From: a virus
DNA: 64,000 nucleotides
Reading direction: 5' to 3' (one strand)
Virus record (IMG/VR): IMGVR_UViG_3300025276_000032
Span: 1-64,000 of that record
The position numbers were made by a program, and so were the translations under genes. Positions 1 to 64,000 of the stretch are shown one piece after another. Within the stretch, counting starts at the first letter, position 1; each line of letters begins with the position of its first letter. A model generated the notes under the pieces. That model worked only from the letters and a program-made list of their open reading frames with translations. It was not told where the DNA came from and ran no database searches.

Positions 1-225
1 TGATGTTATGAGTTTAATATCTGTATAAGGCTCTGATCCAGACTCTTGGCGACCTTCAAATTTCTCAGCCTTTAATACATTCTTTATAGTCGCGTCTTTT
101 GTTATCAGTGTTATAGGTCTATCATCATTCATCTTAACAGAAGTATTTACCAATTCGACAAATGCAGTTTCTTGCCGTTCGGCTGAAAGTCCTGCTTCTG
201 CTAAATGTGCCTTAAAACTTTTCAT
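1..225 (-). CDS. Partial virion-type protein, N-terminus only
   Basis: The first 75 codons are visible; the gene continues beyond the window edge. The start is ATG at 225, preceded by GAGGAC at good spacing. The N-terminus (MKSFKAHLAEAGLS) is a style I know from many marine T4-like virion or head-internal proteins, and it contains LAE followed by A, which fits the T4 prohead-protease site (L/I)xE. A TATAAATA late promoter lies 30 nt upstream. Function is not recognised; a late structural or packaged protein is the inference. Confidence 0.7.
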   Translation of the reverse strand, partial: MKSFKAHLAEAGLSAERQETAFVELVNTSVKMNDDRPITLITKDATIKNVLKAEKFEGRQESGSEPYTDIKLITS

Positions 226-254
226 TTTATAGTCCTCAGAAATTCTATTCTAAG

Positions 255-262
255 TATTTATA
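255..262 (-). promoter_or_regulatory. T4-like late promoter TATAAATA
   Basis: An exact TATAAATA octamer on the minus strand, 30 nt upstream of the partial gene ending at the window edge and in an intergenic gap. T4 late promoters consist essentially of this -10 octamer read by RNAP with gp55. No -35 element is seen. Confidence 0.6.
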
Positions 263-267
263 TACTT

Positions 268-537
268 TTATGCTTTGATGGCTACCAATCTCGACAACGC
301 TTCAAAGATCATTTCTACCGCATCAGGCGTACAATATCCAACTACTGTGTCGTCCCCGGTCATTGACGGCAGCAGATTTTTAAGTTCGCCATGAAACAAC
401 GTACCCACTTCATACAGCCCGCGCTCTTTACCATATCCATTATCGATAATAGACAACCCATACTGATTACCAACATTAACGATAGCTTGATTACCACCGT
501 TACTCATTCGATTAAAGTTTAACTCAGAGAATTTCAT
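268..537 (-). CDS. Hypothetical small early protein, 89 aa
   Basis: I choose ATG 537 (MKFSELNF) because GGAGTCC lies just upstream; a longer in-frame reading would run through the preceding gene. The product is soluble, with no membrane segment and no motif I recognise. It overlaps the end of the preceding gene (524-685) by 14 nt, showing translational coupling. Confidence 0.65.
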   Translation of the reverse strand: MKFSELNFNRMSNGGNQAIVNVGNQYGLSIIDNGYGKERGLYEVGTLFHGELKNLLPSMTGDDTVVGYCTPDAVEMIFEALSRLVAIKA

Positions 538-685
538 AAGGACTCCATATAGTTGCAGTGATTTTTGCATTTTCAGGATAGTTCCACATATCTTTGAATC
601 TATTGATAGCGCAAAATTCACTTATTTCCCGAATAGTAGTCATAAACTCACCATTCAAAAGAATTGAATAAACTTTAGTTTTCAT
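524..685 (-). CDS. Hypothetical small early protein, 53 aa
   Basis: ATG 685 has GAGG 9 nt upstream and overlaps the TGA of the preceding gene as ATGA. The product (MKTKVYSILLNGEFMTTI...) has no known motif. Its 3' end overlaps the next gene by 14 nt. The compact overlaps and ribosome-binding site support a real gene. Confidence 0.6.
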   Translation of the reverse strand: MKTKVYSILLNGEFMTTIREISEFCAINRFKDMWNYPENAKITATIWSPYEIL

Positions 686-849
686 GCTATTACCTCATGT
701 CCTTCTATCCAAGCTTCGATATCATCTGTAACTATTTTCTTTAAATCTTTTTCTGCACTTTTTTTAGTGAGATAAACTCCATGTACAGATATATAATCCG
801 CAAATTTTGTCATTAAAACCCAAACAGCATGTTCTTCATAGTGGTTCAT
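682..849 (-). CDS. Hypothetical small early protein, 55 aa
   Basis: ATG 849 follows GGAGAAC directly after the stop of the gene at 851-1153. The acidic and lysine-rich product (MNHYEEHAVWVLMTKF...) has no recognised domain. It ends in an ATGA overlap with the next gene, so this gene and the two that follow form one translation-coupled string behind the promoter at 1170-1220. Confidence 0.6.
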   Translation of the reverse strand: MNHYEEHAVWVLMTKFADYISVHGVYLTKKSAEKDLKKIVTDDIEAWIEGHEVIA

Positions 850-850
850 A

Positions 851-1153
851 TTAGTTCTCCATAGTATGCGCTAAGGTTACATTTGCGCTAGTATTAGGAT
901 TTCCATTGTTATCAATAAACGTGTATGTTAGAGTGTTACACGCTAGTACACCGAAGCTGGTAGCATCGTGATATTTAGTGAAGCTAGGATCTTCACTGCA
1001 ATCAACAGGCTCAGAAGTTCCATGCTCCTTCAACATATAAGAGCAAAACTCCTGGAAACTTTTTTCTTCCTCGTAGGTATCAAAGCTTGAGGTATCATCG
1101 TAGAACAAAGCAGTAGCCCAGAAGTCTGGCAATTCATAATCAAAAGTATTCAT
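851..1153 (-). CDS. Hypothetical acidic early protein, 100 aa
   Basis: First gene after the promoter cassette at 1170-1220. ATG 1153 has AAAGGAC in the leader at correct spacing. The product is strongly acidic in its N-terminal half (runs of D and E around residues 18-35) with a few cysteines but no clear metal motif. Function unknown; its position right behind an early-type promoter suggests early takeover or host interaction. Confidence 0.7.
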   Translation of the reverse strand: MNTFDYELPDFWATALFYDDTSSFDTYEEEKSFQEFCSYMLKEHGTSEPVDCSEDPSFTKYHDATSFGVLACNTLTYTFIDNNGNPNTSANVTLAHTMEN

Positions 1154-1169
1154 AGTAGTGTCCTTTCGG

Positions 1170-1220
1170 GTCTGATTCTTTTTCTACAACTAACATAACA
1201 TAATACTACTACAATGTCAA
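1170..1220 (-). promoter_or_regulatory. Early promoter cassette, copy 1
   Basis: TTGACA, 14 nt, TGT, TATGTT, then the conserved leader with GAATCA. Drives 1153 and downstream genes. The -35 box contains the TGA stop codon of the upstream gene (1217-1717). Confidence 0.85.
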
Positions 1221-1717
1221 GCGGTTTCATCTTCCCACATGTCGTTCAAGTTGTCCTCACAATCATCGCATATCGAATTGCTATATTCGCATATATCGTC
1301 ACCACATTCTTCACAGAAACGCATTTCTTCATCTTCATAATTGAATATATCGTCATCATTATGGACAGATTCAAGCTTGTTTTTAAGGATAAATTCGATA
1401 GTCGTATCTATCATATTTTCGATAGCGAGTTGAAAAGAATCGCCGTTGTATGTACCTTCATAAAGACGACCACGTGTATATGGATGAATAGTGTTGAAAG
1501 TTTCACGACTGATAGCATCTCTATTCCATAAGAAGTTAATTGCACCAGAAGTGTTATTTCCCATTCCGTTGTTATACAGATCATGTGCTAACCGACTAGC
1601 TGCACGAATCATTTCACCGGACAGGGATTTCGCATTTCCCATCACGGGAACAGCTTCTACCAACCGTGTATATTCAGCTTGATATTTACCGTTCTGGTTC
1701 CAGTAAGTGGTATTCAT
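1217..1717 (-). CDS. Hypothetical protein with C-terminal zinc-ribbon-like cysteines, 166 aa
   Basis: The reading frame stays open back to a TTG inside the promoter -35 box, but the real start is ATG 1717, which has AAAGGACG in the leader. The N-terminal ~130 residues show no motif I know. The C-terminus (about residues 135-160) has CEEC, a lone C and CDDC, a two-knuckle pattern that could bind zinc. The stop codon lies within the -35 box of the next cassette. Confidence 0.7.
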   Translation of the reverse strand: MNTTYWNQNGKYQAEYTRLVEAVPVMGNAKSLSGEMIRAASRLAHDLYNNGMGNNTSGAINFLWNRDAISRETFNTIHPYTRGRLYEGTYNGDSFQLAIENMIDTTIEFILKNKLESVHNDDDIFNYEDEEMRFCEECGDDICEYSNSICDDCEDNLNDMWEDETA

Positions 1718-1734
1718 AATGCGTCCTTTCAAGA

Positions 1735-1786
1735 CAAGTGATTCTGTTTCTATAACTAAGGTATCACAACTCACCCACTTTGTCAA
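1735..1786 (-). promoter_or_regulatory. Early promoter cassette, copy 2
   Basis: TTGACA, 14 nt, TGA, TACCTT, then a leader with AGAATCACTTG and AAAGGACG as ribosome-binding site. Its -35 and spacer are also the last codons of the upstream small gene (1764-2000). Confidence 0.8.
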
Positions 1787-2000
1787 CCATTAATTTGCAG
1801 TTTTCTCGTTTTTCTTGATAGGTTTCTTCTTTCCAGTATTTTCGTGGATTCCCACACATATGACAGGAACACATTTTCGGACTCCGAGCATGTATCCCTA
1901 TCTGTCTTGGACCAGTGACAGGGAAAATAGATTCCCTATGCCTTTGGACACGTTCTTTTTTCAGACGTAGTTTGTTCCGCCGATAAGCTAATCCTCTCAA
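1764..2000 (-). CDS. Small CSC-xM-CGNPRK zinc-knuckle protein, 78 aa
   Basis: Central motif CSCHMCGNPRKYW (about residues 43-55) is a pattern I recall from a widespread family of tiny phage and bacterial proteins of unknown function. Start is TTG 2000 with AAAGG 7 nt upstream, overlapping the TGA of the preceding gene. The protein is very basic, so RNA or DNA binding is possible. Its last codons read through the -35 box and spacer of the promoter at 1735-1786, so the true C-terminus may have been remodelled by insertion of the cassette. Confidence 0.65.
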   Translation of the reverse strand: MRGLAYRRNKLRLKKERVQRHRESIFPVTGPRQIGIHARSPKMCSCHMCGNPRKYWKEETYQEKRENCKLMVDKVGEL

Positions 2001-2185
2001 AGACCATACCTTTCTTTTCTAGTTTGACCTCGATCAAAGAACCAAGGATCCGCATTTAAGCTACTTGTCATAGAGATAGCCTTTTCCTCCGAAGATGTAA
2101 CTGCAACGATTTTTTTGCCGATAAGAACTTTCCAGAACTCTTTGCCAAGGTATTGCGTTCTCACGTGTGGCTCATATGTAAACAT
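1997..2185 (-). CDS. Hypothetical early protein, 62 aa
   Basis: ATG 2185 is preceded by GGGGAG and starts right after the TAA of the upstream gene (TAATATG). A longer reading without a ribosome-binding site is possible but would run deep into the upstream gene. The product (MFTYEPHVRTQYLGKEFWKV...) is soluble with no recognised motif. Confidence 0.6.
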   Translation of the reverse strand: MFTYEPHVRTQYLGKEFWKVLIGKKIVAVTSSEEKAISMTSSLNADPWFFDRGQTRKERYGL

Positions 2186-2186
2186 A

Positions 2187-2459
2187 TTAGTAATCTCCCC
2201 AATCATTATCAAATCGTGTTGTCTCATATAGAGTTTCACCGTAGTGTTCAACAGCATAGCGAGCCGGATCAGTATAGTGGTTAATGTTATCTTGATCAGA
2301 TTCTATCCAAGCCGCTGTATGCTCAGGCTGTCGAGGCTTCGCGGGCTTCGCTTTTAACAAATTCGATGATTTCTTTTTTACTTTAGCCATGGTATTCCGC
2401 CGCTCGTTAATCTCTTTGATAAGAGCCATACGGTCGCTTTGAGTTGTCGCTGTTTTCAT
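2187..2459 (-). CDS. Hypothetical basic/acidic two-part early protein, 90 aa
   Basis: ATG 2459 has GAGGAAAC upstream. Residues ~20-45 are lysine-rich (AKVKKKSSNLLKAKPAKP) and the C-terminal half is acidic and aromatic. An internal ATG at residue 11 is an alternative start. Upstream lies the double GATC hairpin. Function unknown. Confidence 0.6.
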   Translation of the reverse strand: MKTATTQSDRMALIKEINERRNTMAKVKKKSSNLLKAKPAKPRQPEHTAAWIESDQDNINHYTDPARYAVEHYGETLYETTRFDNDWGDY

Positions 2460-2479
2460 TTAGATTGTTTCCTCATAAT

Positions 2480-2522
2480 ATGATCTACCGATCATTTCAT
2501 TGTGATATGATCTACAGATCAT
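2480..2522 (-). repeat. Tandem pair of ATGATC-4nt-GATCAT hairpins
   Basis: Two 16-nt perfect-arm palindromes (ATGATC, 4-nt loop, GATCAT) lie 27 nt apart, inside a near-exact direct repeat. They span the stop codon of 2519-2701 and the gap before the next gene. Four GATC sites occur in 43 nt. They could be RNA hairpins or a protein-binding repeat; no U-tract follows, so a classical terminator is unlikely. Confidence 0.6.
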
Positions 2523-2701
2523 TTTCTATTAGTCAAGTATTTTATAAACTTTGCCGTTACCACTTTATCATCACATAGAGATACAAACAAAGGTATTGCG
2601 ACTTCGTTAGAACCTTGGAATATCAGTTTATCATCATCGGATACCCTTGATTTTGATTGACTCATATCCAGGACATAATTTTTGTGACGATAAACTGACA
2701 T
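2519..2701 (-). CDS. Hypothetical early protein, 60 aa
   Basis: ATG 2701 follows GGGAGATTAGA. The product (MSVYRHKNYVLDMSQ...) is soluble with no recognised family. Its TGA stop lies in the first of the two GATC hairpins. Confidence 0.6.
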   Translation of the reverse strand: MSVYRHKNYVLDMSQSKSRVSDDDKLIFQGSNEVAIPLFVSLCDDKVVTAKFIKYLTNRK

Positions 2702-2712
2702 TCTAATCTCCC

Positions 2713-2925
2713 TTATCCGTAATCTTTATAGTTCCCGTCTTTTTCATTTCGATCATAGCCTGCGTTATAGGCTTTAATTTCACTTGGCGTCATATCAGAC
2801 TCGTCAACACGAAAGCCTTTATAGCTGCCATCTGGCCAATGATGTGGATCTGGTGCCCTGCGATAATACGAATCTGCGTTACCACGATCAAACGGGCTAC
2901 CATGCTCTTGATTATATTTAGTCAT
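2713..2925 (-). CDS. Conserved marine-phage protein rich in Asp/Tyr/Gly, 70 aa
   Basis: The sequence MTKYNQEHGSPFDRGNADSY and the later DMTPSEI...AGY are a pattern I recall from many marine T4-like phages, always small and uncharacterised. Start ATG 2925 has AAAGGAAAGC upstream and overlaps the preceding stop as ATGA. No catalytic motif is visible. Confidence 0.75.
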   Translation of the reverse strand: MTKYNQEHGSPFDRGNADSYYRRAPDPHHWPDGSYKGFRVDESDMTPSEIKAYNAGYDRNEKDGNYKDYG

Positions 2926-3098
2926 GCTACTGCTTTCCTTTGCATTTCAACAATCATTTTCAATTCAATAGTATCAGCCTTATCATCAAAGACTTCTGAC
3001 AAAGCCATGATGTGGCCAGCTGGAATTGGATCTTCTGATGATTGTGTATTGGCAATCATCTGACGAAGCATTTTTGCGATTTCTCTATATTCATTCAT
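2922..3098 (-). CDS. Hypothetical early protein, 58 aa
   Basis: ATG 3098 has GGAGTAAAAGAG upstream and overlaps the stop of the tiny membrane protein gene before it. The predicted helical product (MNEYREIAKMLRQMI...) ends as ATGA on the next gene. No family recognised; coupling on both sides supports translation. Confidence 0.6.
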   Translation of the reverse strand: MNEYREIAKMLRQMIANTQSSEDPIPAGHIMALSEVFDDKADTIELKMIVEMQRKAVA

Positions 3099-3169
3099 AC
3101 TCTTTTACTCCATAGTAGAACAATAAAGGCGACGGCTACGAAAGCAATCATGTGATTCGTATCAAGCAT
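3095..3169 (-). CDS. Tiny single-pass membrane peptide, 24 aa
   Basis: MLDTNHMIAFVAVAFIVLLW followed by SKRV: nearly the whole peptide is one hydrophobic helix with a positive C-terminal end. It sits between two genes with an ATGA overlap downstream. The ribosome-binding site is weak (GAAAG). It could be a membrane-active early peptide or a leader; reality is moderately likely. Confidence 0.45.
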   Translation of the reverse strand: MLDTNHMIAFVAVAFIVLLWSKRV

Positions 3170-3172
3170 TGA

Positions 3173-3337
3173 TCAATTCTTTCGCAAAATCAAATATTTC
3201 GAAAAATGATTAACCCAGAATTCCCATTCATCTTGACCCATTCCTGAATTGTCCATATGAGACATTCTAGCATGGACCATTTCTGCAATATCTTGAGTGC
3301 AGAGTAGGTAATTAGCGATTTGATTGATACGATACAT
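3173..3337 (-). CDS. Hypothetical early protein, 54 aa
   Basis: First gene after promoter copy 3. ATG 3337 has GAAAGAGA in the leader. The product (MYRINQIANYLLCTQDIAEM...) is a small helical protein with no known motif, followed within 4 nt by the tiny membrane peptide gene. Confidence 0.6.
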   Translation of the reverse strand: MYRINQIANYLLCTQDIAEMVHARMSHMDNSGMGQDEWEFWVNHFSKYLILRKN

Positions 3338-3348
3338 TGTTTTCTCTT

Positions 3349-3401
3349 TCAAGTGATTCTGTTTCTATGACTAAACTAGCATATTCTAACAGCTTTGTCA
3401 A
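3349..3401 (-). promoter_or_regulatory. Early promoter cassette, copy 3
   Basis: TTGACA, 14 nt, TGC, TAGTTT, leader with ACAGAATCACTTG. Drives the genes from 3337 down to 1764. Confidence 0.85.
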
Positions 3402-3410
3402 CCTTTATTT

Positions 3411-3677
3411 CTACTTTTTTGCGTAGGCTGAACAACCCGGGATATGTAAATTTTCCATATCTAATTCGTGCTGAATACGATCTAGTACATCGGCGAAGCA
3501 TTCCATTTTCTCTGCATAAACACCGCGGTGAGCAACACCGTCAATTGAGAGTGTCCATATGCTGCCCCAGTTACAGTTATGCTCTTTAAAGCAATGAGCA
3601 ACAACTGGCTTAGAGAATTTTTCAGAAACCATCACGTCATGGACGATTTCATCAAAAAGAGATTCGAGATAGTTCAT
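3411..3677 (-). CDS. Hypothetical early protein, 88 aa
   Basis: ATG 3677 (MNYLESLFDEIV) has AAAGGAC at correct spacing; the frame is open back into the promoter but that extension is promoter DNA. The product contains several cysteines and histidines (VAHCFKEHNC) but no recognisable zinc motif. No family recognised. Confidence 0.65.
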   Translation of the reverse strand: MNYLESLFDEIVHDVMVSEKFSKPVVAHCFKEHNCNWGSIWTLSIDGVAHRGVYAEKMECFADVLDRIQHELDMENLHIPGCSAYAKK

Positions 3678-3689
3678 TTTTAGTCCTTT

Positions 3690-3743
3690 CAAGACTGATT
3701 CTTTATCTACAACTAAACTAGCATATTCTACCCTAGTTGTCAA
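3690..3743 (-). promoter_or_regulatory. Early promoter cassette, copy 4
   Basis: TTGACA, 14 nt, TGC, TAGTTT and a leader with AAAGAATCAGT. Immediately upstream of the 88-aa gene. Confidence 0.85.
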
Positions 3744-3751
3744 GCGGTTTC

Positions 3752-4000
3752 TTATGAGTTAGAATCCATCATGTACTTTGTGTTATAGCCACCAGCGCGG
3801 TCACCCGCAGCTTTGTAGTTAAGTGAGGTTAAGCCTACTGGACCACTATATGTTTTTGAGTATGTGAGATATTTTTTGGCGACTGGCTGCGTCGGTCTTA
3901 GCCGAGCACCTTTTGCCCAGACTGCGCGTTTCCGCTTTGTGACAGTACCACCGGAATCGAGATAGTCATTTACCATTTGGTTTACATCTAGATCAGTCAT
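3752..4000 (-). CDS. Hypothetical basic early protein, 82 aa
   Basis: Starts at ATG 4000, right after the stop of the sigma-region-4 gene (TAATATG), with only a weak GGACC upstream, so it is probably translated by coupling. The product is basic in the middle (VTKRKRAVWAKGARLR) and Tyr/Gly-rich at the C-terminus. Being co-transcribed and coupled with a transcription-factor-like gene makes a role in host transcription takeover possible, but no motif shows it. Confidence 0.6.
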   Translation of the reverse strand: MTDLDVNQMVNDYLDSGGTVTKRKRAVWAKGARLRPTQPVAKKYLTYSKTYSGPVGLTSLNYKAAGDRAGGYNTKYMMDSNS

Positions 4001-4001
4001 A

Positions 4002-4289
4002 TTATTGGTCCAAATATGTGCGAAGCAAACGGCTTCTGCTAGGGTGCTTCAACATTCTCAAAGCTTTGTCTTGGATTTGACGTATACGCTCTGGAGCTAA
4101 ATTCATAAGTACGCCGACTTGAGCCAGTGTCATTTTTTCTTCTGAGAGAAATCCGAAACGTGCTTTCAGAACCAAACGCATTTGATCTGGCAAAGTATCA
4201 AGAACAGTGGATACATCTTCAGAAAAATTCATCTTATCGACATTCATTTCATAAGAAACATCATTTAATTGTACAAATTCGATAGTCAT
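4002..4289 (-). CDS. Stand-alone sigma-70 region 4 protein, 95 aa
   Basis: Residues ~30-95 match the C-terminal domain 4 of the bacterial primary sigma factor: MTLAQVGVLMNL as the first helix, APERIRQIQDKALRMLKHPS as the recognition helix and tail, and RSRLLRTYLDQ at the end. By eye roughly half of the positions agree with E. coli RpoD as I remember it, including the ERIRQ residues that touch the -35 box; the arginine before that E is proline here. Sigma regions 1-3 are absent. In sigma-70, region 4 binds the beta-flap of RNA polymerase and TTGACA. Start ATG 4289 has AAAGGG in the leader of promoter copy 5. It may compete with host sigma, act like T4 gp33 (a beta-flap-binding sigma-4 mimic), or activate the phage's own TTGACA promoters. 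Confidence 0.85.
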   Translation of the reverse strand: MTIEFVQLNDVSYEMNVDKMNFSEDVSTVLDTLPDQMRLVLKARFGFLSEEKMTLAQVGVLMNLAPERIRQIQDKALRMLKHPSRSRLLRTYLDQ

Positions 4290-4301
4290 GTTTTAACCCT
4301 T

Positions 4302-4354
4302 TCAAGTGATTCTTTTTCTATGACTAACCTAGCATAATACTCCTATAATGTCAA
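4302..4354 (-). promoter_or_regulatory. Early promoter cassette, copy 5
   Basis: TTGACA, 14 nt, TGC, TAGGTT, leader with AAAGAATCACTTGAAAGGG. It drives the sigma-region-4 gene. The TGA stop of the upstream gene is inside the -35 box. Confidence 0.85.
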
Positions 4355-4584
4355 GCGGTTTTTAATTTATTTGTAAGATATGCACCCTCGGCTTTATCGT
4401 ATGCTGACAATATTTCTTTGAGCATAAAGGGTGTAATGACAACGATATTAAAGCTTTCGTCATCGTCGTACTGTCGAATATAGACATTATCCTCATCTAA
4501 GATCAATTCCACATCGTCGTGATTTCCGTCATTGTCCATGACAACAATGACGCTATGGTCAAATTCGTGTTCTATAGTAAACAT
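4351..4584 (-). CDS. Conserved acidic marine-phage protein, 77 aa
   Basis: MFTIEHEFDHSVIVVMDNDG and the following acidic stretches resemble a small uncharacterised protein I recall from marine T4-like phages. Start ATG 4584 overlaps the preceding TAA and has AAAGGTAAG upstream. Predicted all-beta then helical; no catalytic residues evident. Confidence 0.75.
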   Translation of the reverse strand: MFTIEHEFDHSVIVVMDNDGNHDDVELILDEDNVYIRQYDDDESFNIVVITPFMLKEILSAYDKAEGAYLTNKLKTA

Positions 4585-4856
4585 TATTTCTTACCTTTCT
4601 TTTTCTTTGCCTTAGTAGGCACTTTCTTTCGACTTGCTTCCATTTCAGCTTTGGTGCGCCTCTTACGTTTCGGCTTCACTGGCTCGACTACAGCGGCTGC
4701 TACAGCGTCCATCTTATTCACTATAGGATCTAGTGCCGCCTTTGCTTGGTTATTATTCCATGCAAATTTCTTCTTTACATCTGCATACAGTTTAGCTCTA
4801 TCTTTATAGATAGAAACCATACTCCTTAATACTCGGTCTATTTCAATCCAGTTCAA
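4584..4856 (-). CDS. Lys/Arg-rich early protein, TTG start, 90 aa
   Basis: The C-terminal third is almost entirely Lys, Arg and Ala (KPKRKRRTKAEMEASRKK and on), a histone-tail-like basic segment suggesting nucleic-acid binding. The start is probably TTG 4856, because GTGGAGG precedes it by 8 nt; the next ATG (4820) has its AGGAG too close. It overlaps the preceding gene by 14 nt. Confidence 0.65.
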   Translation of the reverse strand: MNWIEIDRVLRSMVSIYKDRAKLYADVKKKFAWNNNQAKAALDPIVNKMDAVAAAVVEPVKPKRKRRTKAEMEASRKKVPTKAKKKKGKK

Positions 4857-5007
4857 TTAAAAAATCCTCCACATGTTCCATTGCATCACTCACATTCTCA
4901 TAGAGATATGCACACCGTACAATGTCTCCTAGATATTCTGTTATATGCCAATCCATAATATCACTATCAAAGCTTCTAGGGATTCTTTTAATTCGTACTG
5001 ACTTCAT
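4843..5007 (-). CDS. Hypothetical early protein, 54 aa
   Basis: ATG 5007 overlaps the end of the preceding gene by 4 nt. The product (MKSVRIKRIPRSFDSDIMDW...) goes from basic to acidic, with no known domain. Its 3' end carries the GGAGG that serves the next gene, a sign of conserved coupling. Confidence 0.6.
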   Translation of the reverse strand: MKSVRIKRIPRSFDSDIMDWHITEYLGDIVRCAYLYENVSDAMEHVEDFLIELD

Positions 5008-5309
5008 TTCTTTTTCCGCTTCTTTTTACCGTGAATACTTCTTAAATTAGCGAGTGAGTCAATTACAATAGTAGGATACTCACCTAAATATGTGCCCGCA
5101 CTCAAAGAATCTTTATCTAACAAATGCTTATGGTAATGCTCTATAGTATCCCAATTGTTTAATATCTTTTTAGATAACATATCATAAAAATCGTCTGAGA
5201 ATATGGGGTCATCTTCTTTATAATAAGCATACGAAGCCATTAAATAATACGGAATAGTCATATTATTATTGGCACTTATAAGGGAAGTAACATGATTACC
5301 GATATTCAT
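5004..5309 (-). CDS. Conserved phage protein with DNA-ligase-like YY..SDDFYD motif, 101 aa
   Basis: The segment YAYYKEDDPIFSDDFYDML (residues ~27-45) resembles the N-terminal Ia region of NAD-dependent DNA ligases (YY..D.P..SDxEYD), and a protein with this layout is frequent in marine T4-like phages. No adenylation lysine motif is present, so it is not an active ligase. The C-terminus is a poly-basic KKKRKKK tail. ATG 5309 has AAGGTAG upstream. Confidence 0.7.
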   Translation of the reverse strand: MNIGNHVTSLISANNNMTIPYYLMASYAYYKEDDPIFSDDFYDMLSKKILNNWDTIEHYHKHLLDKDSLSAGTYLGEYPTIVIDSLANLRSIHGKKKRKKK

Positions 5310-5317
5310 TTCTTATT

Positions 5318-5662
5318 CTACCTTCGCATATTAGCAGCGTCAATTATACCCTGCTTATTATCTTTACGGACTGGCATTAAATTGCTCTTGTGTGTAGTTA
5401 CAATTCCTGCAATCTCATTACCCGTATACGTCTGATTCGTTTTCTTAATGCCATTATCGCATATTACATCGCTGGTGTCAACCGATTTTCTCACACTCAA
5501 ATCTGGCATATCTGCGCGATAGTTACTAGGCTTATCGCTCACACCCATCTTTTTGAGGAAAGCCTCATGATCCCGAACTGTCTTGGCATAACCACTCTTT
5601 TTATTTACCTTACGTTTCTTGTAATTATTGCTAGTCATACCCCTAACAATCTGCATACTCAT
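5318..5662 (-). CDS. Conserved marine-phage protein, 114 aa
   Basis: The C-terminal block EIAGIVTTHKSNLMPVRKD...NMRR is a signature I recall from an uncharacterised protein present in most marine T4-like phages. ATG 5662 has GGAGTC upstream and overlaps the stop of the preceding gene. Basic N-terminus with several KKRK runs; function unknown. Confidence 0.75.
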   Translation of the reverse strand: MSMQIVRGMTSNNYKKRKVNKKSGYAKTVRDHEAFLKKMGVSDKPSNYRADMPDLSVRKSVDTSDVICDNGIKKTNQTYTGNEIAGIVTTHKSNLMPVRKDNKQGIIDAANMRR

Positions 5663-5931
5663 TATTTTGACTCCAGTTTTTCACGCTCTAAGAGAACATA
5701 AAGGACCAATTCTTTTAGTTTCTTGACCTCAGACTCTAGTTCCATAATTCTATCAGCGGCACGCCACTCAACAGTGTCCAGACATTTGAACAAGTGATTC
5801 GTTCCAGCCTGCTGTTTCAGTTCTTTAGCAATATCAGAATGTTCTATCCTAGGCACAATGTCATTATACTGTTTGCGTTCTACGGCGTGTTCATTTTCTT
5901 CTACTTCGATACCATGTGTGTTAATCAGCAT
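5662..5931 (-). CDS. Hypothetical C-terminal coiled-coil protein, 89 aa
   Basis: ATG 5931 has GGGAGATT upstream. Residues ~60-89 form a heptad-like helix (MELESEVKKLKELVLYVLLE). No enzyme motif. It overlaps the lipoprotein-like gene before it by 7 nt. Confidence 0.65.
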   Translation of the reverse strand: MLINTHGIEVEENEHAVERKQYNDIVPRIEHSDIAKELKQQAGTNHLFKCLDTVEWRAADRIMELESEVKKLKELVLYVLLEREKLESK

Positions 5932-6320
5932 CGCACTAATCTCCCACCAACATTACATTGCGTTAAAGTTTGCATATTATTCTGTTGCATTGGATAACCA
6001 TTTGTGTTATTCTGGTATTGGTGAGGTGCGTTATGATTCGAATCAATATTATATGTACAGACTTGGACCTGCTTATAACCAACAATTCTGGTTGTCTGCG
6101 TCTGTTGAGCGACATTACGCCCCAGCATCATACCGAGAATAGTAGCAGCAACTTTCCCTTGACCGTTACCGACTTGATTGCCGATAATGCCACCAACAAG
6201 AGCACCACCCCATTCGTTATGAGTTGCATATACTGGAACTTGGCGAATTTCGCATTGCTGATTTTGTGCAGCTACGGAAGTGGCACCGAGCATACTTATG
6301 AGAACTATAGAACGAATCAT
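5925..6320 (-). CDS. Secreted glycine-zipper (2TM/SlyB-like) envelope protein, 131 aa
   Basis: A signal peptide (MIRSIVLISMLGATSVAAQ) is followed by a glycine zipper GGALVGGIIGNQVGNG and GKVAATILGMMLG (about residues 38-70), as in Rickettsia 17-kDa antigen and SlyB-type proteins. A Gln/Asn-rich C-terminus carries three or four cysteines. It is presumably exported to the host periplasm or outer membrane. Start ATG 6320 overlaps the upstream TAA and has AGAGGG upstream; an ATG 9 nt earlier is the alternative. A role in superinfection exclusion or envelope change is an inference. Confidence 0.75.
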   Translation of the reverse strand: MIRSIVLISMLGATSVAAQNQQCEIRQVPVYATHNEWGGALVGGIIGNQVGNGQGKVAATILGMMLGRNVAQQTQTTRIVGYKQVQVCTYNIDSNHNAPHQYQNNTNGYPMQQNNMQTLTQCNVGGRLVRC

Positions 6321-6496
6321 TATGCCCATCCCTCTGCTAACATAGTTACAACTACAGGCTCTTTGATTTTTAGCCCTGTTGATTCGCCGGTCTCAACATC
6401 AAATTCTTCGACGGTTGTCTGGGACATCCAGTCACAGGCTGTGCCTTGAGGAGCTGTTGCCCATTCGATGATAGAAGTCTTTTTAAGAGTAATCAT
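6320..6496 (-). CDS. Hypothetical early protein, 58 aa
   Basis: ATG 6496 (MITLKKTSIIEWATAP) has AAAGGAC from the promoter leader. No motif recognised. It is directly coupled to the secreted glycine-zipper protein gene. Confidence 0.6.
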   Translation of the reverse strand: MITLKKTSIIEWATAPQGTACDWMSQTTVEEFDVETGESTGLKIKEPVVVTMLAEGWA

Positions 6497-6514
6497 GGAT
6501 TTGTCCTTTCGTGA

Positions 6515-6566
6515 CAAGTGATTCTGTTTCTACAACTAAACTAGCATATTCTACCAGCTTTGTCAA
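6515..6566 (-). promoter_or_regulatory. Early promoter cassette, copy 6
   Basis: TTGACA, 14 nt, TGC, TAGTTT, leader with ACAGAATCACTTG. Its -35 to -10 region is also the 3' end of the upstream 54-aa gene. Confidence 0.85.
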
Positions 6567-6705
6567 GATTTTTCTTCAAGGTTTCGCTTTTCACTATAAA
6601 ACTTTTGTTGGTATTCCGACGCATAGCCCGCTTGATCTTCTGGGCTTGGCGACCATTAATCTTGCCCTCGTCATTATACCCAATTTCTCTCAGAGATTTA
6701 ATCAT
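6541..6705 (-). CDS. Hypothetical basic protein, 54 aa
   Basis: ATG 6705 has AAAGGAAAG upstream. The product (MIKSLREIGYNDEGKINGRQ...) is strongly basic. The last seven codons are read from the promoter at 6515-6566 and the stop TAG lies in its -10 region, so the cassette forms the end of the gene. Confidence 0.55.
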   Translation of the reverse strand: MIKSLREIGYNDEGKINGRQAQKIKRAMRRNTNKSFIVKSETLKKNLDKAGRIC

Positions 6706-6733
6706 TTTCTTTCCTTTAGTGTGTTGATTTTAC

Positions 6734-6790
6734 TTGACTCTTTTCGAAAATCTGTTATAATAAGATTCTTCTTAGTGAAGCGGGGTATAT
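6734..6790 (+). promoter_or_regulatory. Plus-strand promoter element, copy 1 of 3
   Basis: TTGACT (6734-6739), 16 nt, TATAAT (6756-6761) with TGT before it (extended -10), then a conserved tail AAGATTCTTCTTAGTGA. It points along the plus strand, where no gene is credible, into the 3' end of the minus-strand gene 6790-7041. Two near-identical copies occur at 29554 and 56485. Confidence 0.7.
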
Positions 6791-7041
6791 TATACCAACT
6801 CAAAAGCTCTTTTCATCAGCAAGCTTGCACCGTCATCTGTATCAAAACCCTCTTCAGTGGCAAAGTCCATTGACGATGATTGAAAGATTTCAGCAGCAAT
6901 TCCCTTAGTATTTAGAACATATGCAATCGCTTCTGCTGTCTTACCGAAGCCAACTAAACTCATGTTAGAAAACATTTGAATTCCACCGTTATGAGCAGAG
7001 ACAAAATCGACTGAGTTAGGGAAGAGCGTATTGAGTTTCAT
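6790..7041 (-). CDS. Hypothetical early protein, 83 aa
   Basis: ATG 7041 has AAAGGAC from promoter copy 7. The product (MKLNTLFPNSVDFVSAHNGG...) looks globular with no known motif. Its stop codon lies 28 nt from the -10 box of an opposing plus-strand promoter, so a convergent transcript would be antisense to it. Confidence 0.65.
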   Translation of the reverse strand: MKLNTLFPNSVDFVSAHNGGIQMFSNMSLVGFGKTAEAIAYVLNTKGIAAEIFQSSSMDFATEEGFDTDDGASLLMKRAFELV

Positions 7042-7059
7042 AGTGTTGTCCTTTCAAGA

Positions 7060-7112
7060 CAGAGTGATTCTTTATCTACAACTAAATTAGCATAATATAC
7101 CACTAATGTCAA
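7060..7112 (-). promoter_or_regulatory. Early promoter cassette, copy 7
   Basis: TTGACA, 14 nt, TGC, TAATTT, leader with AAAGAATCACTC. Drives the 83-aa gene. Confidence 0.85.
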
Positions 7113-7119
7113 GAGGTTT

Positions 7120-7212
7120 TTACTTAAACATATCCAAAAACATCCAAATAAGTCCAATTAAAGGAATAGCTAAACCGATCGTTATAACCATTATTACCAA
7201 TAATTCTAACAT
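7120..7212 (-). CDS. Tiny membrane peptide, 30 aa
   Basis: MLELLVIMVITIGLAIPLIG continues hydrophobic almost to the end: a single transmembrane helix. The start overlaps the stop of the next membrane gene as TAATG, so the two are coupled. Paired small membrane proteins of this kind can be holin-like or superinfection-exclusion factors; nothing here decides it. Confidence 0.55.
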   Translation of the reverse strand: MLELLVIMVITIGLAIPLIGLIWMFLDMFK

Positions 7213-7364
7213 TACTTGTCATCCTTTGTTTCTAGGTAATGGGCGAGTGCAAGCCAGAAAGGTCCAGCTGCACATACCAATAGTCCTAGAACTGTATCTC
7301 CTTGGCTAATAAACACACATCCCAGTATGAAACACACGATTGCGTAAATGAAAAGTCCCTGCAT
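7212..7364 (-). CDS. Small two-helix membrane protein, 50 aa
   Basis: ATG 7364 has AAGGAAT upstream. The product begins MQGLFIYAIVCFILGCVFIS, then has a second hydrophobic stretch (VLGLLVCAAGPFWLALAHYL) and a short charged tail ETKDDK. Two transmembrane helices are likely. It is coupled to the 30-aa membrane peptide downstream. Confidence 0.6.
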   Translation of the reverse strand: MQGLFIYAIVCFILGCVFISQGDTVLGLLVCAAGPFWLALAHYLETKDDK

Positions 7365-7378
7365 ATTATAATTCCTTC

Positions 7379-7597
7379 TTACATTTCGATCAGTGTTGCG
7401 AGGTGATTGAGGGCTTTTGAACGAGCCTTCATTTCTTTCAATGTCATTAGAACAAGATTTGTTGTGCCCAGGCTATTGCGCTTAGACCAAACAGTATAGA
7501 AACCATCACGATCATCAACAACTTCATATTTAGTGCCACGGGCTTCTAAGAAGTAGCATGTTTTGTTGTTCGAGGTCATTGTTGTTTGAACTAACAT
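7379..7597 (-). CDS. Hypothetical early protein, 72 aa
   Basis: True start ATG 7597 (MLVQTTMTSNN) with AAAGAGA in the leader; the open frame upstream is promoter sequence. Small alpha/beta protein, no recognised family. Confidence 0.6.
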   Translation of the reverse strand: MLVQTTMTSNNKTCYFLEARGTKYEVVDDRDGFYTVWSKRNSLGTTNLVLMTLKEMKARSKALNHLATLIEM

Positions 7598-7611
7598 TTG
7601 GTCTCTTTCTT

Positions 7612-7663
7612 CTAGTGATTCTGTTTCTATAACTAACCTAGCATAATAATCACCACTTGTCAA
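7612..7663 (-). promoter_or_regulatory. Early promoter cassette, copy 8
   Basis: TTGACA, 14 nt, TGC, TAGGTT, leader with ACAGAATCACTAG. It sits directly after the SWIM-type gene. Confidence 0.85.
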
Positions 7664-7666
7664 CCA

Positions 7667-7867
7667 TTAAATGAAGTTTTCTTCGATTTTTTTGATATGT
7701 TTACACTTCACAAACGCGGGACAGCTACAAGTAAACCCCTTATCGACCATCTGTATGACATAGGAATCTCCTCGACTGCCGATGGTGGACCATTCAGTAC
7801 CCACTGCCCAATGCTTTCTAGTCTCGATTTCATATGAAAAGAATACTCTAGGTGTATATTTGCTCAC
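7667..7867 (-). CDS. SWIM-type zinc-finger protein, 66 aa, GTG start
   Basis: CSCPAFVKCKH (residues ~47-57) is the CxC-xn-CxH signature of SWIM zinc fingers, which mediate DNA or protein contacts. The start is GTG 7867, overlapping the TGA of the metallopeptidase gene, with GGAGTG upstream. The family normally occurs as part of larger proteins; here the finger is nearly free-standing. Confidence 0.7.
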   Translation of the reverse strand: MSKYTPRVFFSYEIETRKHWAVGTEWSTIGSRGDSYVIQMVDKGFTCSCPAFVKCKHIKKIEENFI

Positions 7868-8529
7868 TTCATGGCACTCCGCGCTTTAGACATACGCTGA
7901 CTCATCTTGCGCCACTGGTCTGGTGCCATGACTTTCTTATTGATTGACAACTTCAACTTCTTTTCTTTAAAGCATTTTTTCAGATAAGTGGCTTGCTCTT
8001 TACCGATGAACCGTGATACCAACTTGAGTAGATCAATACGAAACTGTGTATCGTGGTGCATATTACCAATAGAATGAGCTAACTCATGGAGTAGTACGTA
8101 TTGGTTCAATCCGATAGGTAGATCGTCTAAGCCGCGAGTGGTATTCAATTCAATATGATGCCCCCACGCTCTGCCAGCAATTCTTGAGCCGCGCATAGTT
8201 CCTAGGGTTATAGCTAAATTCTCGGAAACTCTACCCTTGCTCATTTTCTTCCAAGTGGCAGAACCAAGAACTTTATCGCAATACTTTTGAGCCATGGCAA
8301 TATTGGCAAACTGGAGACCCATGCCGTATGTACGCTCATACTTAAATTCTGAATTATATACCTTAGAACGGTCACTATCACGCGAATATTTACCATGCTT
8401 ACGACCAGTATTGATAAGGGTCCGCTTCTTATTCAGATAAGAGAGGTACTTTTGGATCTCCTCATTGTCCCAATTCTCGCCTTGAAGGGCTTTGACAACG
8501 GGCTTCTGATCTGAACTATAACATAACAT
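7864..8529 (-). CDS. SprT/TIGR04338-like zinc metallopeptidase, 221 aa
   Basis: HELAHSIGNMHHDTQFR (about residues 148-164) is the HExxH plus downstream histidine of SprT-like metalloproteases; the layout fits the phage/actinobacterial TIGR04338-type family as I remember it. The N-terminal ~60 residues are basic. Substrate unknown; SprT-like enzymes cleave DNA-bound proteins in some systems. ATG 8529 has AGGAGAC in the promoter leader. The SWIM-finger gene is coupled to it. Confidence 0.75.
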   Translation of the reverse strand: MLCYSSDQKPVVKALQGENWDNEEIQKYLSYLNKKRTLINTGRKHGKYSRDSDRSKVYNSEFKYERTYGMGLQFANIAMAQKYCDKVLGSATWKKMSKGRVSENLAITLGTMRGSRIAGRAWGHHIELNTTRGLDDLPIGLNQYVLLHELAHSIGNMHHDTQFRIDLLKLVSRFIGKEQATYLKKCFKEKKLKLSINKKVMAPDQWRKMSQRMSKARSAMK

Positions 8530-8544
8530 GGTAGTCTCCTAGTA

Positions 8545-8598
8545 GATAAGTGATTCTTTTTCTATCACTAACCTAACACAGGTGTCCACTAATGTCAA
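8545..8598 (-). promoter_or_regulatory. Early promoter cassette, copy 9
   Basis: TTGACA, 14 nt, TGT, TAGGTT, leader with AAAGAATCACTTA. Drives the metallopeptidase and SWIM genes. Confidence 0.85.
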
Positions 8599-8607
8599 GA
8601 GGAATCG

Positions 8608-8868
8608 TTATGATTTGTAGATTTTAGTTAGCATATCCTCGAACTGCTCTACTTTGGTCAGTCGGCTTGGCCAATGGATATAGTCTTTCTCAGGGTTCTT
8701 CTTTAGGTTATTCAGTAGAGGTATCACTGCATTATATAGCTTGTCCACTTTAGCTGTTGCAGCTTCCACAGTCTCCTCGGCGCCCTCTGATCTACTCTGA
8801 GCTTCCTGAACTGCGTCTAGCTCTTCTTCGGTTACAGCCGTGAAGCCAAAGTCGAATATATCTTCCAT
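8608..8868 (-). CDS. Conserved marine-phage protein (MEDIFDFGFTAV family), 86 aa
   Basis: The N-terminus MEDIFDFGFTAVTEEEL and the C-terminal block with NPEKDYIHWPSR are highly characteristic of an uncharacterised protein of cyanophages and related marine T4-like phages. It is largely helical and acidic. ATG 8868 has GAGAGGA upstream. Confidence 0.8.
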   Translation of the reverse strand: MEDIFDFGFTAVTEEELDAVQEAQSRSEGAEETVEAATAKVDKLYNAVIPLLNNLKKNPEKDYIHWPSRLTKVEQFEDMLTKIYKS

Positions 8869-8910
8869 ATCTTTTTTTCCTCTCTTTACACCGCTGGTTT
8901 CACTGTTTTT

Positions 8911-9159
8911 CTAACGTGTCTCGCTTGTATCATCTATTTTGATACCGTTTTGTCCATACACATAGCGAGGTGCTACTGGCATAGATGCTGTTGGTGCATG
9001 TGTCTTAGTTTGTCCCTGAACGTATACCATTCCTGTTGGTTGACCTGTTGCGTCTTTTCTTTGATATAGTGTTCTACTCTCTAGTTCTTCTATTCTCTTT
9101 AAGCACATGGATACTTTATCTTCTAACTCATATATCTTTAACTCTAACTGATTTGTCAT
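8911..9159 (-). CDS. Hypothetical coiled-coil protein, 82 aa
   Basis: ATG 9159 (MTNQLELKIYELEDKVSMCL) has AAGGAAAAC at proper spacing; a TTG at 9204 overlapping the previous stop is an alternative. Residues ~3-30 form a coiled coil, the rest is Thr/Pro-rich. Could be structural; not recognised. Confidence 0.65.
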   Translation of the reverse strand: MTNQLELKIYELEDKVSMCLKRIEELESRTLYQRKDATGQPTGMVYVQGQTKTHAPTASMPVAPRYVYGQNGIKIDDTSETR

Positions 9160-9200
9160 TGTTGTTTTCCTTAGAATATAGTTATGATATCTTTCTTGGT

Positions 9201-9464
9201 TCAAGTTTCTTTACCTGTGTTATTATTTACTATAACTTTTCTATTCATATGGTTATCTTTTTGGACACAGCCTATTTCTAGAATGTTATATGCGTTTTCT
9301 CCGTACATTCTGTCTAGACGGTAGATCAGTGCATCATTTAGATTAATAATATTATTTGTTGAGAAATTCATACATTCTTGTTGGGAATAAAAATCTCTAC
9401 CCTCGAACACAAGTCTTTCTCCGTTTATTTCTAGTGTGAATAGTGAATACAACATCCAAAGCAT
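9201..9464 (-). CDS. Conserved marine-phage protein, 87 aa
   Basis: Start ATG 9464 with AGGAGAATAAT. MLWMLYSLFTLEINGERLVF matches the start of a small protein I recall from cyanophages; the N-terminal hydrophobic segment could be a short signal or anchor. Two cysteines (QECM, IGCV) might form a disulfide if exported. Function unknown. Confidence 0.7.
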   Translation of the reverse strand: MLWMLYSLFTLEINGERLVFEGRDFYSQQECMNFSTNNIINLNDALIYRLDRMYGENAYNILEIGCVQKDNHMNRKVIVNNNTGKET

Positions 9465-9465
9465 A

Positions 9466-9927
9466 TTATTCTCCTGGGCTAAACTCTGCGCCGTTGGCTA
9501 TGAGGCAAGAGTAGTTACCGGTTTCTGCTATGAGTGACCATGTGCCTTTGTCTTGATTGACGTATAGCGCGACTTGTGGTGCAAATCTTTGTGCGTTTGC
9601 TACTGATAGATTATTACCTGTATTGGGTATCATTATTACTACAGAGACACCACCGAATAATTTCTTTTCGTTATACTCGGTCAAGACTTGATTGTCTACA
9701 TAGTCTTTGGTATCACATGCGATAAGCATAATTTGTTGTGTCGGATTTCTTGGTGCAATTCTATTCTTTAGGTACTCACCAGTATCTAAGTCTAAGTTCT
9801 TATCTTTTTTGGGTGAAAGTGTATTAGGTGCCAGTGGCTCTACATAGATATCGGGATCAGCTTTTACCGATATTGATGCAGTACACGATACTAGAATGAA
9901 TGTGAGTGCGAATAATATATATTTCAT
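9466..9927 (-). CDS. Putative lipoprotein, 153 aa
   Basis: From ATG 9927 (AAAGGAGAAG upstream) the protein starts MKYILFALTFILVSCTAS: a signal peptide with an LVSC lipobox, so it is likely lipid-anchored in the host envelope. The rest is soluble, with a cysteine pair (ACDT, SCLI). It lies 1 nt before another envelope-like gene. Homology not recognised. Confidence 0.65.
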   Translation of the reverse strand: MKYILFALTFILVSCTASISVKADPDIYVEPLAPNTLSPKKDKNLDLDTGEYLKNRIAPRNPTQQIMLIACDTKDYVDNQVLTEYNEKKLFGGVSVVIMIPNTGNNLSVANAQRFAPQVALYVNQDKGTWSLIAETGNYSCLIANGAEFSPGE

Positions 9928-9950
9928 TTTACTTCTCCTTTGTATGTTAA

Positions 9951-10472
9951 TCATTGATACTCTGCTCCGCTATAAAATTTAATATCTTGATCTTTTATGC
10001 AACGACTGCCGCCAAGTGAGACTAAATCTATTGCACATGCTACAGCAGTAATTGACCCACCGAGGTCGTGTACAATATCAATACACGCTTGAACTGTGCC
10101 TCCAGTTGCCATAAGATCGTCGATGATAATAACTCTATCGCCTTGCTCAATTGATGTTGTTTGTATTTCAAGTGTAGCCGTGTCGTATTCAAGATCAAAT
10201 TCTTTTTGAATAATAGGGCCAGGTAACTTACCTGCTTTACGAGCAAGAATTAGAGCACCTTTTGTTCTGTGTGCCAGTACACTTGCAAAAATAAATCCTC
10301 TGGCATCTAAGCCAATGATCTTATCTACTGGACAATACTTTAGTAAGCTACTATAAAAGAAATTATTAGTGTGCATAAAGCCTTCTGGATTAGCGCACAA
10401 ACTAGCTATACATTTAAAGTCGATTCCTTCTATAGGAAAGTCTTTATAGCTTTTGATATATTGTTTAATCAT
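9951..10472 (-). CDS. apt: Adenine phosphoribosyltransferase
   Basis: Catalyses adenine + PRPP to AMP + PPi (purine salvage). The type I PRT PRPP loop is IIIDDLMATGGT (residues 115-126). LDARGF (55-60) and RKAGKLPG (78-85) match Apt. At 173 aa it has the usual length of bacterial Apt. Start ATG 10472 overlaps the preceding HAD gene by 4 nt. It would recycle adenine from host nucleic-acid breakdown for phage DNA, consistent with nrdAB in the window. Confidence 0.9.
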   Translation of the reverse strand: MIKQYIKSYKDFPIEGIDFKCIASLCANPEGFMHTNNFFYSSLLKYCPVDKIIGLDARGFIFASVLAHRTKGALILARKAGKLPGPIIQKEFDLEYDTATLEIQTTSIEQGDRVIIIDDLMATGGTVQACIDIVHDLGGSITAVACAIDLVSLGGSRCIKDQDIKFYSGAEYQ

Positions 10473-10801
10473 TCATAAGTTTCGCCTGTATTTCGAAAGA
10501 AGTTCTCGGACCAAAATGCTTTATCATCAATCCAAACGTCATAATGTTCTTTCTCACCCACTGATAATTCGTGAAACTTAGCGCCCCAACGAATGAGTTG
10601 ATTGTTGGTAAGACTGTAGTAGTCTATCTTGGACACTGCGCCGCGGGCAGTCATATACTTAATAGTGTGACCTGCATCGTACAGGGCATTGACGCGCTCA
10701 ATACGATCAGGCATAGGTTCGTGTAGCGCATAGTCTTTCGTGCCGTCGGGCTTTAGCACTTCATTACATATCGTACCGTCAATATCAATCACATATTTCA
10801 T
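10469..10801 (-). CDS. Small HAD-superfamily phosphatase, 110 aa
   Basis: Motif I is DIDGTIC at residues 6-12 with two catalytic aspartates; MTARG (about 50-54) supplies motif II, and WIDDKA the late acidic motif. Short HAD proteins of this kind dephosphorylate nucleotides or sugars. ATG 10801 has GGAGAAT upstream. It is coupled to apt, so a nucleotide substrate is plausible, but polysaccharide-type phosphatases look alike. Confidence 0.8.
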   Translation of the reverse strand: MKYVIDIDGTICNEVLKPDGTKDYALHEPMPDRIERVNALYDAGHTIKYMTARGAVSKIDYYSLTNNQLIRWGAKFHELSVGEKEHYDVWIDDKAFWSENFFRNTGETYE

Positions 10802-10833
10802 AAATCATTCTCCAAATAATATATTTTATACAG

Positions 10834-11055
10834 CTACTTATATGTTTTATTTTTCTTCAAATATGAACCGTCTAATTCATTATGGCCTGAGTTATAGAAT
10901 GCCCAGCGAATACAATTCCATATATTATATGATGTATGATAATAAAAAGGGAAAGAAAACTCATGTCTCCTCTCCCTTAACTGTTTATACCAGCCTATGA
11001 ATAAAGCTATTCTTCGGGACAAAATTTCTGCATTGTTGTAGCAATGCCTTCCCAT
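10834..11055 (-). CDS. Small protein, start uncertain, up to 73 aa
   Basis: The C-terminal part NSGHNELDGSYLKKNKTYK looks like a conserved phage protein tail. The start is unclear: ATG 11055 lies in the end of the upstream gene with no ribosome-binding site. A strong AGGGAGAGGAG at 10960 region precedes an ATG in a different frame that would make a 30-aa hydrophobic peptide. Either a frameshift or an alternative start may be involved. Confidence 0.45.
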   Translation of the reverse strand: MGRHCYNNAEILSRRIALFIGWYKQLRERRHEFSFPFYYHTSYNIWNCIRWAFYNSGHNELDGSYLKKNKTYK

Positions 11056-11213
11056 CTAGCAAGTTCATTCATTTGATGTTCTAACGATTCCATCACACTG
11101 GAATGTTCTCCGATGCCCACTGGATTGTTCAAGTAAATTTCGATATTAGCAGTGTGCATAGCAATTTTCCCGTCGATCTGCATCTGTATTGCTGTTAACA
11201 TTGTTTCTTTCAT
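11007..11213 (-). CDS. Conserved helical marine-phage protein, 68 aa
   Basis: ATG 11213 has AGGAGAG upstream. The phrase NNPVGIGEHS (residues ~30-39) is typical of a small uncharacterised protein in marine T4-like phages. Predicted two-helix protein; function unknown. Confidence 0.7.
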   Translation of the reverse strand: MKETMLTAIQMQIDGKIAMHTANIEIYLNNPVGIGEHSSVMESLEHQMNELARWEGIATTMQKFCPEE

Positions 11214-11218
11214 ATGAA

Positions 11219-11653
11219 TTACTCTCCTATTTTAGCTATAACTATTGTGGCTGTGTGGTCTGTGTAGTCTGTGTTATCGAATACCCGTATTGCGGTTTCT
11301 CTGACAAGATAGCCATCACGTTTTCGATATGTAATGATTTCTTGTCTTGTCACGCCGTGGGTATCCGCATCTTTCGCAGACTTAAACGGTCCTTCAGTGT
11401 CCACATCAAGTCCAAGTCTGATTAGATTTTCTCTTTCAAAAATTACAGGGTCTGCAACAAATGCCATATAGTCGCTCAACCCATCATCGGTGATACTAGT
11501 ATCACTGACCGAAAACGTATAATCAGCTTCGCCGTCCCATCCGCTACTATCCATAAATCTAGCTGGATCTGCTAAGATTGTAGATTTGTTCTCGCCCCAT
11601 CCACTATTATAAGATGAAGGAATAATATCATTTGGACTTATAACTTTATTCAT
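11219..11653 (-). CDS. Hypothetical protein, 144 aa
   Basis: Start ATG 11653 overlaps the stop of the preceding gene as ATGA. The protein is acidic, Asp/Ser/Thr-rich and looks beta-rich. With the two genes before it, it lies downstream of a TATAAATA late promoter, so a virion or assembly role is possible. No family recognised. Confidence 0.65.
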   Translation of the reverse strand: MNKVISPNDIIPSSYNSGWGENKSTILADPARFMDSSGWDGEADYTFSVSDTSITDDGLSDYMAFVADPVIFERENLIRLGLDVDTEGPFKSAKDADTHGVTRQEIITYRKRDGYLVRETAIRVFDNTDYTDHTATIVIAKIGE

Positions 11654-11928
11654 GCCATGATATCCACGGACTTTTTGACCTTACTTGCTGTGTCTGTAGC
11701 TTCTACTTGAGGTATGTGCATTTTCTTACCGTCTGCGCCATATGTGCCCGCGTGACCTTCGTAAGAGTTCCCCAACGCTTTTTGAGGCGCTCTTACTGAC
11801 TGTTGCGTTCTATTCCTAATATTTTCCACGACCTGCATTTGCATATCCTTTGCAGCTTGGGTCTTTACAATCAATTCAAGAGGCTGTGTCGCGTAGTGGT
11901 GCGAGAAGCCTGGACCATCAACATTCAT
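11650..11928 (-). CDS. Hypothetical protein, 92 aa
   Basis: ATG 11928 with GAGGGGG upstream overlaps the TAA of the preceding gene. Residues ~20-40 are helical and Gln-rich; the C-terminus is basic. Part of the three-gene late-promoter group; not recognised. Confidence 0.6.
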   Translation of the reverse strand: MNVDGPGFSHHYATQPLELIVKTQAAKDMQMQVVENIRNRTQQSVRAPQKALGNSYEGHAGTYGADGKKMHIPQVEATDTASKVKKSVDIMA

Positions 11929-12320
11929 TATCTAAGTATCCCCCTCACAGTTTCTAATAGTTTTTTCTTACTCAATCGTCTGTCTAGTTCAACACCACTA
12001 TCCCTTGCAACGAGTTCTAATTCTTTCTTTGACATTTTACTCAGGTCGCTTGAGGGCGCTGCTTCGTGCAATGGTTGCGGAGCAGGAGCCGGTGTCGGCG
12101 CTGGATTTGGATCGTCAACTACTTCGCGCAATGGTTGTGGCGTTGGTTTGACCGCACCTTTGGCAGAAGCTAATAGAAGTGCTGCCTTTTCTGGTACGCC
12201 ATACCATTCATCAATTTCTGCTTGCGTAAACGGTTGCGCTTTGAGTAGTTCACGCCCTTTCATCCAGCCTTCATTTGTTGGATGTGCGCCTTTTGCCCAT
12301 GCGGGGGGTTTAATTGCCAT
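11928..12320 (-). CDS. Pro/Ala-linker protein with Rho-N/SAP-like C-terminus, 130 aa
   Basis: The C-terminal ~35 residues (SKMSKKELELVARDSGVELD then RRLSKKKLLETVRGIL) have the helix-extended-helix look of Rho-N or SAP nucleic-acid-binding modules. A proline-rich linker (PNPAPTPAPAPQP) joins it to a WAKGAHPTNEGWMKGRELL domain. ATG 12320 has AAGGAT. A TATAAATA late promoter lies 32 nt upstream. Role in head or DNA packaging is possible only by inference. Confidence 0.65.
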   Translation of the reverse strand: MAIKPPAWAKGAHPTNEGWMKGRELLKAQPFTQAEIDEWYGVPEKAALLLASAKGAVKPTPQPLREVVDDPNPAPTPAPAPQPLHEAAPSSDLSKMSKKELELVARDSGVELDRRLSKKKLLETVRGILR

Positions 12321-12351
12321 TTGAAATATCCTTTATTAATTTATATAGTGC

Positions 12352-12359
12352 TATTTATA
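12352..12359 (-). promoter_or_regulatory. T4-like late promoter TATAAATA
   Basis: An exact TATAAATA on the minus strand between the tRNA(CAT) gene and the gene starting at 12320. It probably drives the three-gene group 12320-11219 late. Confidence 0.6.
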
Positions 12360-12361
12360 AT

Positions 12362-12437
12362 TGGTGCGAGAGGTAGGATTTGAACCTACGATCAACCCGT
12401 TATGAGCGGGGGGCTTTAACCACTAAGCTACTCTCGC
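12362..12437 (-). tRNA. tRNA with CAT anticodon (Met or Ile2)
   Basis: Full cloverleaf: acceptor GCGAGAG/CTCTCGC, D arm GCTT/AAGC, anticodon arm CCCCG-CTCATAA-CGGGT (one C-T mismatch at the top pair), T arm GTAGG/CCTAC, discriminator A and encoded CCA. Anticodon CAT at 12404-12402. Elongator Met and lysidine-modified Ile2 cannot be told apart from this alone. Its 5' 15 nt overlap the 3' end of the CDS 12423-12614. Confidence 0.9.
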
Positions 12438-12614
12438 AAATTTCGTGAGTATCTCGACAACATCAGCATCTAGCAACTTTGCGACTTGCATGGCTTGTTC
12501 TTTAGTGTCGAATACTAAATCATTTCTCACAGGCATTTGATAGATTTTATATCCTAACTCGCCTGTCATTACAATATGTTCTACAGTTTTACCGTTACGT
12601 TCTAATTTATACAA
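12423..12614 (-). CDS. Hypothetical protein ending inside a tRNA gene, 63 aa
   Basis: I favour TTG 12614 because AAGGA lies 7 nt upstream; a TTG at 12641 lies right against the 3' hairpin of the ncRNA region and has no ribosome-binding site. The product has a FDTKEQAMQVAKLLDAD segment. Its stop codon falls within the first 15 nt of tRNA(CAT), so RNase P cleavage of the transcript would destroy the end of this message. Confidence 0.55.
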   Translation of the reverse strand: MYKLERNGKTVEHIVMTGELGYKIYQMPVRNDLVFDTKEQAMQVAKLLDADVVEILTKFARVA

Positions 12615-12641
12615 CTCGTTATTCCTTATATTAAATTTCAA

Positions 12642-13298
12642 GGGTGGAGACTATGCACAATCCCCACCCCCTATTTGTCTTTATCGCGGACAACCACGCT
12701 CTGCTTTTCGTCGGTACAGAGTATTTACCGACCTAGTACCACCTTGCAAGGCTTTCATTCCGACTAGGGTTTCACTGAGTATATTACTCAGCTTCTTGGT
12801 GGACCCTACAGGACTCGAACCTGTAACCTACAGCTTAGAAGGCTGTTGCTCTATCCAGTTGAGCCAAGGGACCTATTCTTTATAGACTGCTTTTTGATAC
12901 GCCCTTACGAACATGGGTTTTAGTTAGCCTTCCCTCTCCCACAGACGTACCAAAAAACAGTCTAAACTTCTTACTACTACGCCCTAGGATGTCTCAACGA
13001 TTCGATATAACTCTGACCCTTTGCTGATCAGTATCTAATTGTTTCATCGACAGTGAAATTGTTTAATGCTTTCTCTTCCCTCATTATGAGGAGGCTCGCG
13101 CAACATTTGACATTACTTCATTCACGGACGCAGTAGTAAGAAGTCTAAGAGTACTTTTTAACAGGGTTATGTCCTACTGTCGGAACACATTCTTTATCGT
13201 TAGGTCTAGGTTACGTAACACAGACGCTCCCAAATCAAAACAGCAAATAAAATTTGCACCCTGTTAAAAAATACTCTCTCTCTAGTGATTCTTTTTCT
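12642..13298 (-). ncRNA. Giant structured noncoding RNA, GOLLD/ROOL-like candidate
   Basis: About 650 nt without a credible gene, between promoter copy 10 and a strong 3' hairpin. Read on the minus strand it forms three consecutive domains, each closed by a long perfect stem: 13277-13258 with 13167-13148 (20 bp), 13144-13129 with 12981-12966 (16 bp), 12964-12946 with 12901-12883 (19 bp). Every imperfection is a G-U pair on this strand and would be an A-C clash on the other. Then come tRNA-Arg (12873-12797) and hairpins at 12791-12775 (7 bp), 12768-12732, 12732-12710 (6 bp) and 12669-12642 (9 bp). Size, ornateness, phage context and an embedded tRNA recall GOLLD and ROOL RNAs; membership is not proven. 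Confidence 0.7.
12797..12873 (-). tRNA. tRNA-Arg(TCT) embedded in the structured RNA
   Basis: Cloverleaf with acceptor GGTCCCT/AGGGTCC (a T-T mismatch at pair 3-70, the rest paired), D arm GCTC/GAGC, anticodon arm ACAGC-CTTCTAA-GCTGT with anticodon TCT, T arm ACAGG/CCTGT, discriminator A and encoded CCA. It reads AGA codons, which are common in A+T-rich phage genes. It lies within the noncoding structured region rather than in a normal tRNA array. Confidence 0.9.
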
Positions 13299-13333
13299 AT
13301 AGTTATAATAGCATAACTAAGATACATTGTCAA
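13283..13333 (-). promoter_or_regulatory. Early promoter cassette, copy 10 (drives the ncRNA)
   Basis: TTGACA, 14 nt, TGC, TATTAT: the best -10 of the whole family, then leader AAAGAATCACTAG. No coding gene follows; transcription would start near 13298, about 20 nt before the first 20-bp stem. The TGA of the upstream gene is inside the -35 box. Confidence 0.85.
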
Positions 13334-13551
13334 CCCCTAATTTTCCATTCTTCGCGGAGTGTGAGAAGGCGTAGCCTCAGCGTAGTTTCTCTTGCTTTTG
13401 CTGGATCTAATGCCCTTAGCTGAGTTTCTAGAATTTCGATGTATCTTTCTTGAACATTGACATTGGCTTTAAGACTGCGATTTCTATTGCCGAGAACCAT
13501 CGCCTGCGTCTTAAAATAATCTAACTCTAAGTCTTGCAATTCTTGAGACAT
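13330..13551 (-). CDS. Hypothetical coiled-coil protein, 73 aa
   Basis: ATG 13551 with AAAGGATTG upstream. Nearly all helical with Leu/Arg heptads (LETQLRALDPAKARETTLRL). Ends with its TGA inside the -35 box of promoter copy 10. Function not recognised. Confidence 0.65.
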   Translation of the reverse strand: MSQELQDLELDYFKTQAMVLGNRNRSLKANVNVQERYIEILETQLRALDPAKARETTLRLRLLTLREEWKIRG

Positions 13552-13563
13552 TGTATCAATCCT

Positions 13564-13872
13564 TTATATTCCGAAACTCTCGCCGCAGCCACATTGCGCT
13601 TTAGCTTGTGGGTTTTTGACGATGAGGTAGTTTCCACCTAATTCTCTAACGTAGTCAACAGTGCAGCCAAAGAGAAACATTTCTGCCATAGCGTCTACAA
13701 CCAATGTGTTGTCTATAACTGTTCCCTTGCTATCATCTTCCACATACGACCAATCATATTTAAATCCGCTACAGCCGCCGCCCTTTACTTCAAGGAGTAC
13801 ATAATTTTTTTCGGCAAGTACTAATTGCTCTATCATGTATTCTTTAGCAGCGGCTGTGAGCGCGAGTATCAT
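13564..13872 (-). CDS. A-type iron-sulfur carrier (IscA/ErpA/HesB family), 102 aa
   Basis: The three conserved cysteines of A-type carriers are present: C34 in GGGCSGF and C94, C96 in QCGCGESF. Length is typical. The family binds Fe-S clusters or iron and passes them to apo-proteins. It lies in an early operon with unknown genes; possible clients are host or phage Fe-S enzymes, not identifiable here. Start ATG 13872 overlaps the preceding stop. It is an auxiliary metabolic gene likely taken from a bacterium. Confidence 0.9.
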   Translation of the reverse strand: MILALTAAAKEYMIEQLVLAEKNYVLLEVKGGGCSGFKYDWSYVEDDSKGTVIDNTLVVDAMAEMFLFGCTVDYVRELGGNYLIVKNPQAKAQCGCGESFGI

Positions 13873-14099
13873 TTAGACAAATCGCCGCTTTTTAGAATAG
13901 CGTCTACTAACTTATCAAAGTTGATTGTTGGTGTTGCTTTCTGCATTGAATTAACATTTGAACTGTCTTTTCTAATCATTTCCTGTAACTCCATAACTGA
14001 CATAAATTCGCTCTTGGCAACTGCCCTGATAGGAGCATCCTGCATGGTAGATTTAATTAAAGCAGTACGACCATAACCGCCAACACTATTTATCCGCAT
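13869..14099 (-). CDS. Hypothetical protein, 76 aa
   Basis: ATG 14099 (MRINSVGGYGRTALIKSTMQ) has GGAG upstream inside the end of the preceding gene; the longer in-frame reading has no ribosome-binding site. Mixed helical protein, no known motif. Coupled to the IscA-like gene by a 4-nt overlap. Confidence 0.6.
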   Translation of the reverse strand: MRINSVGGYGRTALIKSTMQDAPIRAVAKSEFMSVMELQEMIRKDSSNVNSMQKATPTINFDKLVDAILKSGDLSK

Positions 14100-14343
14100 T
14101 GATATACTCCAGCAATTCTTTGTTAGATGTTTCAAGGACAATCAAGTGACCGAAATACTTTTCGAAAACTCTGACCAATTTGAAATAGTCTGTTCCAGCA
14201 CACATTTCAGACATGATAGGTGATGCCCTCAAACCCATTGAATGTGCATATTGCTTTGCAATACTCATTAAGTAGAAGGCATTCCCATCAGGACCATCAA
14301 GATTTATCACTGTCTCGGAAGCAGGTGTGATCCCTCTAATCAT
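14086..14343 (-). CDS. Conserved phage-type protein, 85 aa
   Basis: ATG 14343 (MIRGITPASETVINLDGPDG) has CGGAGT upstream and overlaps the previous stop as ATGA. The phrase INLDGPDGNAFYLM looks like a conserved small phage family of unknown function. Soluble alpha/beta. Confidence 0.65.
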   Translation of the reverse strand: MIRGITPASETVINLDGPDGNAFYLMSIAKQYAHSMGLRASPIMSEMCAGTDYFKLVRVFEKYFGHLIVLETSNKELLEYINADK

Positions 14344-14480
14344 TTTTTTACTCCGTAAACACTTCTGTAAACTTCTTCCGCATCTTTCCAAGCATGACGC
14401 ATTCCGATAACATATCCTATAGCTCCACTGAAAAGCATTACACCAAGAAGGATGATAGCTTGAACAAATTCTACAGTCAT
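14340..14480 (-). CDS. Small single-pass membrane protein, 46 aa
   Basis: ATG 14480 with GGAGAATAAT. An N-terminal hydrophobic helix (VQAIILLGVMLFSGAIGYVI) is followed by a charged cytoplasmic tail. Coupled both sides (ATGA overlap downstream). Function unknown. Confidence 0.6.
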   Translation of the reverse strand: MTVEFVQAIILLGVMLFSGAIGYVIGMRHAWKDAEEVYRSVYGVKK

Positions 14481-14481
14481 A

Positions 14482-14727
14482 TTATTCTCCAAAATTAACT
14501 AAAAGATCATTACCCGCAGCAATTGTCATACCATCATACTCAGTTTCATACACGCCATTTTGTGGCTCACAATAAGGATTAACTACCCTATCTTGTTCTA
14601 TAGCCCAGTCTTGTACCATTGAAGCAGATTGTTCACTTTGAACGTCTGGTGCATGAATGCGTAGAAGCTCATTAACGATTGCAGACTTTATTACAATTAC
14701 TGGCTGTGGTGTGTTTGAGTCGATCAT
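14482..14727 (-). CDS. Hypothetical early protein, 81 aa
   Basis: ATG 14727 (MIDSNTPQPVIVIKSA) with AAAGGG in the promoter leader; upstream in-frame sequence is promoter. Acidic, no recognised motif. Confidence 0.6.
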   Translation of the reverse strand: MIDSNTPQPVIVIKSAIVNELLRIHAPDVQSEQSASMVQDWAIEQDRVVNPYCEPQNGVYETEYDGMTIAAGNDLLVNFGE

Positions 14728-14740
14728 AATATGAACCCTT

Positions 14741-14793
14741 TCAAGTGATTCTGTTTCTACAACTAATGTAGCATATTCTACCAGCTTTGTCAA
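14741..14793 (-). promoter_or_regulatory. Early promoter cassette, copy 11
   Basis: TTGACA, 14 nt, TGC, TACATT, leader with ACAGAATCACTTG. The TGA of the upstream gene is inside the -35 box. Confidence 0.85.
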
Positions 14794-15020
14794 CCTTTTT
14801 TAGTGGTTTTTACAATATCAGATACGATTTTTATTGCAAAGTCAACTTCATCCTCGTCAAGAGGACCTAGCTTTCCAGCATATGCATCACCGATCAATTT
14901 GTCGATGATTTGTTCTTTGTTGATTTTTGGCAAGTGATAGCCGTTTAGAATTGCGTGAACAGCAATTTCGTCAGCGCCCATATATTCTGGACCCATATCA
15001 AAATTAAACTCAAGTTTCAT
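14790..15020 (-). CDS. Hypothetical acidic early protein, 76 aa
   Basis: ATG 15020 has AAGGAGTG upstream. Helical acidic protein (MKLEFNFDMGPEYMGADEIA...). No family recognised. Confidence 0.6.
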   Translation of the reverse strand: MKLEFNFDMGPEYMGADEIAVHAILNGYHLPKINKEQIIDKLIGDAYAGKLGPLDEDEVDFAIKIVSDIVKTTKKG

Positions 15021-15031
15021 GTTAGCACTCC

Positions 15032-15217
15032 TTAACTTTTAGTTACAGCAGGACAGTCCTTCTGCATTTCAATTTTAAAGAAAGAGTTCATATCGTCCAA
15101 TTTTTCATAATATGATTCAGCTTGCTGATAGTTAAAACCTGCTGCCCATTCGGACAGTTTAATTTCTCCATCAACGTCATTATATGCCTTTACAGACCAG
15201 TACATTCTTTCACTCAT
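15032..15217 (-). CDS. Hypothetical early protein, 61 aa
   Basis: ATG 15217 with AAGGAGTT. Tyr/Trp-rich small protein (MSERMYWSVKAYNDVDGEIK...) resembling small beta-hairpin proteins, not identified. First gene behind promoter copy 12. Confidence 0.6.
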   Translation of the reverse strand: MSERMYWSVKAYNDVDGEIKLSEWAAGFNYQQAESYYEKLDDMNSFFKIEMQKDCPAVTKS

Positions 15218-15240
15218 AATATAACTCCTTCACAAGTATT

Positions 15241-15292
15241 TAGTGATTCTCTTGACTAAAGCTAGAATAACACAAAATGACGCTGTTGTCAA
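15241..15292 (-). promoter_or_regulatory. Early promoter cassette, copy 12
   Basis: TTGACA, 14 nt, TGT, TATTCT, diverged leader that keeps AGAATCACTAA. Lies after a 29-aa reading frame whose stop is in the -35 box. Confidence 0.8.
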
Positions 15293-15378
15293 TCTTTTTC
15301 TTTTGGCTTTGGTATTGGAAGATTGCTCCAATCGTCGCAAGGATCATCTGTCGGAACAGGCTTAGGGTAATGAGACAT
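15289..15378 (-). CDS. Possible tiny Pro/Asp-rich protein, 29 aa
   Basis: From ATG 15378: MSHYPKPVPTDDPCDDWSNL then PIPKPKEKD. No good ribosome-binding site is visible. It ends with TGA in the next promoter's -35 box, as several accepted genes do. The composition resembles short conserved phage peptides but I cannot confirm it. Confidence 0.4.
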   Translation of the reverse strand: MSHYPKPVPTDDPCDDWSNLPIPKPKEKD

Positions 15379-15423
15379 ATATTATTGTCGCTTTTATTAT
15401 TCATATCATATGTATTTATCACT

Positions 15424-15831
15424 TTAAGCTTTCCAACTATCATATAGTGCAGCTTCTTTATCGAAAGCATCTATTTCCCAGGGAAGATTATCATAGTCAA
15501 CATTAGCGTAAGTTTCTCCATGCCATGTCTTAGCAACATCGTCAAACGCGCCCGTCAGTACTTGTTGGACATGCACTAATTCGTGAAAGATCGTTGTGAT
15601 GATAACGTCTACAGGCTTTTTGCTATTGACTTCTATTGCAGCAATTCCATCGTCCTCATCCTCGAGACCGTCAAAATAGCCACAGTTATCACCATTAGCT
15701 CCCTTGAAAATGATATTCAATTCTTTTATGACACCAGTATCAAGTTCAAGATTGTCGATTGCGTGTGACACTACAGAGTCCAGAATGTCCCAGCTAAGTT
15801 TGTCAGGTTTGTTAAATGCATCTAAGATCAT
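15424..15831 (-). CDS. HExxH zinc-metallopeptidase-like protein, 135 aa
   Basis: HELVHVQQ at residues 83-90 is a zinc-peptidase HExxH, with the acidic/aromatic WEIDAFDKEAAL segment near the C-terminus that I recall from small marine-phage metallopeptidases. ATG 15831 has AAAGAGA in the leader; the in-frame extension upstream is promoter DNA. Substrate unknown. Confidence 0.7.
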   Translation of the reverse strand: MILDAFNKPDKLSWDILDSVVSHAIDNLELDTGVIKELNIIFKGANGDNCGYFDGLEDEDDGIAAIEVNSKKPVDVIITTIFHELVHVQQVLTGAFDDVAKTWHGETYANVDYDNLPWEIDAFDKEAALYDSWKA

Positions 15832-15842
15832 GGTATCTCTTT

Positions 15843-15894
15843 CTAATGATTCTTTTTCTACAACTAACCTAACATAATAATGACCAAATGTCAA
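15843..15894 (-). promoter_or_regulatory. Early promoter cassette, copy 13
   Basis: TTGACA, 14 nt, TGT, TAGGTT, leader with AAAGAATCATTAG. It sits at the 3' end of the glycan cluster and drives the metallopeptidase. Confidence 0.85.
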
Positions 15895-15897
15895 CCA

Positions 15898-16500
15898 TTA
15901 TTTTCGTTTGGGATGCACTATTTCAACATTGTCTGGCACTTTAATTAGAGGATTCCCTTTGACTTGGTGTATGATAAACTGCGTTTTTGGAAATTCTCTA
16001 AACATATGAAACCAAATCGGGCGCCAGTTTTCAGTCAGTCTTTGAGTATTCAAGTTGTCGCGAGGGGACGGCAAAATCAAATCTACTGCGCTAGTGATAT
16101 CAAACGAAAAGATTGAATCGAAACCATACATATGAATTTCTTCACGCTTCAGTTTGTTAGCTGTGTAATGTACCGCCATGTGTCCACAATTAAAATCTGT
16201 ATAATTAGCTGCATATTTTGGAAGGTGTAGATAAAACTCTTTTATTTGCTGAGAATACTTCAGATAAAAATCGTTTCTCATTTCCATCCATTTCTTAGGT
16301 CTAGCCCCAAGGGTCCAATCACCAGGCACTTCAAACACTCCCTCGTGAACAGCTTTCATCATTTTAAAATCTACCATAACTGTTGTGTATAAATTGTCAA
16401 TGCCCGCTTGCGGCATATTACATGCAATTTTCAAACCTTTTGCTGGGGTATACATTCCGGCACTTTTGCCATTTCCTATAACATGGGCTACACTAGTCAT
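15898..16500 (-). CDS. Sialyltransferase-fold (GT29/DUF115-like) protein, 200 aa
   Basis: VIGNGKSAG near the N-terminus and HMYGFDSIF later match the pattern (GNGxS ... YGFD) of GT29 and DUF115-type sugar transferases. It lacks a DxD. It is the last gene of the glycan cluster, overlapping the GT8-like gene by 8 nt, with AGGAGAATG before ATG 16500. Donor and acceptor cannot be deduced. Confidence 0.55.
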   Translation of the reverse strand: MTSVAHVIGNGKSAGMYTPAKGLKIACNMPQAGIDNLYTTVMVDFKMMKAVHEGVFEVPGDWTLGARPKKWMEMRNDFYLKYSQQIKEFYLHLPKYAANYTDFNCGHMAVHYTANKLKREEIHMYGFDSIFSFDITSAVDLILPSPRDNLNTQRLTENWRPIWFHMFREFPKTQFIIHQVKGNPLIKVPDNVEIVHPKRK

Positions 16501-17176
16501 TGTTTATCATTCTCCTAATACGATCTTTGCCTTTGCGACCTGTCCAATGGATACACTTTTTAGATTTACTGTCTTGTTTGTCGTTCTCAAGTTGTATTCT
16601 GAGCCAATTGTATTCATTTGGAATATCAGTTATATGTATCATTCTATTAAGATCGCTTATCATCATATCATGTAGAACTTCTTGGTCGCCTCTGTTTGCT
16701 GCCCAATAAGCTTGAGGGTTTATATTTTCAACATGTTTAGCCCACTTGTATAATATTACAGGATCTTCCTCAACAGCGACAACTCCGGAGTTATGCCACT
16801 TGGACCGCGCTCGACTTGACCAAGGCTTATCTTCAACCATTGCCAGCTTGTTTGCCATAGTATAATCGAAAATATCTGAGATATCAGAAAGAACTTCAAT
16901 GTCCGTATCTAGCCAGCAAGTTTTGTCGCATATCTTTGAGACTTTCAATATTGCCTTTGGTTTAATAAACCAACCAGATACTTTAGTATTAGTCATATCA
17001 ACTATATCAGAAATCCCTATTTCCAATAGACTATCTCTACAACTATCCGATACGCCAAAATCAGCGAATACTAAAGGAACGTCATTATGTGTCGTGTAGT
17101 TGCTGATAAACCAAGGCAACATCCACTCCTGGCTTTCATCACAGCCCGTAACAAATACTTTACTATAAGATTTCAT
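16493..17176 (-). CDS. GT8-like glycosyltransferase, 227 aa
   Basis: WLDTDIEV (about residues 87-94) supplies the DxD metal/nucleotide-sugar motif, and a later HNSG fits retaining GT-A enzymes of the GT8 type. Start ATG 17176 has GGTGA upstream; an ATG 12 nt earlier lacks a site. It overlaps the upstream GT25 gene by 14 nt. Probably adds a hexose to a glycan on phage or host surface. Confidence 0.7.
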   Translation of the reverse strand: MKSYSKVFVTGCDESQEWMLPWFISNYTTHNDVPLVFADFGVSDSCRDSLLEIGISDIVDMTNTKVSGWFIKPKAILKVSKICDKTCWLDTDIEVLSDISDIFDYTMANKLAMVEDKPWSSRARSKWHNSGVVAVEEDPVILYKWAKHVENINPQAYWAANRGDQEVLHDMMISDLNRMIHITDIPNEYNWLRIQLENDKQDSKSKKCIHWTGRKGKDRIRRMINND

Positions 17177-17831
17177 ATTTTTCACCATAGCTATGTTTAG
17201 CTAAACATCCTTGCTTTCTCTGAATTGTTGTAAAAGTATCTTTTGCAATTGCAGCATAAGGATACATTTCATTTAAAAAGTCAAATCTATCATTATGAAT
17301 GAACACGTCCGTAGGACTAGCATCAATTTTTGCCCGATCAATTAAAGCTTTTGCTGCTGAACCGTTTAGCATATATGCGTGTGCGCCGGGTAGATATTGT
17401 TTAGAGACTAATTTGTTTACGCCTAGCTTTTTCGGCGTATGAAATTTGCCGTATGATGGTGCGCCGATAGAACATAACATAGGAACAGTACGTGAGTGCA
17501 TTTTTGGCATGACACCAAGTTCACTTGTAATAACTGCATCGTGTTCAAATATTAAATATGCATCGTCATTTTCTTTTGCACACTCTTCCCAAAGCCTATG
17601 ATGTGAAAGAAATGCAGACATGCAACGCTCAGGTCTAGAATAAACTTCAGTGAAACCTGCTGCTGGAATCCCTCTATCTTTTAACATTTTTTTAGGATCA
17701 TCTTCTGGAATTGTAGCTTTCCACATTTCAACTCCTTCAATGCCATAATCGGCAGCAGACATAATGCATCTACTAGCTGAACGGACAGACTTAGGAAAAG
17801 TTTCAATTGTTATCACATATGCTTTTATCAT
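17163..17831 (-). CDS. GT25-family glycosyltransferase, 222 aa
   Basis: The start (MIKAYVITIETFPKSVRSAS), FLSHHRLWEEC and LIFEHDAVI match LPS-type family GT25, where an acidic E-D/H-D motif replaces DxD. Good AGGAT site before ATG 17831. One of three GT25-type genes in this cluster. Sugar specificity unknown. Confidence 0.8.
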   Translation of the reverse strand: MIKAYVITIETFPKSVRSASRCIMSAADYGIEGVEMWKATIPEDDPKKMLKDRGIPAAGFTEVYSRPERCMSAFLSHHRLWEECAKENDDAYLIFEHDAVITSELGVMPKMHSRTVPMLCSIGAPSYGKFHTPKKLGVNKLVSKQYLPGAHAYMLNGSAAKALIDRAKIDASPTDVFIHNDRFDFLNEMYPYAAIAKDTFTTIQRKQGCLAKHSYGEKYEIL

Positions 17832-18634
17832 AGATTTCTTATCCTATTGTTTGCCCTAATAACACTACTTAAAATGCAAGGTTCAAGGTTATTCGCCTGA
17901 AATGTTGCTTGTAATGCTTTCGTGTCTTTGGGAAAACACGCTCCACCAAATCCTCTATCACCGTCTGGTCCTGGCACCTGCATGTGAGATTTGCTGATAC
18001 GATCATCTAGTCCTGCAAGGCTTGCAATTTCGTCATAATCCATATCGTTTCTTTCTTGACACAAATCGTAAATTTCATTGAAAAATGCAACTTTAACAGC
18101 GAGAAAAGAATTTCGTACATATTTAGTCATAATCAACTCAGGAATTGAAGAATAGATGGGCGTAAATTCTTTACACTTTGTAAATACATCAACCCAAAAT
18201 TTGTCTGCCGGGGCTGATCCAAATACAAGTGTGTCCAGAGTGTTAGAACCAAATAGTATCGTATCTTGATTTTTGAAATCTTCTACTGCATTTGCCGCTG
18301 TCAAAAATTCGGGACTAAATGTAATTTCTAGATGTGGATACATTTTATCAATGTATTCCCAGCCCTCAAGGCTAATGGTACTTTTAATCAGTACTCTTGC
18401 TGAACCACCTTTGTTTTTAGAAATTTGCTCAAGCATTTCGTTTATAACACTCATATCACATGAACCATCAACGCTCGAAGGCGTTGGTAGGCAAATGATA
18501 TAGCCGTCGCTGATTTCGTTTTTCACTTCATTTGAAGTATATGCGGGATCAACTATCGAAATGTCATAATGATCTTCCAACAGCGCATGTACAGCTTTAC
18601 CAACAAATCCATAACCAAGTAATGTCAATTTCAT
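17828..18634 (-). CDS. UDP-glucose/GDP-mannose dehydrogenase lacking the C-terminal domain, 268 aa
   Basis: Oxidises a nucleotide sugar twice with NAD (for example UDP-Glc to UDP-GlcA). The N-terminal Rossmann motif is GYGFVG (7-12) and the catalytic cysteine is C233 in FGGACFPKD. At 268 aa it keeps the NAD and dimerisation domains but lacks the usual third domain (full enzymes are about 390-440 aa). It could still be active, or work on another substrate. UDP-GlcA would feed the epimerase at 23771. Confidence 0.85.
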   Translation of the reverse strand: MKLTLLGYGFVGKAVHALLEDHYDISIVDPAYTSNEVKNEISDGYIICLPTPSSVDGSCDMSVINEMLEQISKNKGGSARVLIKSTISLEGWEYIDKMYPHLEITFSPEFLTAANAVEDFKNQDTILFGSNTLDTLVFGSAPADKFWVDVFTKCKEFTPIYSSIPELIMTKYVRNSFLAVKVAFFNEIYDLCQERNDMDYDEIASLAGLDDRISKSHMQVPGPDGDRGFGGACFPKDTKALQATFQANNLEPCILSSVIRANNRIRNL

Positions 18635-18646
18635 ATTATATTTCCT

Positions 18647-19507
18647 CTAGTAACTTTGAGCAAGTCGCCACTTCAAATAATCTAAACTCTCAATAGGTTC
18701 ATACTTATCATTTCCACCCATAAGATTTTTAACCATCGTGCCGGGTGTTGGATCAACAAAGTGCGGCATGCTGTATCTAGTCTTATCTATATGGTCATTA
18801 ACTACTCTATGTTTAGTGCTTTTAAAGTAATCATTTGTCCAACGCTGAAGTAAGTCGCCAATATTACATACGATGCCGTCTTTTGCATATGGAACTGGAT
18901 GCCAATCACCCTGCAAATCTTGCACTTGCAAACCAGGAACATCATTAATCTGCCATAGCAGCGTGATCGTACCGTAATCGCTATGCTCACCAATACGCAT
19001 TTGACGATCTTCTAGTGGTCCTGTATAAGCGGGATAATGAATAACTCGGGTCGTATTGAACGGCTGCATGTGTGCGTCAACTAACGTAGTGCCTGATTTA
19101 AGAATTTCATCAAACATACTTAAAATGCGTAGTGTTAGCTTATCCGCGATTGTAATACTTTGCAACGCATTAGATTTAAATCCGTTCAACTCCACTGGCC
19201 ACAGTTTATCGGGCATCCTCTGATTATTATAATTAAAGCTTTCTTTCATATCTTTAGGTGCAGTAGGATCTACGTTCTCATCCCCAACAACACTATAGCC
19301 CAAGTTTGTATCGCCTTCATAAGGATATTTCTTCTTGGTCTCTAAATTCAAATCAAAAAATGATTTCATTTTATCAAACCAACAGTCCATGTCAGACTGC
19401 TCTTTTTCACTAATAGCATTAATAAAAACTGCGAAGCCTACAGTAGTGTAAGCGTCATTGATATGCTGTAGTGCATGTGGACTTTTTAAATCAATTACTG
19501 GTATCAT
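18647..19507 (-). CDS. 2-oxoglutarate/Fe(II) dioxygenase (isopenicillin-N-synthase type), 286 aa
   Basis: HSD in GEHSDYGTITLLW (near residue 174), the distal H in STKHRVVND (near 233) and the Arg of RYSMPHFVDP (near 243) form the 2-His-1-Asp iron site and 2OG anchor. NIGDLLQRWTN is typical of the IPNS-like superfamily. 2OG oxygenases are common in marine T4-like phages. Its place in the glycan cluster suggests modification of a sugar or lipid, but nucleobase or amino-acid substrates are possible. Confidence 0.85.
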   Translation of the reverse strand: MIPVIDLKSPHALQHINDAYTTVGFAVFINAISEKEQSDMDCWFDKMKSFFDLNLETKKKYPYEGDTNLGYSVVGDENVDPTAPKDMKESFNYNNQRMPDKLWPVELNGFKSNALQSITIADKLTLRILSMFDEILKSGTTLVDAHMQPFNTTRVIHYPAYTGPLEDRQMRIGEHSDYGTITLLWQINDVPGLQVQDLQGDWHPVPYAKDGIVCNIGDLLQRWTNDYFKSTKHRVVNDHIDKTRYSMPHFVDPTPGTMVKNLMGGNDKYEPIESLDYLKWRLAQSY

Positions 19508-19529
19508 AATAATATCTCCATTTTATATT

Positions 19530-19636
19530 TGGCTCTGAGGGCAGGAATCGAACCTGCACGAATAAATATACATTTACGTTAGTATATATTCACGGTATAA
19601 ACAGTACCGCGCGTCTACCAATTCCGCCACCTCAGA
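19530..19636 (-). tRNA. Aberrant long tRNA, anticodon GTT, Leu-like body
   Basis: Acceptor TCTGAGG/CCTCAGA, anticodon arm CGGTA-CTGTTTA-TACCG and T arm GCAGG/CCTGC are perfectly paired, with discriminator G and encoded CCA. D arm and flanks (GGCGGAATTGGTAGACGCGC) are those of a class II tRNA-Leu. The anticodon reads GTT (Asn codons), position 37 is T instead of a purine, and the variable arm is ~35 nt with a ~10-bp stem, making the RNA 107 nt, well over the usual 85-93. It lies 6 nt after an Asp/Asn-tRNA-synthetase-like gene. It may be a chimeric working tRNA or a decaying one; the perfect stems favour function. Confidence 0.8.
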
Positions 19637-19642
19637 TAACTT

Positions 19643-20461
19643 TTATAGTTTATCTAAGGCTGCAATCATTCGTGTCATCCCGATGCCGCCGCCACTTCTA
19701 GGGAAAAATTCAAATTCTAAGAATTTCTCAAGTTCATCCTCAACCCTTTGATCTCCGAATAAACTCTTAATCAAACCAGCGTATTCACCATTAGAGATTG
19801 TATGGAAGGTATCTCTCATTTGATCTTTATCAGTACTGCGTTCAGCACTACCAATTGTTTCCATGCCACCCAGAATAACATCAATCTTTCTGCTAGTACC
19901 ATCCTCATTTCTAGACATATTCCAAAAAGGGCTTGTCATTTCTGGAAATTCTGTAATCATACAAGAGCCAAACGATGATTGCATGGCTAATTCGTGTTGT
20001 GCGTCTAGTTCTGTAGATGCACTAGCCCCATAGTGTTGTTGCCATTCTCTATAAGTTTTTTCTGTGGGCTTGTCAAAACCCAGATGTTTGCATAGCTCAT
20101 ATTCCATTTCTTTCAGATCATCAATACTGCCGGGCATTTCAAATTCAAACATAGGAAAAATCGTATCATGTCTGCCTGGGATTGCATTTGGTTCTTGACG
20201 ATATGAGGTCGAGACACAAAAAAAGCCCTTTGAAGTAGGGCTTGTAAGTAATTCATGTTCTAGCCACATTTGACCTGTTTGAGGCAATGGCCACGTCTGA
20301 TTTTCATATTGATAAGTTGCTACATTTTCGGGGTCTTCACATGCAGCTAAAATACTTAATCTATTTTGAGTATGTACTTCCTCAAAGCCTTTATTTAAAA
20401 AAAAGTCCCTAAGGAGGGACACTGCATTAGTAAATTTTTTAGGATCAATTAGTTGAGTCAT
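19643..20461 (-). CDS. Free-standing class II Asp/Asn-tRNA-synthetase-like catalytic core, 272 aa
   Basis: Motif 2 is SYRQEP with R88 and E90 followed by GRHDTIFPMFEFE; motif 3 is GGGIGMTR with R264; VILGGMETIGSAER matches the AsnRS/AspRS active site. There is no N-terminal anticodon-binding OB domain: the protein is only the catalytic domain, as in archaeal asparagine synthetase-like AS-AR, AsnA or EpmA. It lies directly upstream of the GTT tRNA. It could charge that tRNA, make asparagine, or attach an amino acid to a glycan or protein. ATG 20461 has a weak GAGAAAG. Confidence 0.8.
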   Translation of the reverse strand: MTQLIDPKKFTNAVSLLRDFFLNKGFEEVHTQNRLSILAACEDPENVATYQYENQTWPLPQTGQMWLEHELLTSPTSKGFFCVSTSYRQEPNAIPGRHDTIFPMFEFEMPGSIDDLKEMEYELCKHLGFDKPTEKTYREWQQHYGASASTELDAQHELAMQSSFGSCMITEFPEMTSPFWNMSRNEDGTSRKIDVILGGMETIGSAERSTDKDQMRDTFHTISNGEYAGLIKSLFGDQRVEDELEKFLEFEFFPRSGGGIGMTRMIAALDKL

Positions 20462-20486
20462 TATTTCTTTCTCTTTCTCTGCGTCA

Positions 20487-20512
20487 GAGGGGCAACACTC
20501 TTATTGCCCCTC
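20487..20512 (-). promoter_or_regulatory. Strong 9-bp hairpin between BMP gene and synthetase-like gene
   Basis: GAGGGGCAA, 8-nt loop, TTGCCCCTC. No U-tract follows on either strand, so it is more likely a 3'-end stabiliser, processing site or leader structure of the synthetase message than a simple terminator. Confidence 0.55.
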
Positions 20513-20568
20513 ACATTATAATCTTAGTATTTAGACTAAAAATATAATATTTTTTAACATTTTTAAAA

Positions 20569-21627
20569 TTAATCTGGGAATCGAGCAGTGATTCCTTCGA
20601 CATAATAGCTCATACTATTCAATTCGCCGTCCGTAGCTACTTTTCCAGCTGCAATACGAACTTCACCCGCTTGATCTTTGATTGGTCCAGTGAAAGCAAA
20701 ATATTCACCATCACGAATCTGGTGCATAATATCAGTTGCAATAACACGAACTTCATCTGGCATATTTGTGAATGGTGCCATCGCAACAACACCATCATTC
20801 ATATGACCAAAATAGTCCTCACTCTCCCAATTACCATCAATTACAGCCTGTACTTTACGAATATAGTAAGGTGCCCAGTTATCAATAGTAGCAGTTAGCT
20901 GCGATTTAGGTGCAACAGCAATTTGATCTGATGCTTGACCAAAGCCGTGTTTACCTTGTTGTTCTGCAGCTTGGAGTGGCGCAGGAGAATCTGTATGTTG
21001 TGCTATCATATCGCAACCTTGGGACATGAGGGCTTTAGCAGCATCCGATTCTTTACCAGGATTGAACCAAGTATTTACCCATACAATATCCATATCTACA
21101 TCAGGATTCATACTACGAGCACCCATAAAGAATGTATTAATTTCACGGATAACTTCTGGAATTGGGAACGCTCCAATATAACAAATCTTGTTCGATTTAG
21201 TCATTAAACCAGCAATCACGCCCTGAACGTGTCTAGCTTGGTATAGACGCAATCCATAGCTTGACATATTTGCAGCCTGCTTATACCCAGTGGCATGCTC
21301 AAACTTAACATTTGGATAACGATTAGCCATCTTCAATGTCGCGTCCATATATCCAAATGATGTTGTGAAGATAATATCTGCACCTCTTAGTACCATACCA
21401 TTAATTACACGCTCTGCATCAGGACCCTCTTTAACACTTTCGACAAAAAATGTTTCGACTTGATCACCAAAATGTGCTTCTACATCTTGTCTGCCAATGT
21501 CGTGACGATATGTCCATCCGCCATCACCAGTCGGTCCGACATATACGAACCCCACTTTAACTTTATCCCCAGCCCATGCGCTTGTCGCTAACATAGCCGC
21601 TGCTACGATTGTTAAAAGTTTTTTCAT
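20569..21627 (-). CDS. BMP-family (PnrA/Med-like) ABC-transporter substrate-binding protein, 352 aa
   Basis: A signal peptide (MKKLLTIVAAAMLATSAWAG) precedes VKVGFVYVGPTGDGGWTYRH, the hallmark of the basic-membrane-protein family of periplasmic binding proteins, which bind nucleosides or purines. Full family length, with no damage visible. No permease or ATPase gene is near, so it would work with a host transporter. It looks host-derived, an unusual auxiliary gene for a phage. Start ATG 21627 with AAAGGTC. Confidence 0.85.
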   Translation of the reverse strand: MKKLLTIVAAAMLATSAWAGDKVKVGFVYVGPTGDGGWTYRHDIGRQDVEAHFGDQVETFFVESVKEGPDAERVINGMVLRGADIIFTTSFGYMDATLKMANRYPNVKFEHATGYKQAANMSSYGLRLYQARHVQGVIAGLMTKSNKICYIGAFPIPEVIREINTFFMGARSMNPDVDMDIVWVNTWFNPGKESDAAKALMSQGCDMIAQHTDSPAPLQAAEQQGKHGFGQASDQIAVAPKSQLTATIDNWAPYYIRKVQAVIDGNWESEDYFGHMNDGVVAMAPFTNMPDEVRVIATDIMHQIRDGEYFAFTGPIKDQAGEVRIAAGKVATDGELNSMSYYVEGITARFPD

Positions 21628-21643
21628 TTTTAGATTGACCTTT

Positions 21644-22339
21644 CTAGGTTGTTGTAGTTGATTGTAGTCCTTGAATGTTAGTATAATACGTTCGGCTGAC
21701 GCCTAAGTTATCAACTAACTGCTTACACATTATAGCATCATTTGGCCAAAGCCCGTGATTGAAGCATAACGATATTAGTTTTTCTGCCGCTGCTGGCTTG
21801 ATTATATATGCTGAGTTTCCGGCAATGCCTTGAGGAATGTTATAATCGTCTACAGATGGAACAGGTTGTATTTCGTTTTTGTTCTTTTGAATTAATCTAT
21901 GAAATTCTGCTGATTTTCTTGTTGCGCCTCTTGGCTCATTAATACCTATTATATCATATTTTGAATCTAATAGCAACTGGTAATCTAACTTTTTTCTAAA
22001 AATTGCATCGTGTTCTAGAATTAGCAAAGGTTCTTTCTTTTCAAAACATTCTGTCCATAGCCTAAAATGTGACACGGCTGCAGCCATGCGTTTAGTCTTT
22101 ACTGCTGTTGGATATGCGCTCTTTATTAAACCTGTAGCTAAGTCTGTAACTTTGCCTTCCCACGGGTAATTCCAGAATAGATCCCAATGCATCATTTCAG
22201 CGCCAACTTTCACATGGTCTGTCGCTTCAAACTTTTCTATGTTAAAATCATTGTCGAGTTTCTTTGAACTAAGCCAAAGAGCATCAAACCCTTCTTCTGA
22301 GATATTATTGCCTTTAAGAGTTATTGCATATGATTTCAT
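21644..22339 (-). CDS. GT25-like glycosyltransferase, 231 aa
   Basis: MKSYAITLKGNNISEEGFDA, AVSHFRLWTECF and LLILEHDAIF show the GT25 arrangement found also at 17163 and 24735. AAGGCAAAT precedes ATG 22339. Likely transfers a sugar to LPS, capsule or virion glycan. Confidence 0.75.
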   Translation of the reverse strand: MKSYAITLKGNNISEEGFDALWLSSKKLDNDFNIEKFEATDHVKVGAEMMHWDLFWNYPWEGKVTDLATGLIKSAYPTAVKTKRMAAAVSHFRLWTECFEKKEPLLILEHDAIFRKKLDYQLLLDSKYDIIGINEPRGATRKSAEFHRLIQKNKNEIQPVPSVDDYNIPQGIAGNSAYIIKPAAAEKLISLCFNHGLWPNDAIMCKQLVDNLGVSRTYYTNIQGLQSTTTT

Positions 22340-23071
22340 TTAATTTGCCTTATAATAATTTAATTTTGCGCCTTTATCTATAATTAGTTGCGCCATTTCA
22401 TCAACATCACCTAATTTCCATTTTTTGCTGCCGAATATTCCTCTAGGATATTTTTCTTGTGCAGTCTCTTCACCTGAATATATATGTATTTTATCGCAGG
22501 GTAAAATCATCTGCGAAAAATATGCCATTCCTGAACTTGCACCTACATGTAAATCAGCGTTTGATATTAAATATGCTATGTAATCTAAATCTGTGCTTGC
22601 TCTACCACTACCATTTGCTCCGATCCGTATAATTTCAAATCCACTTTGCAGATAATGCTTTTCTATTTTTTCTATTTTTTCTGGTAAAATAAACCTATAC
22701 GTCTGCCTAGCGTCCCACTGTGTAGTGATATATTTCTTCGGCAATTCTTGATTAAAATTCTTGATGTTTTTACATTTAGGTAATTCTTTGACTGAACCCC
22801 AAACTTCGTGAATCGACAAATCATAATTATCTGAGTTACAGTTTATGGGATACCTAATATTGATAGTTTTCTTAGGAATAACATTTTTCTTGTTTAGAAA
22901 AACTCTATCAGATCCCAATAGATTTTTCAATTGATCAAAATCTTTAAAATGCTCACAGATTAAATTTACATCTTCATTTTCTGATTGGGAAAGCATTTCA
23001 CAAAATAGTAAATGAATAATTCTATCTCCAAGAGGTCTAGTTGTTACCGTAGAATGTGCGTTCACTATCAT
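22340..23071 (-). CDS. Heptosyltransferase-like (GT9/GT-B) protein, 243 aa
   Basis: ADLHVGASSGMAYFSQM near residue 190 resembles the nucleotide-sugar-binding loop of GT9 enzymes (VGxDSGxxHLAxA type). It is short for the family, mainly the C-terminal Rossmann half being recognisable. AGAGGAAT precedes ATG 23071. Specificity unknown. Confidence 0.55.
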   Translation of the reverse strand: MIVNAHSTVTTRPLGDRIIHLLFCEMLSQSENEDVNLICEHFKDFDQLKNLLGSDRVFLNKKNVIPKKTINIRYPINCNSDNYDLSIHEVWGSVKELPKCKNIKNFNQELPKKYITTQWDARQTYRFILPEKIEKIEKHYLQSGFEIIRIGANGSGRASTDLDYIAYLISNADLHVGASSGMAYFSQMILPCDKIHIYSGEETAQEKYPRGIFGSKKWKLGDVDEMAQLIIDKGAKLNYYKAN

Positions 23072-23087
23072 TGCGTTTTATTCCTCT

Positions 23088-23768
23088 TCAATAGTAACCA
23101 TGCGATAAATATCTATTATAATTATTCCATGTTCCTAAGTCTATGTATTTGTTTTCTGGGACAGTCTCAAATCCTAATGAATTTACTATATCTCCGACTT
23201 CGGTATATTTTTCAAATAAATTTTTCTCGTATGCATCTAATAAATTTTTTCCATCAAATTTTAACACGCCCCAAAACATATCTAATAGGTCATCTTCAAG
23301 ACAAGATTTAACTTTAAATTTCTTCATATTTTTTTCTAATCTATCTAGCTTAGATTGGCTATCCGTAATAAATGTTCCTGCAACTACACCTTTTATAGTT
23401 GACATTTTTATAAAAGGATTGTTTTCAAAAATAGTATCGGGCATACCAAAAAGCAATACTTCATTTCTAGCAGGAGTTTTATAATCTAAAAATTCAAGCA
23501 GTACGTTTGCAAAGCCGTGTTTCTTCTGACAAATATGAATAAAATTTTCATCAGTAAAGAAGGAAGTAACGTCACTTTTTAACTCGTCTCCATGAATAAA
23601 AATTATCTTTTCTGCTCCTGCGTCTATCATTTTTGAAACTAGATGATTTGATATAGGATTATAATAGTTAAAATTTCTCTGAGGAAGCATTTCCTTTGAA
23701 AATGTCATTCCTAGTCTTGTTCCAAATCCTCCAATGGGCACAATTCCTGTAATTTTATTTTTTGGCAT
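23088..23768 (-). CDS. Sugar-phosphate nucleotidyltransferase (RfbA/GalU-like), 226 aa
   Basis: GGFGTRLGMTFSKEMLPQ (near residues 13-30) is the NTP-transferase signature GGxGTRL...KxMLP; GMPDTIF supplies the metal-binding Asp. It makes an NDP-sugar from NTP and sugar-1-P. I prefer ATG 23768 over the TTG two codons earlier. Coupled to the epimerase-like SDR gene, so it may supply its substrate. Confidence 0.8.
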   Translation of the reverse strand: MPKNKITGIVPIGGFGTRLGMTFSKEMLPQRNFNYYNPISNHLVSKMIDAGAEKIIFIHGDELKSDVTSFFTDENFIHICQKKHGFANVLLEFLDYKTPARNEVLLFGMPDTIFENNPFIKMSTIKGVVAGTFITDSQSKLDRLEKNMKKFKVKSCLEDDLLDMFWGVLKFDGKNLLDAYEKNLFEKYTEVGDIVNSLGFETVPENKYIDLGTWNNYNRYLSHGYY

Positions 23769-23770
23769 TT

Positions 23771-24733
23771 TCAATTTACCTTATAATAATCTTTGTACCA
23801 ATTTACAAAGTTTTCAACACCCTCGGCAATAGAAACTTTGGGATTATAACCCAGCTTTTGCAATTTAGTTGTATCTGACCAAGTAGTCTGTGTGTCTGCT
23901 GGGTGCATAGGAACTAATTCTGTGATTGCTGTACGACCTAGATTTTTTTCTATCTCTTTAACAAAATCTAGCAATTTAACTTTTTCGCCACGACCGATAT
24001 TATATATTTCTTTGCCCTCTGCATTTAAAAGAAGTAAGACTCCGTTTACGATATCATCGACATATGTGAAATCTCTGGTCATATTACCGTTGTTGAATAG
24101 CTTTATAGGATTGCCTGCAATGATGTTTTTAGTGAAATCGAATAGTGCCATGTCTGGTCTACCCCAAGGACCATATACAGTAAAAAATCTAAGTCCAGTA
24201 GTATTTTTAATTTTGCTAGTTTTGAACTGAGATTCTGTAGTCGCTTTTGTAAATCCATAAGGATTTAATTGGTGACCTAAGTTCACGTCCTCTTTCCAAG
24301 GCAGGGGATTGCCAGCCATAACACACGATGTTGATGCATATAAAATTCTATTTACACCATCTTTCTCACACCTATCAATTAAGTTTTGTGAAGCAATAAT
24401 ATTATTCTGAATATAAAGATGTGGATCTAACATTGAGTGTCTAACACCAGCGTATGCTGCAAGATGTATGACAGTTTCAACACCATCTAAGGACGCTTTA
24501 GGAATAGTAAGATAGTGATCGTTTTTATAAAATTTGAATGAGTCGGAGGTTAGATCGCAGTCAAATACCTCTATTCCCAAGTCAGTCAATTTAGATTCTC
24601 TGGTTCTTTTTAGTGATGAATCATAATAATCATTAAAGTTATCTAATCCTGAAACATCATGTCCTTGAGAGAATAGCTTTCTTGCAAGATGATAACCAAT
24701 AAACCCTGCTATACCTGTGATAAATATTTTCAT
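23771..24733 (-). CDS. Extended SDR: UDP-glucuronate 4-epimerase-like
   Basis: ITGIAGFIGYHLA gives the GxxGxxG NAD loop (5-17); STSCVM and YGFTK (Y150 region) give the catalytic Ser and YxxxK; AGVRHSMLDPHLY is typical of UDP-GlcA 4-epimerases (CapI type). 320 aa, full length. With the dehydrogenase at 17828 it could convert UDP-Glc to UDP-GalA. A dTDP-glucose dehydratase-like role is the alternative. Confidence 0.8.
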   Translation of the reverse strand: MKIFITGIAGFIGYHLARKLFSQGHDVSGLDNFNDYYDSSLKRTRESKLTDLGIEVFDCDLTSDSFKFYKNDHYLTIPKASLDGVETVIHLAAYAGVRHSMLDPHLYIQNNIIASQNLIDRCEKDGVNRILYASTSCVMAGNPLPWKEDVNLGHQLNPYGFTKATTESQFKTSKIKNTTGLRFFTVYGPWGRPDMALFDFTKNIIAGNPIKLFNNGNMTRDFTYVDDIVNGVLLLLNAEGKEIYNIGRGEKVKLLDFVKEIEKNLGRTAITELVPMHPADTQTTWSDTTKLQKLGYNPKVSIAEGVENFVNWYKDYYKVN

Positions 24734-24734
24734 T

Positions 24735-25403
24735 TTAAAATCCGTGACTCATGTTTAAGTTTTTCAAAGAGAACGTAAAGTACTCTGGTATTATATATTC
24801 TAATTTTACATTGTATGTATTGATGAAATAGTCGCTCTGATCCCAACCAAACTTATCTAGCTGAGATAGTAACTTTTTTGCGCCTCTTGGAGTAACTGCA
24901 TATGCTGCCGTTCCTGGTATCATCAAACTGCCTTTAAATGAATTGTCTTTATTATACACTAAAGGACTTGAGTTGTAAAGCCCTTTACCAAAATTAAATT
25001 GCGGCTTATTTCTCACATGATCGAAAACTGGTTGCTTAAATGCAGACTCACAATTTAGTATCAAAACATCATTAAAGACTGTATTATTCCAAGGTCTCAC
25101 ACATGTTGCGTCTTGCTCAATAAATGCTACCTGCTCATCTAATTCAATACATTTATTCCATACTCTGACGTGGTTTAAAAAACAAGATTTTTTAGTTTCA
25201 TATGTTTTCTTGCTTTCTTTTTTAAATGATGTTACTCTACCATTAGGTATTTCTGGATAGTGTTGATAATTATTTAAGGTTTTTGGTGTCACACCTTCAA
25301 GAGGTTCAGCATCAAAATCATTTGAAATGCAACTTTTCAAACACTGATCCATATATTCTTCGGATTTAGAGTGACCCTTAACGTATACAACAAATGATTT
25401 CAT
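24735..25403 (-). CDS. GT25-like glycosyltransferase, 222 aa
   Basis: MKSFVVYVKGHSKSEEYMDQ, SCFLNHVRVWNKC and VAFIEQDATC keep the GT25 spacing, but the usual E-D/H-D acid pair is EQD here. It overlaps the methyltransferase-like gene by 4 nt. Third GT25-type protein of the cluster. Confidence 0.65.
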   Translation of the reverse strand: MKSFVVYVKGHSKSEEYMDQCLKSCISNDFDAEPLEGVTPKTLNNYQHYPEIPNGRVTSFKKESKKTYETKKSCFLNHVRVWNKCIELDEQVAFIEQDATCVRPWNNTVFNDVLILNCESAFKQPVFDHVRNKPQFNFGKGLYNSSPLVYNKDNSFKGSLMIPGTAAYAVTPRGAKKLLSQLDKFGWDQSDYFINTYNVKLEYIIPEYFTFSLKNLNMSHGF

Positions 25404-25963
25404 TTTTTGAAACTAAAAACTTTAGAGGACATTCCATTTCCCATAAAAAAATTATCTTCTATTAGTCCTACATCTGTGCATAATTCTATCAACTCATTTT
25501 CAGAAATTTGTAGCGGATCGGATCGTCTTGAATTGTTGTGACCCGCCGCAAAATCAAATTCAATATATAAGCGTCCATTAGTAGATATTTGATTTTTCCA
25601 AGTATTTAAACAATTTGTTGGCTCAGACGCATGATCAAAAGAATTAGAATATACGATATCGCATTTATTAATCCATTCTTCTTTAGGTTTTTGAAAGTCG
25701 TGCTGGACTGTCATCGGAAATTGTTTTGCTGTATGAGAAATTTCTGTGCCTATTACTTCAGCTTTGGGCAAAAATGTTTTGAAATATTGCTGTTCTTTTC
25801 CATTTCTAGTACCATGACACAATACCATCTTAGCTGCAGGCATATAGGAACACATAGTTTCAACAGTTTGTTTTTTTACCCAAGACCAATCGATTTTTTT
25901 CACATTAGCGTCAGTTTGTGCTTCTACATAATCATCATAATTTTTGTATTCGTATACTTTCAT
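25400..25963 (-). CDS. SAM-dependent methyltransferase-like protein, 187 aa
   Basis: VLCHGTRNGKEQQYF and the strand DIVYSNSFDHA fit a class I methyltransferase fold with a degenerate glycine loop. AGGAAAT precedes ATG 25963. Probably modifies a glycan or lipid; the weak motif I leaves the activity in doubt. Confidence 0.55.
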   Translation of the reverse strand: MKVYEYKNYDDYVEAQTDANVKKIDWSWVKKQTVETMCSYMPAAKMVLCHGTRNGKEQQYFKTFLPKAEVIGTEISHTAKQFPMTVQHDFQKPKEEWINKCDIVYSNSFDHASEPTNCLNTWKNQISTNGRLYIEFDFAAGHNNSRRSDPLQISENELIELCTDVGLIEDNFFMGNGMSSKVFSFKK

Positions 25964-25988
25964 TTTATTTCCTAACTCATAATTTTTT

Positions 25989-26543
25989 TTATTTTTTAAT
26001 TACAAATAAGTAATTGACTGCTCTTGTGTGTTTATTCTTATTAAATGGTAACCATTTTTGTTCGATGATTTCTCCGTCAATAAATTTACTTATTTTTTCT
26101 TGCCACCATTCAGGCTGTTCTTGGATCAAATGAGCGTTACGACCATCTGGCAAAAGTCTTTTAGCCGCAGAGGTGTGAAGATCCAAAAAAGAAATTTTAG
26201 TAAATTTATCGTTGATAAGTTTAAGAGTATCATCAATAAACTGCGGTTCAATATGCTCTAAAACATCAAGAGATACCAACATATCAAATTTATAGTCAGG
26301 TATTATCTCGTATTTTTCAACACAAGGATCATATCCTCTAGCATCTTTTAATTTGCACGATTTTTTTAAATACTTATGCAATCCACCTTGACCACATCCA
26401 AAATCTAATAGCGTTTTGACATTATACTTCTCAATCAATTCAGGAATATTAAAAACTCGCGGAACTTGCATTCTAGAGTTTGCTCCCCAGTTAGTTGTTT
26501 TATGCAATTTAGATTGCTGGTTTTTATAATTATTCGTAATCAT
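25989..26543 (-). CDS. Class I SAM-dependent methyltransferase, 184 aa
   Basis: LLDFGCGQGGLHKYL (about residues 45-59) is motif I of SAM-binding Rossmann enzymes, and SLDVLEHI motif II/III as in UbiG/Methyltransf_11-type proteins. I place the start at ATG 26543 (GGAAGG upstream), overlapping the previous stop as ATGA. Substrate unknown; glycan O-methylation fits the context. Confidence 0.8.
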   Translation of the reverse strand: MITNNYKNQQSKLHKTTNWGANSRMQVPRVFNIPELIEKYNVKTLLDFGCGQGGLHKYLKKSCKLKDARGYDPCVEKYEIIPDYKFDMLVSLDVLEHIEPQFIDDTLKLINDKFTKISFLDLHTSAAKRLLPDGRNAHLIQEQPEWWQEKISKFIDGEIIEQKWLPFNKNKHTRAVNYLFVIKK

Positions 26544-27139
26544 TCGTATACCTTCCAACTATTTTTTTCTACTAATTCTTTTCGCATTATATCTTCAGTA
26601 GAATAATCATGGCTTTCACTGATTTCATCTGTATAATATGATTTACTTCTATAACCATCAAATCCGAAAATCCTTACACGTTCAATTCCTAAATAATCTA
26701 ATAAAATTAAAGAATGCATGCCACTTGAAAGTTTAATTCGTTTGCCTAATCTTCGTTTCCAAGGTTCTGCGATAGATAGTTCGCCAAAATAAAAATCGTA
26801 TTTATTTTTTGAATTTCTAACAATAGTATTTTCTTCATTTTTTAGTCCAGGATTAAGCAACAATGTATGAAATAATGGAATTGAAGATTTTGAATTTACA
26901 TCATTAGATTTGTTACACATATTAGCTTCAACACTTCTTTTCCATCTTGATCCTGATGCTAAAAAATTCCATCTAGTACCTTGAGACTCGCCCTTTTCAA
27001 TTTTGCTCCAATTAAATCTTATAGTTGGCATTTCATCAATGATTAATCCATATTCTCTATCGAACAATGATGTTGCGTTACCTACAACGCTAACACCATT
27101 ACACATATACTTTATTAGATCATCCTCATAAACTCTCAT
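26540..27139 (-). CDS. GT29-like (sialyltransferase-type) protein, 199 aa
   Basis: VVGNATSLFDREYG, then MPTIRFN, and SSGMHSLILLDYLG with IFGFDG reproduce the GNGxS / RFN / SGxxxLxxA / YGFD pattern of bacterial GT29-related proteins. It probably transfers an acidic sugar such as a nonulosonate, but no nonulosonate synthesis gene is in the window. Similar in layout to 15898-16500. Confidence 0.6.
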   Translation of the reverse strand: MRVYEDDLIKYMCNGVSVVGNATSLFDREYGLIIDEMPTIRFNWSKIEKGESQGTRWNFLASGSRWKRSVEANMCNKSNDVNSKSSIPLFHTLLLNPGLKNEENTIVRNSKNKYDFYFGELSIAEPWKRRLGKRIKLSSGMHSLILLDYLGIERVRIFGFDGYRSKSYYTDEISESHDYSTEDIMRKELVEKNSWKVYE

Positions 27140-27735
27140 TATAATCTCTTTAACGTAAAGATGCTATATTGACCGCCTTTTGTGTCCGGGTACTTCCTCT
27201 CATCTATTATTTTAAAACTCAATTTTCTGATTTCTTCATTAAATTTATTAAAATTTTGTATCGTTATTTTATTTTGGATTAATTTTGGATCTTCTTCCCA
27301 GTATCGCAGACTCAATATAGAATATTCTTCAGTTGCGTCCAGCACATTTTTTAAAATTGTGAGTGAGTGTTTTTGCTCAAATAAATTAAGCATTCTCATT
27401 ATAATTGATAGCTGGCATTTTTCTTTTATATAGTCATTAACAAGGTCATGCTTATGAATTTTAAGTTTTAAGCACATAATTTTTTTTGCTTCTATAATCA
27501 TATCAGATGATAATTCATAGCCGTGAACTTCTTTCACATGAGAGTTTCTTTGAAATAGTGTACCGAATCTGTTTGTACCTAAAGGAGCATCAATTATAGT
27601 TTCAATATCAGTGTTATTAGTAATAAAATCTTCTACGACCTTGTGTTCTAGTTTCCACTTTGGATTTTGATTTCTACCAGAATCGTATGATCGCGCTCTA
27701 TTACCAGTGTAATGTTCCTTGACTATCTTTTCCAC
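27139..27735 (-). CDS. Methyltransferase-like protein, ~198 aa
   Basis: IDAPLGTNRFGTLFQ and VHGYELSSDM resemble motif I and II of class I methyltransferases. The start is uncertain: GTG 27735 has GGAGG upstream at 11 nt, TTG 27753 lies six codons earlier without a site. It overlaps the kinase-like gene. No substrate evidence. Confidence 0.55.
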   Translation of the reverse strand: MEKIVKEHYTGNRARSYDSGRNQNPKWKLEHKVVEDFITNNTDIETIIDAPLGTNRFGTLFQRNSHVKEVHGYELSSDMIIEAKKIMCLKLKIHKHDLVNDYIKEKCQLSIIMRMLNLFEQKHSLTILKNVLDATEEYSILSLRYWEEDPKLIQNKITIQNFNKFNEEIRKLSFKIIDERKYPDTKGGQYSIFTLKRL

Positions 27736-28313
27736 GATTTTCGTATCCTCCAAATTTGTTTTGATAGTTTAATGTGTTCACCTTTTAATTCATTTTTTAA
27801 TATGTCGCTATTTAAATAATTCATTATCCATCCATCATTACAAGCTAAAAATTCATTATCTATAATTTTAATGCCATCAGAAGTGTTAATTAAATTTGCT
27901 CTAGTTATATCATTGTGATTTATCTTTGTTGTTAAATTGAATTTAGGTTTTTTAAGACCAACCCTTTCATATATGTATTTTAGGTAGTCCCATGTGGTCT
28001 CTGGATAATTTATATCTAATAAATTCCTATGTATAGTATTCATAGAACTATAATCTGTTGCAGATATTCCATATATAAATTCTTCGATAACTAAAGAATT
28101 TTCTGTACCAATGACTTTCGGAAAAAATTTGCATATGGGATGCGAGTCTATAAAAAGTCTAAGTTTCATTTGCTTTTCGTTAATAGTTTCATAAACTTTT
28201 ACTTTTTTATTGTTGTGTGTTGCAAAAAAAGATGTACTTCCAAATTTACTTTTTAATCCAAAAGGAGCATTCGGTCTTGTCGATTCTATGTTACTAAACT
28301 CTAAACTAGACAT
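27723..28313 (-). CDS. Kinase-fold (APH/LPS-kinase-like) protein, 196 aa
   Basis: INHNDITRANLINTSDGIKI followed by IDNE matches the HxDxxxxN catalytic loop and the metal-binding acid of aminoglycoside-phosphotransferase and LPS-kinase folds. The N-lobe is short. In a glycan cluster it may phosphorylate a sugar or lipid-linked glycan. It lacks a clear glycine-rich loop, so activity is not certain. Confidence 0.65.
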   Translation of the reverse strand: MSSLEFSNIESTRPNAPFGLKSKFGSTSFFATHNNKKVKVYETINEKQMKLRLFIDSHPICKFFPKVIGTENSLVIEEFIYGISATDYSSMNTIHRNLLDINYPETTWDYLKYIYERVGLKKPKFNLTTKINHNDITRANLINTSDGIKIIDNEFLACNDGWIMNYLNSDILKNELKGEHIKLSKQIWRIRKSWKR

Positions 28314-28318
28314 ATATT

Positions 28319-29098
28319 TTATTCTACCAATTTTCTTAGTTCATCCACATTCTCGCCACGATTAGGTAATTTGTCTTTCAAGAAAAAATGCACAAAATTA
28401 CACTCTTTAATTTTTGTATTTGCAGTAAACAAACCGTTCCAACGCCAATCCATATTCTTAACTTTCATTTTTTCTTCTTTGATCCACGTATTCAAAAGCG
28501 TTTGATCTGTAGACCATTTCCATGCTCCTAGACCATCAACAAAGGGTTTAAACTCGGGTCGTCTTATAAATTGTGCGGGAGTCTCGCCATTCAAATACTT
28601 TTGAATTGATTTGTTCATAATCATAATACCCATGTTCATAAACTCGCCGCCGCGCTTATTCCATTTCCAATCCACATGTTTGATAGTGCTGTACTGCATT
28701 CTAGAATAGTTTACAATTTTATTTACATATTCTTGCGTGATGGGCATATCACGCTCAACTACGCCACCAAAATCATACTCTTCCTCAAGATCATCAAAGA
28801 CTGAAGGAGAGTCTGGTCTAATCCAAACATCTGCATCAATTATCGCAACTTGATCATATGATTTTAAATATGCAAAGGCGTTTTCTTTTTCGTATATTGG
28901 CAAATAACCACCATGCTTTTCATACGATTCTTTACTACGATTTGTTGCAAAAACGTCTGGCTTGATCATAAGGATCGGATTTCTCTGAACCTCGTGATCG
29001 AAGCCGTGACGTTTGCAATATTGCTTTACTGACTCAATACAGTGGTCGTAAAGTTTGGAACGCTTTCCAACGTACACTTGATAGATAAGTCTTTTCAT
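28319..29098 (-). CDS. Glycosyltransferase with DxD, GT-A fold, 259 aa
   Basis: IIDADVWIRP (about residues 86-95) is the DxD metal site, and the N-terminus (MKRLIYQVYVGKRSKLYDHC) and WSTDQTLLN fit GT34/GT8-like transferases. First gene behind the perfect promoter at 29127-29155, thus the head of the glycan operon. CAGGATGG precedes ATG 29098. Confidence 0.75.
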   Translation of the reverse strand: MKRLIYQVYVGKRSKLYDHCIESVKQYCKRHGFDHEVQRNPILMIKPDVFATNRSKESYEKHGGYLPIYEKENAFAYLKSYDQVAIIDADVWIRPDSPSVFDDLEEEYDFGGVVERDMPITQEYVNKIVNYSRMQYSTIKHVDWKWNKRGGEFMNMGIMIMNKSIQKYLNGETPAQFIRRPEFKPFVDGLGAWKWSTDQTLLNTWIKEEKMKVKNMDWRWNGLFTANTKIKECNFVHFFLKDKLPNRGENVDELRKLVE

Positions 29099-29126
29099 AA
29101 TAAACCATCCTGTTATAATAATCTAA

Positions 29127-29155
29127 ATTATATCACATTTGCCAAATTTTGTCAA
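29127..29155 (-). promoter_or_regulatory. Perfect sigma-70 promoter of the glycan cluster
   Basis: TTGACA (29155-29150), 17 nt, TATAAT (29132-29127) with TG one base before the -10 box. It lacks the GAATCA leader of the early cassettes, so it is a different class. Likely drives 29098 down through the glycan genes. Confidence 0.85.
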
Positions 29156-29162
29156 TGAATAT

Positions 29163-29507
29163 TTATTTTTTCCCGATAGCTTCTTTCGCATAGAAAGCCA
29201 TAACGATTGCAGCCACAGACACAAAATATGTTGGTGCCATATCGCCTAAGATATTACCCGCAGTATCAAGACCGATAACACTTGCAATTACTACTGCAAA
29301 TGGGTATAGCAACATTCCCACAAGAGCAAACCAAGCCATGTTGCGCTGTGCATCTTGTTTCTTATCATCATTTTCAGCGGCTTCACGCTTTCTTTCAAGT
29401 TCTATCAATCTTTCCTCCGCTGCCATTTCCTCGTCAGAAATAATACCATCTCCATCAACGTCAAGATGTTCATACTTTGATCCACTTTCTAGTTTCTTCG
29501 GTGCCAT
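29163..29507 (-). CDS. EF-hand plus two-TM protein, holin candidate, 114 aa
   Basis: DVDGDGIISDEE (residues 16-27) is a complete EF-hand calcium loop; a charged coil follows, then two transmembrane helices (MAWFALVGMLLYPFAVVIAS and a second near 88-106). A protein of this layout is common in marine T4-like phages. A calcium-sensing membrane or holin role is an inference. AAGGAAAC precedes ATG 29507. Confidence 0.75.
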   Translation of the reverse strand: MAPKKLESGSKYEHLDVDGDGIISDEEMAAEERLIELERKREAAENDDKKQDAQRNMAWFALVGMLLYPFAVVIASVIGLDTAGNILGDMAPTYFVSVAAIVMAFYAKEAIGKK

Positions 29508-29553
29508 GCTAGTTTCCTTATTTGTTAAATTTTTATCATAATAAAGATTTCGC

Positions 29554-29612
29554 TTGACTCTTTAAGAATATCTGTTATAATAAGATTCTTCTTAGTGAGT
29601 GGGGTAGTATAC
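29554..29612 (+). promoter_or_regulatory. Plus-strand promoter element, copy 2 of 3
   Basis: TTGACT (29554-29559), 16 nt, TATAAT (29576-29581), extended TGT, tail AAGATTCTTCTTAGTGAGTG. Points into the 3' end of the minus-strand gene 29612-29833, the stop being 30 nt from the -10 box. Confidence 0.7.
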
Positions 29613-29833
29613 TATTCTTCTGAAGTATCAGCTTTTTTTGCTTCCTCAGCTTCTTTAGATGCAGCAATAATGCCTTCAACAATTCCATTGACTTTATCAA
29701 ATACTGTACCTACAGCGGTCAAGTCACTTGCTTTAAAAATACCCGCTTGACTTGCTGCTTCCATCACTTGACGAATTACCAACAAATCATTTGGCGTAAT
29801 TTCGATTTTATTTTCTTCATTATCAGTAGTCAT
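29612..29833 (-). CDS. Conserved helical marine-phage protein, 73 aa
   Basis: EITPNDLLVIRQVMEAAS (near residues 11-28) and the acidic C-terminus resemble a small protein I recall from cyanophages. ATG 29833 has GGAGATAG. Located at the end of the adhesin block; possibly a fibre assembly factor, but no direct evidence. Confidence 0.65.
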   Translation of the reverse strand: MTTDNEENKIEITPNDLLVIRQVMEAASQAGIFKASDLTAVGTVFDKVNGIVEGIIAASKEAEEAKKADTSEE

Positions 29834-29906
29834 TTTTATCTATCTCCATTTAGATTAATTATTTACTTAGTATATAGCAGTTTAATAAACAGTTTCAGAG
29901 AAATCA

Positions 29907-31073
29907 TTACGGTAATCCTGTCCATGCTTGAATTACAATTTTGCCGCGTGTGCCAGCGCCGCCGATCCTAGTTCCTGTATTGGTGCCAGCGCCACCGCCT
30001 CCACCACCAAAAGATGAGCTGGTTCCTCCATTGGAAGAGGGTGCGTTTCCACCAGGCCCTCCAACCCCATAATAAGACGTTCCTCCATCGCCGCCATTGA
30101 ACCCATACTGCGCCTGACCGTTAGAGCCAGAACCACCAGTAAGAAGTGAAGTGGATACCATGCCATTACTTGTGGCAGAGCCGGGGCCACCACCTGTAGC
30201 GCCACTGCTTCTAACTCCACCCCAACCAATAGCAAAGTTTGTACCATTGTAATTTAAAATTGAGGCTGCACCATTCGTGCCGTCTGGGTTCGCCCCCGCG
30301 TAGCCTGAGCCGCCAGTACCATTGGCGCCAACAGTATAACTGATGGAGCCTCCACTTACTGCTAAGAATCCAATTGCAGTACCGCCAGAACCACCGCCGC
30401 CCGTACTAAACCACACCGCAGTATAGGCAGACGCGCCACCTCCGCCTGCACCGCCGCCTGTTACGAAAACTTTAACATAATTAGCACCGGCTGGAATAGA
30501 GTAGGTTCCAGATCCAATCGTACTATATATTGTGTCCGATCCAATTTGATTGGCGAATGACAATGTGAAATCTACTACTTTAGTTTTAATATTAGTACCG
30601 TCAGTTACGCTAATAGTTATACTGAATGTTCCTGCATGAGCATCTACTGAAGAAGGATTAATTGTAAAGACATTGTCCAGTTGAGATATTGTTGCTGTAT
30701 CTCCTAAAGTTCCTGAAGTAACTGCATATGACCATGTAATCGGGAATCCTTCTGGGTCAGAAGAAATTGCAGTAATAGTTGTGGCTGTACCATCAGTTGC
30801 TAAATCATACGTTGAATTTACACCAGTAATATTTAAAGGTGCGTCATTAGTTGTCGCTATCTCATACCAATAAGTTCCGTTGTAAAAAAATAACTTTTTA
30901 GTATCTTCCACATACGCAGTCAGTCCTGGACCTATATTCGAAGAAGGTAGATCGTTCGATGTAGCTACAGACGAAAATCCAGAAGCCTGTATTTCAGCAG
31001 GCAAAGACGATCTTGGCACCCTGTTGCCCTCTTCTGATAAAAGTGTAGCTAATTTAAAAGCGTTTGAAGGCAT
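29907..31073 (-). CDS. Tail-fibre/adhesin with polyglycine C-terminal domain, 388 aa
   Basis: The N-terminus (MPSNAFKLATLLSEEGNRVP) matches the neighbour at 31082. Residues ~85-175 form one Ig/cadherin-like repeat (DLATDGTATTITAISSDPEG). The C-terminal ~190 residues are extremely Gly-rich (VTGGGAGGGGASAYT and more), as in phage adhesin tips that pack as polyglycine helices. Expected at the distal end of a fibre, contacting the host. Confidence 0.75.
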   Translation of the reverse strand: MPSNAFKLATLLSEEGNRVPRSSLPAEIQASGFSSVATSNDLPSSNIGPGLTAYVEDTKKLFFYNGTYWYEIATTNDAPLNITGVNSTYDLATDGTATTITAISSDPEGFPITWSYAVTSGTLGDTATISQLDNVFTINPSSVDAHAGTFSITISVTDGTNIKTKVVDFTLSFANQIGSDTIYSTIGSGTYSIPAGANYVKVFVTGGGAGGGGASAYTAVWFSTGGGGSGGTAIGFLAVSGGSISYTVGANGTGGSGYAGANPDGTNGAASILNYNGTNFAIGWGGVRSSGATGGGPGSATSNGMVSTSLLTGGSGSNGQAQYGFNGGDGGTSYYGVGGPGGNAPSSNGGTSSSFGGGGGGAGTNTGTRIGGAGTRGKIVIQAWTGLP

Positions 31074-31081
31074 TATATTTC

Positions 31082-31597
31082 CTAGTGTGCTAAAGTTATT
31101 TTAGTTGTCTTGGCTACTGTGTTAGTGTTTGATGTGGCGCTTATAGTTAAATAAAATATGCCATTGTTAGCTGGGACTGTAGAAGGAGTTATAGTGAACA
31201 CATTTGTAGATTGTCCTATCGCAGCTTGGGTTGTCAAGCCTGTTGTTGAATATGTCCAAGAAATTGCTGTGCCATCTGGGTCTGTCGATGTTGCTGTAAT
31301 GACTGTTGCTGTACCATCTAGTGCTAAGTTGTAACTATTTTCTACACCTGAAGGAACACTTGGCAAATAGTTACTGACTGTCGTGTTTATCCAGGCTGTA
31401 CCATTCCAAAAGAATAGCTTATTAGTTGATGTTGCCCATCTTTGATCTCCCAGAGCATTTCCTGAAACGGGTAAATCGCCCGGGCTAGAAACAACATCTA
31501 AAAATGTTCCTGCGACATGAGAATCTATCATAACAGGATCTACATTACTTGTCCCGTTAATCAAAATATTCGATAATTTAAAAGCATTTGAAGTCAT
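31082..31597 (-). CDS. Short fibre protein, 171 aa
   Basis: Shares its start (MTSNAFKLSNILINGTSNVD), a KLFFWNGTAW tag and the DLALDGTATVITATSTDPDG repeat with 31073-29907. It stops after one repeat and lacks the glycine-rich tip. It may be a truncated paralogue or a separate fibre part. Coupled to the upstream gene. Confidence 0.65.
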   Translation of the reverse strand: MTSNAFKLSNILINGTSNVDPVMIDSHVAGTFLDVVSSPGDLPVSGNALGDQRWATSTNKLFFWNGTAWINTTVSNYLPSVPSGVENSYNLALDGTATVITATSTDPDGTAISWTYSTTGLTTQAAIGQSTNVFTITPSTVPANNGIFYLTISATSNTNTVAKTTKITLAH

Positions 31598-32883
31598 TAG
31601 TAAGCATCAAACCCAGTAGGAGGATTGTATGTGGGTGAATGACTACCGCCCGTTTGAAATTGAACTCCTATAGTCCCAGCAACATTGTTGTAACCTACAA
31701 AGAACCGCACAGCACCAGTGATGTCAGACATAGGCATACCCGCTCCAACGCCCGGCACTCCAGTGAATAGACTCCATTGATTATTCAGTCCGAACCAAGC
31801 AGCCTTTGCTGTTGTATCATATGCAAACATAATTACATCTGCTTGGGTAATACTGCTTCCGGTAGTGCAAGGATTACTCGCCCACTTCGAAGCTGTGGTA
31901 AAACCAGCTTCTACGTCATAGGGACCGTTGTGACCAACTACTCCGTCTTGCAAGAACCAGACTGCCACGTTACCGCCGGGGCTAGTAGAATAACCAGTAT
32001 CGTTGTTTGCACCACGAACAGCGTCAATTAAACCAATGTAAAGTCCGCTATTAGTAAGTGTATGTGCTTGAGTGTACTTTGCTTCTAGATACTGTTTGCC
32101 TGTTTTGATCTCATCGCCAACTAAAAAACCACTAGCAGAAATAAAGCCTGCGTTTGTAGTAGCTGAGAATAATCCAGTGGAACTCGCTGCAAGCGTGTCT
32201 CCGTTACGGGACAATGTAGAGACTATAATTTCACTTGAAAACTGTAGCGTGACTGTTGTTGTTGATGCTGTACTAACTAATGCACCATCAGATGCTTTGA
32301 CTCTAAAATTAAATGTGCCTGCTGGCGTTATAGCCGCTGAATCGTTAGTAAATCTAAAAACACCAGCAGTCGGTTGCGTAATAGACAATACTTGCGGTGG
32401 CAAACTTCCATCTTTATAAACTGTAGTAGAACCACCACTATCTTTATACCCGTCCCAATCATATGTTATTGGAAAACCAGCCTCATCAATAGCTACTGCC
32501 GTAATTCTACCACTATCTGGAGACCCTAGAACTAACTCCGCAGCGGGGCTTGTAGTAAATCTAGGCGCAACATTAAATGGATTTATAACTGTGCCAGTGC
32601 TGTCTGCAACAGTTAATTTACCACCAGAACCTTTTAATTGCGTATCTCCCAAGTGGATAGTATTACCGCTTAGATGTAAATCTTTCCATTTCCTAGTAGT
32701 TGAACCTAAATCTCTTGAACTATCTGCATCTGGAAGAATATTGGATGCTATAGCTGTAAAATCAACCGCAGCCGCCGCAGATATTGTATCCCACACCTCT
32801 GCTGTCGCATTATATGTATATACAACACCATTTAATGTTGTCGTATCCCCATTTGAAGGACTGTCTGGAAAGTTTAATGCCAT
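31597..32883 (-). CDS. Modular tail-fibre protein, 428 aa
   Basis: Begins with the FPDSPSNG/VYTYN...VW module shared by four genes here, then SRDLGSTTRKWKDLHLSGNT (a phage fibre repeat), one cadherin-like repeat (~residues 100-210) and a C-terminal ~200-residue SPRY/lectin-like domain rich in aromatic residues and ending GFDAY. The C-terminal domain resembles that of 32906-34267, so it is likely the receptor-binding part. Confidence 0.75.
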   Translation of the reverse strand: MALNFPDSPSNGDTTTLNGVVYTYNATAEVWDTISAAAAVDFTAIASNILPDADSSRDLGSTTRKWKDLHLSGNTIHLGDTQLKGSGGKLTVADSTGTVINPFNVAPRFTTSPAAELVLGSPDSGRITAVAIDEAGFPITYDWDGYKDSGGSTTVYKDGSLPPQVLSITQPTAGVFRFTNDSAAITPAGTFNFRVKASDGALVSTASTTTVTLQFSSEIIVSTLSRNGDTLAASSTGLFSATTNAGFISASGFLVGDEIKTGKQYLEAKYTQAHTLTNSGLYIGLIDAVRGANNDTGYSTSPGGNVAVWFLQDGVVGHNGPYDVEAGFTTASKWASNPCTTGSSITQADVIMFAYDTTAKAAWFGLNNQWSLFTGVPGVGAGMPMSDITGAVRFFVGYNNVAGTIGVQFQTGGSHSPTYNPPTGFDAY

Positions 32884-32905
32884 TTCTTATCTTTCTTTTA
32901 TTCTA

Positions 32906-34267
32906 TTAAAAGTGTTCGAATCCAGTTGGTTTGGTATAATCAGACCCACCCCAAGTAAGTGTATGAGCAAAAGCCTGATTGCCGCCTGATCCTACAACAA
33001 AGGCATATCCACCTTGTGCATGTGATAAAGAGATACCAGCACCACCTGCGCTGGGATCGCCGCTTACAGAACTCCAAGTATCATTTTTTCCCACCCACAC
33101 TTTTCCTGCATCGGTATCATATGCAATTTGCCATACATCATTTAGGCTAAATGCACCAAGTCCGGATGCCGAATTATTCTGCCAGCCAAAATGATTACCG
33201 TTCCACGAATACAAATAAACTGCGTTTGCACCACTATATCCACCAGCAGCGTTGTTGTTATAAGCCGTGAGTCGCATTGCTATTCCAACCATCAGCTCAT
33301 TAGGTCCACTTGTTGTAGAAGTCCATTTCGCTTCAATATATCTCTTACCTGTTGTCATACCACTGTTTGCTACTGTAGTACCTTCTGGGAAATAAACATA
33401 GTTCGCACCACTCGTTGAGAACGCCATCGTGATGTCGGTAACACCGGTAGATGTTGGTTCAACATAATTAGAACCTCTTGTTTGCCGTGACGCAATAGTA
33501 ATAGCGGTTCTAAATGCTAAGGTTATTACTGATGTTGCAGGAGTTACTAAAACTCCATCTGAAGCCTTTACTCTAAAAGAAAAATTGCCTGCATTTGCCT
33601 CTGCTGTAGATGGCGTAAGAGTAAAAACGCCGTTAGATTCAGACAATGCAGTGATTTGTGATGGTAAACTATCATCATTATATAGGGTTGATCCACTAAA
33701 AGCATCCCAATCATAAGTTACTGGAAATCCAGATTCATCAACAGCAACAGCGGTGATAGTTGATGCTGTTCCATCTTGAGTCAAAGTATGACTTTCAGAT
33801 GGCGTTGTAGTATATCTAGGACCAATTTGTGATCCTATAGACATTCTTTGCCATGCGACTCCGTCCCACATATAAGATGATTTCGTATCAGTAGCAAACC
33901 CTATATCACCAGCAGTATTTCCACTTGAAGGAAATGCAGCAAGATTTGCATATGATGTTGGGGAAGCAGATGTACCATCTGTGCCATCTGTGCCTGCTGG
34001 TCCTGTTTGTTGCGGAGATGCAGGAACCCATTGACTACTCGAACCATCAGCATAATATACAAACATTTTTAAAGATGTTGAATTGAACCACTGATCGCCG
34101 TCACTAGGACTCGTCGGCGCAGTATCAGAAACAGTAACAGAAGAACCGCCGCCACCGCCAGCGCCTGAGGATGTCCATCTAGTTTTAGATGTATTATATG
34201 TCCAAGTTATGTCACCGACTGTATGGGTATCCCCATTAGAGGGACTATCTGGAAAATTTATCGCCAT
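32906..34267 (-). CDS. Modular tail-fibre protein, 453 aa
   Basis: Order: FPDSPSNG module (1-35), a GDQWFNSTSLKMFVYYADGS tag (~55-85), short collagen-like GPAGTDGTDGT, YMWDGVAWQRM tag, cadherin-like repeat (~160-250), and a SPRY/lectin-like C-terminal domain ending TKPTGFEHF. Paralogue of 31597-32883. Virion location and host binding are inferred from the modules. Confidence 0.75.
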   Translation of the reverse strand: MAINFPDSPSNGDTHTVGDITWTYNTSKTRWTSSGAGGGGGSSVTVSDTAPTSPSDGDQWFNSTSLKMFVYYADGSSSQWVPASPQQTGPAGTDGTDGTSASPTSYANLAAFPSSGNTAGDIGFATDTKSSYMWDGVAWQRMSIGSQIGPRYTTTPSESHTLTQDGTASTITAVAVDESGFPVTYDWDAFSGSTLYNDDSLPSQITALSESNGVFTLTPSTAEANAGNFSFRVKASDGVLVTPATSVITLAFRTAITIASRQTRGSNYVEPTSTGVTDITMAFSTSGANYVYFPEGTTVANSGMTTGKRYIEAKWTSTTSGPNELMVGIAMRLTAYNNNAAGGYSGANAVYLYSWNGNHFGWQNNSASGLGAFSLNDVWQIAYDTDAGKVWVGKNDTWSSVSGDPSAGGAGISLSHAQGGYAFVVGSGGNQAFAHTLTWGGSDYTKPTGFEHF

Positions 34268-34301
34268 TTCTTAATTCATCCTATTTAAATTGTCTTTATA
34301 T

Positions 34302-34511
34302 TTAACCATCTGACCAAGATTGTGCTGCAGCACCAGTTGGAGCTGCATCGCCACCACCTTCGCCGCCCCCTGTTGGACCATATAATGTACCATTCGTAGT
34401 TTTAGTTATTTTAGTAGATACTAAAACCCCACCATTTTGTACAAGTTGAGCGCAGCCTATTCCATTGAGACTGTGCGGTGGTGATGACGATACTGATACC
34501 ATGAGTGCCAT
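34302..34511 (-). CDS. Small Gly/Ser/Thr-rich structural protein, 69 aa
   Basis: ATG 34511 with AGGATAAT. Low-complexity C-terminus (TGGGEGGGDAAPTGAAAQSW). Lies inside the fibre block; could be a fibre tip or connector. No homology seen. Confidence 0.5.
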   Translation of the reverse strand: MALMVSVSSSPPHSLNGIGCAQLVQNGGVLVSTKITKTTNGTLYGPTGGGEGGGDAAPTGAAAQSWSDG

Positions 34512-34521
34512 TTATATTATC

Positions 34522-35688
34522 CTACGCATAAGGTACATTATCTTCAGGAAATGCATAACAAGCATTTACATCTGCTTCATAACCAACATAATATCCACAT
34601 TTATGGGGTTTAAAAATTCTGTATCTGGTAGAACCTTCTAATATAACATCTCCATCATTGCCCGCATTGTCTGATATTCTATACATATTCATCATTCTAC
34701 CACGCCTTGGATTTTTATTAATCGCGGTTGCTACACCTACGCCGGATGCATTCCTCAGAGAATGTTGACCAACAAATTGCACAGGAGTTAATTGATGAAT
34801 AGGTGCGTCTCCACCAGATACATTAAAGTGTTCTTGATTAAGAGCCGGAGATGGATTTATAGTGGAATACTGTATGTTGGCAGTGTGTTCCAGACCGTAA
34901 TGAGATGTTGCATTGTATGCATTAAATGTTGCGGTTCTTACAGTACCGTTATGATCAATATATCTAGGTTGACCAACTCCCAAATGACAATAATTTGAAT
35001 TAGTTTCAGAAGGAATAGGATTGTCCATAACATTCATCCATGCAGAATGTACAATAACAGACGGACAATATGTATCATCTACACCATATGCCCAATTATC
35101 TATTGTTGGAGCGTATTCCAGATCATTAAGAACAAACCAGCCATGATCGCGAGTCGTTGCGGTGCCTCCGCCAGTAACACCATCACCAGTTACTTTCATC
35201 ATAAAGGTAGTATCATTTGCAATTATATGCATTTCGTGCAAATTTGAGCCATATGCTCCACCAACTCTATTATAAGTTGCATTTGTGGTGCCTCCTATAC
35301 CATTACTAGGGGCGGCTGTAGGAGTTGAATTGCTTCCATTATCATCATAAACATTCACTCTCCAACCATCGGAGGAGTCAACATTTATTATAAATTTATA
35401 ACTCGGAGTATACCCAGAGGTTTGACCGGTCGCATAATGTTTTTTGTAAAAAATTACTTGACCAGACGTGCTGTTGCCACTGGCTGATATCGTGTGGTAC
35501 ATACCACTTGTTGGATTCGTGCCAGCATAGTTACCTGCTGAACCGTTAAATCCAGTGGACCCAGTTGCTCTAAAGCTAGTGCGCCAATCACTACCTCCTA
35601 AAAAAGTTGAGATACTATAACACATGTCTCTTACGTCATAATTTGTAAATGTAGTTGGATTCCTAGGAGTCCCGTAAAAATATGCCAT
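34522..35688 (-). CDS. Hypothetical virion/fibre protein, 388 aa
   Basis: ATG 35688 (MAYFYGTPRNPTTFTNYDVR) has AGGGGGAAC and overlaps the previous stop as TAATG. The product is Asn/Thr/Tyr-rich and probably all-beta, as fibre proteins are, but shares no module with its neighbours. Function inferred from position. Confidence 0.6.
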   Translation of the reverse strand: MAYFYGTPRNPTTFTNYDVRDMCYSISTFLGGSDWRTSFRATGSTGFNGSAGNYAGTNPTSGMYHTISASGNSTSGQVIFYKKHYATGQTSGYTPSYKFIINVDSSDGWRVNVYDDNGSNSTPTAAPSNGIGGTTNATYNRVGGAYGSNLHEMHIIANDTTFMMKVTGDGVTGGGTATTRDHGWFVLNDLEYAPTIDNWAYGVDDTYCPSVIVHSAWMNVMDNPIPSETNSNYCHLGVGQPRYIDHNGTVRTATFNAYNATSHYGLEHTANIQYSTINPSPALNQEHFNVSGGDAPIHQLTPVQFVGQHSLRNASGVGVATAINKNPRRGRMMNMYRISDNAGNDGDVILEGSTRYRIFKPHKCGYYVGYEADVNACYAFPEDNVPYA

Positions 35689-35972
35689 TATTCTGTTCCC
35701 CCTGTCCATTCTAGCCATACATTATTTTCATCTTTTAAAGATGATATACCAAAAGTTACAATTTCTAATGGTGACCTTTGAGAAAACACACCCATTGTAC
35801 TTCCGTCAAAACTTTCTACTAAATAATCTATATTCATATTTGCTTTACTATATTCAGTATCGGCTTTATACCGATATACTTTAAAATCAGAAATATATTG
35901 ATCTGAAGCAGAATCATCATTAAGACTATGCCTATGTCTAACTGCTAATTTTTCCGCATCTGTTAATGCCAT
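35688..35972 (-). CDS. Small structural protein, 94 aa
   Basis: Starts MALTDAEKLAVRHRHSLNDD at ATG 35972. Ends directly on the next gene. Compact globular protein of the fibre block, not recognised. Confidence 0.6.
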   Translation of the reverse strand: MALTDAEKLAVRHRHSLNDDSASDQYISDFKVYRYKADTEYSKANMNIDYLVESFDGSTMGVFSQRSPLEIVTFGISSLKDENNVWLEWTGGTE

Positions 35973-35984
35973 TTTGTTGTCCTC

Positions 35985-38000
35985 TTATGAATATGTAAAC
36001 GTAACAGTAAGATCAGATCCCGCTGTAGTGCTACCAATTTGTGTTATATCTACTGTTAAATAATCATCTTCTGCTAATGTTATACTTGGTGAACTATTTA
36101 TAATCTTTGTTCCACCATCAGCAATCACTAAAGTCGCTCCAGATGAACCATTCTTATTTACAGTTATATTTACTGATGCTCCTACTGGAGCAGTATTAAC
36201 CCTTGCAACAATTCTACTTATAGTCACAGCTTTTGGAGCATACCACCTTTTAGTTCCAGTCGTAACGGTCAATACACCCGTTTGAACTAAATTTGTAAAA
36301 TCGGATGGTGAAGCAGTCGCTATTTGCCATCCAGTTCCAGTTTTAAAAATGTGTAAGTTGCTAGTATCTTCAGCAAAAGCTAGATCGCCATTCACATTAC
36401 CAATTGCTGGAAGATATGTGGCGTCAGCATAAATTTTCACTGACGCAACCAATGATGTTCCATCTGGAGCAACCAACGTTGCAGTGCCAGCAACTTCTTT
36501 AATTTTATTCTTAAATGAAGGCGTATTTTCTACATATGTTGACATGTCTTGCGGAACAAATTTGCTATTTGTTGCATCATATACGAGACACATTTGATTT
36601 ACTAATGATGGAATAGGTCTTAATTCAATTGGAGTTTTATGTCCTTCTTGAGTGTGTTGAGCATATATAATATAGTTTCCGTTTTCGTTAGTTTCAACAT
36701 CTAAGTCTTTAACAACAATAGTGCCTCTCATTGCAGAGTGAAGTCCGCATTGATAATATAAAGTATCTGGAGCACTGGCATCTACAGTGATAACTAAATT
36801 ACCCGTTTCATTTCTAGAACCTGTAACTCCTGTTGTATATTCTCCAACATATGAACCAGCAACATAATTTGTGCCATTATCTGTTGTCAAATAAAATGGA
36901 TGTCCAGTAGCAGTCAAATCAAATATATATGTGCCGCCTCTACGTAATGGTCCTATTTCGGGATTATCACCAGATCGCGTTCCGCTAAATGTATATACAC
37001 CTGAGCCAGAAGCGACAGTATATGTTACCGTAGGAGCTACTAACGATGGCGGTGTAATACTAGATGGAACACTAAACGATAATCTTTGCACTGAAGTTTC
37101 TGTACCACCGTTAATACTCGCGTGTGTATGATCTACTATGCTATATGTTGGCCAACTTACTAAATTTTGATCACCTGCTCCCTCTATCCATTTTAACTTT
37201 AATGTGTGCGCTTGTGTCATAGAGCCGTACTGAGTATTTGCAAAGTTATTAATTTGATATGTGCCTTGCATGTAAAGGGGTACTGATAACTGATTACTGT
37301 TCGTAATTGATGTTCTTGCATAAGGAAGAGAACTTGTCAACCAAGTCCAGAGCCAGGCTGTTCCATGACCAGCTGTCGGATCAGCAACTTGAATTTCTAG
37401 TACTTCTGGTGCAATAGTCAAATCTACATTGTCGAGTTGTTCTATTGATTCAACGGCAGGAACTGCCACTTGTTCAACGCCACCTACTGTAGATTTCGTT
37501 TCAAGTTTACCAGTTGCACTTGCTTCTAGTTTGATAGTGTTAGCACCAGTACCAATACTAATCGAAGGTAAAGAAATTGAGCCGTCAGCGCCTGAAGATA
37601 TAGAGCCAGAGTCTCCTAAGAATATTGTGTTGCCACTTAGATAAAGTGATCTAAATTTATTTGTAGCTGAGCCGAGATCGTATGCGCTATCTGTATCTGG
37701 AATAATATTTCCGGTAACTGCACTTGTTCCGTCAAATGTGCCCGCGGCGCCTGCTGCGCCTGAAGTGTTGATCTCTACCCACTGTGAACTGCTACCGTCT
37801 GCATAATACACAAAAGTTTTTAGTATAGTCGTATCAAACCACATTTGCCCCGCAATCGGATTAGATGGGGCATTGTCCGACATAATCATATTGCCGACTT
37901 TTTTATTCCATTGATTGTTCGCACTACTGTAAACGAAATTATTTCCGTTTAGTATAACAGCTTGTCCATCTGAAGGACTGTCTGGAAAGTTTAGTGCCAT
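35985..38000 (-). CDS. Large fibre protein with cupredoxin-like domain, 671 aa
   Basis: N-terminal FPDSPSDG module and GQMWFDTTILKTFVYYADGS tag, then TDSAYDLGSATNKFRSLYLS. Around residues 350-430 lies a cupredoxin-like domain: H near 367 (GHPFYL) and C416-x2-H419-x2-M422 (YYQCGLHSAM), the layout of a type I copper site. The C-terminal ~130 residues are a separate beta domain. A TATAAATA late promoter lies 30 nt upstream. Confidence 0.8.
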   Translation of the reverse strand: MALNFPDSPSDGQAVILNGNNFVYSSANNQWNKKVGNMIMSDNAPSNPIAGQMWFDTTILKTFVYYADGSSSQWVEINTSGAAGAAGTFDGTSAVTGNIIPDTDSAYDLGSATNKFRSLYLSGNTIFLGDSGSISSGADGSISLPSISIGTGANTIKLEASATGKLETKSTVGGVEQVAVPAVESIEQLDNVDLTIAPEVLEIQVADPTAGHGTAWLWTWLTSSLPYARTSITNSNQLSVPLYMQGTYQINNFANTQYGSMTQAHTLKLKWIEGAGDQNLVSWPTYSIVDHTHASINGGTETSVQRLSFSVPSSITPPSLVAPTVTYTVASGSGVYTFSGTRSGDNPEIGPLRRGGTYIFDLTATGHPFYLTTDNGTNYVAGSYVGEYTTGVTGSRNETGNLVITVDASAPDTLYYQCGLHSAMRGTIVVKDLDVETNENGNYIIYAQHTQEGHKTPIELRPIPSLVNQMCLVYDATNSKFVPQDMSTYVENTPSFKNKIKEVAGTATLVAPDGTSLVASVKIYADATYLPAIGNVNGDLAFAEDTSNLHIFKTGTGWQIATASPSDFTNLVQTGVLTVTTGTKRWYAPKAVTISRIVARVNTAPVGASVNITVNKNGSSGATLVIADGGTKIINSSPSITLAEDDYLTVDITQIGSTTAGSDLTVTFTYS

Positions 38001-38029
38001 TTGTCGAAATTCCTTTAGTTCTTATTATA

Positions 38030-38037
38030 TATTTATA
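38030..38037 (-). promoter_or_regulatory. T4-like late promoter TATAAATA
   Basis: An exact octamer 30 nt upstream of the 671-aa fibre gene, in the intergenic gap. Fits late expression of the adhesin block. Confidence 0.65.
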
Positions 38038-38071
38038 AGAAAAATACGTCTAGTTCTTGTAGGAAATGTTA

Positions 38072-38090
38072 ATGGCATTTTTAATGCCAT
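38072..38090 (-). terminator. 8-bp hairpin after the 640-aa fibre gene
   Basis: ATGGCATT-3 nt-AATGCCAT, 15 nt past the stop of 38105-40027 and before the late promoter. The U-tract is poor, so it may be a 3'-end hairpin rather than an efficient terminator. Confidence 0.5.
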
Positions 38091-38104
38091 GTCTTATTTA
38101 TTCC

Positions 38105-40027
38105 TTATGCAGTCAATAATGTTGCTTTGTTGCGTCTGAATATCACCATACCGTTTCCTCCATATGAAGAAACGTGGTCAGTCGCTGGTGATGCGGTCAA
38201 CTGCCCGTCTCTTCCACCGCTACCCCCTCCGCCTGGATATCCACCATTTACAGCGGATTGTACAGTACTAGTTGTAATGGTACTATCCAATCCATTTTTA
38301 CCGACAATGAGTCCATTTGAAAAACTCGATGGTATGTCGGCAGTTATAACGGAGTCAATATCTGCAAAATAATATGCGCCGCCACCAGAACCGGAAGAAT
38401 TGTCTCCCGAACTACCTATTCCGCCATCGCCGCCGCCGTCTATGCCGCTAAAGCGATTGCTTCGCGCAGATCCGCCAGAACCAGATCGTGATAGTGCGGG
38501 ATTAGAAGGTATTGTGCCACTCGCAGTTGCCATCCCATTTCCGCCATTGTTGCTATATCCAGCAGCACCGCCGCCACCGCCGCCACCGTTGAAGTGCAGC
38601 CCACCCAAACCGCCAGTATGTACCCCAGATGCCAAACCAGAAGTTAACCACTGAATATTGGTGATTGTGCTGACAGGTTGTGCTGGGTTACCTGCCGTAT
38701 AGTTATTTCCACCTTTTCCACCAAACGCAGTCAAAACAACATTTCCAGAAGAAGTTGGTATTGTAATAACAGAATTTGCACCTGTAAAATATGCAGACCC
38801 AGTGCCATTATCTTGTCCTTGATATCTTGCAACACCGTAGTATGCATTTCCAACTACAATGGTAATATCTCCTGTAATATCAGACACAGGAATTGCTTCA
38901 ATCCATGCAGAAGAACCGCCGTTTCCTCCTGCACCACCACCATCGCCACTATTACCTTGCGCCCCGCCGCCTCCAGCACCAACGGCAAAGAAACTAATAG
39001 TGCCACCCGAGCTGGTAAGATCAGTTTGACTCAGTGTGTGTGTTGCAGGTAAATATAATTTAGAAACAGGAAAGAATCTCAAACTAACAGTAACAATAGC
39101 CGGTGTAAATAATACTCCATCTGATGCTTTTGCTCTAAACACAAAATCTCCTGCATTTCCTGAGGCTGACGATCCTACTAAAGAAAATACTCCATTTGAT
39201 TCTGATATAGATGTTAGTTGTGGTGGTAAGCTAGATGCATTATATAAGGTCGCCCCACTATACGCATCCCAATCATACGTTATTGGAAATCCGCTTTCGT
39301 CTATAGCCGCTGTTGTTATTGTAGTCGCTGTCGAACCATCGTTATTTAAATCATGGGTTGCAGAAGGTGTTGTGGTATATATGGGACCAATTTGTGGTCC
39401 CATAGACATTCTCTGCCAAGCGACTCCATCCCACATGTAAGGTGATTTCGTATCTGTAGCAAAACCTAAATCTCCATCAGTATTGCCAGAACTAGGAAAT
39501 GCAGCAAGATTTGCATATGAAGTTGCACCACCACCTGGACTAACATCTGTGCCAGCATCTGTTTCAACTTTAAGTGAACCTCCTGCATCTTTAAGTTTAA
39601 TACCACCTAAATTTAAAGTGTTTCCAGATAAATATAAGTCTTTCCATTTCCTAGTTGTCGAACCAAGATCATATGCGCTATCTGTATCTGGAATAATAGA
39701 TTGCGATACAGTTCCAGAAAATGAACCATCTGAACCATCTGTGCCATCCGTACCATCTGTGCCTGCTGCACCAGTGGAACCTTCTGGACCCGAAACACCT
39801 ACCCATTGAGCAGACGAACCATCATTATAATAAAAATATAATGCTGCTTCTGTAGAATTAAACCACATTTGACCTTCCACAGGATTAGCAGGAGGATTGT
39901 CACTCGCTATTCCTGCAATGGCGTTGTCTCTCCAAACACCCTTTGCTGCATTATATATGTATGTGATACCATTAGCAATAACAGTTGCGCCATTGGATGG
40001 ACTATCTGGGAAATCTACTCTTGCCAT
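38105..40027 (-). CDS. Modular tail-fibre protein with polyglycine tip, 640 aa
   Basis: Order: FPDSPSNG module, GQMWFNSTEAALYFYYNDGS tag, collagen-like GTDGTDGTDGSDG, SAYDLGSTTRKWKDLYLSGN, YMWDGVAWQRM tag, cadherin-like repeat (~225-330), then a ~300-residue Gly-rich tip (GGGGAQGNSGDGGGAGG and more). Combines the parts of 32906 and 29907, showing module shuffling. Expected to be a receptor-binding fibre. Confidence 0.8.
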   Translation of the reverse strand: MARVDFPDSPSNGATVIANGITYIYNAAKGVWRDNAIAGIASDNPPANPVEGQMWFNSTEAALYFYYNDGSSAQWVGVSGPEGSTGAAGTDGTDGTDGSDGSFSGTVSQSIIPDTDSAYDLGSTTRKWKDLYLSGNTLNLGGIKLKDAGGSLKVETDAGTDVSPGGGATSYANLAAFPSSGNTDGDLGFATDTKSPYMWDGVAWQRMSMGPQIGPIYTTTPSATHDLNNDGSTATTITTAAIDESGFPITYDWDAYSGATLYNASSLPPQLTSISESNGVFSLVGSSASGNAGDFVFRAKASDGVLFTPAIVTVSLRFFPVSKLYLPATHTLSQTDLTSSGGTISFFAVGAGGGGAQGNSGDGGGAGGNGGSSAWIEAIPVSDITGDITIVVGNAYYGVARYQGQDNGTGSAYFTGANSVITIPTSSGNVVLTAFGGKGGNNYTAGNPAQPVSTITNIQWLTSGLASGVHTGGLGGLHFNGGGGGGGAAGYSNNGGNGMATASGTIPSNPALSRSGSGGSARSNRFSGIDGGGDGGIGSSGDNSSGSGGGAYYFADIDSVITADIPSSFSNGLIVGKNGLDSTITTSTVQSAVNGGYPGGGGSGGRDGQLTASPATDHVSSYGGNGMVIFRRNKATLLTA

Positions 40028-40059
40028 ATTTTAACCTTAATTATATTAGTCGTTTCTAT

Positions 40060-43000
40060 TTATGCTTGGGATTCAGACCATGTTACACGACCAGATGTTG
40101 TGAATGGATTGCTTGCGCCAATACCGCCCGTATCAACAACTTGCACAGCAACAGTAAGAATATCTGGTCCATTGGGGAATGTACCATCTCCACCTAAAAT
40201 ACTGTTACCCATATCAATAATATCTCCCAGATCGAAATTTGAAGCATTAGTAAGTTTCTTACCTGCAGCGTCTGTGGCGCCACCCGTTGCTCGGAAAGAA
40301 AATACTTCTGTTCCACCGGTAACAGTATCGCCAGATGCATGTTTAATAAGCTGAGATAATGAAGGGTTAGCAACATTTGCCCAGACAGGACTACTTACAT
40401 CACCATTCAAAATTAGTTTAACTTCACAGTCATGCGTCAAAATAAGTCCTACTTGATTTAGCTGTAGCTGCATCCTGTTAATAATATCTCTTTCGCCTAA
40501 ATTTCCGCTAAGGTTTGCATCAACAGATGGTGCAAGTCGTAGAGAAACGAGTGGAATAATATCAGTACCGAGATTAACATCTGTATCTGAGCCGCCTGCA
40601 GCTGGCGCGCCTAGAGATAATGCAGTACCACTTGCTACTGACGGATACACGGCTGGTGTGCTTCTAGACCTTGTTATGTAAATATAGTTATAGAAAGTGC
40701 CTCCAGAATATTGCGTATAATCAATTTCTTCGCCATTCAATGATTCATCAGCAGTATATAATGTCAAACCGCTATAGAATTTAGAAGAATTAGCAGATGA
40801 AACAGGAATACGAACCCACCAATCATATGATCGTCTGCTCCAATTATATTGATAGTATAATGATGAACTGCCCGATGTACTTACACTACTCGTTTCACCA
40901 TTCGTGAATGACAGTGATTTAGATGGCGCAGTAAATAGATATGCTTTATCATCGTCAAATGTGCCGTCCATAATAACAGATGTGCCCCAGTGAAATAGTG
41001 TTGGAGCATAATCTGGAGAAGCTCCGCTTTCAATTTCATACTTAGCTGGAATGTTACCAGAGCGCATGTACGCCTCATCAAGTCTGTTGTTGTGTATAAA
41101 CTGATGGACATATCTAACATGACCATGAGCATCTTTAAATCCAAATCTAATTTTACCAGCGCCGTACCATGAATAGTCCATATACGCCATTTGAATTTTA
41201 TTGATATTTAGTACAAAGCCGTCTGAGCCTGTGCCATCACATTTATCAAGATTCCAATCAGACTGTGCGACTTTAACATCTTCCGTTTTTGTCACGATAG
41301 CCCCAGATGTACTCAACCCCTTAAATTGAGGTTGAACATACAATTCATTTTTACTCGTAATTTTTGTAATTTTGTATGACTGTCCACGTAATACAATATA
41401 TTCACCAACTAAAAGTTGTCCTGTGAAGTTTGCTTTATTAGTTCCGACAACTTTACCACTATTCTTAACAAGGGTCACTGTTCCACTCAATTGTGTTACA
41501 GACGATCTTCTACAGCAATAGAGAATGTTTCCATCAAACTCAAAGAAAAATCCGTTTTGAAAATCATACATGCCAGCGCGGGTTGCTGCACCGCTGTAGC
41601 CATTCATATTATATTTTATGATACCATTAGGAACAGAGGATGTGATATTTTTAGTCATACCATATTTAAATGTGAAATCGTCTACAATTTCTGATACACT
41701 AGTGTTGCCATTATATGCAGTATCGCTTGAATTTGCCACAGAAATTTGTGAACCAACTTTAAGTCTGTGTGGATATTTTGTATTTCCTGTAGCTCGATTT
41801 GTTGTAAAATCTTCTATTTGAATTGTTCCATACATGCCTTGATGATTTCCGCATTGATAATATAATGTATCTGGAGCGTCTGCAGGAACAACAAAAGTGA
41901 CAGTTCCACTTTCTGTTCTTGATCCTGTTACACCCGAGGTATATTCACCTACATATGTTCCAGCAACAAAACCAGTATTATCGTCTGTTGTAATATAGAA
42001 TGGATGTCCAGCAGCATTGACAGTAAACGTGTAAGTACCACTACGATAGAGTATTATATCGTCATTAGGAGTACCAGAATCAAATAGATAAGCACCCGTA
42101 GAATCGTTTGTGACGACTCTCGTCACTGGACTTGGTGTTAATCCGCTAATTCCGCTAAGACTTTCGAAAGTTACTGGTGGATTAAAGTTAATAGCAAGTG
42201 AAGTTTGAATACCTTTACCGGACTGATACCTGAAGTATTTTCTAGTTTGACGCATGACTTGCGAATAGGGAGAAGTACCTGCAGCAATCTCAACTCCACC
42301 ATCAAATGGTCTATGCACAGAAAAACCATCTGGTTTTGTATAAACTTTTGTTTCTAAGAAGTGTTTTGCCGCAGAATTTGTAAAGTCTACGCTTTGATTT
42401 ATCGTTAATTTACTATCATCTGATATAGATGTAACATTACGCTCTACTAATTCTCCTGGATTGTTTGTGACATCTTTAATATAGATTGTATCGCCAGTTT
42501 TGAAATAACGCTTAAAAAGAGTGCCTGCGCCTTTGACAACATTGCTTCCAGTTTCTACAGCCACAGTACCATCTGCTTCGGCGACACCTAAAATACTAGA
42601 TGTGGATATTTTATGCACGCCTGTGCCAGCAGTAATTTGGATATAGTTATCTCTGTTTACTGCATCTGCGGCAGTAGCACAAAGTGCTATCCATTGATCA
42701 TCAACAGCAACAACGTAATAATTTGTCGAGTCTGTAAGATAAGATAATACAGTATTTGAATTGCTGGAGTATGTTATTTCTGTTCCTGTGATTAAACTAT
42801 GCGTACCAGAACTATTTACTTGAATTAGGTAATCCGAATTAACTGTAGTGGCATCCAACTCTATAGTTGTACCAAACACTTTTGATGTTGAATTAAATGC
42901 AAACGTATCTTCCGTAACAGCAGATGCAGTATATGTGCCGTCAATAATACCTAATTCAGCCTTTGTTTGAAATTGAAAATCTTTTGTTCCAGCATCTGTA

Positions 43001-45987
43001 AGATTTACAGTCACGCCGCCGGATTTCAATGAAATCCTATCACCACTAACAATATCTGCAATGTATTCATTGCCGCTAATTAATGATGGATACTGATAAT
43101 TAGTATCAAAATCTGTTAGCAGATCAGTCATAAATCCAGTATAGTCTGCAACTACATTAAATTTAGTATCAGATTCACCTAAACTAAATACAAGACCAAA
43201 TTCAATAATATCTTTCCATCTATATGAAGAACTACCATTCCAGTAACCATACCAATATGTGTTATTATTCGTTGATCTAGTCATACCTGCATTAGTTGTA
43301 TGGATATTCCAGTCAGAAGTATTCATAAAATATCCTCTAATAACGACAGTACTATTACAACCACTTCTAGCATGTTTCATAGCAGTTATAGCATATTTGT
43401 ATGTATTGCCGCCAACCGTAACAGTTTGTTGATTTATGTTATCTGAATATGACATAGAACCTGCTGATGGAAGACCTAAACCGTCTCTGAAATATCCATT
43501 CCAATATTCACTTGAGGATGTTCTATTAGACTCTCTTGTCCAGAAATAGTATGGTAGATTAGCATTTGGTGTCCAATCTGTTGCTACCATTAAGTTTTGT
43601 CTATCCGCGACTGTTGTACCACCAAAAATATTATGCGGTCGTGTAGATTTTAAGTTTTTCATATAAAAATTAGTATTAGGAGCATTTACTGTTCCTAATG
43701 TGCTATAGTAAACGCTATTTGTTGTATAGTGTAAATCGTAATAGGTCATACTAGAATTGCCAGACGCAACTCCCGTGTTAAATACTCTTGTGGAATTCTC
43801 ATTGTTTGCTGTTACCATATTCTGTAATCCAGCAGTGTTTGCTGACATCCAAGAAGAGATTTTAGTATTCAAAACGCCCCATGATTGAACATTAGTACCA
43901 GAAGATGTAGAGGCGGAATTTGGTATAATTTGACCAGAATTTGTTGTTGGAAATACGCCGCCATTTATAGCTGTTGGTATAACTGTCGTATTACTATTCA
44001 ATCCATGTTTAGCTATATGAAAACTATTTGCTGTAGGATTTGTGGTAATCCCTGAAACACTATACGAACCTGTTGCTTCGGATAATCTTTTGCCCGATAA
44101 TTTAAATCTATCCGGGGATATTACATCAACAGTATAATCGCCATCTGCTATATTGGAAACATTTGTAGTATTCGTTGGTGACGTACTACCAGTATGTTGT
44201 TTTAGTAGATTACCAGATGCTGTAGTGATAGAAATAGACCCACCTGTAGTCAATCCATGAGCGGAAGAATATAAACTATCACCATCAGTGTCCACAACCA
44301 TAGGACAATAAAATTCCGTATTTGCTGTAGGATAATAGTTATATGTTCCTCTATAATAATATTTTTGACCTCTTATTTGTCCCGTGCTGGCGTATAAAAT
44401 AATATAGTTATAATTTCGAGTCGAAAATCTAGTAAAATCTTCAAAAATATTATATCTGTTGGGCGTGTTTACGCCACCACTAGTAACAAAATTAAAGTTA
44501 CCGCTGTATCTTGGCGTATATGCTGTCCCAAGATAATAATGAGGATAGTACTGACTGCTTTGACTTCGATCAGAAAAACAAACCCATTTAACAGTTTGTC
44601 CAGAAGTATGTCCTAGTCCATAACCACCATCAAATACTTGTCTCAAATCCCAACCAGAACGATTTCCACCATAATAACTTGCACTTGTATAAACATAAGC
44701 ATAACTATTTCTGTAAGGAACGTAGACATATCTTGACTCATATGCAAGATGCAATGAATGTTGACCATAATTTGATGTTCCCGCACTTGAGAAATTTACG
44801 ACAGAACCATTTTCAGTGTATCTTAACTTTATAGTGTTAGCATTTATATAATAAACTCTATATCTGTTGAATCTGCCTAACCCACCAATAGCAGTATCTC
44901 CAACACCGGGCATATAGAATAAAACATCATTATTTTTTAAACCATGTGCCGTCCAAGTGATTTGGTTATTACCCACATCAACATCTGTGCTACTAAATTT
45001 ATGAGAATAACGACTCTTCATTTGTTTAGTTTCTGTTTTACTTAAATCTGGAGTAATTGTAGTAGTCAAATCGTCTTGGTGATCAACATAAGGTCTGCCG
45101 TCCGGTGCGAGAACAGTTGTAGTATCAGTAAGTTTAATACCTTTACCACCAACAGTATTCAACATATAGAATTGATTACCAACTGCAAATCCATGAGGGT
45201 CTTCAGTAGTTACAGTTATAGTAGAACTTGGATCACCCTCATCTGTAACAATACCATTAGATGGATCAAATGGAATTTGAGAACCAGTGTAAAATGTGCC
45301 GGGAGTTATAGTCGTGTAAATACTTCCAATTTCACCAGTAGCTGTTTGAACAGAAGTTGCGGAATATGTGAAAGATTTAGTTGTCGGCGCGGCTGATATT
45401 AGAAATTTACCTTCTGCCGTTCTTGACGATAAACCTTGAACGTCAATAGGAGTTCCTACGGGCAGAGCGTGATCCTCAGAGCAATATACTGTAATAATTG
45501 CAGAGTTGGTTACAGCTTCTACAGTATCAACAATAGTCAATGAAAGATCGCCATCTGATGTATAGAAGGATGGGACGTTATTTGCTAATTCTAAAGTTTC
45601 CCATTTTGTTGGCTGTAGACCATACTCAAAGTCAGTATCGATTAAGTTTTCTGGTGTGGACACGCGAATTTTGTGAACAGGGTCAAGCAGAGAATCCGCG
45701 ACTTCCATTTTCATTTCGCCAGTATCAACAATAATCTGGAGAATATCAGTATATGACATTGTGCCTAAAGCATTAGTATTTAAAGTTAAGTCTACAGTAC
45801 TTTTTTCATCAAGATCATTATATGCTATTGTTCCGCCAAGTGTTTCATCAGCAAAATTATAAATGATCGTGTTTGTAGTGACATTAGTAATCAGAAAAAA
45901 ATCTGAAAGTTTGTGATAACCTAGTACTGATACTGTACCTAATACTGGATCAAATTCATAGTATGAATTAATAACCTTTTTTGCCAT
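40060..45987 (-). CDS. Giant proximal fibre/virion protein with cupredoxin-like domain, 1975 aa
   Basis: The longest gene of the window. Several HGLxxGxxxxxxxG...YYVxxxxxNxIxL repeats (for example near residues 350 and 575), typical of marine phage fibres. A cupredoxin-like domain lies near residues 1310-1395 with GHPFYI and YYQCGNHQGM (Cys near 1378), nearly the same as in the 671-aa protein. Tyr/Asn/Ser-rich throughout. Very likely a long tail-fibre shaft or baseplate-attached protein. Confidence 0.8.
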   Translation of the reverse strand: MAKKVINSYYEFDPVLGTVSVLGYHKLSDFFLITNVTTNTIIYNFADETLGGTIAYNDLDEKSTVDLTLNTNALGTMSYTDILQIIVDTGEMKMEVADSLLDPVHKIRVSTPENLIDTDFEYGLQPTKWETLELANNVPSFYTSDGDLSLTIVDTVEAVTNSAIITVYCSEDHALPVGTPIDVQGLSSRTAEGKFLISAAPTTKSFTYSATSVQTATGEIGSIYTTITPGTFYTGSQIPFDPSNGIVTDEGDPSSTITVTTEDPHGFAVGNQFYMLNTVGGKGIKLTDTTTVLAPDGRPYVDHQDDLTTTITPDLSKTETKQMKSRYSHKFSSTDVDVGNNQITWTAHGLKNNDVLFYMPGVGDTAIGGLGRFNRYRVYYINANTIKLRYTENGSVVNFSSAGTSNYGQHSLHLAYESRYVYVPYRNSYAYVYTSASYYGGNRSGWDLRQVFDGGYGLGHTSGQTVKWVCFSDRSQSSQYYPHYYLGTAYTPRYSGNFNFVTSGGVNTPNRYNIFEDFTRFSTRNYNYIILYASTGQIRGQKYYYRGTYNYYPTANTEFYCPMVVDTDGDSLYSSAHGLTTGGSISITTASGNLLKQHTGSTSPTNTTNVSNIADGDYTVDVISPDRFKLSGKRLSEATGSYSVSGITTNPTANSFHIAKHGLNSNTTVIPTAINGGVFPTTNSGQIIPNSASTSSGTNVQSWGVLNTKISSWMSANTAGLQNMVTANNENSTRVFNTGVASGNSSMTYYDLHYTTNSVYYSTLGTVNAPNTNFYMKNLKSTRPHNIFGGTTVADRQNLMVATDWTPNANLPYYFWTRESNRTSSSEYWNGYFRDGLGLPSAGSMSYSDNINQQTVTVGGNTYKYAITAMKHARSGCNSTVVIRGYFMNTSDWNIHTTNAGMTRSTNNNTYWYGYWNGSSSYRWKDIIEFGLVFSLGESDTKFNVVADYTGFMTDLLTDFDTNYQYPSLISGNEYIADIVSGDRISLKSGGVTVNLTDAGTKDFQFQTKAELGIIDGTYTASAVTEDTFAFNSTSKVFGTTIELDATTVNSDYLIQVNSSGTHSLITGTEITYSSNSNTVLSYLTDSTNYYVVAVDDQWIALCATAADAVNRDNYIQITAGTGVHKISTSSILGVAEADGTVAVETGSNVVKGAGTLFKRYFKTGDTIYIKDVTNNPGELVERNVTSISDDSKLTINQSVDFTNSAAKHFLETKVYTKPDGFSVHRPFDGGVEIAAGTSPYSQVMRQTRKYFRYQSGKGIQTSLAINFNPPVTFESLSGISGLTPSPVTRVVTNDSTGAYLFDSGTPNDDIILYRSGTYTFTVNAAGHPFYITTDDNTGFVAGTYVGEYTSGVTGSRTESGTVTFVVPADAPDTLYYQCGNHQGMYGTIQIEDFTTNRATGNTKYPHRLKVGSQISVANSSDTAYNGNTSVSEIVDDFTFKYGMTKNITSSVPNGIIKYNMNGYSGAATRAGMYDFQNGFFFEFDGNILYCCRRSSVTQLSGTVTLVKNSGKVVGTNKANFTGQLLVGEYIVLRGQSYKITKITSKNELYVQPQFKGLSTSGAIVTKTEDVKVAQSDWNLDKCDGTGSDGFVLNINKIQMAYMDYSWYGAGKIRFGFKDAHGHVRYVHQFIHNNRLDEAYMRSGNIPAKYEIESGASPDYAPTLFHWGTSVIMDGTFDDDKAYLFTAPSKSLSFTNGETSSVSTSGSSSLYYQYNWSRRSYDWWVRIPVSSANSSKFYSGLTLYTADESLNGEEIDYTQYSGGTFYNYIYITRSRSTPAVYPSVASGTALSLGAPAAGGSDTDVNLGTDIIPLVSLRLAPSVDANLSGNLGERDIINRMQLQLNQVGLILTHDCEVKLILNGDVSSPVWANVANPSLSQLIKHASGDTVTGGTEVFSFRATGGATDAAGKKLTNASNFDLGDIIDMGNSILGGDGTFPNGPDILTVAVQVVDTGGIGASNPFTTSGRVTWSESQA

Positions 45988-46009
45988 TTTTATTTAACCC
46001 TTTTAAATC

Positions 46010-46282
46010 TTAACTTAATGCTATTGACATAGGAACAGACATATCTTTAGTAGATATGACCCATACATTTGAAGCATAGAGAAATAGTATGCCAGTGGTA
46101 GTATTATACCACAAATCACCCTCGCGGGGTGATGTAGGTGCAGTTGCTTGCACAGCTGGAGCGCCTGATGTTGATGCAGTTTTAGTCACTGCGCCGCCCG
46201 CGCTTCGTTCTGGAATAGCTGTAGAAAAGACTCCTTTTGAACCAAAGGCTTTTGCTACATAACTTGATTTTGATCTTGCCAT
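46010..46282 (-). CDS. Small fibre-associated protein, 90 aa
   Basis: The C-terminal half APTSPREGDLWYNTTTGILF matches the GDLWYN/GQMWFN tag that recurs in the large fibre proteins. The N-terminus is basic with AVTKTASTSGAP. Probably a small virion protein that joins the fibre. Confidence 0.65.
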   Translation of the reverse strand: MARSKSSYVAKAFGSKGVFSTAIPERSAGGAVTKTASTSGAPAVQATAPTSPREGDLWYNTTTGILFLYASNVWVISTKDMSVPMSIALS

Positions 46283-46495
46283 CTATTCCCTCTTATAGTA
46301 TTCCTTCAAGATAAGATCGCAAATTATCAAACATTCTTTATATCCCTTTTTAAAGCGATTTTTCACATGACCGTTATCTTTGAACCATTTGATATTATTT
46401 ATAAGACCTGGAGTTTTAGATTTTGGTATTTCAAAGTTTTCTACATAAGTTTCATATTGGAAACGTAGATTTAATATTTCCTCGATAGAAGTCAT
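46283..46495 (-). CDS. Hypothetical helical protein, 70 aa
   Basis: Starts MTSIEEILNLRFQYETYVEN, overlapping the preceding HAD gene by 4 nt (ATGA). Helical and basic. Directly before the fibre block; not recognised. Confidence 0.6.
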   Translation of the reverse strand: MTSIEEILNLRFQYETYVENFEIPKSKTPGLINNIKWFKDNGHVKNRFKKGYKECLIICDLILKEYYKRE

Positions 46496-47073
46496 GCGAT
46501 TGCCTCATACAAATCTTTCCATGTATCATATCTAGGGACGCCACCGTTCCAGAATGGATCTTCATTAAATGCATGTGAAATTAAAACTGAATCTAGCCCT
46601 TGGTTTATTCCAGCAACAGCATTTTCAGATTTATCTTCGACCCATAAGAGTCCACTGTCTTTATATTTACTAAGCGCCTCATCTTTATCAGCGCCAATAT
46701 CTAAGAATACAAATAATTCAAATGCAGTTTCTCCGAACAATCTTTTTGTATTTTCAATACGCAATTTCTGAGAGAATGGATTTAATGATAGTGAAGTAAT
46801 CATATGAAAAACGTAACCATGTTCTTCATGTAATTTTTTAACATATTTCATTGCATCACGCAATGGAGGCAAATAACCAACTCTTGAAGATTCATTGAAG
46901 AATTTTATAAGCCTACATTTTTCACTTTCGTTAATGTTGTATTTTGCAGCCATGTCGTATGAGTGTTCAAATTCTGAATTTACTACATATCCATTATCAA
47001 TCATCCATTCGCTGAAACAGCGTTCCCAGTCCATGAGAACGCCGTCGCAGTCAGTTAGAATCACCTTCTTCAT
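46492..47073 (-). CDS. HAD-superfamily 5'-nucleotidase-like phosphatase, 193 aa
   Basis: DCDGVLMDWE (residues 7-16) is HAD motif I; MITSLS motif II; WVEDKSENA the late acidic motif. The pattern fits 5'(3')-deoxyribonucleotidase-type or T4-like phosphatases. Start ATG 47073 with AAAGAGAT; an ATG eight codons earlier is possible. Might tune nucleotide pools with nrdAB. Confidence 0.75.
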   Translation of the reverse strand: MKKVILTDCDGVLMDWERCFSEWMIDNGYVVNSEFEHSYDMAAKYNINESEKCRLIKFFNESSRVGYLPPLRDAMKYVKKLHEEHGYVFHMITSLSLNPFSQKLRIENTKRLFGETAFELFVFLDIGADKDEALSKYKDSGLLWVEDKSENAVAGINQGLDSVLISHAFNEDPFWNGGVPRYDTWKDLYEAIA

Positions 47074-47103
47074 CTTATCTCTTTCAATTTGTTTCATACT
47101 AAA

Positions 47104-47132
47104 GTTATAACATAATAATATTTATTTGTCAA
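47104..47132 (-). promoter_or_regulatory. Sigma-70-type promoter, TTGACA-N17-TATAAC
   Basis: TTGACA (47132-47127), 17 nt ending in TGT, TATAAC (47109-47104). No GAATCA leader. The stop TGA of the upstream gene is inside the -35 box. Drives the HAD gene. Confidence 0.75.
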
Positions 47133-47323
47133 CCATTATTTACGTCTTTATCGGTATAATCGCCCTCTACATCATAAAAAGCATGATCTATGTGATGACC
47201 CTTTAATCTTAAACTAGTTCCACTTTCTTCAACATCCCTAATTCTAAAATCTTTATTCAATGATTGTGCCTTGTGCTTGTCGCGTTTTTTATTTCGTGGA
47301 TCGTACCGACTGAATTTAGCCAT
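47129..47323 (-). CDS. Hypothetical basic protein, 64 aa
   Basis: MAKFSRYDPRNKKRDKHKAQ: very basic N-terminus, acidic C-terminus. Small phage protein, unknown. Ends in the -35 box of the next promoter. Confidence 0.6.
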   Translation of the reverse strand: MAKFSRYDPRNKKRDKHKAQSLNKDFRIRDVEESGTSLRLKGHHIDHAFYDVEGDYTDKDVNNG

Positions 47324-47345
47324 CTTAAATCATTCTACCTCTTTG

Positions 47346-48185
47346 TTATGCGAAAATTTTGCTAAGTGTTTGTGGTCCTGCAATGCCGTCAGGCGTACAG
47401 TCATTTTCTAATTGCCAAGCCTTGAGTGCTGCCTCTGTGCCGCGTCCAAAATCACCATCAGCGTCAAGACCCAGTGCTTCCTGGAGTTTGGCTACTGTGT
47501 CGCCCTTAGACCCTCTACGGACAAGTTTCAATTCTACATCGTCATTGTCATCGTCAAAATCGACATGACCACCAAGCACCGCTAGAGCGTGGGCATAATG
47601 CTTTTTACGATCAGCAAGACCAATAGTACCGCCGTTAATGCGCTTTGTCATCCTCACAATATCGTCAGAATCACAATACTTATTAATATTATTTGTTTTC
47701 CAGAACCAACATGCACTTTCAATAGCACCCTCTGGAGTGCGTACATAATTTGTTGCCTCTTCAGCAGACATTCCAACAGTCTTACCAAATTCTGTGTAGT
47801 TATAGCGACCTGTTAGCTGTAGAATGCCGCCACCTCTGAATGTCCAACCATCGCCAGATGCAGTATCTCCGTTGTCCATACGACCCGCATAGATACGGTT
47901 AGCAATCTTTTCTGGTTGTCTATGATATTTTTCCGCGTCAACTCCAGCTCGGTGAAAATACTTACCAAAAATAGCATTAAGTGCTTTTGCGCTATAGTTC
48001 AAATTTTCTGTAATAGTTTTGTAGCTTGCACTTTCATGTGCAGTCTGAGCGATAAAGCCAGCAACACGATTTGGTGTAGTAATTTCATATTTTGGAAACA
48101 TTTCTACCATGGCGTTGTACCAGTCAGATACATCGTCCTTATGCAAAATCGTTGCGACTTGATCTTCTGTAAAATCAAAATCCAT
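47346..48185 (-). CDS. Endolysin: GH19 chitinase-like with C-terminal peptidoglycan-binding domain
   Basis: Cleaves peptidoglycan sugar strands at lysis. From ATG 48185 (GGGAGTTC upstream) the GH19 domain covers ~1-190 with AQTAHESASY (catalytic Glu), FRGGGILQLTGRYNY and CWFW. A PG_binding_1 domain (VRRGSKGDTVAKLQEALGLD, then DGDFGRGTEAALKAWQ) covers ~205-279. No signal peptide, so it needs a holin. A longer open frame upstream lies in grx and is not the start. Overlaps grx by 11 nt. Confidence 0.9.
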   Translation of the reverse strand: MDFDFTEDQVATILHKDDVSDWYNAMVEMFPKYEITTPNRVAGFIAQTAHESASYKTITENLNYSAKALNAIFGKYFHRAGVDAEKYHRQPEKIANRIYAGRMDNGDTASGDGWTFRGGGILQLTGRYNYTEFGKTVGMSAEEATNYVRTPEGAIESACWFWKTNNINKYCDSDDIVRMTKRINGGTIGLADRKKHYAHALAVLGGHVDFDDDNDDVELKLVRRGSKGDTVAKLQEALGLDADGDFGRGTEAALKAWQLENDCTPDGIAGPQTLSKIFA

Positions 48186-48423
48186 CTTGTCCGAACTCCC
48201 TTGTGTTTTGTACTTCAGCGGCAAAAGAATCGTAACCGCCAATATGTTTTCCGTGCCAAAAAATCTGCGGCACCGTTTTAAAATTTCCAACTCTTTCAAG
48301 CAATGTCTGATATATATCTAAATCAGAAGCATCTTTATACACATAATCTAAATTATATTTTTCAGCAAGCTCCTTAGCTTGATCACAAAAACCACATCTA
48401 CTAGTTCCGTATATTTCTATCAT
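48175..48423 (-). CDS. grx: Glutaredoxin, 82 aa
   Basis: CGFC at residues 10-13 is the redox active site; TVPQIFWHGKHIGGYD has the cis-Pro and the GG-D motif for glutathione. Reduces ribonucleotide reductase and other proteins. GAGGAAAAC precedes ATG 48423. Near nrdAB, for which it is the likely electron donor. Confidence 0.9.
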   Translation of the reverse strand: MIEIYGTSRCGFCDQAKELAEKYNLDYVYKDASDLDIYQTLLERVGNFKTVPQIFWHGKHIGGYDSFAAEVQNTREFGQDGF

Positions 48424-49150
48424 GTTTTCCTCTTTGAATTTCTAATGGTCTAAATGTGCTATTGCCAGCGTTCTCTAACATTTCTTTTGTCATTATATAG
48501 TCACGCACTAAGTCGCTCCTCACAATATCTTCCCAACCAAAATTAATAATTCTAAAAAATCTCATCTGTTCAATAATCTGCATAAATTTAATGATACCGT
48601 CACTTTCGTCCTTAAATTTAAAATCTGTCTGTTTATGATCTCCGCAGAAAATTAGCCGACAATCTTTACCAATTCTAGTAATCACAGAATCTAGTTCGTG
48701 GAAGTTTAGGTTTTGCATTTCATCTACGACAACAATTGCTTGGTCAAAAGTACAACCTCTAAGAAATGATGTTGTTTCGAATTGAATCTTATTTGCAGTT
48801 TTCATCTTATTATATGCGCCCTCAAAGCCGAATAGTTCTGAGCATACAAGACGATACGGCGCCTCATAAGACGCTTCTTTTTCTTCTTTAGTGCCTGGCA
48901 AAAAGCCTTGGTCTCTTGTCGTTACGGCAGAGCGCAAAACAATAATCTTCCTATAGATATCAGGATCATTCAACATTGCTTCTAATGCAAGATATAATGC
49001 GATAAAAGTTTTACCTGTGCCTGCGCTGCCTGACATAACTAAATTTGCCTCGTCATCCCAATAGTCGAAAGCCAATTTCTGATTTTCAGTAATAGGCTCA
49101 ATTTCCATTAGTTCTTCTATATTCACAGTAAGAGAATTATTTTTCTTCAT
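48401..49150 (-). CDS. phoH: PhoH-family P-loop NTPase, 249 aa
   Basis: Walker A GSAGTGKT (41-48), Walker B IVVVDEMQN (~139-147) and CGDHKQTD (near 175) identify PhoH, a very common marine-phage gene with RNA/ATP-related but unsettled function, phosphate-starvation induced in bacteria. Overlaps grx by 23 nt. Confidence 0.9.
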   Translation of the reverse strand: MKKNNSLTVNIEELMEIEPITENQKLAFDYWDDEANLVMSGSAGTGKTFIALYLALEAMLNDPDIYRKIIVLRSAVTTRDQGFLPGTKEEKEASYEAPYRLVCSELFGFEGAYNKMKTANKIQFETTSFLRGCTFDQAIVVVDEMQNLNFHELDSVITRIGKDCRLIFCGDHKQTDFKFKDESDGIIKFMQIIEQMRFFRIINFGWEDIVRSDLVRDYIMTKEMLENAGNSTFRPLEIQRGKHDRNIRN

Positions 49151-49151
49151 T

Positions 49152-49391
49152 CTATACAGTCCTGATAGTGTTATTTCTGCCAGAACCTTCTTTGGTTCTA
49201 TTCATCAAATCTTTAAAACCCTGGGGAGTTTGACCTAACATATCTCGCCTTGATCCGATAAATCCTGCTGTAGATAATCCCTGAGTCAAATTTGTATCTT
49301 CCGAAAGCATTTCTTGTAATTTTGACCAAGTACATTGTACTTCCCAAGACTCATCTGTTGTAGTATTTTTTATTGTATAAAGTGGCATCAT
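49152..49391 (-). CDS. FmdB-like-start conserved phage protein, 79 aa
   Basis: MPLYTIKNTTTDESWEV resembles the start of FmdB-type regulators, but the zinc cysteines are missing (one Cys). The later GFKDLMNRTKEGSG...NTI fits a marine T4-like small protein I recall. ATG at 49391 or 49388. Function unknown. Confidence 0.7.
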   Translation of the reverse strand: MMPLYTIKNTTTDESWEVQCTWSKLQEMLSEDTNLTQGLSTAGFIGSRRDMLGQTPQGFKDLMNRTKEGSGRNNTIRTV

Positions 49392-49569
49392 TCATATCCA
49401 TCTGAATTGATAATTTCTGTTTATGTAGTTCTAGTTCCCAATGTCTAACTATTAGAAATTTATTCTTGTGGTCTCTCGGCAACTTCTTAGCTCTTTGTAA
49501 ATTGTCATACTCATATTTAACTAACTTGCTACGGCTGTAAACCAGTCCGGAATTTGTCGTTTGGACCAT
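49351..49569 (-). CDS. Possible small helical protein overlapping both neighbours, 72 aa
   Basis: The segment VRHWELELHKQKLSIQMDMN looks protein-like and resembles small marine-phage proteins. It overlaps the upstream gene by 49 nt and the downstream one by 41 nt, and ATG 49569 has no clear ribosome-binding site. Real but re-entrant translation is possible. Confidence 0.5.
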   Translation of the reverse strand: MVQTTNSGLVYSRSKLVKYEYDNLQRAKKLPRDHKNKFLIVRHWELELHKQKLSIQMDMNDATLYNKKYYNR

Positions 49570-50081
49570 GACATTTTAAACCTTTCTTGCTTTGTCTTAT
49601 AGTACAATTTATACGATTTTATTGGATCGTCTGGAAAAATACATTCTGGTGCTGCACCCATAGCTAATTTGAACGGCGTTTGTTCTATATCTGGTATATT
49701 TTTAGGAGCAACGCGGAGAGCATGTTCCAACTTAGTCTGCGTCAAATGTACTTTGTTATATCTATATGAATATTCTTGACAGAGAGCCACAAAATGCGTA
49801 TAGTGCCAGTCGTAGTTTGCTTTGGATTCCATCGTCCATACTGTACATGGATGGTGATGATGGACAGCTTTATAAAACAAATCTTCTCGGTCGTCTAGTA
49901 ATTCGTAGTATTTTATAATACGTTTGCCAGACTTAGATCGTTTACGACATTCTACACCGTCAGCCATCCGGTGAGCGGTACAAAGCATCTGACCACTTTC
50001 TAGTATCATTTTAACAACATGTTTATCGCACTGCAACCGGGCAGCTTCTACTGGATCGTTTGAAAGAATAAATATATTCAT
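49521..50081 (-). CDS. Pyrimidine-dimer-glycosylase-like (PF03013-like) phage protein, 186 aa
   Basis: MNIFILSNDPVEAARLQCDK and HVVKMILESGQMLCTAHR match a protein conserved in many marine T4-like phages that resembles the Pyr_excise/DUF family of pyrimidine-dimer DNA glycosylases. HHHHPCTVWTMES follows near residue 73. Activity not proven; a nucleobase-repair role is a fair guess. Confidence 0.65.
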   Translation of the reverse strand: MNIFILSNDPVEAARLQCDKHVVKMILESGQMLCTAHRMADGVECRKRSKSGKRIIKYYELLDDREDLFYKAVHHHHPCTVWTMESKANYDWHYTHFVALCQEYSYRYNKVHLTQTKLEHALRVAPKNIPDIEQTPFKLAMGAAPECIFPDDPIKSYKLYYKTKQERFKMSWSKRQIPDWFTAVAS

Positions 50082-50377
50082 TAGCCTACCTGCATATCAA
50101 TTGTATTTACGAGGTCTTCAACAAAAACGTCTGTTACTTTCTTGTCTGTGATGCAAGTATGTACGCCTTTGACTTTACGGAGACGCATAAATGTTACATC
50201 ATAAAGATCGGATCCGTTCAATTCGATTTGAACTTTGCCTTTCCATTTAACCATACCGCTAGTTTTGAACATAATACCATCTGTTGATGTACGCATATAT
50301 TCTTTTGAACCCCAAGCCCAAAGCGCAGTTTTGTCGATTGTTTGGATTTGGGAGAGGATTGTTTCTGCTACAGACAT
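50081..50377 (-). CDS. Conserved marine-phage protein (MSVAETIL family), 98 aa
   Basis: True start ATG 50377 (MSVAETILSQIQTIDKTALW) with AAAGAGAT in the promoter leader. I recall close relatives in many marine T4-like phages; they have no known function. Beta-rich C-terminal half. Confidence 0.8.
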   Translation of the reverse strand: MSVAETILSQIQTIDKTALWAWGSKEYMRTSTDGIMFKTSGMVKWKGKVQIELNGSDLYDVTFMRLRKVKGVHTCITDKKVTDVFVEDLVNTIDMQVG

Positions 50378-50391
50378 TGGATCTCTTTCTA

Positions 50392-50443
50392 TATGTGATT
50401 CTGTTTCTACAGTTAGAATAGCATAATAAAGTAGGCTTGTCAA
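50392..50443 (-). promoter_or_regulatory. Early promoter cassette, copy 14
   Basis: TTGACA, 14 nt, TGC, TATTCT, leader with ACAGAATCACATA. One of only two copies outside 1-16 kb. Confidence 0.85.
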
Positions 50444-50445
50444 CC

Positions 50446-50748
50446 TTATTTATCAAAAAGTTTTGTATATTTTCTATGCTGTTTGATATTCCACTTTTCA
50501 ACAACATCGTCGCCGTTTGCGTCAGTGGTCAAGATGTATGCAACAGTTTTCTTAACTATTGCAAAGCGAAAGCCTTGATCCATATTCCAAGGAGTTGTTA
50601 CCCAGACTTTATGAGGATACTCTTCGCCGAAGCCGGTTTCGTTATTAGTTGAAAATTCAAAAAAGTTATTGTTCTCTTTCAGAAGAAAACTACCTTGGAT
50701 GCTGCTATCGCCGTATGTGAAGCCTACATTTTCTGGTGCAAATGACAT
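50446..50748 (-). CDS. Conserved marine-phage protein (MSFAPENVGFTYG family), 100 aa
   Basis: True start ATG 50748 with AAAGGG in the leader. MSFAPENVGFTYGDSS and WVTTPWNMDQGFRF are characteristic of an uncharacterised family of marine T4-like phages. Beta-rich, soluble. Confidence 0.8.
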   Translation of the reverse strand: MSFAPENVGFTYGDSSIQGSFLLKENNNFFEFSTNNETGFGEEYPHKVWVTTPWNMDQGFRFAIVKKTVAYILTTDANGDDVVEKWNIKQHRKYTKLFDK

Positions 50749-50762
50749 TGTGTGAACCCTTT

Positions 50763-50814
50763 CAAGTGATTCTGTTTCTATGACTAATCTAGCATAAACA
50801 GAACCACTTGTCAA
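50763..50814 (-). promoter_or_regulatory. Early promoter cassette, copy 15
   Basis: TTGACA, 14 nt, TGC, TAGATT, leader with ACAGAATCACTTGAAAGGG, almost identical to the copies at 3.4-14.8 kb. Confidence 0.85.
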
Positions 50815-50824
50815 GAGGTTTATT

Positions 50825-50995
50825 TTACGCTACCTCAAATATTTGCGATTTAGTTGTTATGTAATTGTCCAGATACTGTTTCTTAGCTTTGATTTTTTTT
50901 ACTAGATCAAATTTGCCTTCATTTGTAAGCTTTTGTGCATAATTTTCTAATTCGGCACTATCGTTCTGAAGTCTCTGGAGTTGATCGTTGGACAT
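50825..50995 (-). CDS. Small coiled-coil protein, 56 aa
   Basis: ATG 50995 (MSNDQLQRLQNDSAELENYA) with AAGGAGAAA. The open frame further upstream runs through the terminator hairpin and is not coding. Entirely helical. Function unknown. Confidence 0.65.
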   Translation of the reverse strand: MSNDQLQRLQNDSAELENYAQKLTNEGKFDLVKKIKAKKQYLDNYITTKSQIFEVA

Positions 50996-51011
50996 GGTAT
51001 TTCTCCTTGAA

Positions 51012-51047
51012 AAGTAAAAAACCAGCTTCTCCTGGAGAAACCGGCTA
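51012..51047 (-). terminator. Rho-independent terminator
   Basis: A ~12-13 bp stem (AGCCGGTTTCTCC with GGAGAAGCTGGTT, three G-U pairs on this strand) is followed by TTTTTTA. The best intrinsic terminator in the window, after the DUF6433-like gene. Confidence 0.8.
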
Positions 51048-51088
51048 CAAAGTTTTTTATTATTTTTATTGGGATCGCGCATATTGTG

Positions 51089-51502
51089 TTATTGCGAAAT
51101 TAGATTTGGAAATGCCTTTTTTACCGTTGCTTTTGTTATTCCTGAAATGTTTGTTTTGCTTGTCATGTTAATTACAATCTCCGCGTCTTGAGGGTGAATA
51201 GATTCTAGCAATTTAATATAGAGCATTTCACGCTTCGCTTTTAACATTTTATCGCCTGCCAAACCTTTAACAAAGTGTTTGAATTGACGGTTTTGTTTTA
51301 GCAAACTTGATGGTGAGTTATGCCCTTGGTTCTTTTCAAATGGTGGCTTTCCCGCTGGCACATTCCATTGGACTATATCATCATATGTTCCTCTCAGAAC
51401 ATCTTTCAAAGCCCAACTTTCGTTCTTCTGCAAAATAGTAACTTTATCGTCACCTTTCGCGTTTTTCACCTCTTCAAATATTTCATGGATATGCTTTCTC
51501 AT
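51089..51502 (-). CDS. DUF6433-like conserved T4-type protein, 137 aa
   Basis: Start ATG 51502 with AGGAGTTC, overlapping RNase H by 1 nt. WNVPAGKPPFEKNQGHNSPS in the middle and the TKATVKKAFPNL end fit the uncharacterised T4-like family next to RNase H. Probably linked to replication by position. Confidence 0.7.
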   Translation of the reverse strand: MRKHIHEIFEEVKNAKGDDKVTILQKNESWALKDVLRGTYDDIVQWNVPAGKPPFEKNQGHNSPSSLLKQNRQFKHFVKGLAGDKMLKAKREMLYIKLLESIHPQDAEIVINMTSKTNISGITKATVKKAFPNLISQ

Positions 51503-52353
51503 TATATGAACTCCTGAACGCTTTCTACTAATAATCTACATCTTTTCTGAACCAAGTATGGAAACACTTTACCTTTGTTTTTTTGCGGGTCTTGTGCTTC
51601 ATACTTATTTATAATCTCATCTTTGATATTTTGCGGAGTTTCTGTTAAATCTACAAGTTTTTTATTACGAATAAAATTTCTATACGTTTCTTCATTCATA
51701 CCCATCTTAGGATCTGTACTGTTATACCAAGCGTCCATCTTCTTTTTAGTCATTGGTTTTTGTCTAATGCCCTCAGCAATAGCATTGTCAGGAGAAAGAA
51801 TATTTGGCACACCATCACTACCACAACCTTTAAAGATTTTCTCCATAGTCCATCTGTGGGCATCGTCTGTAGAGACAAGCTTTTTTGTAATAGGACTAAA
51901 TTGTTTTACATTAGACATTTTCTGTAGCTGAATGAAATCATTATCGCCAGAAATGATCATTACATTTTCATGCTTACCAAACTCTTGTGTCTCAAATGCG
52001 ATACGCGCAATAGTATCATCAGCTTCACAGCCCCACTGCTTAATTGTCTTATATGGAAAATTGTCGCCGATTTCTTCGAAAATCATGCCGATAATTCTAA
52101 ATGCTTCTTGCCAGTCGATCTTAGATTCATCACGACCTTCAGAACGTCTCCACTTGTAATATGGATAAATTTCTTTGCGAAAGTTGCCGCCGCCATCAGC
52201 AACGACAACTATCTCTCCATACTCTTTAAAATACTTTTTACGATACATTCTGATCTGATTGAGAATCATTGGTCGTATAATATTTTCATCAATAGGCTCT
52301 TTTCGTGCAAGCATCATACCAATAGCAACGCCATTATAGTCAATTAGAATCAT
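51502..52353 (-). CDS. rnh: T4-type RNase H / flap 5'-3' exonuclease
   Basis: Removes RNA primers and 5' flaps during lagging-strand synthesis. Acidic metal-binding residues are in MILIDYNG (D5), VVADGGGNFR, CEADDTIAR and ISGDNDFIQL, as in the FEN/T4 RNase H family; 283 aa is close to T4 RNase H (305). CCGGAGAT precedes ATG 52353. Confidence 0.9.
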   Translation of the reverse strand: MILIDYNGVAIGMMLARKEPIDENIIRPMILNQIRMYRKKYFKEYGEIVVVADGGGNFRKEIYPYYKWRRSEGRDESKIDWQEAFRIIGMIFEEIGDNFPYKTIKQWGCEADDTIARIAFETQEFGKHENVMIISGDNDFIQLQKMSNVKQFSPITKKLVSTDDAHRWTMEKIFKGCGSDGVPNILSPDNAIAEGIRQKPMTKKKMDAWYNSTDPKMGMNEETYRNFIRNKKLVDLTETPQNIKDEIINKYEAQDPQKNKGKVFPYLVQKRCRLLVESVQEFI

Positions 52354-52378
52354 AATAATCTCCGGTTTGTTTCATTGT

Positions 52379-52407
52379 ATAATAGCATAATGGCACTTAC
52401 TTGTCAA
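52379..52407 (-). promoter_or_regulatory. Sigma-70-type promoter of rnh, TTGACA-N17-TATTAT
   Basis: TTGACA (52407-52402), 17 nt ending in TGC, TATTAT (52384-52379). No GAATCA leader. Overlaps the 3' end of the upstream coiled-coil gene. Confidence 0.75.
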
Positions 52408-52645
52408 TAGCTAAGTTCCTTTTTTCTCTTATTGTTTCAGTCAAATCGAGGACGCTTTCTCTTTCTATTAAAGAAATTATAGTTTCTGTTACGCCGATCT
52501 CATGTTGAATTTTTCCCAACTTTGTCATTAGTTTATTCATTTCTTTTGTATAAAATTCTAACTCTTGTTTCTTTCTGGCGCGTTGGTCGTATATGTCAGT
52601 AATATCGATTAGTTTAGGTTCGGGAATAATAACACTCTTAGTCAT
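52397..52645 (-). CDS. Conserved coiled-coil marine-phage protein, 82 aa
   Basis: A long coil (LEFYTKEMNKLMTKLGKIQH) followed by IGVTETIISLIERE, as in a small cyanophage family. Overlaps the nuclease gene by 8 nt. Function unknown. Confidence 0.7.
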   Translation of the reverse strand: MTKSVIIPEPKLIDITDIYDQRARKKQELEFYTKEMNKLMTKLGKIQHEIGVTETIISLIERESVLDLTETIREKRNLAIDK

Positions 52646-53102
52646 TAAGAACTACAACACCTTCGTGAAGCAGCCGTTGGCGATTTACCATATGTTGAAC
52701 TTCTACGTCCGCTTTGTTTTGACCGAAATATTTTACAGCTTGTCCTTCATCAATTAAGATTTTGGTCGCTCGAACTGTTTCATTGATGCCATTTGCAGTT
52801 TTATGTTCTATCATAAAGTCTCCGAGAACTCGACCAAATTTACCTTTAGCATCTTCTCCTGACTTATCTACTTCTGTTTTTAGAATTTGTGTTGAACCGA
52901 CAGGAAGCAATTCTTTCAACCTTACTTTAGCTGCAAGTCCAAATGCCTTTTCTACAAGATCGCGGGTGCGAGATTCAGGCGTATCAATACCCATCATCCG
53001 AACCCGCTCTTTGTGAATCCATATGCCAAAGCCTAAGTCGATATCTATGTCTACTGTGTCACCATCGACAACACGCAAAATTTTACATTTATATTCATAC
53101 AT
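52638..53102 (-). CDS. Staphylococcal-nuclease-like (thermonuclease) protein, 154 aa
   Basis: VVDGDTVDIDID near the N-terminus, ERVRMMGIDTPES (Arg, then Asp and Glu of the active site) and FGRVLGDF (second Arg) match the SNase fold. A calcium-dependent nuclease for host DNA breakdown is the usual role. No signal peptide, so it acts in the cytoplasm. AAAGGAAAA precedes ATG 53102. Confidence 0.85.
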   Translation of the reverse strand: MYEYKCKILRVVDGDTVDIDIDLGFGIWIHKERVRMMGIDTPESRTRDLVEKAFGLAAKVRLKELLPVGSTQILKTEVDKSGEDAKGKFGRVLGDFMIEHKTANGINETVRATKILIDEGQAVKYFGQNKADVEVQHMVNRQRLLHEGVVVLND

Positions 53103-53520
53103 TTTTTATTTTTCCTTTAACATGACTAGCGTGTATTTTAACGCCAATAAATTGATTGTAATATTCATCACGAAAAAGAACTTCGCGGTCAAATTGTTCT
53201 TTAGCTTCAAAATAACTCATTAGACCTTTAGTCTCACAAAGTCTCAATATTTCTCTGCTAAATCTTTCTGGACCGTCGCTTTCTACTAATAGCTTCAATT
53301 CTTCATTTGAGCCGTAATATTTCATCCAATCAGATTCTTTTACGACTTTACGCTTTCTGGTTTTCCCTTTTAACGGAGCTAATCGTCTTGTAGACCAGAA
53401 CCCTTTCTTTCCAATATATAATTTTTCGTTAGTGTTGTCTTTAATTTCATATACAAACCCCACCCAAAGCTTCAATTCTTCTTCGGATGGGGCATACTCT
53501 TTACCTTGATAAAACCACAT
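53095..53520 (-). CDS. GIY-YIG-like putative nuclease, 141 aa
   Basis: GFVYEIKDNTNEKLYIGKKG (~residues 21-40) has the Y-x-Y-x-G core of a GIY-YIG-like nuclease, followed by ESDWMKYYGSNEEL and YFEAKEQFDREVLF, a marine-phage family I recall. It overlaps the SNase-like gene by 8 nt, so both may degrade DNA. The canonical GIY is not exact, so activity is uncertain. Confidence 0.65.
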   Translation of the reverse strand: MWFYQGKEYAPSEEELKLWVGFVYEIKDNTNEKLYIGKKGFWSTRRLAPLKGKTRKRKVVKESDWMKYYGSNEELKLLVESDGPERFSREILRLCETKGLMSYFEAKEQFDREVLFRDEYYNQFIGVKIHASHVKGKIKNV

Positions 53521-53675
53521 TATTCGTCATATTCATCGTCATCGGCATGCAAATCTACAGGACTACCACACATTGGACAAGCTTCCGGCTCTGCGTCTGC
53601 GTCTCCGTTTAAAACTTCTATTGAGGTTTGATATTGGCATAGAGGGCAGTCTATATAAAAATTCTGTTTTGCCAT
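53520..53675 (-). CDS. Two-CxxC zinc-ribbon protein, 51 aa
   Basis: CPLC (10-13) and CPMC (33-36) make a rubredoxin-like zinc knuckle; the C-terminus is acidic (DADAE, DDDEYDE). ATG 53675 has AAGGAAT. The start of the GIY-YIG-like gene overlaps its stop (TAATG). A transcription-factor-like or adaptor role is possible. Confidence 0.65.
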   Translation of the reverse strand: MAKQNFYIDCPLCQYQTSIEVLNGDADAEPEACPMCGSPVDLHADDDEYDE

Positions 53676-53722
53676 ACAATTATTCCTTATCTTTTCTGTT
53701 AATCATATATAGCACTTCCAGA

Positions 53723-55366
53723 TCAACCCTCACAGGAGGCACAATTCATTATATCTCTAACCAATTCTTGCGCTGGATTTGCAGACCGTTGGTAATAAAA
53801 CGTCTTAACACCACATCTCCAACCTTCAATTATTAATGCATTAACATCTTTTGCAGATACGTCTGGATGTATTAAAATATTGAGCGATTGACTTTGGTCA
53901 ATATATTTCTGTCTTGCGCCTGCCTGCTGTACGATAGATAGAGGAGTAATTTCGGAAAATGTCTTGAAAACGTCTTTTTCATTTTGTGTTAGAAAATCTA
54001 AATGTTGAACAGACCCACCATGCTTCAGAACATCTACCCATACTTTTTCATTATTTTTTCCATGATCGTGGAGACAACCTTCAAGATGTTTATTTCTAAA
54101 AGTAAACTTGCCTTTTGCCAGATCTTTTGTGAAATAATTAGATGCTAGAGGCTCAATAGCAGGTGATACTTGACCGAGAATAAAAGAGGATGATGTTGTT
54201 GGTGCAATTGCAGTGCGCGTTAAGTTGCGCTCACCAGTTCCCAGCATACCCTTTGGTTCACCATATTCAATAGCTAACTCTTTAGACGCCTCTAAAGAAC
54301 GATCATCAATAAATTTACTAATTTTGGTAGCTAACATATGTGCAGTAAAAGATTCAAACGGAATCATTTTAGATTGCAGATATGTGTGCCATCCAAGTTG
54401 TCCTAGACCTAAGGCTCTCCAATGTGAAGCAAAATCATGTGCAGACTTCATAAACGGAATATCTTTAGTCTTTTCACAATACTCTTCCATAACAGCATCA
54501 AGAAACCAAATCATAGTTTCTACCGCGTCTGTGTGTTCCCAATCGTCAAATGTAGCACAATTCATAGACGCAAGATTGCAAACAAAAGACCATTCTTCAC
54601 TTGACGGTAAACAAATTTCAGAACAAAGATTAGATGCCCAGATAGTAATGTCCTGGTCTTTAAGAATCTGTGGTTTATTATTATTGACTGTATCCTTAAA
54701 GAACAAATAAGGATAACCACTTTCTCGGCGCTTACGCAAAATTCTTGCCCAGATAGTACGCTTTTCATTATCACCTGCAATCATGGATTCCATCCACTCA
54801 TCGCCGATACACACGCCAAGACTTAGATTGATGATCGACGAACCTTCTTCACGACATTCTAGGAATTCCATAATGTCTGGCGACTCCACATCAAGATATG
54901 CAGCACAAGAACCACGACGAACATTGCCTTGAGCGACAACGTCCACTGTAGTCTCAGCTAGATTCATAAAATGAATTGGACCGTCTGCTGTACCTCCACT
55001 TTTAATCTCAGCACCGCGTGATCGTAGTGCGCCGTAGTATGCAGATGTACCTGCCCCCATTTTAGTTTGCATACCAATTTCAGCAGTTTTCAAAAGAATT
55101 GATTCCATATTATCATCAACGAATACGCCGTTACATGAAATGGGAAGTCCTTTCTTTGTGCCGAAGTTTGACCAAACTGGTGAGGAGAGACTATAAAAAC
55201 CTCTACTCATATAGTCGTAAAATTTATCAGCAAAACCTTCTTTATCAAGAATGACTTCCGCTGTTTGTGCGATATTCCGTACTCTTTCTTCGACAGTCAT
55301 ATTTCCGTCAATATATCCACGGCTCAGGAAAGTCCGCGAATCTTCATTTGCCCATTGAAATCCCAT
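53723..55366 (-). CDS. nrdA: Class Ia ribonucleotide reductase, alpha subunit
   Basis: Reduces NDPs to dNDPs with NrdB. Redox cysteines: ISCNG near residue 77, NLCSEI (thiyl-radical Cys) and VCNLASMNC, the radical-transfer pair KTFYYQR near the C-terminus, and the terminal CASC shuttle. At 547 aa it is much shorter than the ~750 aa T4 protein; the N-terminal ATP-cone is absent, so dATP inhibition is probably lost, as in other phage enzymes. Confidence 0.9.
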   Translation of the reverse strand: MGFQWANEDSRTFLSRGYIDGNMTVEERVRNIAQTAEVILDKEGFADKFYDYMSRGFYSLSSPVWSNFGTKKGLPISCNGVFVDDNMESILLKTAEIGMQTKMGAGTSAYYGALRSRGAEIKSGGTADGPIHFMNLAETTVDVVAQGNVRRGSCAAYLDVESPDIMEFLECREEGSSIINLSLGVCIGDEWMESMIAGDNEKRTIWARILRKRRESGYPYLFFKDTVNNNKPQILKDQDITIWASNLCSEICLPSSEEWSFVCNLASMNCATFDDWEHTDAVETMIWFLDAVMEEYCEKTKDIPFMKSAHDFASHWRALGLGQLGWHTYLQSKMIPFESFTAHMLATKISKFIDDRSLEASKELAIEYGEPKGMLGTGERNLTRTAIAPTTSSSFILGQVSPAIEPLASNYFTKDLAKGKFTFRNKHLEGCLHDHGKNNEKVWVDVLKHGGSVQHLDFLTQNEKDVFKTFSEITPLSIVQQAGARQKYIDQSQSLNILIHPDVSAKDVNALIIEGWRCGVKTFYYQRSANPAQELVRDIMNCASCEG

Positions 55367-55377
55367 TATATAATCCT

Positions 55378-56349
55378 TTAAAATAGATCGTCAGCAGTAA
55401 TGCCTTGACCTTTTGCATATTCGACAGGACGTTTTTGAAAAAAGTCTGTCATATTTGCGCCTAATAATTCTTCCTCAAACCAGAAGGTCTCATCGACCAA
55501 GTCTTGATCAAATTTTATTTCGCTACTATCAAATCCAATCTGATCTAAAGATTCTGCCATGCGATATGCAATAAAAGATTTTAGAATATCAGCGTTCAAA
55601 CCTTTTACTGAATAGTCTCCCATGATCCAATCAATAACTTTACTTTCTGCTTTCAGTGAGTCGATACACTCTTCCTTAATTCTTGCTAACATTTCATCGT
55701 CAAAATATTCTGGATACTCATTACGCATAGTTTGAATTAACTTGATTCCCACTTGCGCGTGAAGCATTTCTTCATTTCGTGTGTATTGTACTTGTTGGGC
55801 ACAATCTTTCATTACTGCTCTGTTTCTATTCAGATGCATCATTATATAGAACTGGCTAAAGAGGCTTACATTCTCGACAAACAACGTAAACAAAATAATT
55901 GAATAGATGTACTGCTTTTTATCATCTTCATAAACTTTATTATTATATTTACGGAGATATTCTACACGACCCTTAATAACTTCCTCATTCATATTTTCTT
56001 CGAACACGTGGTTCATATGAAGAACATCAAGAATTTTTTCATAAGCCATGTTGTGAATGACTTCAGAGTTTGCCATTGCATATCCTAAATCTTTGATTGA
56101 AGGATGCGGCAAATGCTTGCCAACATCAGCCCAAAAACTTTTGACTGCAATTTCGATTTGTCCAATAGCGGACATTGTGCGAACAACCATTTGTTGCTCT
56201 TGTTCATTCAGATCAGTTTTGAATTGTGAATAGTCTGACCTGAAATTAAATTCTTCTGGTGTCCAGAAGCCTTTCCAAATAGCTTCGATAAAGTCTTTTG
56301 TCCATGGGTACAGGTCAGGTTTTCTGGCGATTTGTTCTTCAAACAGCAT
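55378..56349 (-). CDS. nrdB: Class Ia ribonucleotide reductase, beta subunit
   Basis: Carries the diiron-tyrosyl radical: E96-H99-Y103 (SEVIHNMAYEK) matches E115-H118-Y122 of E. coli, and EEMLHAQVG the second Glu-His ligand pair; E66 is the likely first ligand. 323 aa is of usual length. Operon with nrdA; promoter at 56396-56424. Confidence 0.9.
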   Translation of the reverse strand: MLFEEQIARKPDLYPWTKDFIEAIWKGFWTPEEFNFRSDYSQFKTDLNEQEQQMVVRTMSAIGQIEIAVKSFWADVGKHLPHPSIKDLGYAMANSEVIHNMAYEKILDVLHMNHVFEENMNEEVIKGRVEYLRKYNNKVYEDDKKQYIYSIILFTLFVENVSLFSQFYIMMHLNRNRAVMKDCAQQVQYTRNEEMLHAQVGIKLIQTMRNEYPEYFDDEMLARIKEECIDSLKAESKVIDWIMGDYSVKGLNADILKSFIAYRMAESLDQIGFDSSEIKFDQDLVDETFWFEEELLGANMTDFFQKRPVEYAKGQGITADDLF

Positions 56350-56395
56350 ACGTCTTTCTCCGTCTATATTTCGATGATTTTTTATTATCTAGTAC

Positions 56396-56424
56396 ATTAT
56401 ATAGTATTATCCAACTCCCGTCAA
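56396..56424 (-). promoter_or_regulatory. Promoter of nrdB-nrdA, TTGACG-N17-TATAAT
   Basis: TTGACG (56424-56419), 17 nt, TATAAT (56401-56396), 47 nt before nrdB ATG. A strong sigma-70 promoter without the GAATCA leader. Confidence 0.8.
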
Positions 56425-56484
56425 GAGCAAAAAGACACATTTATTTTATATCTTTCGTGTGACATATAGTATCTTATGCGTATA

Positions 56485-56543
56485 TTGACTCTTTTCGAAA
56501 ATCTGTTATAATAAGATTCTTCTTAGTGAGTGGGGTAGTATAT
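56485..56543 (+). promoter_or_regulatory. Plus-strand promoter element, copy 3 of 3
   Basis: TTGACT (56485-56490), 16 nt, TATAAT (56507-56512), extended TGT, tail AAGATTCTTCTTAGTGAGTG. Its spacer is the same as copy 1. Points into the 3' end of the o-spanin gene, whose stop is 30 nt from the -10 box. Confidence 0.7.
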
Positions 56544-56947
56544 TATTCTACCGTAACAGCATCTGCCAATGCATTATCAGCAGCAATATAATATCTCTTA
56601 TATGCTTCAATGATTGCTTGCTGTTGTGAAATGTACATCCTTATTTCAGATATATTAAGTGCTAAATTTTTATAGCCTTTATCTGTTAATCCAAAGAGAA
56701 CTAAGGGTCTGCCAGTTTTATCTTGTTTAGCAAATACTTCCTCAGATGTTTCTGGAGTAATAAGAGTCCATTCGATTTCTCTTGCTGAAATTTCGTCAGC
56801 TTTAGGTAATACAAGCTCTGGTTTATTTACCGGCTTAGTACTTATTTCAATCGGCGGTGGTAGACTCTTCCCTAACGATAAGCAACCGCCCAGAAGTAAT
56901 AAAATCATCATACAACCAAGGGCACTCACTATTGAATGATTTCGCAT
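56543..56947 (-). CDS. Outer-membrane spanin lipoprotein (Rz1-like), 134 aa
   Basis: Signal peptide with lipobox LLGGC (C22), then a Pro-rich stretch (SLPPPIEISTKPVNKPEL) typical of Rz1. The 3'-terminal helical part (MYISQQQAIIEAYKRYY) is longer than in lambda Rz1. It overlaps the i-spanin gene by 101 nt in another frame. With the i-spanin it would fuse inner and outer membranes at lysis. Confidence 0.75.
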   Translation of the reverse strand: MRNHSIVSALGCMMILLLLGGCLSLGKSLPPPIEISTKPVNKPELVLPKADEISAREIEWTLITPETSEEVFAKQDKTGRPLVLFGLTDKGYKNLALNISEIRMYISQQQAIIEAYKRYYIAADNALADAVTVE

Positions 56948-57353
56948 TTTTAGCAGACCTCTCTTTTTCAGTAAATTCAGCGCCTGACATTAACTCAAAA
57001 CATCTATTAGATTTAACTGTAGCTTTATTTATTACTCTTTCTACAAGGGCAGGTTTTACTGCGCCTAGCATGCCCATGTCATGTTGTTCTATCTTTTTTT
57101 CTAAAATCTTGTTCCTAGTTCGTGTTCTACGCAATTCTTTATTCGTTGTATTTAGCTCGGCATTAACTGCTTGAACATTCTTTTCCATAGTCTTGATCGT
57201 TTCGGTCTGCGTTTGAACAGCCATTTCTAATTTGGCATTATTCTCTTTTAACAACTCTATTTTATCTTGCATGTTATTCCATGTAGCATAAGCCCCGTAT
57301 CCTATTGAGGATACGAGACCTATCAGAAATATCATTACATATATTTTAAGCAT
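56847..57353 (-). CDS. Inner-membrane spanin (Rz-like), 168 aa
   Basis: One N-terminal TM helix (MLKIYVMIFLIGLVSSIGYG) and a long periplasmic coiled coil (about residues 28-95). This is the classic i-spanin layout, partly overlapping an Rz1-like lipoprotein gene. It overlaps the 883-aa gene by 1 nt. Confidence 0.75.
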   Translation of the reverse strand: MLKIYVMIFLIGLVSSIGYGAYATWNNMQDKIELLKENNAKLEMAVQTQTETIKTMEKNVQAVNAELNTTNKELRRTRTRNKILEKKIEQHDMGMLGAVKPALVERVINKATVKSNRCFELMSGAEFTEKERSAKNAKSFNSECPWLYDDFITSGRLLIVREESTTAD

Positions 57354-60004
57354 TATTTTTTCATCATACTTTTAAACGATTTCAAAACAGTTTTTCCTTC
57401 TTTAGTCTGTTTTGTATATCTTTTGTCTGTAACATCAATCAGTTTAGGTCTACGCATTAATTTTTCGTGACCAATAGGGAAGTTGCCGTGGGAAGCTACG
57501 TTACCTGTATTATTTGCAGGAACATCCTCACTTACAGATTCTTTAAAATCTTTTGCAGTAGCTCCATGTTTAGAAATAAGGTTTGTTTTTGCTGCAGATG
57601 ATATCCATTTAATATCAGCCTTTGCAACTTTCATAAGAGCTTCTTTATCAAACTTAGCAACCATCTTACTCATTTTCATTGCTTGATCTAAAGGAAGTCT
57701 ATCTGGCATACTTGAGTATTGTTTTTTCAACATAGCGATTTGCTTTGGCGAAACACTCTCAATAATCACTTTTTCATCAAGGTTACTTTGATGCAGATTT
57801 TTCATTGCACCGATAACTTCATCTACAGAATCACAAAATTCCTGTAGTTTTGGTAGGTCTTCTTTTCCATGTGGATTTTTCTTATCTTCGGCAGCCTTGT
57901 ATGCGTGAGTCTCATAAGTACCAAGGGCCAATTCTAATTTCTCAAATGTAAGTTTATCAGGACTACCTTTCAACAAAGCAGATAGTTTCTTTGCATGATT
58001 TTGACCAGAATTACTTATCTCACGAATATTAGGCACAGATTTAACTTTTTTCCAAGCCTGTGCCAACTTTTTATCATAAACTGATTCATCAAGTTCAACA
58101 GATTCATCCATTTTTTTCTTAGCGTCCTTAACAGATTTTCTCACAAGCGGTTCCACAGAAGAAATGAAATCACTCCAACTGATTCCACTTTTTTCAAACT
58201 CATCCTTAATCATTTTTTTCAAAGTCTGCATCTGTTTTTTATCTGGACCATCTTTTGTATTTGTAATACTTTTTGAATACTTGATGATATCTTTGTTTTT
58301 CCCAATCATTTCCAAAGCTTCTGGATACTTTTTCTGCATAGTCTTGAGAGTTGCCTTATCACTGATTAAATCTAAAATACTATTTTCTCTGCGTGGGCGG
58401 GCAGTCCAACCAGCAGACTTTTTCCTACTGGCACCTATTTCTCCGCCGATAATTGCACCCATTAATGTCGTTGCAGCAACTTTTATAAGTGTAGAGGCAA
58501 TAAATCCTAGTCCAATTGCGCCGAATACTTCATCAAGTTCAACAGATTCGTTCATTTTCAACCATTTTGGATCTGTTCTCTTTGGAGCACTGTAATCAAT
58601 ATTTTTTCTTTTGACCATGACTCTACCGCGCTTTATTACATCTACTGGGTCATTTGTCTTAACATTGTATCCAGAAGCCCACATATAGTCTTGTATTTTA
58701 TCTGCTACTTCTTCCCAAACATCATAAAGTTTGACTACTGTACTTCCATGCCGTTTATCGACTTCGGGATTGTCATTGAGATAATCATCTATAGATAAGT
58801 ACCAATCATTCAATGCTCTATACAAATCTTTTGGAGTCATTTTTTCAATTGGTGTCTTGCGAAATGAAGTCAACCTAGTCATCTTGCCGCCTAGAGGTTT
58901 TACTTTTTTCATTAAACCATCAATCAATTTTAATTTTCTATTAATATCTGTAGATATTTTAGTTTGTTCTGTTTTTCCAGAATTTTTCTTTTTCATATTT
59001 TTGCCTAGAATGGCGTCCATGAAACCTTCATTAACAGATTCTTTATGTACAGAAAAATGTGGTCCATCTTTGTGTGGAAATGGCTGACTATCTAAATGTT
59101 TTGACAAACTATCAGATCCTTCAGATGCCATGTCACCTTTAAGGAGCCGGTGTTTTGTTTTTACTAGATAGTAAGAATCTGGCGCATTTTTATGATTTTT
59201 CCATTTCATTCCATCAGCCTTTGTCTGAAAGTGAGTTAAAACCTCATGTTCTAAATCAAATGCGATAAAGTTTTCATCAAGTTCTACAGATTCATTCATT
59301 TTCAACCATTCTGAATCTGTTCTCTTTTTAGCGGGGAAACCTATCTTTGCCATCTGACCGATTCCCTTAATATCATATCCAGAAGCCCACATATAGTCAC
59401 TTAGTTTAAATCCAACTTCTTCCCAAAGTTCATAAAGGTCTTCTACTGAACGTCCATACTTTTTCTTTAAAGCGTCACTATCATCGCCATAGTCTAATTC
59501 ATCTTCTACAGAATGATACCAATCGTTCAATGCTATGTACATACCTTTTGGAGTCATTTTTGCCAGCGGAAGTCTACGAAATGCCATCAATCTTCCAAGC
59601 TGACCGCCTAGTGGTCCCACTTTTTTCATTAAACCATCAATCAATTTTAATTTTCTATTTATTTCTGCAGCTAATTTAACTTGTTCTGCATTATCAGGTT
59701 TTTTTACTTTTTTCTGAAGTTTTTTTGCAGGCTTTCCTTTTGCGCCGGGCACTAATTGTTTTATAGTGTCCATAAAACCTTCATTAACAGATTTGTTGGC
59801 TCTTGAAATGCCTTTGACACGATTTATAAAATCTCTTTTATTCTTATCTGATCTATCTTGATACATCTTTGCATCCTTTCCTGTAGACGCTTTTGCTGCA
59901 TCTGAATAATTATCTGCATATTTTTTTGTGGGCACTAAACTTCTTGTAGCCGCTTTGGAATAATCAGCCTTAGTTTTTGGTGATAACTCGTTTAATTTTT
60001 TCAT
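57353..60004 (-). CDS. Modular 883-aa protein joined by ESVELDE-type linkers
   Basis: Domains are separated by near-identical linkers: SVNEGFMD near residues 74 and 325, ESVELDE near 242, 488 and 636, and ESV near 750 and 823. LDE matches the T4 prohead-protease rule (L/I)xE. Two domains are duplicates: INRKLKLIDGLMKKV... near 114 and 347, ~125 aa each. A glycine-rich membrane-like stretch lies near 495-530. Probably a virion or head-internal protein cut during maturation. Basic throughout. The two neighbouring genes are also late-type. Confidence 0.7.
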   Translation of the reverse strand: MKKLNELSPKTKADYSKAATRSLVPTKKYADNYSDAAKASTGKDAKMYQDRSDKNKRDFINRVKGISRANKSVNEGFMDTIKQLVPGAKGKPAKKLQKKVKKPDNAEQVKLAAEINRKLKLIDGLMKKVGPLGGQLGRLMAFRRLPLAKMTPKGMYIALNDWYHSVEDELDYGDDSDALKKKYGRSVEDLYELWEEVGFKLSDYMWASGYDIKGIGQMAKIGFPAKKRTDSEWLKMNESVELDENFIAFDLEHEVLTHFQTKADGMKWKNHKNAPDSYYLVKTKHRLLKGDMASEGSDSLSKHLDSQPFPHKDGPHFSVHKESVNEGFMDAILGKNMKKKNSGKTEQTKISTDINRKLKLIDGLMKKVKPLGGKMTRLTSFRKTPIEKMTPKDLYRALNDWYLSIDDYLNDNPEVDKRHGSTVVKLYDVWEEVADKIQDYMWASGYNVKTNDPVDVIKRGRVMVKRKNIDYSAPKRTDPKWLKMNESVELDEVFGAIGLGFIASTLIKVAATTLMGAIIGGEIGASRKKSAGWTARPRRENSILDLISDKATLKTMQKKYPEALEMIGKNKDIIKYSKSITNTKDGPDKKQMQTLKKMIKDEFEKSGISWSDFISSVEPLVRKSVKDAKKKMDESVELDESVYDKKLAQAWKKVKSVPNIREISNSGQNHAKKLSALLKGSPDKLTFEKLELALGTYETHAYKAAEDKKNPHGKEDLPKLQEFCDSVDEVIGAMKNLHQSNLDEKVIIESVSPKQIAMLKKQYSSMPDRLPLDQAMKMSKMVAKFDKEALMKVAKADIKWISSAAKTNLISKHGATAKDFKESVSEDVPANNTGNVASHGNFPIGHEKLMRRPKLIDVTDKRYTKQTKEGKTVLKSFKSMMKK

Positions 60005-60588
60005 CTAATTAGTTCCTCGACTGCGACATAAATTTTTTGATTTGTCTTAACGTGTGTTGCTTCATATATATTTAGACCTAGAATATTACCTATAGGATAA
60101 CATTCTTCTGAAATTCTTATTTGATCTTTAGGACGCACTATTTCTTCCACAGTACTGTTCACGACTTTAGAATATTTAAGCCTGTACGTTCCATGTGATA
60201 GTTTATCATCGTCAGTCAAGAACCATCTATTATCTTCAGCTAAAAAGTTGATTTCTGAATAACCTGTTTTTTCTGCTATTTGCAAAACAGACTTATCGCT
60301 CAAATCTAATTTTTCTTTAATGAGGTATAGAGCCGCAGCATAAGACGCAACAGTAGATTTACCTCCGGGCACTTTACCTAATATCTTTTTTACATTGAAC
60401 ACTAGTCTATGAAAATGGGTGTATGCTCCTTTTTGAGCAGTACTTTCGATTTTAACTTCTTTCTGTCTAACGCCGTCTTTATCTATAATACCCATTTTAA
60501 AGGCATTTGTTCTATCGAACGGAGTTACTAATAACGTCAAAAATCTAAATGTATAAAGCAGATCGCCTGCCCTGGCTATCATTCCCAT
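60001..60588 (-). CDS. Conserved T4-like structural-region protein, 195 aa
   Basis: MIARAGDLLYTFRFLTLLVT is a start I know from a protein conserved in marine T4-like phages near head or tail genes. PFDRTNAFKMGIIDKDG and VPGGKSTVASYAAALYL follow. Function unknown; position suggests virion or assembly. Overlaps the downstream gene by 4 nt. Confidence 0.7.
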   Translation of the reverse strand: MGMIARAGDLLYTFRFLTLLVTPFDRTNAFKMGIIDKDGVRQKEVKIESTAQKGAYTHFHRLVFNVKKILGKVPGGKSTVASYAAALYLIKEKLDLSDKSVLQIAEKTGYSEINFLAEDNRWFLTDDDKLSHGTYRLKYSKVVNSTVEEIVRPKDQIRISEECYPIGNILGLNIYEATHVKTNQKIYVAVEELIR

Positions 60589-60589
60589 T

Positions 60590-60964
60590 TTATATCTTTC
60601 TTAGTTCATCTATTACATACTGGTCCATTTCTATTCCAGTATATTCGTCATTTTTTATATATTTCAAAAACACTAAAAATGGCTTAATGATTGACCAATG
60701 GTTATCATTAAATTTTAGCCTCATAATCTTCAAAGACGCCTCAATACCAAAAACATTGAATATTACAACAATATGATTTAGTATAAGGCGAACAGATAGT
60801 TTCTTATCTTCCCTAGAAACATATCTGTTCACTAATCTTTTAATATATTTTATTCTGTTCAAATCTTCATAAAATTCTTCAATATCAATACATTTAGGAT
60901 TATAGTAATGCCTTGCTGCAAAAATTACAAAATTATCTTCGTCTACATTATCAAATATTTTCAT
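60590..60964 (-). CDS. DUF7207-like conserved phage protein, 124 aa
   Basis: NFVIFAARHYYNPKCIDIEE, LILNHIVVIFNVFG and NHWSIIKPFLVFL match the small helical family I recall as DUF7207 in T4-like marine phages. Start ATG 60964. Function unknown. Confidence 0.75.
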   Translation of the reverse strand: MKIFDNVDEDNFVIFAARHYYNPKCIDIEEFYEDLNRIKYIKRLVNRYVSREDKKLSVRLILNHIVVIFNVFGIEASLKIMRLKFNDNHWSIIKPFLVFLKYIKNDEYTGIEMDQYVIDELRKI

Positions 60965-60985
60965 TAAAATATACTCTTTAAATTA

Positions 60986-63616
60986 TTAAGTGCCTTTTCT
61001 TACGATATTAGCGTCACCATCATCTGTATCGTTATGTCTTTTAGGACCTTCTGATGTAGAATTTGCAATGGTTTCATGTGTTTTAGCTACAACTACAGGA
61101 CCATTGACAAAATCGTAAACTTCTGCTTTTTCTGGGCTATGCATTGCAACAAAATCAGCTTCAGTCATACCAGTACCACTAGGAGCAACTCTATCAACAC
61201 GACGATTTGCTACTTGATCTTTCCAAGTGTCTGTAGTCTCTGCATCTTCTTTTATTTTTTGCATAAGATACGAATTTTTCTTTTCCGAAATACCTTCAAC
61301 AGACGTTTTTGGAGTAAATTTAATCTTATCTAAAAAACTTTCTTCTACATTAGTATTAAGGTCAACGGATTCACCTCTATTTGCAAATGCTCTGAATTTT
61401 GCAGGACTTTTTTGATTCGGCTCTTTATGCGTCATTTTCTTTGCTTTTTTGAGATTGTCCATACCTTGCATTGCCCGATATTTGCTGGTGTAAGTGGCAG
61501 CATTGTCCTCATCTCCAGCCTTTGAAATTTCTTTAAAAACTCTATTTGTATCAGATTCCAGTTTTTCCATTGTTCTTTGATACTTTACAGAATTTCCAGT
61601 AGTTTGCATCATTTTTTCTAATTGTGTATGCATGTCTATGATTTCCTGCATCTCTACTTCTAGACGTTTAACAAATTCCTTTTGATCTGCTGGGATTTGG
61701 CGCATTGCAGGGCCACCATATTTCGGAGTTTGTGCTTTATCACCATTTCCATAAAACTTAAATCCTTTACTAAGCTCTTTTTTAGACCATGTCCACTGTT
61801 TTTTGGCTTTGCGGTGAAAATCTTCTGCTTCTTTTTTAAATTGGTCGCCACGTAAACTATCGTTTGCAGCGTCTTTACCAGCTGATGGTACTGTTGACTT
61901 TTTTACAAATCCAAGATGTTTACCTGTCATTTTTTCAAGTTTGTCTAGGACTTTATTCAATCCCTTATCGACTAGATTTGTAACAATGCCCTCTTCGAGT
62001 TCAATATTTACAGATTCTTTTACCAAGCTAGTCATGCTTGCACCCATATCACCCATTGCCATTGAAACTTTGCCGTTTCTATCATAGAGGTAATGTTTTA
62101 GTTTTGCAGCACCTTCGCCCTGTTTAACTAAAGTGATTTTTCCAACTTTAGCTTTACCAACAATAGATTTAAATGTTACTTTAAATGTTCCTTCTTGCCC
62201 TTTTGAAAGTGAAGATCCATATTTAATTTTTACTGTGTCACCTTTTTTCAGACCATCGAATGTTGATTTAAAATCTGTAGCTTCAGAAATTTGTACTGAC
62301 TCTTTCATCGGATCAACGAAATCGCCTTTTTTGATTCTACCTGCAACTTGACCCATAGAACCATGTACTACAAAATCTCCATTTGTTGCGATAGAGCTAG
62401 TATGCCCATTGCGAGTAGTTGGCATTTGTTTTTTGCCTATTGCTCTCAGCATAAGTTTATGCAGTGCTTTCGCTTGTGCGCCAGTAGCTTTAACACCTTC
62501 GAATTGCATAGATGCTTGACCACTACTTCTTTCTTTTTCAGCTTGTGCTTTTTTTGCGTATGGTTTACCTTGATTGACAAACTCACCTTTAGTCATCCGC
62601 TGTACTTGAAACTTACTATCTTTAGTTTTAATAATTCGAACTTTACCCTCTTCTGAGGCTTCATCAACTTCAACAGATTCATCCCAAGGAGCTTTCTTGA
62701 GTGATACTTTATCTTTTGGCTGGGCATCTTTGTCCGCTTTAGCTAATGCTCTGGCTTTTGCTTTTTGTGCTGCAGTCATTTTTCCTGCTGGTTTAGCTTC
62801 AGCTAAAGGATCAGCTTGGGTTCTCATAAGATCAAGAGTAGCCATAATCATATCAGGTTGTGTAGACTCTTTAACTGATTTTTCGTCAACTTTGCCTTTT
62901 TCTTTTTCTTTTTTCAAGACAGAATCTTTATCTTCCCGATCATCTTGATCGTCTCCATAATCATCGTTACAATCTTTGCAATCTGGATCATCGCATTTGC
63001 TGTGTTTTTCGTTTAGCCAGACTTCGAACATTTCTTCGGCTTCATCTAAAGTATGTCCTTCATCCATTGTAGCTAAAACAATATCTGCCTTGTGTTCAAT
63101 GGCTTCATTTTTAGTTACCCATCTTTTGGCATCTTTTTTCTTGCTAAAAATATTTGCTATATCGCCTATGATTGATCTATTTTTTCTAACTCTAGATTCG
63201 TCTACAGATTCATTTTTAGGTACACAATTAGGAACAGTCTTACCGTTTTTCTTTTTCATTCCAACCATTTCGTGACTATCCCAGCAAGGATCCTTATCTT
63301 CTGCAGTGATAGCTTTACTGACAGTTTTTCTGCGATTATCAAGATATTCGTCTGATTTATCTACATCACCGTCGTTGTCAATATCTTTATCTTTACGATC
63401 TTTGAATTTCTTTTTCAGTGCTTTAGGCTGAACTTTATCAAGTCCTTCACCATCATCGGATACTTTATTTGTATTGTCCTCTGACATGGATGGATCATCA
63501 TCTTTCATCATAGACCCATCTGGCATCCTGTGCTTGCCATTTCTTTTCTTTTCTTCTAGTGCCAACATTTGCATGTATGCGTTGGCAATGTTGTTTTGCG
63601 TGTCATTAGTGTTCAT
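60986..63616 (-). CDS. Modular 876-aa protein with EF-hand and ESV-type linkers
   Basis: An EF-hand-like DIDNDGDVDKSDEYL lies near residues 78-92. Linkers: NESVDES (~137), KESTQPD (~250), DESVEVDEA (~314), KESVQISEA (~440), KESVNIELEEG (~538), GESVDLN (~748). LAE-A, ISE-A and LEE-G fit T4 prohead-protease sites. Modules include a CDDPDCKDC cysteine cluster (~205-215) and coiled coils. Likely a late virion/prohead polyprotein like its 883-aa neighbour. ATG 63616 follows AGGAGAAAAC. Confidence 0.7.
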   Translation of the reverse strand: MNTNDTQNNIANAYMQMLALEEKKRNGKHRMPDGSMMKDDDPSMSEDNTNKVSDDGEGLDKVQPKALKKKFKDRKDKDIDNDGDVDKSDEYLDNRRKTVSKAITAEDKDPCWDSHEMVGMKKKNGKTVPNCVPKNESVDESRVRKNRSIIGDIANIFSKKKDAKRWVTKNEAIEHKADIVLATMDEGHTLDEAEEMFEVWLNEKHSKCDDPDCKDCNDDYGDDQDDREDKDSVLKKEKEKGKVDEKSVKESTQPDMIMATLDLMRTQADPLAEAKPAGKMTAAQKAKARALAKADKDAQPKDKVSLKKAPWDESVEVDEASEEGKVRIIKTKDSKFQVQRMTKGEFVNQGKPYAKKAQAEKERSSGQASMQFEGVKATGAQAKALHKLMLRAIGKKQMPTTRNGHTSSIATNGDFVVHGSMGQVAGRIKKGDFVDPMKESVQISEATDFKSTFDGLKKGDTVKIKYGSSLSKGQEGTFKVTFKSIVGKAKVGKITLVKQGEGAAKLKHYLYDRNGKVSMAMGDMGASMTSLVKESVNIELEEGIVTNLVDKGLNKVLDKLEKMTGKHLGFVKKSTVPSAGKDAANDSLRGDQFKKEAEDFHRKAKKQWTWSKKELSKGFKFYGNGDKAQTPKYGGPAMRQIPADQKEFVKRLEVEMQEIIDMHTQLEKMMQTTGNSVKYQRTMEKLESDTNRVFKEISKAGDEDNAATYTSKYRAMQGMDNLKKAKKMTHKEPNQKSPAKFRAFANRGESVDLNTNVEESFLDKIKFTPKTSVEGISEKKNSYLMQKIKEDAETTDTWKDQVANRRVDRVAPSGTGMTEADFVAMHSPEKAEVYDFVNGPVVVAKTHETIANSTSEGPKRHNDTDDGDANIVRKGT

Positions 63617-63626
63617 TGTTTTCTCC

Positions 63627-63905
63627 TTACATTAACACTTGTGCTGCTACGGCAGTCGCGGCGGCAGCAATTGCCAACCAAAATAATTTATTAATCACAT
63701 TAATTGTGTGACCTTGTTCATCTACTTTTTTTTCTATTTGATCAAGCTTTTCTGAAAACTTATTCATTCTTGCCCAAGAATCATCTCTATATTTTGCGTA
63801 TGCGTCCATCTTTTCTTCAAATCTAGCTATGGTAACCAATGCTTCAGATAAAATATCTATTTTTTCTTCAATTCTATCTAGTCTTTTATCAGTACCTGTT
63901 GCCAT
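63627..63905 (-). CDS. Coiled-coil protein with C-terminal membrane anchor, 92 aa
   Basis: From ATG 63905 (GGAATAAATC upstream) a coiled coil (LDRIEEKIDILSEALVTIAR and on) covers ~8-70 and LFWLAIAAAATAVAAQVLM forms a C-terminal TM helix. Holin- or anchor-like small proteins of this shape are common in T4-like phages. A late promoter lies upstream. Confidence 0.7.
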   Translation of the reverse strand: MATGTDKRLDRIEEKIDILSEALVTIARFEEKMDAYAKYRDDSWARMNKFSEKLDQIEKKVDEQGHTINVINKLFWLAIAAAATAVAAQVLM

Positions 63906-63941
63906 TGATTTATTCCAATTTCTTATTTGCATTGTTAGTGT

Positions 63942-63949
63942 TATTTATA
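63942..63949 (-). promoter_or_regulatory. T4-like late promoter TATAAATA
   Basis: An exact octamer 37 nt upstream of ATG 63905. Would drive the coiled-coil, 876-aa and following structural-region genes late. Confidence 0.65.
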
Positions 63950-64000
63950 TAAATTTTATGTTGACTTTATGAACCATTACAAGTAATTGTCGAGGTAAAT

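Follow-up and report, generated by a model that had tools for sequence, protein, structure and literature searches.

The 64,000-nucleotide stretch of viral DNA analysed here (the window), which sits in a 67,347-bp linear IMG/VR record, encodes a 95-residue protein that is a bona fide and complete sigma-70 region 4 (sigma4). The protein falls short of a complete sigma factor, as it lacks region 2, which provides core binding and -10 recognition. We tentatively propose that it acts early, as a ligand of the beta-flap of RNA polymerase that would compete with the sigma4 of the host, in function comparable to gp33, P7 or AsiA. Displacement of host region 4 from the beta-flap, one of the possibilities raised by the first-pass annotation of this DNA, is the putative mechanism that we consider the most likely. 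According to this proposal, a region 4 split off from a primary sigma, and probably expressed early by means of a host-type promoter cassette, would sit on the beta-flap tip where region 4 of the host sigma70 binds; host -35-dependent transcription would be lowered and extended -10 promoters would be less affected.

Table 1. Location of the sigma4 gene and of the surrounding features in the window.
Feature	Position	Strand	Basis or remark
Stand-alone sigma-70 region 4 protein	4002..4289	-	ORF, Pfam, PDB matches, AlphaFold2, fold match
Sigma4 fold (residues ~29-95) and linker after region 3.2 (residues 1-22)	4002..4289	-	
Promoter-plus-leader cassette of the sigma4 gene	4307..4354	-	Pattern match
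82-residue ORF	3752..4000	-	Starts 1 nt past the sigma4 stop
Next cassette, heading the 3411-3685 gene	3696..3743	-	Pattern match
Cassette heading the 3173-3352 gene	3354..3401	-	Pattern match
Cassette downstream of the rnh cluster	50767..50814	-	Site of the sigma4 gene in L002/L003

Fold, selection and phage context

The ORF called on the window begins with ATG and runs on the minus strand from 4289 to 4002. Its sole Pfam match is Sigma70_r4 (residues 29-82, E 7.9e-14, 51.4 bits against a cut-off of 24.1), with the profile covered end to end (1-50 of 50), and regions 2 and 3 are absent. The top PDB matches are primary sigma factors (SigA/RpoD), with E-values down to 8e-15. The best of these alignments is gap-free across residues 4-93, which places the beginning of the protein near the end of region 3.2 and shows that it extends through the RpoD C-terminal tail. 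The sequence looks like that of a primary sigma truncated just past region 3.2. The earlier description of the protein as sigma domain 4 and little else, with the tail of RpoD kept, was thereby confirmed.

The AlphaFold2 model comprised five helices over residues 19-94, with a pLDDT of ~80-90 in the core and low confidence for residues 1-21; the mean pLDDT was just 69.6 because the N-terminus and the last helix scored low. A comparison with the T. aquaticus (Taq) sigma4 (1rio_H) gave a Z of 9.9 and an rmsd of 1.6 over 61 residues, so that the predicted fold is that of region 4, as the annotation had supposed, and not an unrelated one.

The whole record holds one copy of sigma4. The gene was also found at 91-93% identity in two viral contigs (L002 and L003), and their comparison with the window gave a dN/dS of ~0.13-0.18, with 12-13 synonymous and 8-9 non-synonymous codon changes. 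Judged from these codon comparisons, the gene is under purifying selection. A functionless fragment of a captured rpoD that merely hitch-hikes in the phage genome would account for the patchy presence of the gene, which was not found in the 50 relative records examined (mostly fragments), and for a start that fits a primary sigma truncated after region 3.2. The observed selection and the maintenance of the gene at two genomic positions with a good promoter render this explanation very unlikely. A genome contig scan for a bacterial donor gave distant matches alone (32-48% identical).

The RNase H of the record is closest to those of Pelagibacter phage HTVC008M and the Methylophilales Melnitz phages, and its NrdB is closest to phages of Alphaproteobacteria. 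Also encoded are NrdA/NrdB-like and PhoH-like ORFs, a DUF6433 protein and a 2OG-Fe(II) oxygenase. These proteins identify the record as part of the genome of a T4-like phage, which its relatives mark as marine; the host may be an alphaproteobacterium. A search of the phage collection gave tRNA matches but no other similar DNA. Both gp33 and gp55 occur in a 151-kb relative, in HTVC008M and in Melnitz, none of which has sigma4, and this led us to reject sigma4 as a general replacement for gp33 in the clade; the presence of both T4-type factors without sigma4 in the 151-kb relative indicates that the sigma4 gene is accessory. No gp33 match was detected in the window's own record (G000), an incomplete genome, where sigma4 might still take the place of gp33.

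Several phage proteins provide the closest functional comparisons. T4 gp33 is also a small phage protein that replaces sigma4 at the flap, a role that the 95-residue protein may share; it is, however, unrelated to our protein in sequence and fold (PMC7892883, PMC2988020), and it is present in complete relatives, whereas the sigma4 gene is accessory and early-type. The structural unrelatedness of gp33 and sigma4 (PMC7892883) agrees with the annotation's statement that T4 relies on proteins unrelated to region 4. In Pfam and PHROGs, the 95-residue protein gave no gp33/Trans_coact match and matched only sigma families, while the T4 gp33 control matched PF16805 and phrog_254. Its sigma4 stretch matched phrog_36 ("transcriptional regulator") and phrog_351 (RNA polymerase sigma factor), whose profiles span 220 and 928 positions; the protein itself consists of sigma4 and a short linker. 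T4 AsiA and Xp10 P7, which are of comparable size, also come from phages and interfere with the contact between sigma4 and the beta-flap. The target of AsiA, however, is sigma4, and those of P7 are beta' and the flap; unlike the 95-residue protein, neither is itself a sigma4.

AsiA (PF09010) was not found in the window's record, the 151-kb relative, HTVC008M or Melnitz, and the T4 control was positive. This result bears on the idea that the protein serves as a decoy for a sigma4-binding protein, such as a host anti-sigma70 or the AsiA-like protein of a rival phage. Accessory genes of the early type frequently act against factors of the host or of rivals, and a free sigma4 offers the target surface of AsiA (PMC2988021). 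With AsiA missing from the relatives searched and no candidate target found, we regard a decoy as distinctly unlikely. In our tentative assessment, the sigma4 gene would be a somewhat unusual variant on a known theme, namely phage interference at the sigma4/flap contact.

Residues contacting the -35 element and the beta-flap

A study of E. coli and Rhizobium sigma factors listed 16 positions for the -35 interaction and 6 for core binding (PMC4943231). Using the numbering of the E. coli sigma sequence, verified against the PDB, we found that the 95-residue protein retains nine of the 16 -35 positions and four of the 6 core-binding positions, compared with 14 of 16 and 4-5 of 6 in three other primary sigmas. 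The changes on the -35 list are R554Q, D570K, Y571M, E574A, E575Q, T583A and R584P. The protein thus shares with RpoD/SigA region 4 the fold, the ERIRQ motif, the HPSRS tail and part of the preceding linker, and differs from these factors in having no regions 1-3 and in its changes at R554, E555, E574, E575, T583 and R584. The first-pass annotation had stated that the -35 contacts of ERIRQ were kept, which holds for the motif itself with E585, R588 and Q589 but not for seven of the 16 listed positions. It had also named the Arg before ERIRQ as the first variable position; this residue is indeed Pro (584), but R554, D570, Y571, E574, E575 and T583 are altered too.

R584 contacts the -31 base, and sigma70 R584A favours A:T at -31 (PMC2613000). 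Of the trio R584/E585/Q589 that reads the -35 element, the last two are kept and the first is lost. The altered surface suggests that the 95-residue protein itself is no TTGACA reader, and the loss of R554, T583 and R584 weakens the earlier suggestion that it blocks host -35 promoters by direct DNA binding. These changes may also reflect general drift because a control revealed no excess: five of 12 conserved contact positions are changed in the protein, against six of 16 other conserved positions.

The remaining -35 contacts might instead be put to a different use. The protein could be the altered-specificity half of a split sigma that joins RNA polymerase with a region-2 factor (gp55 or a host sigma) and reads another -35-like element, as do alternative sigmas with a changed recognition helix. 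The pattern of retained E585, R588, Q589, K593 and R596 with a changed R584 and the base preference of sigma70 R584A (PMC2613000) would suit such a role, as would gp55, which is present in relatives and has no region 4; the gp55/gp33 pair has been described as a split sigma (PMC2988020). We nevertheless judge this reading unlikely: relatives with gp55 and gp33 do without sigma4, the substitutions extend to DNA-contact residues outside the recognition helix (R554, E574, E575), the analysis turned up no promoter class that would match, and the promoter of the sigma4 gene itself is early-type.

The C-terminal helix-5 tail of the protein, KHPSRSRLLRTYLDQ, is nearly identical to that of RpoD, and this tail is a flap-contacting part of sigma4 (PMC2988021); R562, F563, G577 and L598 are likewise retained. 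The core-binding list shows two changes, E555M and the conservative I565F. E555 is invariant in 79 of 79 other short viral sigma4s and in 23 of 23 full sigmas, and its replacement by Met calls for caution with the flap model.

Promoter cassettes and a shuffling gene region

The record contains 14 cassettes that match TTGACA-N14-TGnTAnnTTAGTnnTAGAnAnAGAATCA at three or fewer mismatches, 12 of them with none, compared with zero expected by chance. All 14 have TTGACA, TGn and a C at -31, with degenerate -10 hexamers, and by their sequence they look like host-type extended -10 promoters. The annotation had counted fifteen TTGACA cassettes; 14 fit the strict pattern and the fifteenth, at 15292, is looser. 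The cassette upstream of the sigma4 gene consists of TTGACA, a 17-nt spacer ending in TGC, TAGGTT and then the conserved leader AGTnnTAGAAAnAGAATCA.

The annotation had further suggested that the protein could serve these cassettes as their -35 reader, and 14 cassettes with a perfect TTGACA in one genome are a reason to consider it. The C at -31 in all 14 cassettes, combined with the replacement of R584 by Pro, makes such a service unlikely. Moreover, a cassette drives the sigma4 gene itself, four relatives (the fragments G015, G016, G017 and G048) have the same cassette with no sigma4 in view, and the RpoD of the host ought to be enough where TTGACA is combined with an extended -10. Taken together, we give this proposal hardly any credence.

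The cassettes head small genes that differ between relatives. In L002 and L003 the sigma4 gene lies within the rnh-to-phoH cluster, downstream of rnh, the DUF6433 gene and a 71-residue gene; the cassette at this site in the window heads another gene and is ~46 kb from the window's sigma4 gene. The rnh-region slot of relatives carries the same TTGACA...AGAATCA cassette as the window, and behind it stand a homologue of the 3411-3685 gene in L024, a homologue of the 3173-3352 gene in L029 and a third, different gene in L025. As one cassette slot holds different genes in relatives, the sigma4 gene is an interchangeable, promoter-headed, early-type small-gene module. For the same reason, we do not claim positional equivalence to gene 33 (the T4 rnh-dsbA-33-59 synteny). 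T4-type phages reportedly have mobile regulatory cassettes, described by Arbiol in 2010 (cited in PMC4177764) as promoter-headed small ORFs that shuffle between positions. The promoter-headed small ORFs of the window shuffle in the same manner, but no consistent stem-loop was found beside the window's cassettes, which have a shared leader.

The 82-residue ORF just downstream is probably co-translated with sigma4. It is not adjacent to sigma4 in L002/L003 and no relative was found in viral contigs; as it is not conserved alongside sigma4, it was rejected as a partner gene.

Among the other genes of the window, 20569-21627 (-) encodes a PnrA-like (Bmp) ABC-transporter substrate-binding protein (Pfam E 1e-47) with a signal peptide-like start. 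The gene at 19643-20461 (-) encodes a 272-residue protein similar to class II aminoacyl-tRNA synthetases (tRNA-synt_2, E 8e-16), which may be a paralogue of the catalytic domain that lacks an anticodon-binding domain. Two proteins of ~880 residues (57353-60004 and 60986-63616, both on the minus strand) contain repeated ESVxLDE-like motifs and have no clear Pfam family; our guess is that they are head-protease substrates.

We return to the proposed binding of the protein to the beta-flap. This reading is favoured by the full fold, the RpoD-like tail, the purifying selection and the retention of R562, F563, G577 and L598, by the altered -35 contacts (R584, T583, R554, E574 and E575), and by the placement of the gene behind an extended -10 cassette, among other small cassette-headed genes of a shuffling region. 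It also draws on phage precedents and on the failure to find AsiA: P7 and other phage proteins target the sigma4/flap interaction (PMC3985653), gp33 acts at the flap as a sigma4 mimic, and at a -35/-10 promoter a fusion of gp55 and gp33 was a competitor of sigma70-RNAP (PMC2988020). Counting against it are E555M and I565F on the core-binding list, the failure to find the gene in most relatives, the weak binding of isolated sigma4 to the flap (PMC3985653) and the control described above, by which the loss of DNA contacts may be general drift. The analysis shows the fold and its completeness, the selection, the host-type promoter, the mobility of the module, the absence of regions 2 and 3 and the loss of R584; flap binding, competition with the host sigma and early expression are what the protein would be expected to do.

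Stand-alone sigma4 proteins in uncultured viruses

Viral contigs were sampled by the DNA of the tail (KALRKLxHP), which left the recognition helix unconstrained and yielded 114 distinct sigma4s. By our own HMM, 79 of these are complete ORFs of 400 residues or fewer without region 2; for the 75 of at most 300 residues, Pfam gave no region 2 or 3 hits, and 74 matched Sigma70_r4, some with HTH domains or an RNA polymerase alpha-CTD. A class of stand-alone sigma4 proteins in uncultured viruses is therefore real, and the counts suggest that such proteins are common. Unlike the 95-residue protein, most of the others sampled have N-terminal extensions or an HTH domain. Our searches of the open-access literature gave nothing relevant on a stand-alone phage region 4 and no account of a test of one. 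Two of the matches from a tblastn search of cultured phages, H34 and H41, proved to be full-size sigmas and were rejected; many of the remaining matches come from records that lack annotation and could be pieces of bacterial DNA.

Among the 79 stand-alone sigma4s, 44 have a substitution at one or more of positions 584, 585, 588 and 589, with position 584 counted as intact if R or K; the Pro at 584 is seen again in L287, L387 and L422. The comparison with full sigmas (0 of 23, p 3e-7) was set aside as evidence of specific -35 contact loss because these collapse into at most three clusters. Across the stand-alone set, -35-contact positions were retained at 0.778 and other conserved positions at 0.774; contact positions are lost no more than others, so a specific loss of DNA reading in the class is unproven. 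We accordingly hold it rather doubtful, though worth stating, that these proteins form a class of viral RNA polymerase ligands, widespread and so far undescribed, that evolved repeatedly from primary sigmas, with the flap contact kept and the -35 contact lost or changed, and of which the 95-residue protein would be the minimal form.

Other architectures were also observed. A second short family of ~70-95 residues (L005-L009, e.g., L007:5929-6216 (+)) has an intact RERIRQ and a tail, RSPDMVRIIIK, that differs from RpoD, and occurs in another type of phage, one that has a terminase-like gene. In L333:11097-11726 (+) and L375:3484-4320 (+), sigma region 4 is joined to the C-terminal domain of the RNA polymerase alpha subunit (Pfam E 8e-24 and 7e-21, respectively), one fusion also having an N-terminal HTH, so that two promoter-contact modules of RNA polymerase lie within one phage protein. 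L181, a T4-like contig with DNA polymerase-like and clamp-like ORFs, encodes sigma4 inside a 338-residue protein (14184-15200 (-)) that starts with MKVKDIISEA, next to a protein that starts with MRIKEITEA. Both starts resemble the capsid-targeting peptides of T4 internal proteins, and this sigma4 might therefore be packaged and injected.

AsiA, P7 and gp33 are unrelated proteins by which phages capture the sigma4/beta-flap contact. If the proposed role is true, a lone genuine sigma4 would be the most direct form of this strategy, and it would test to what extent the flap contact of sigma is separable from promoter reading. Since stand-alone sigma4s are apparently common, a simple binding screen could cover the whole class.
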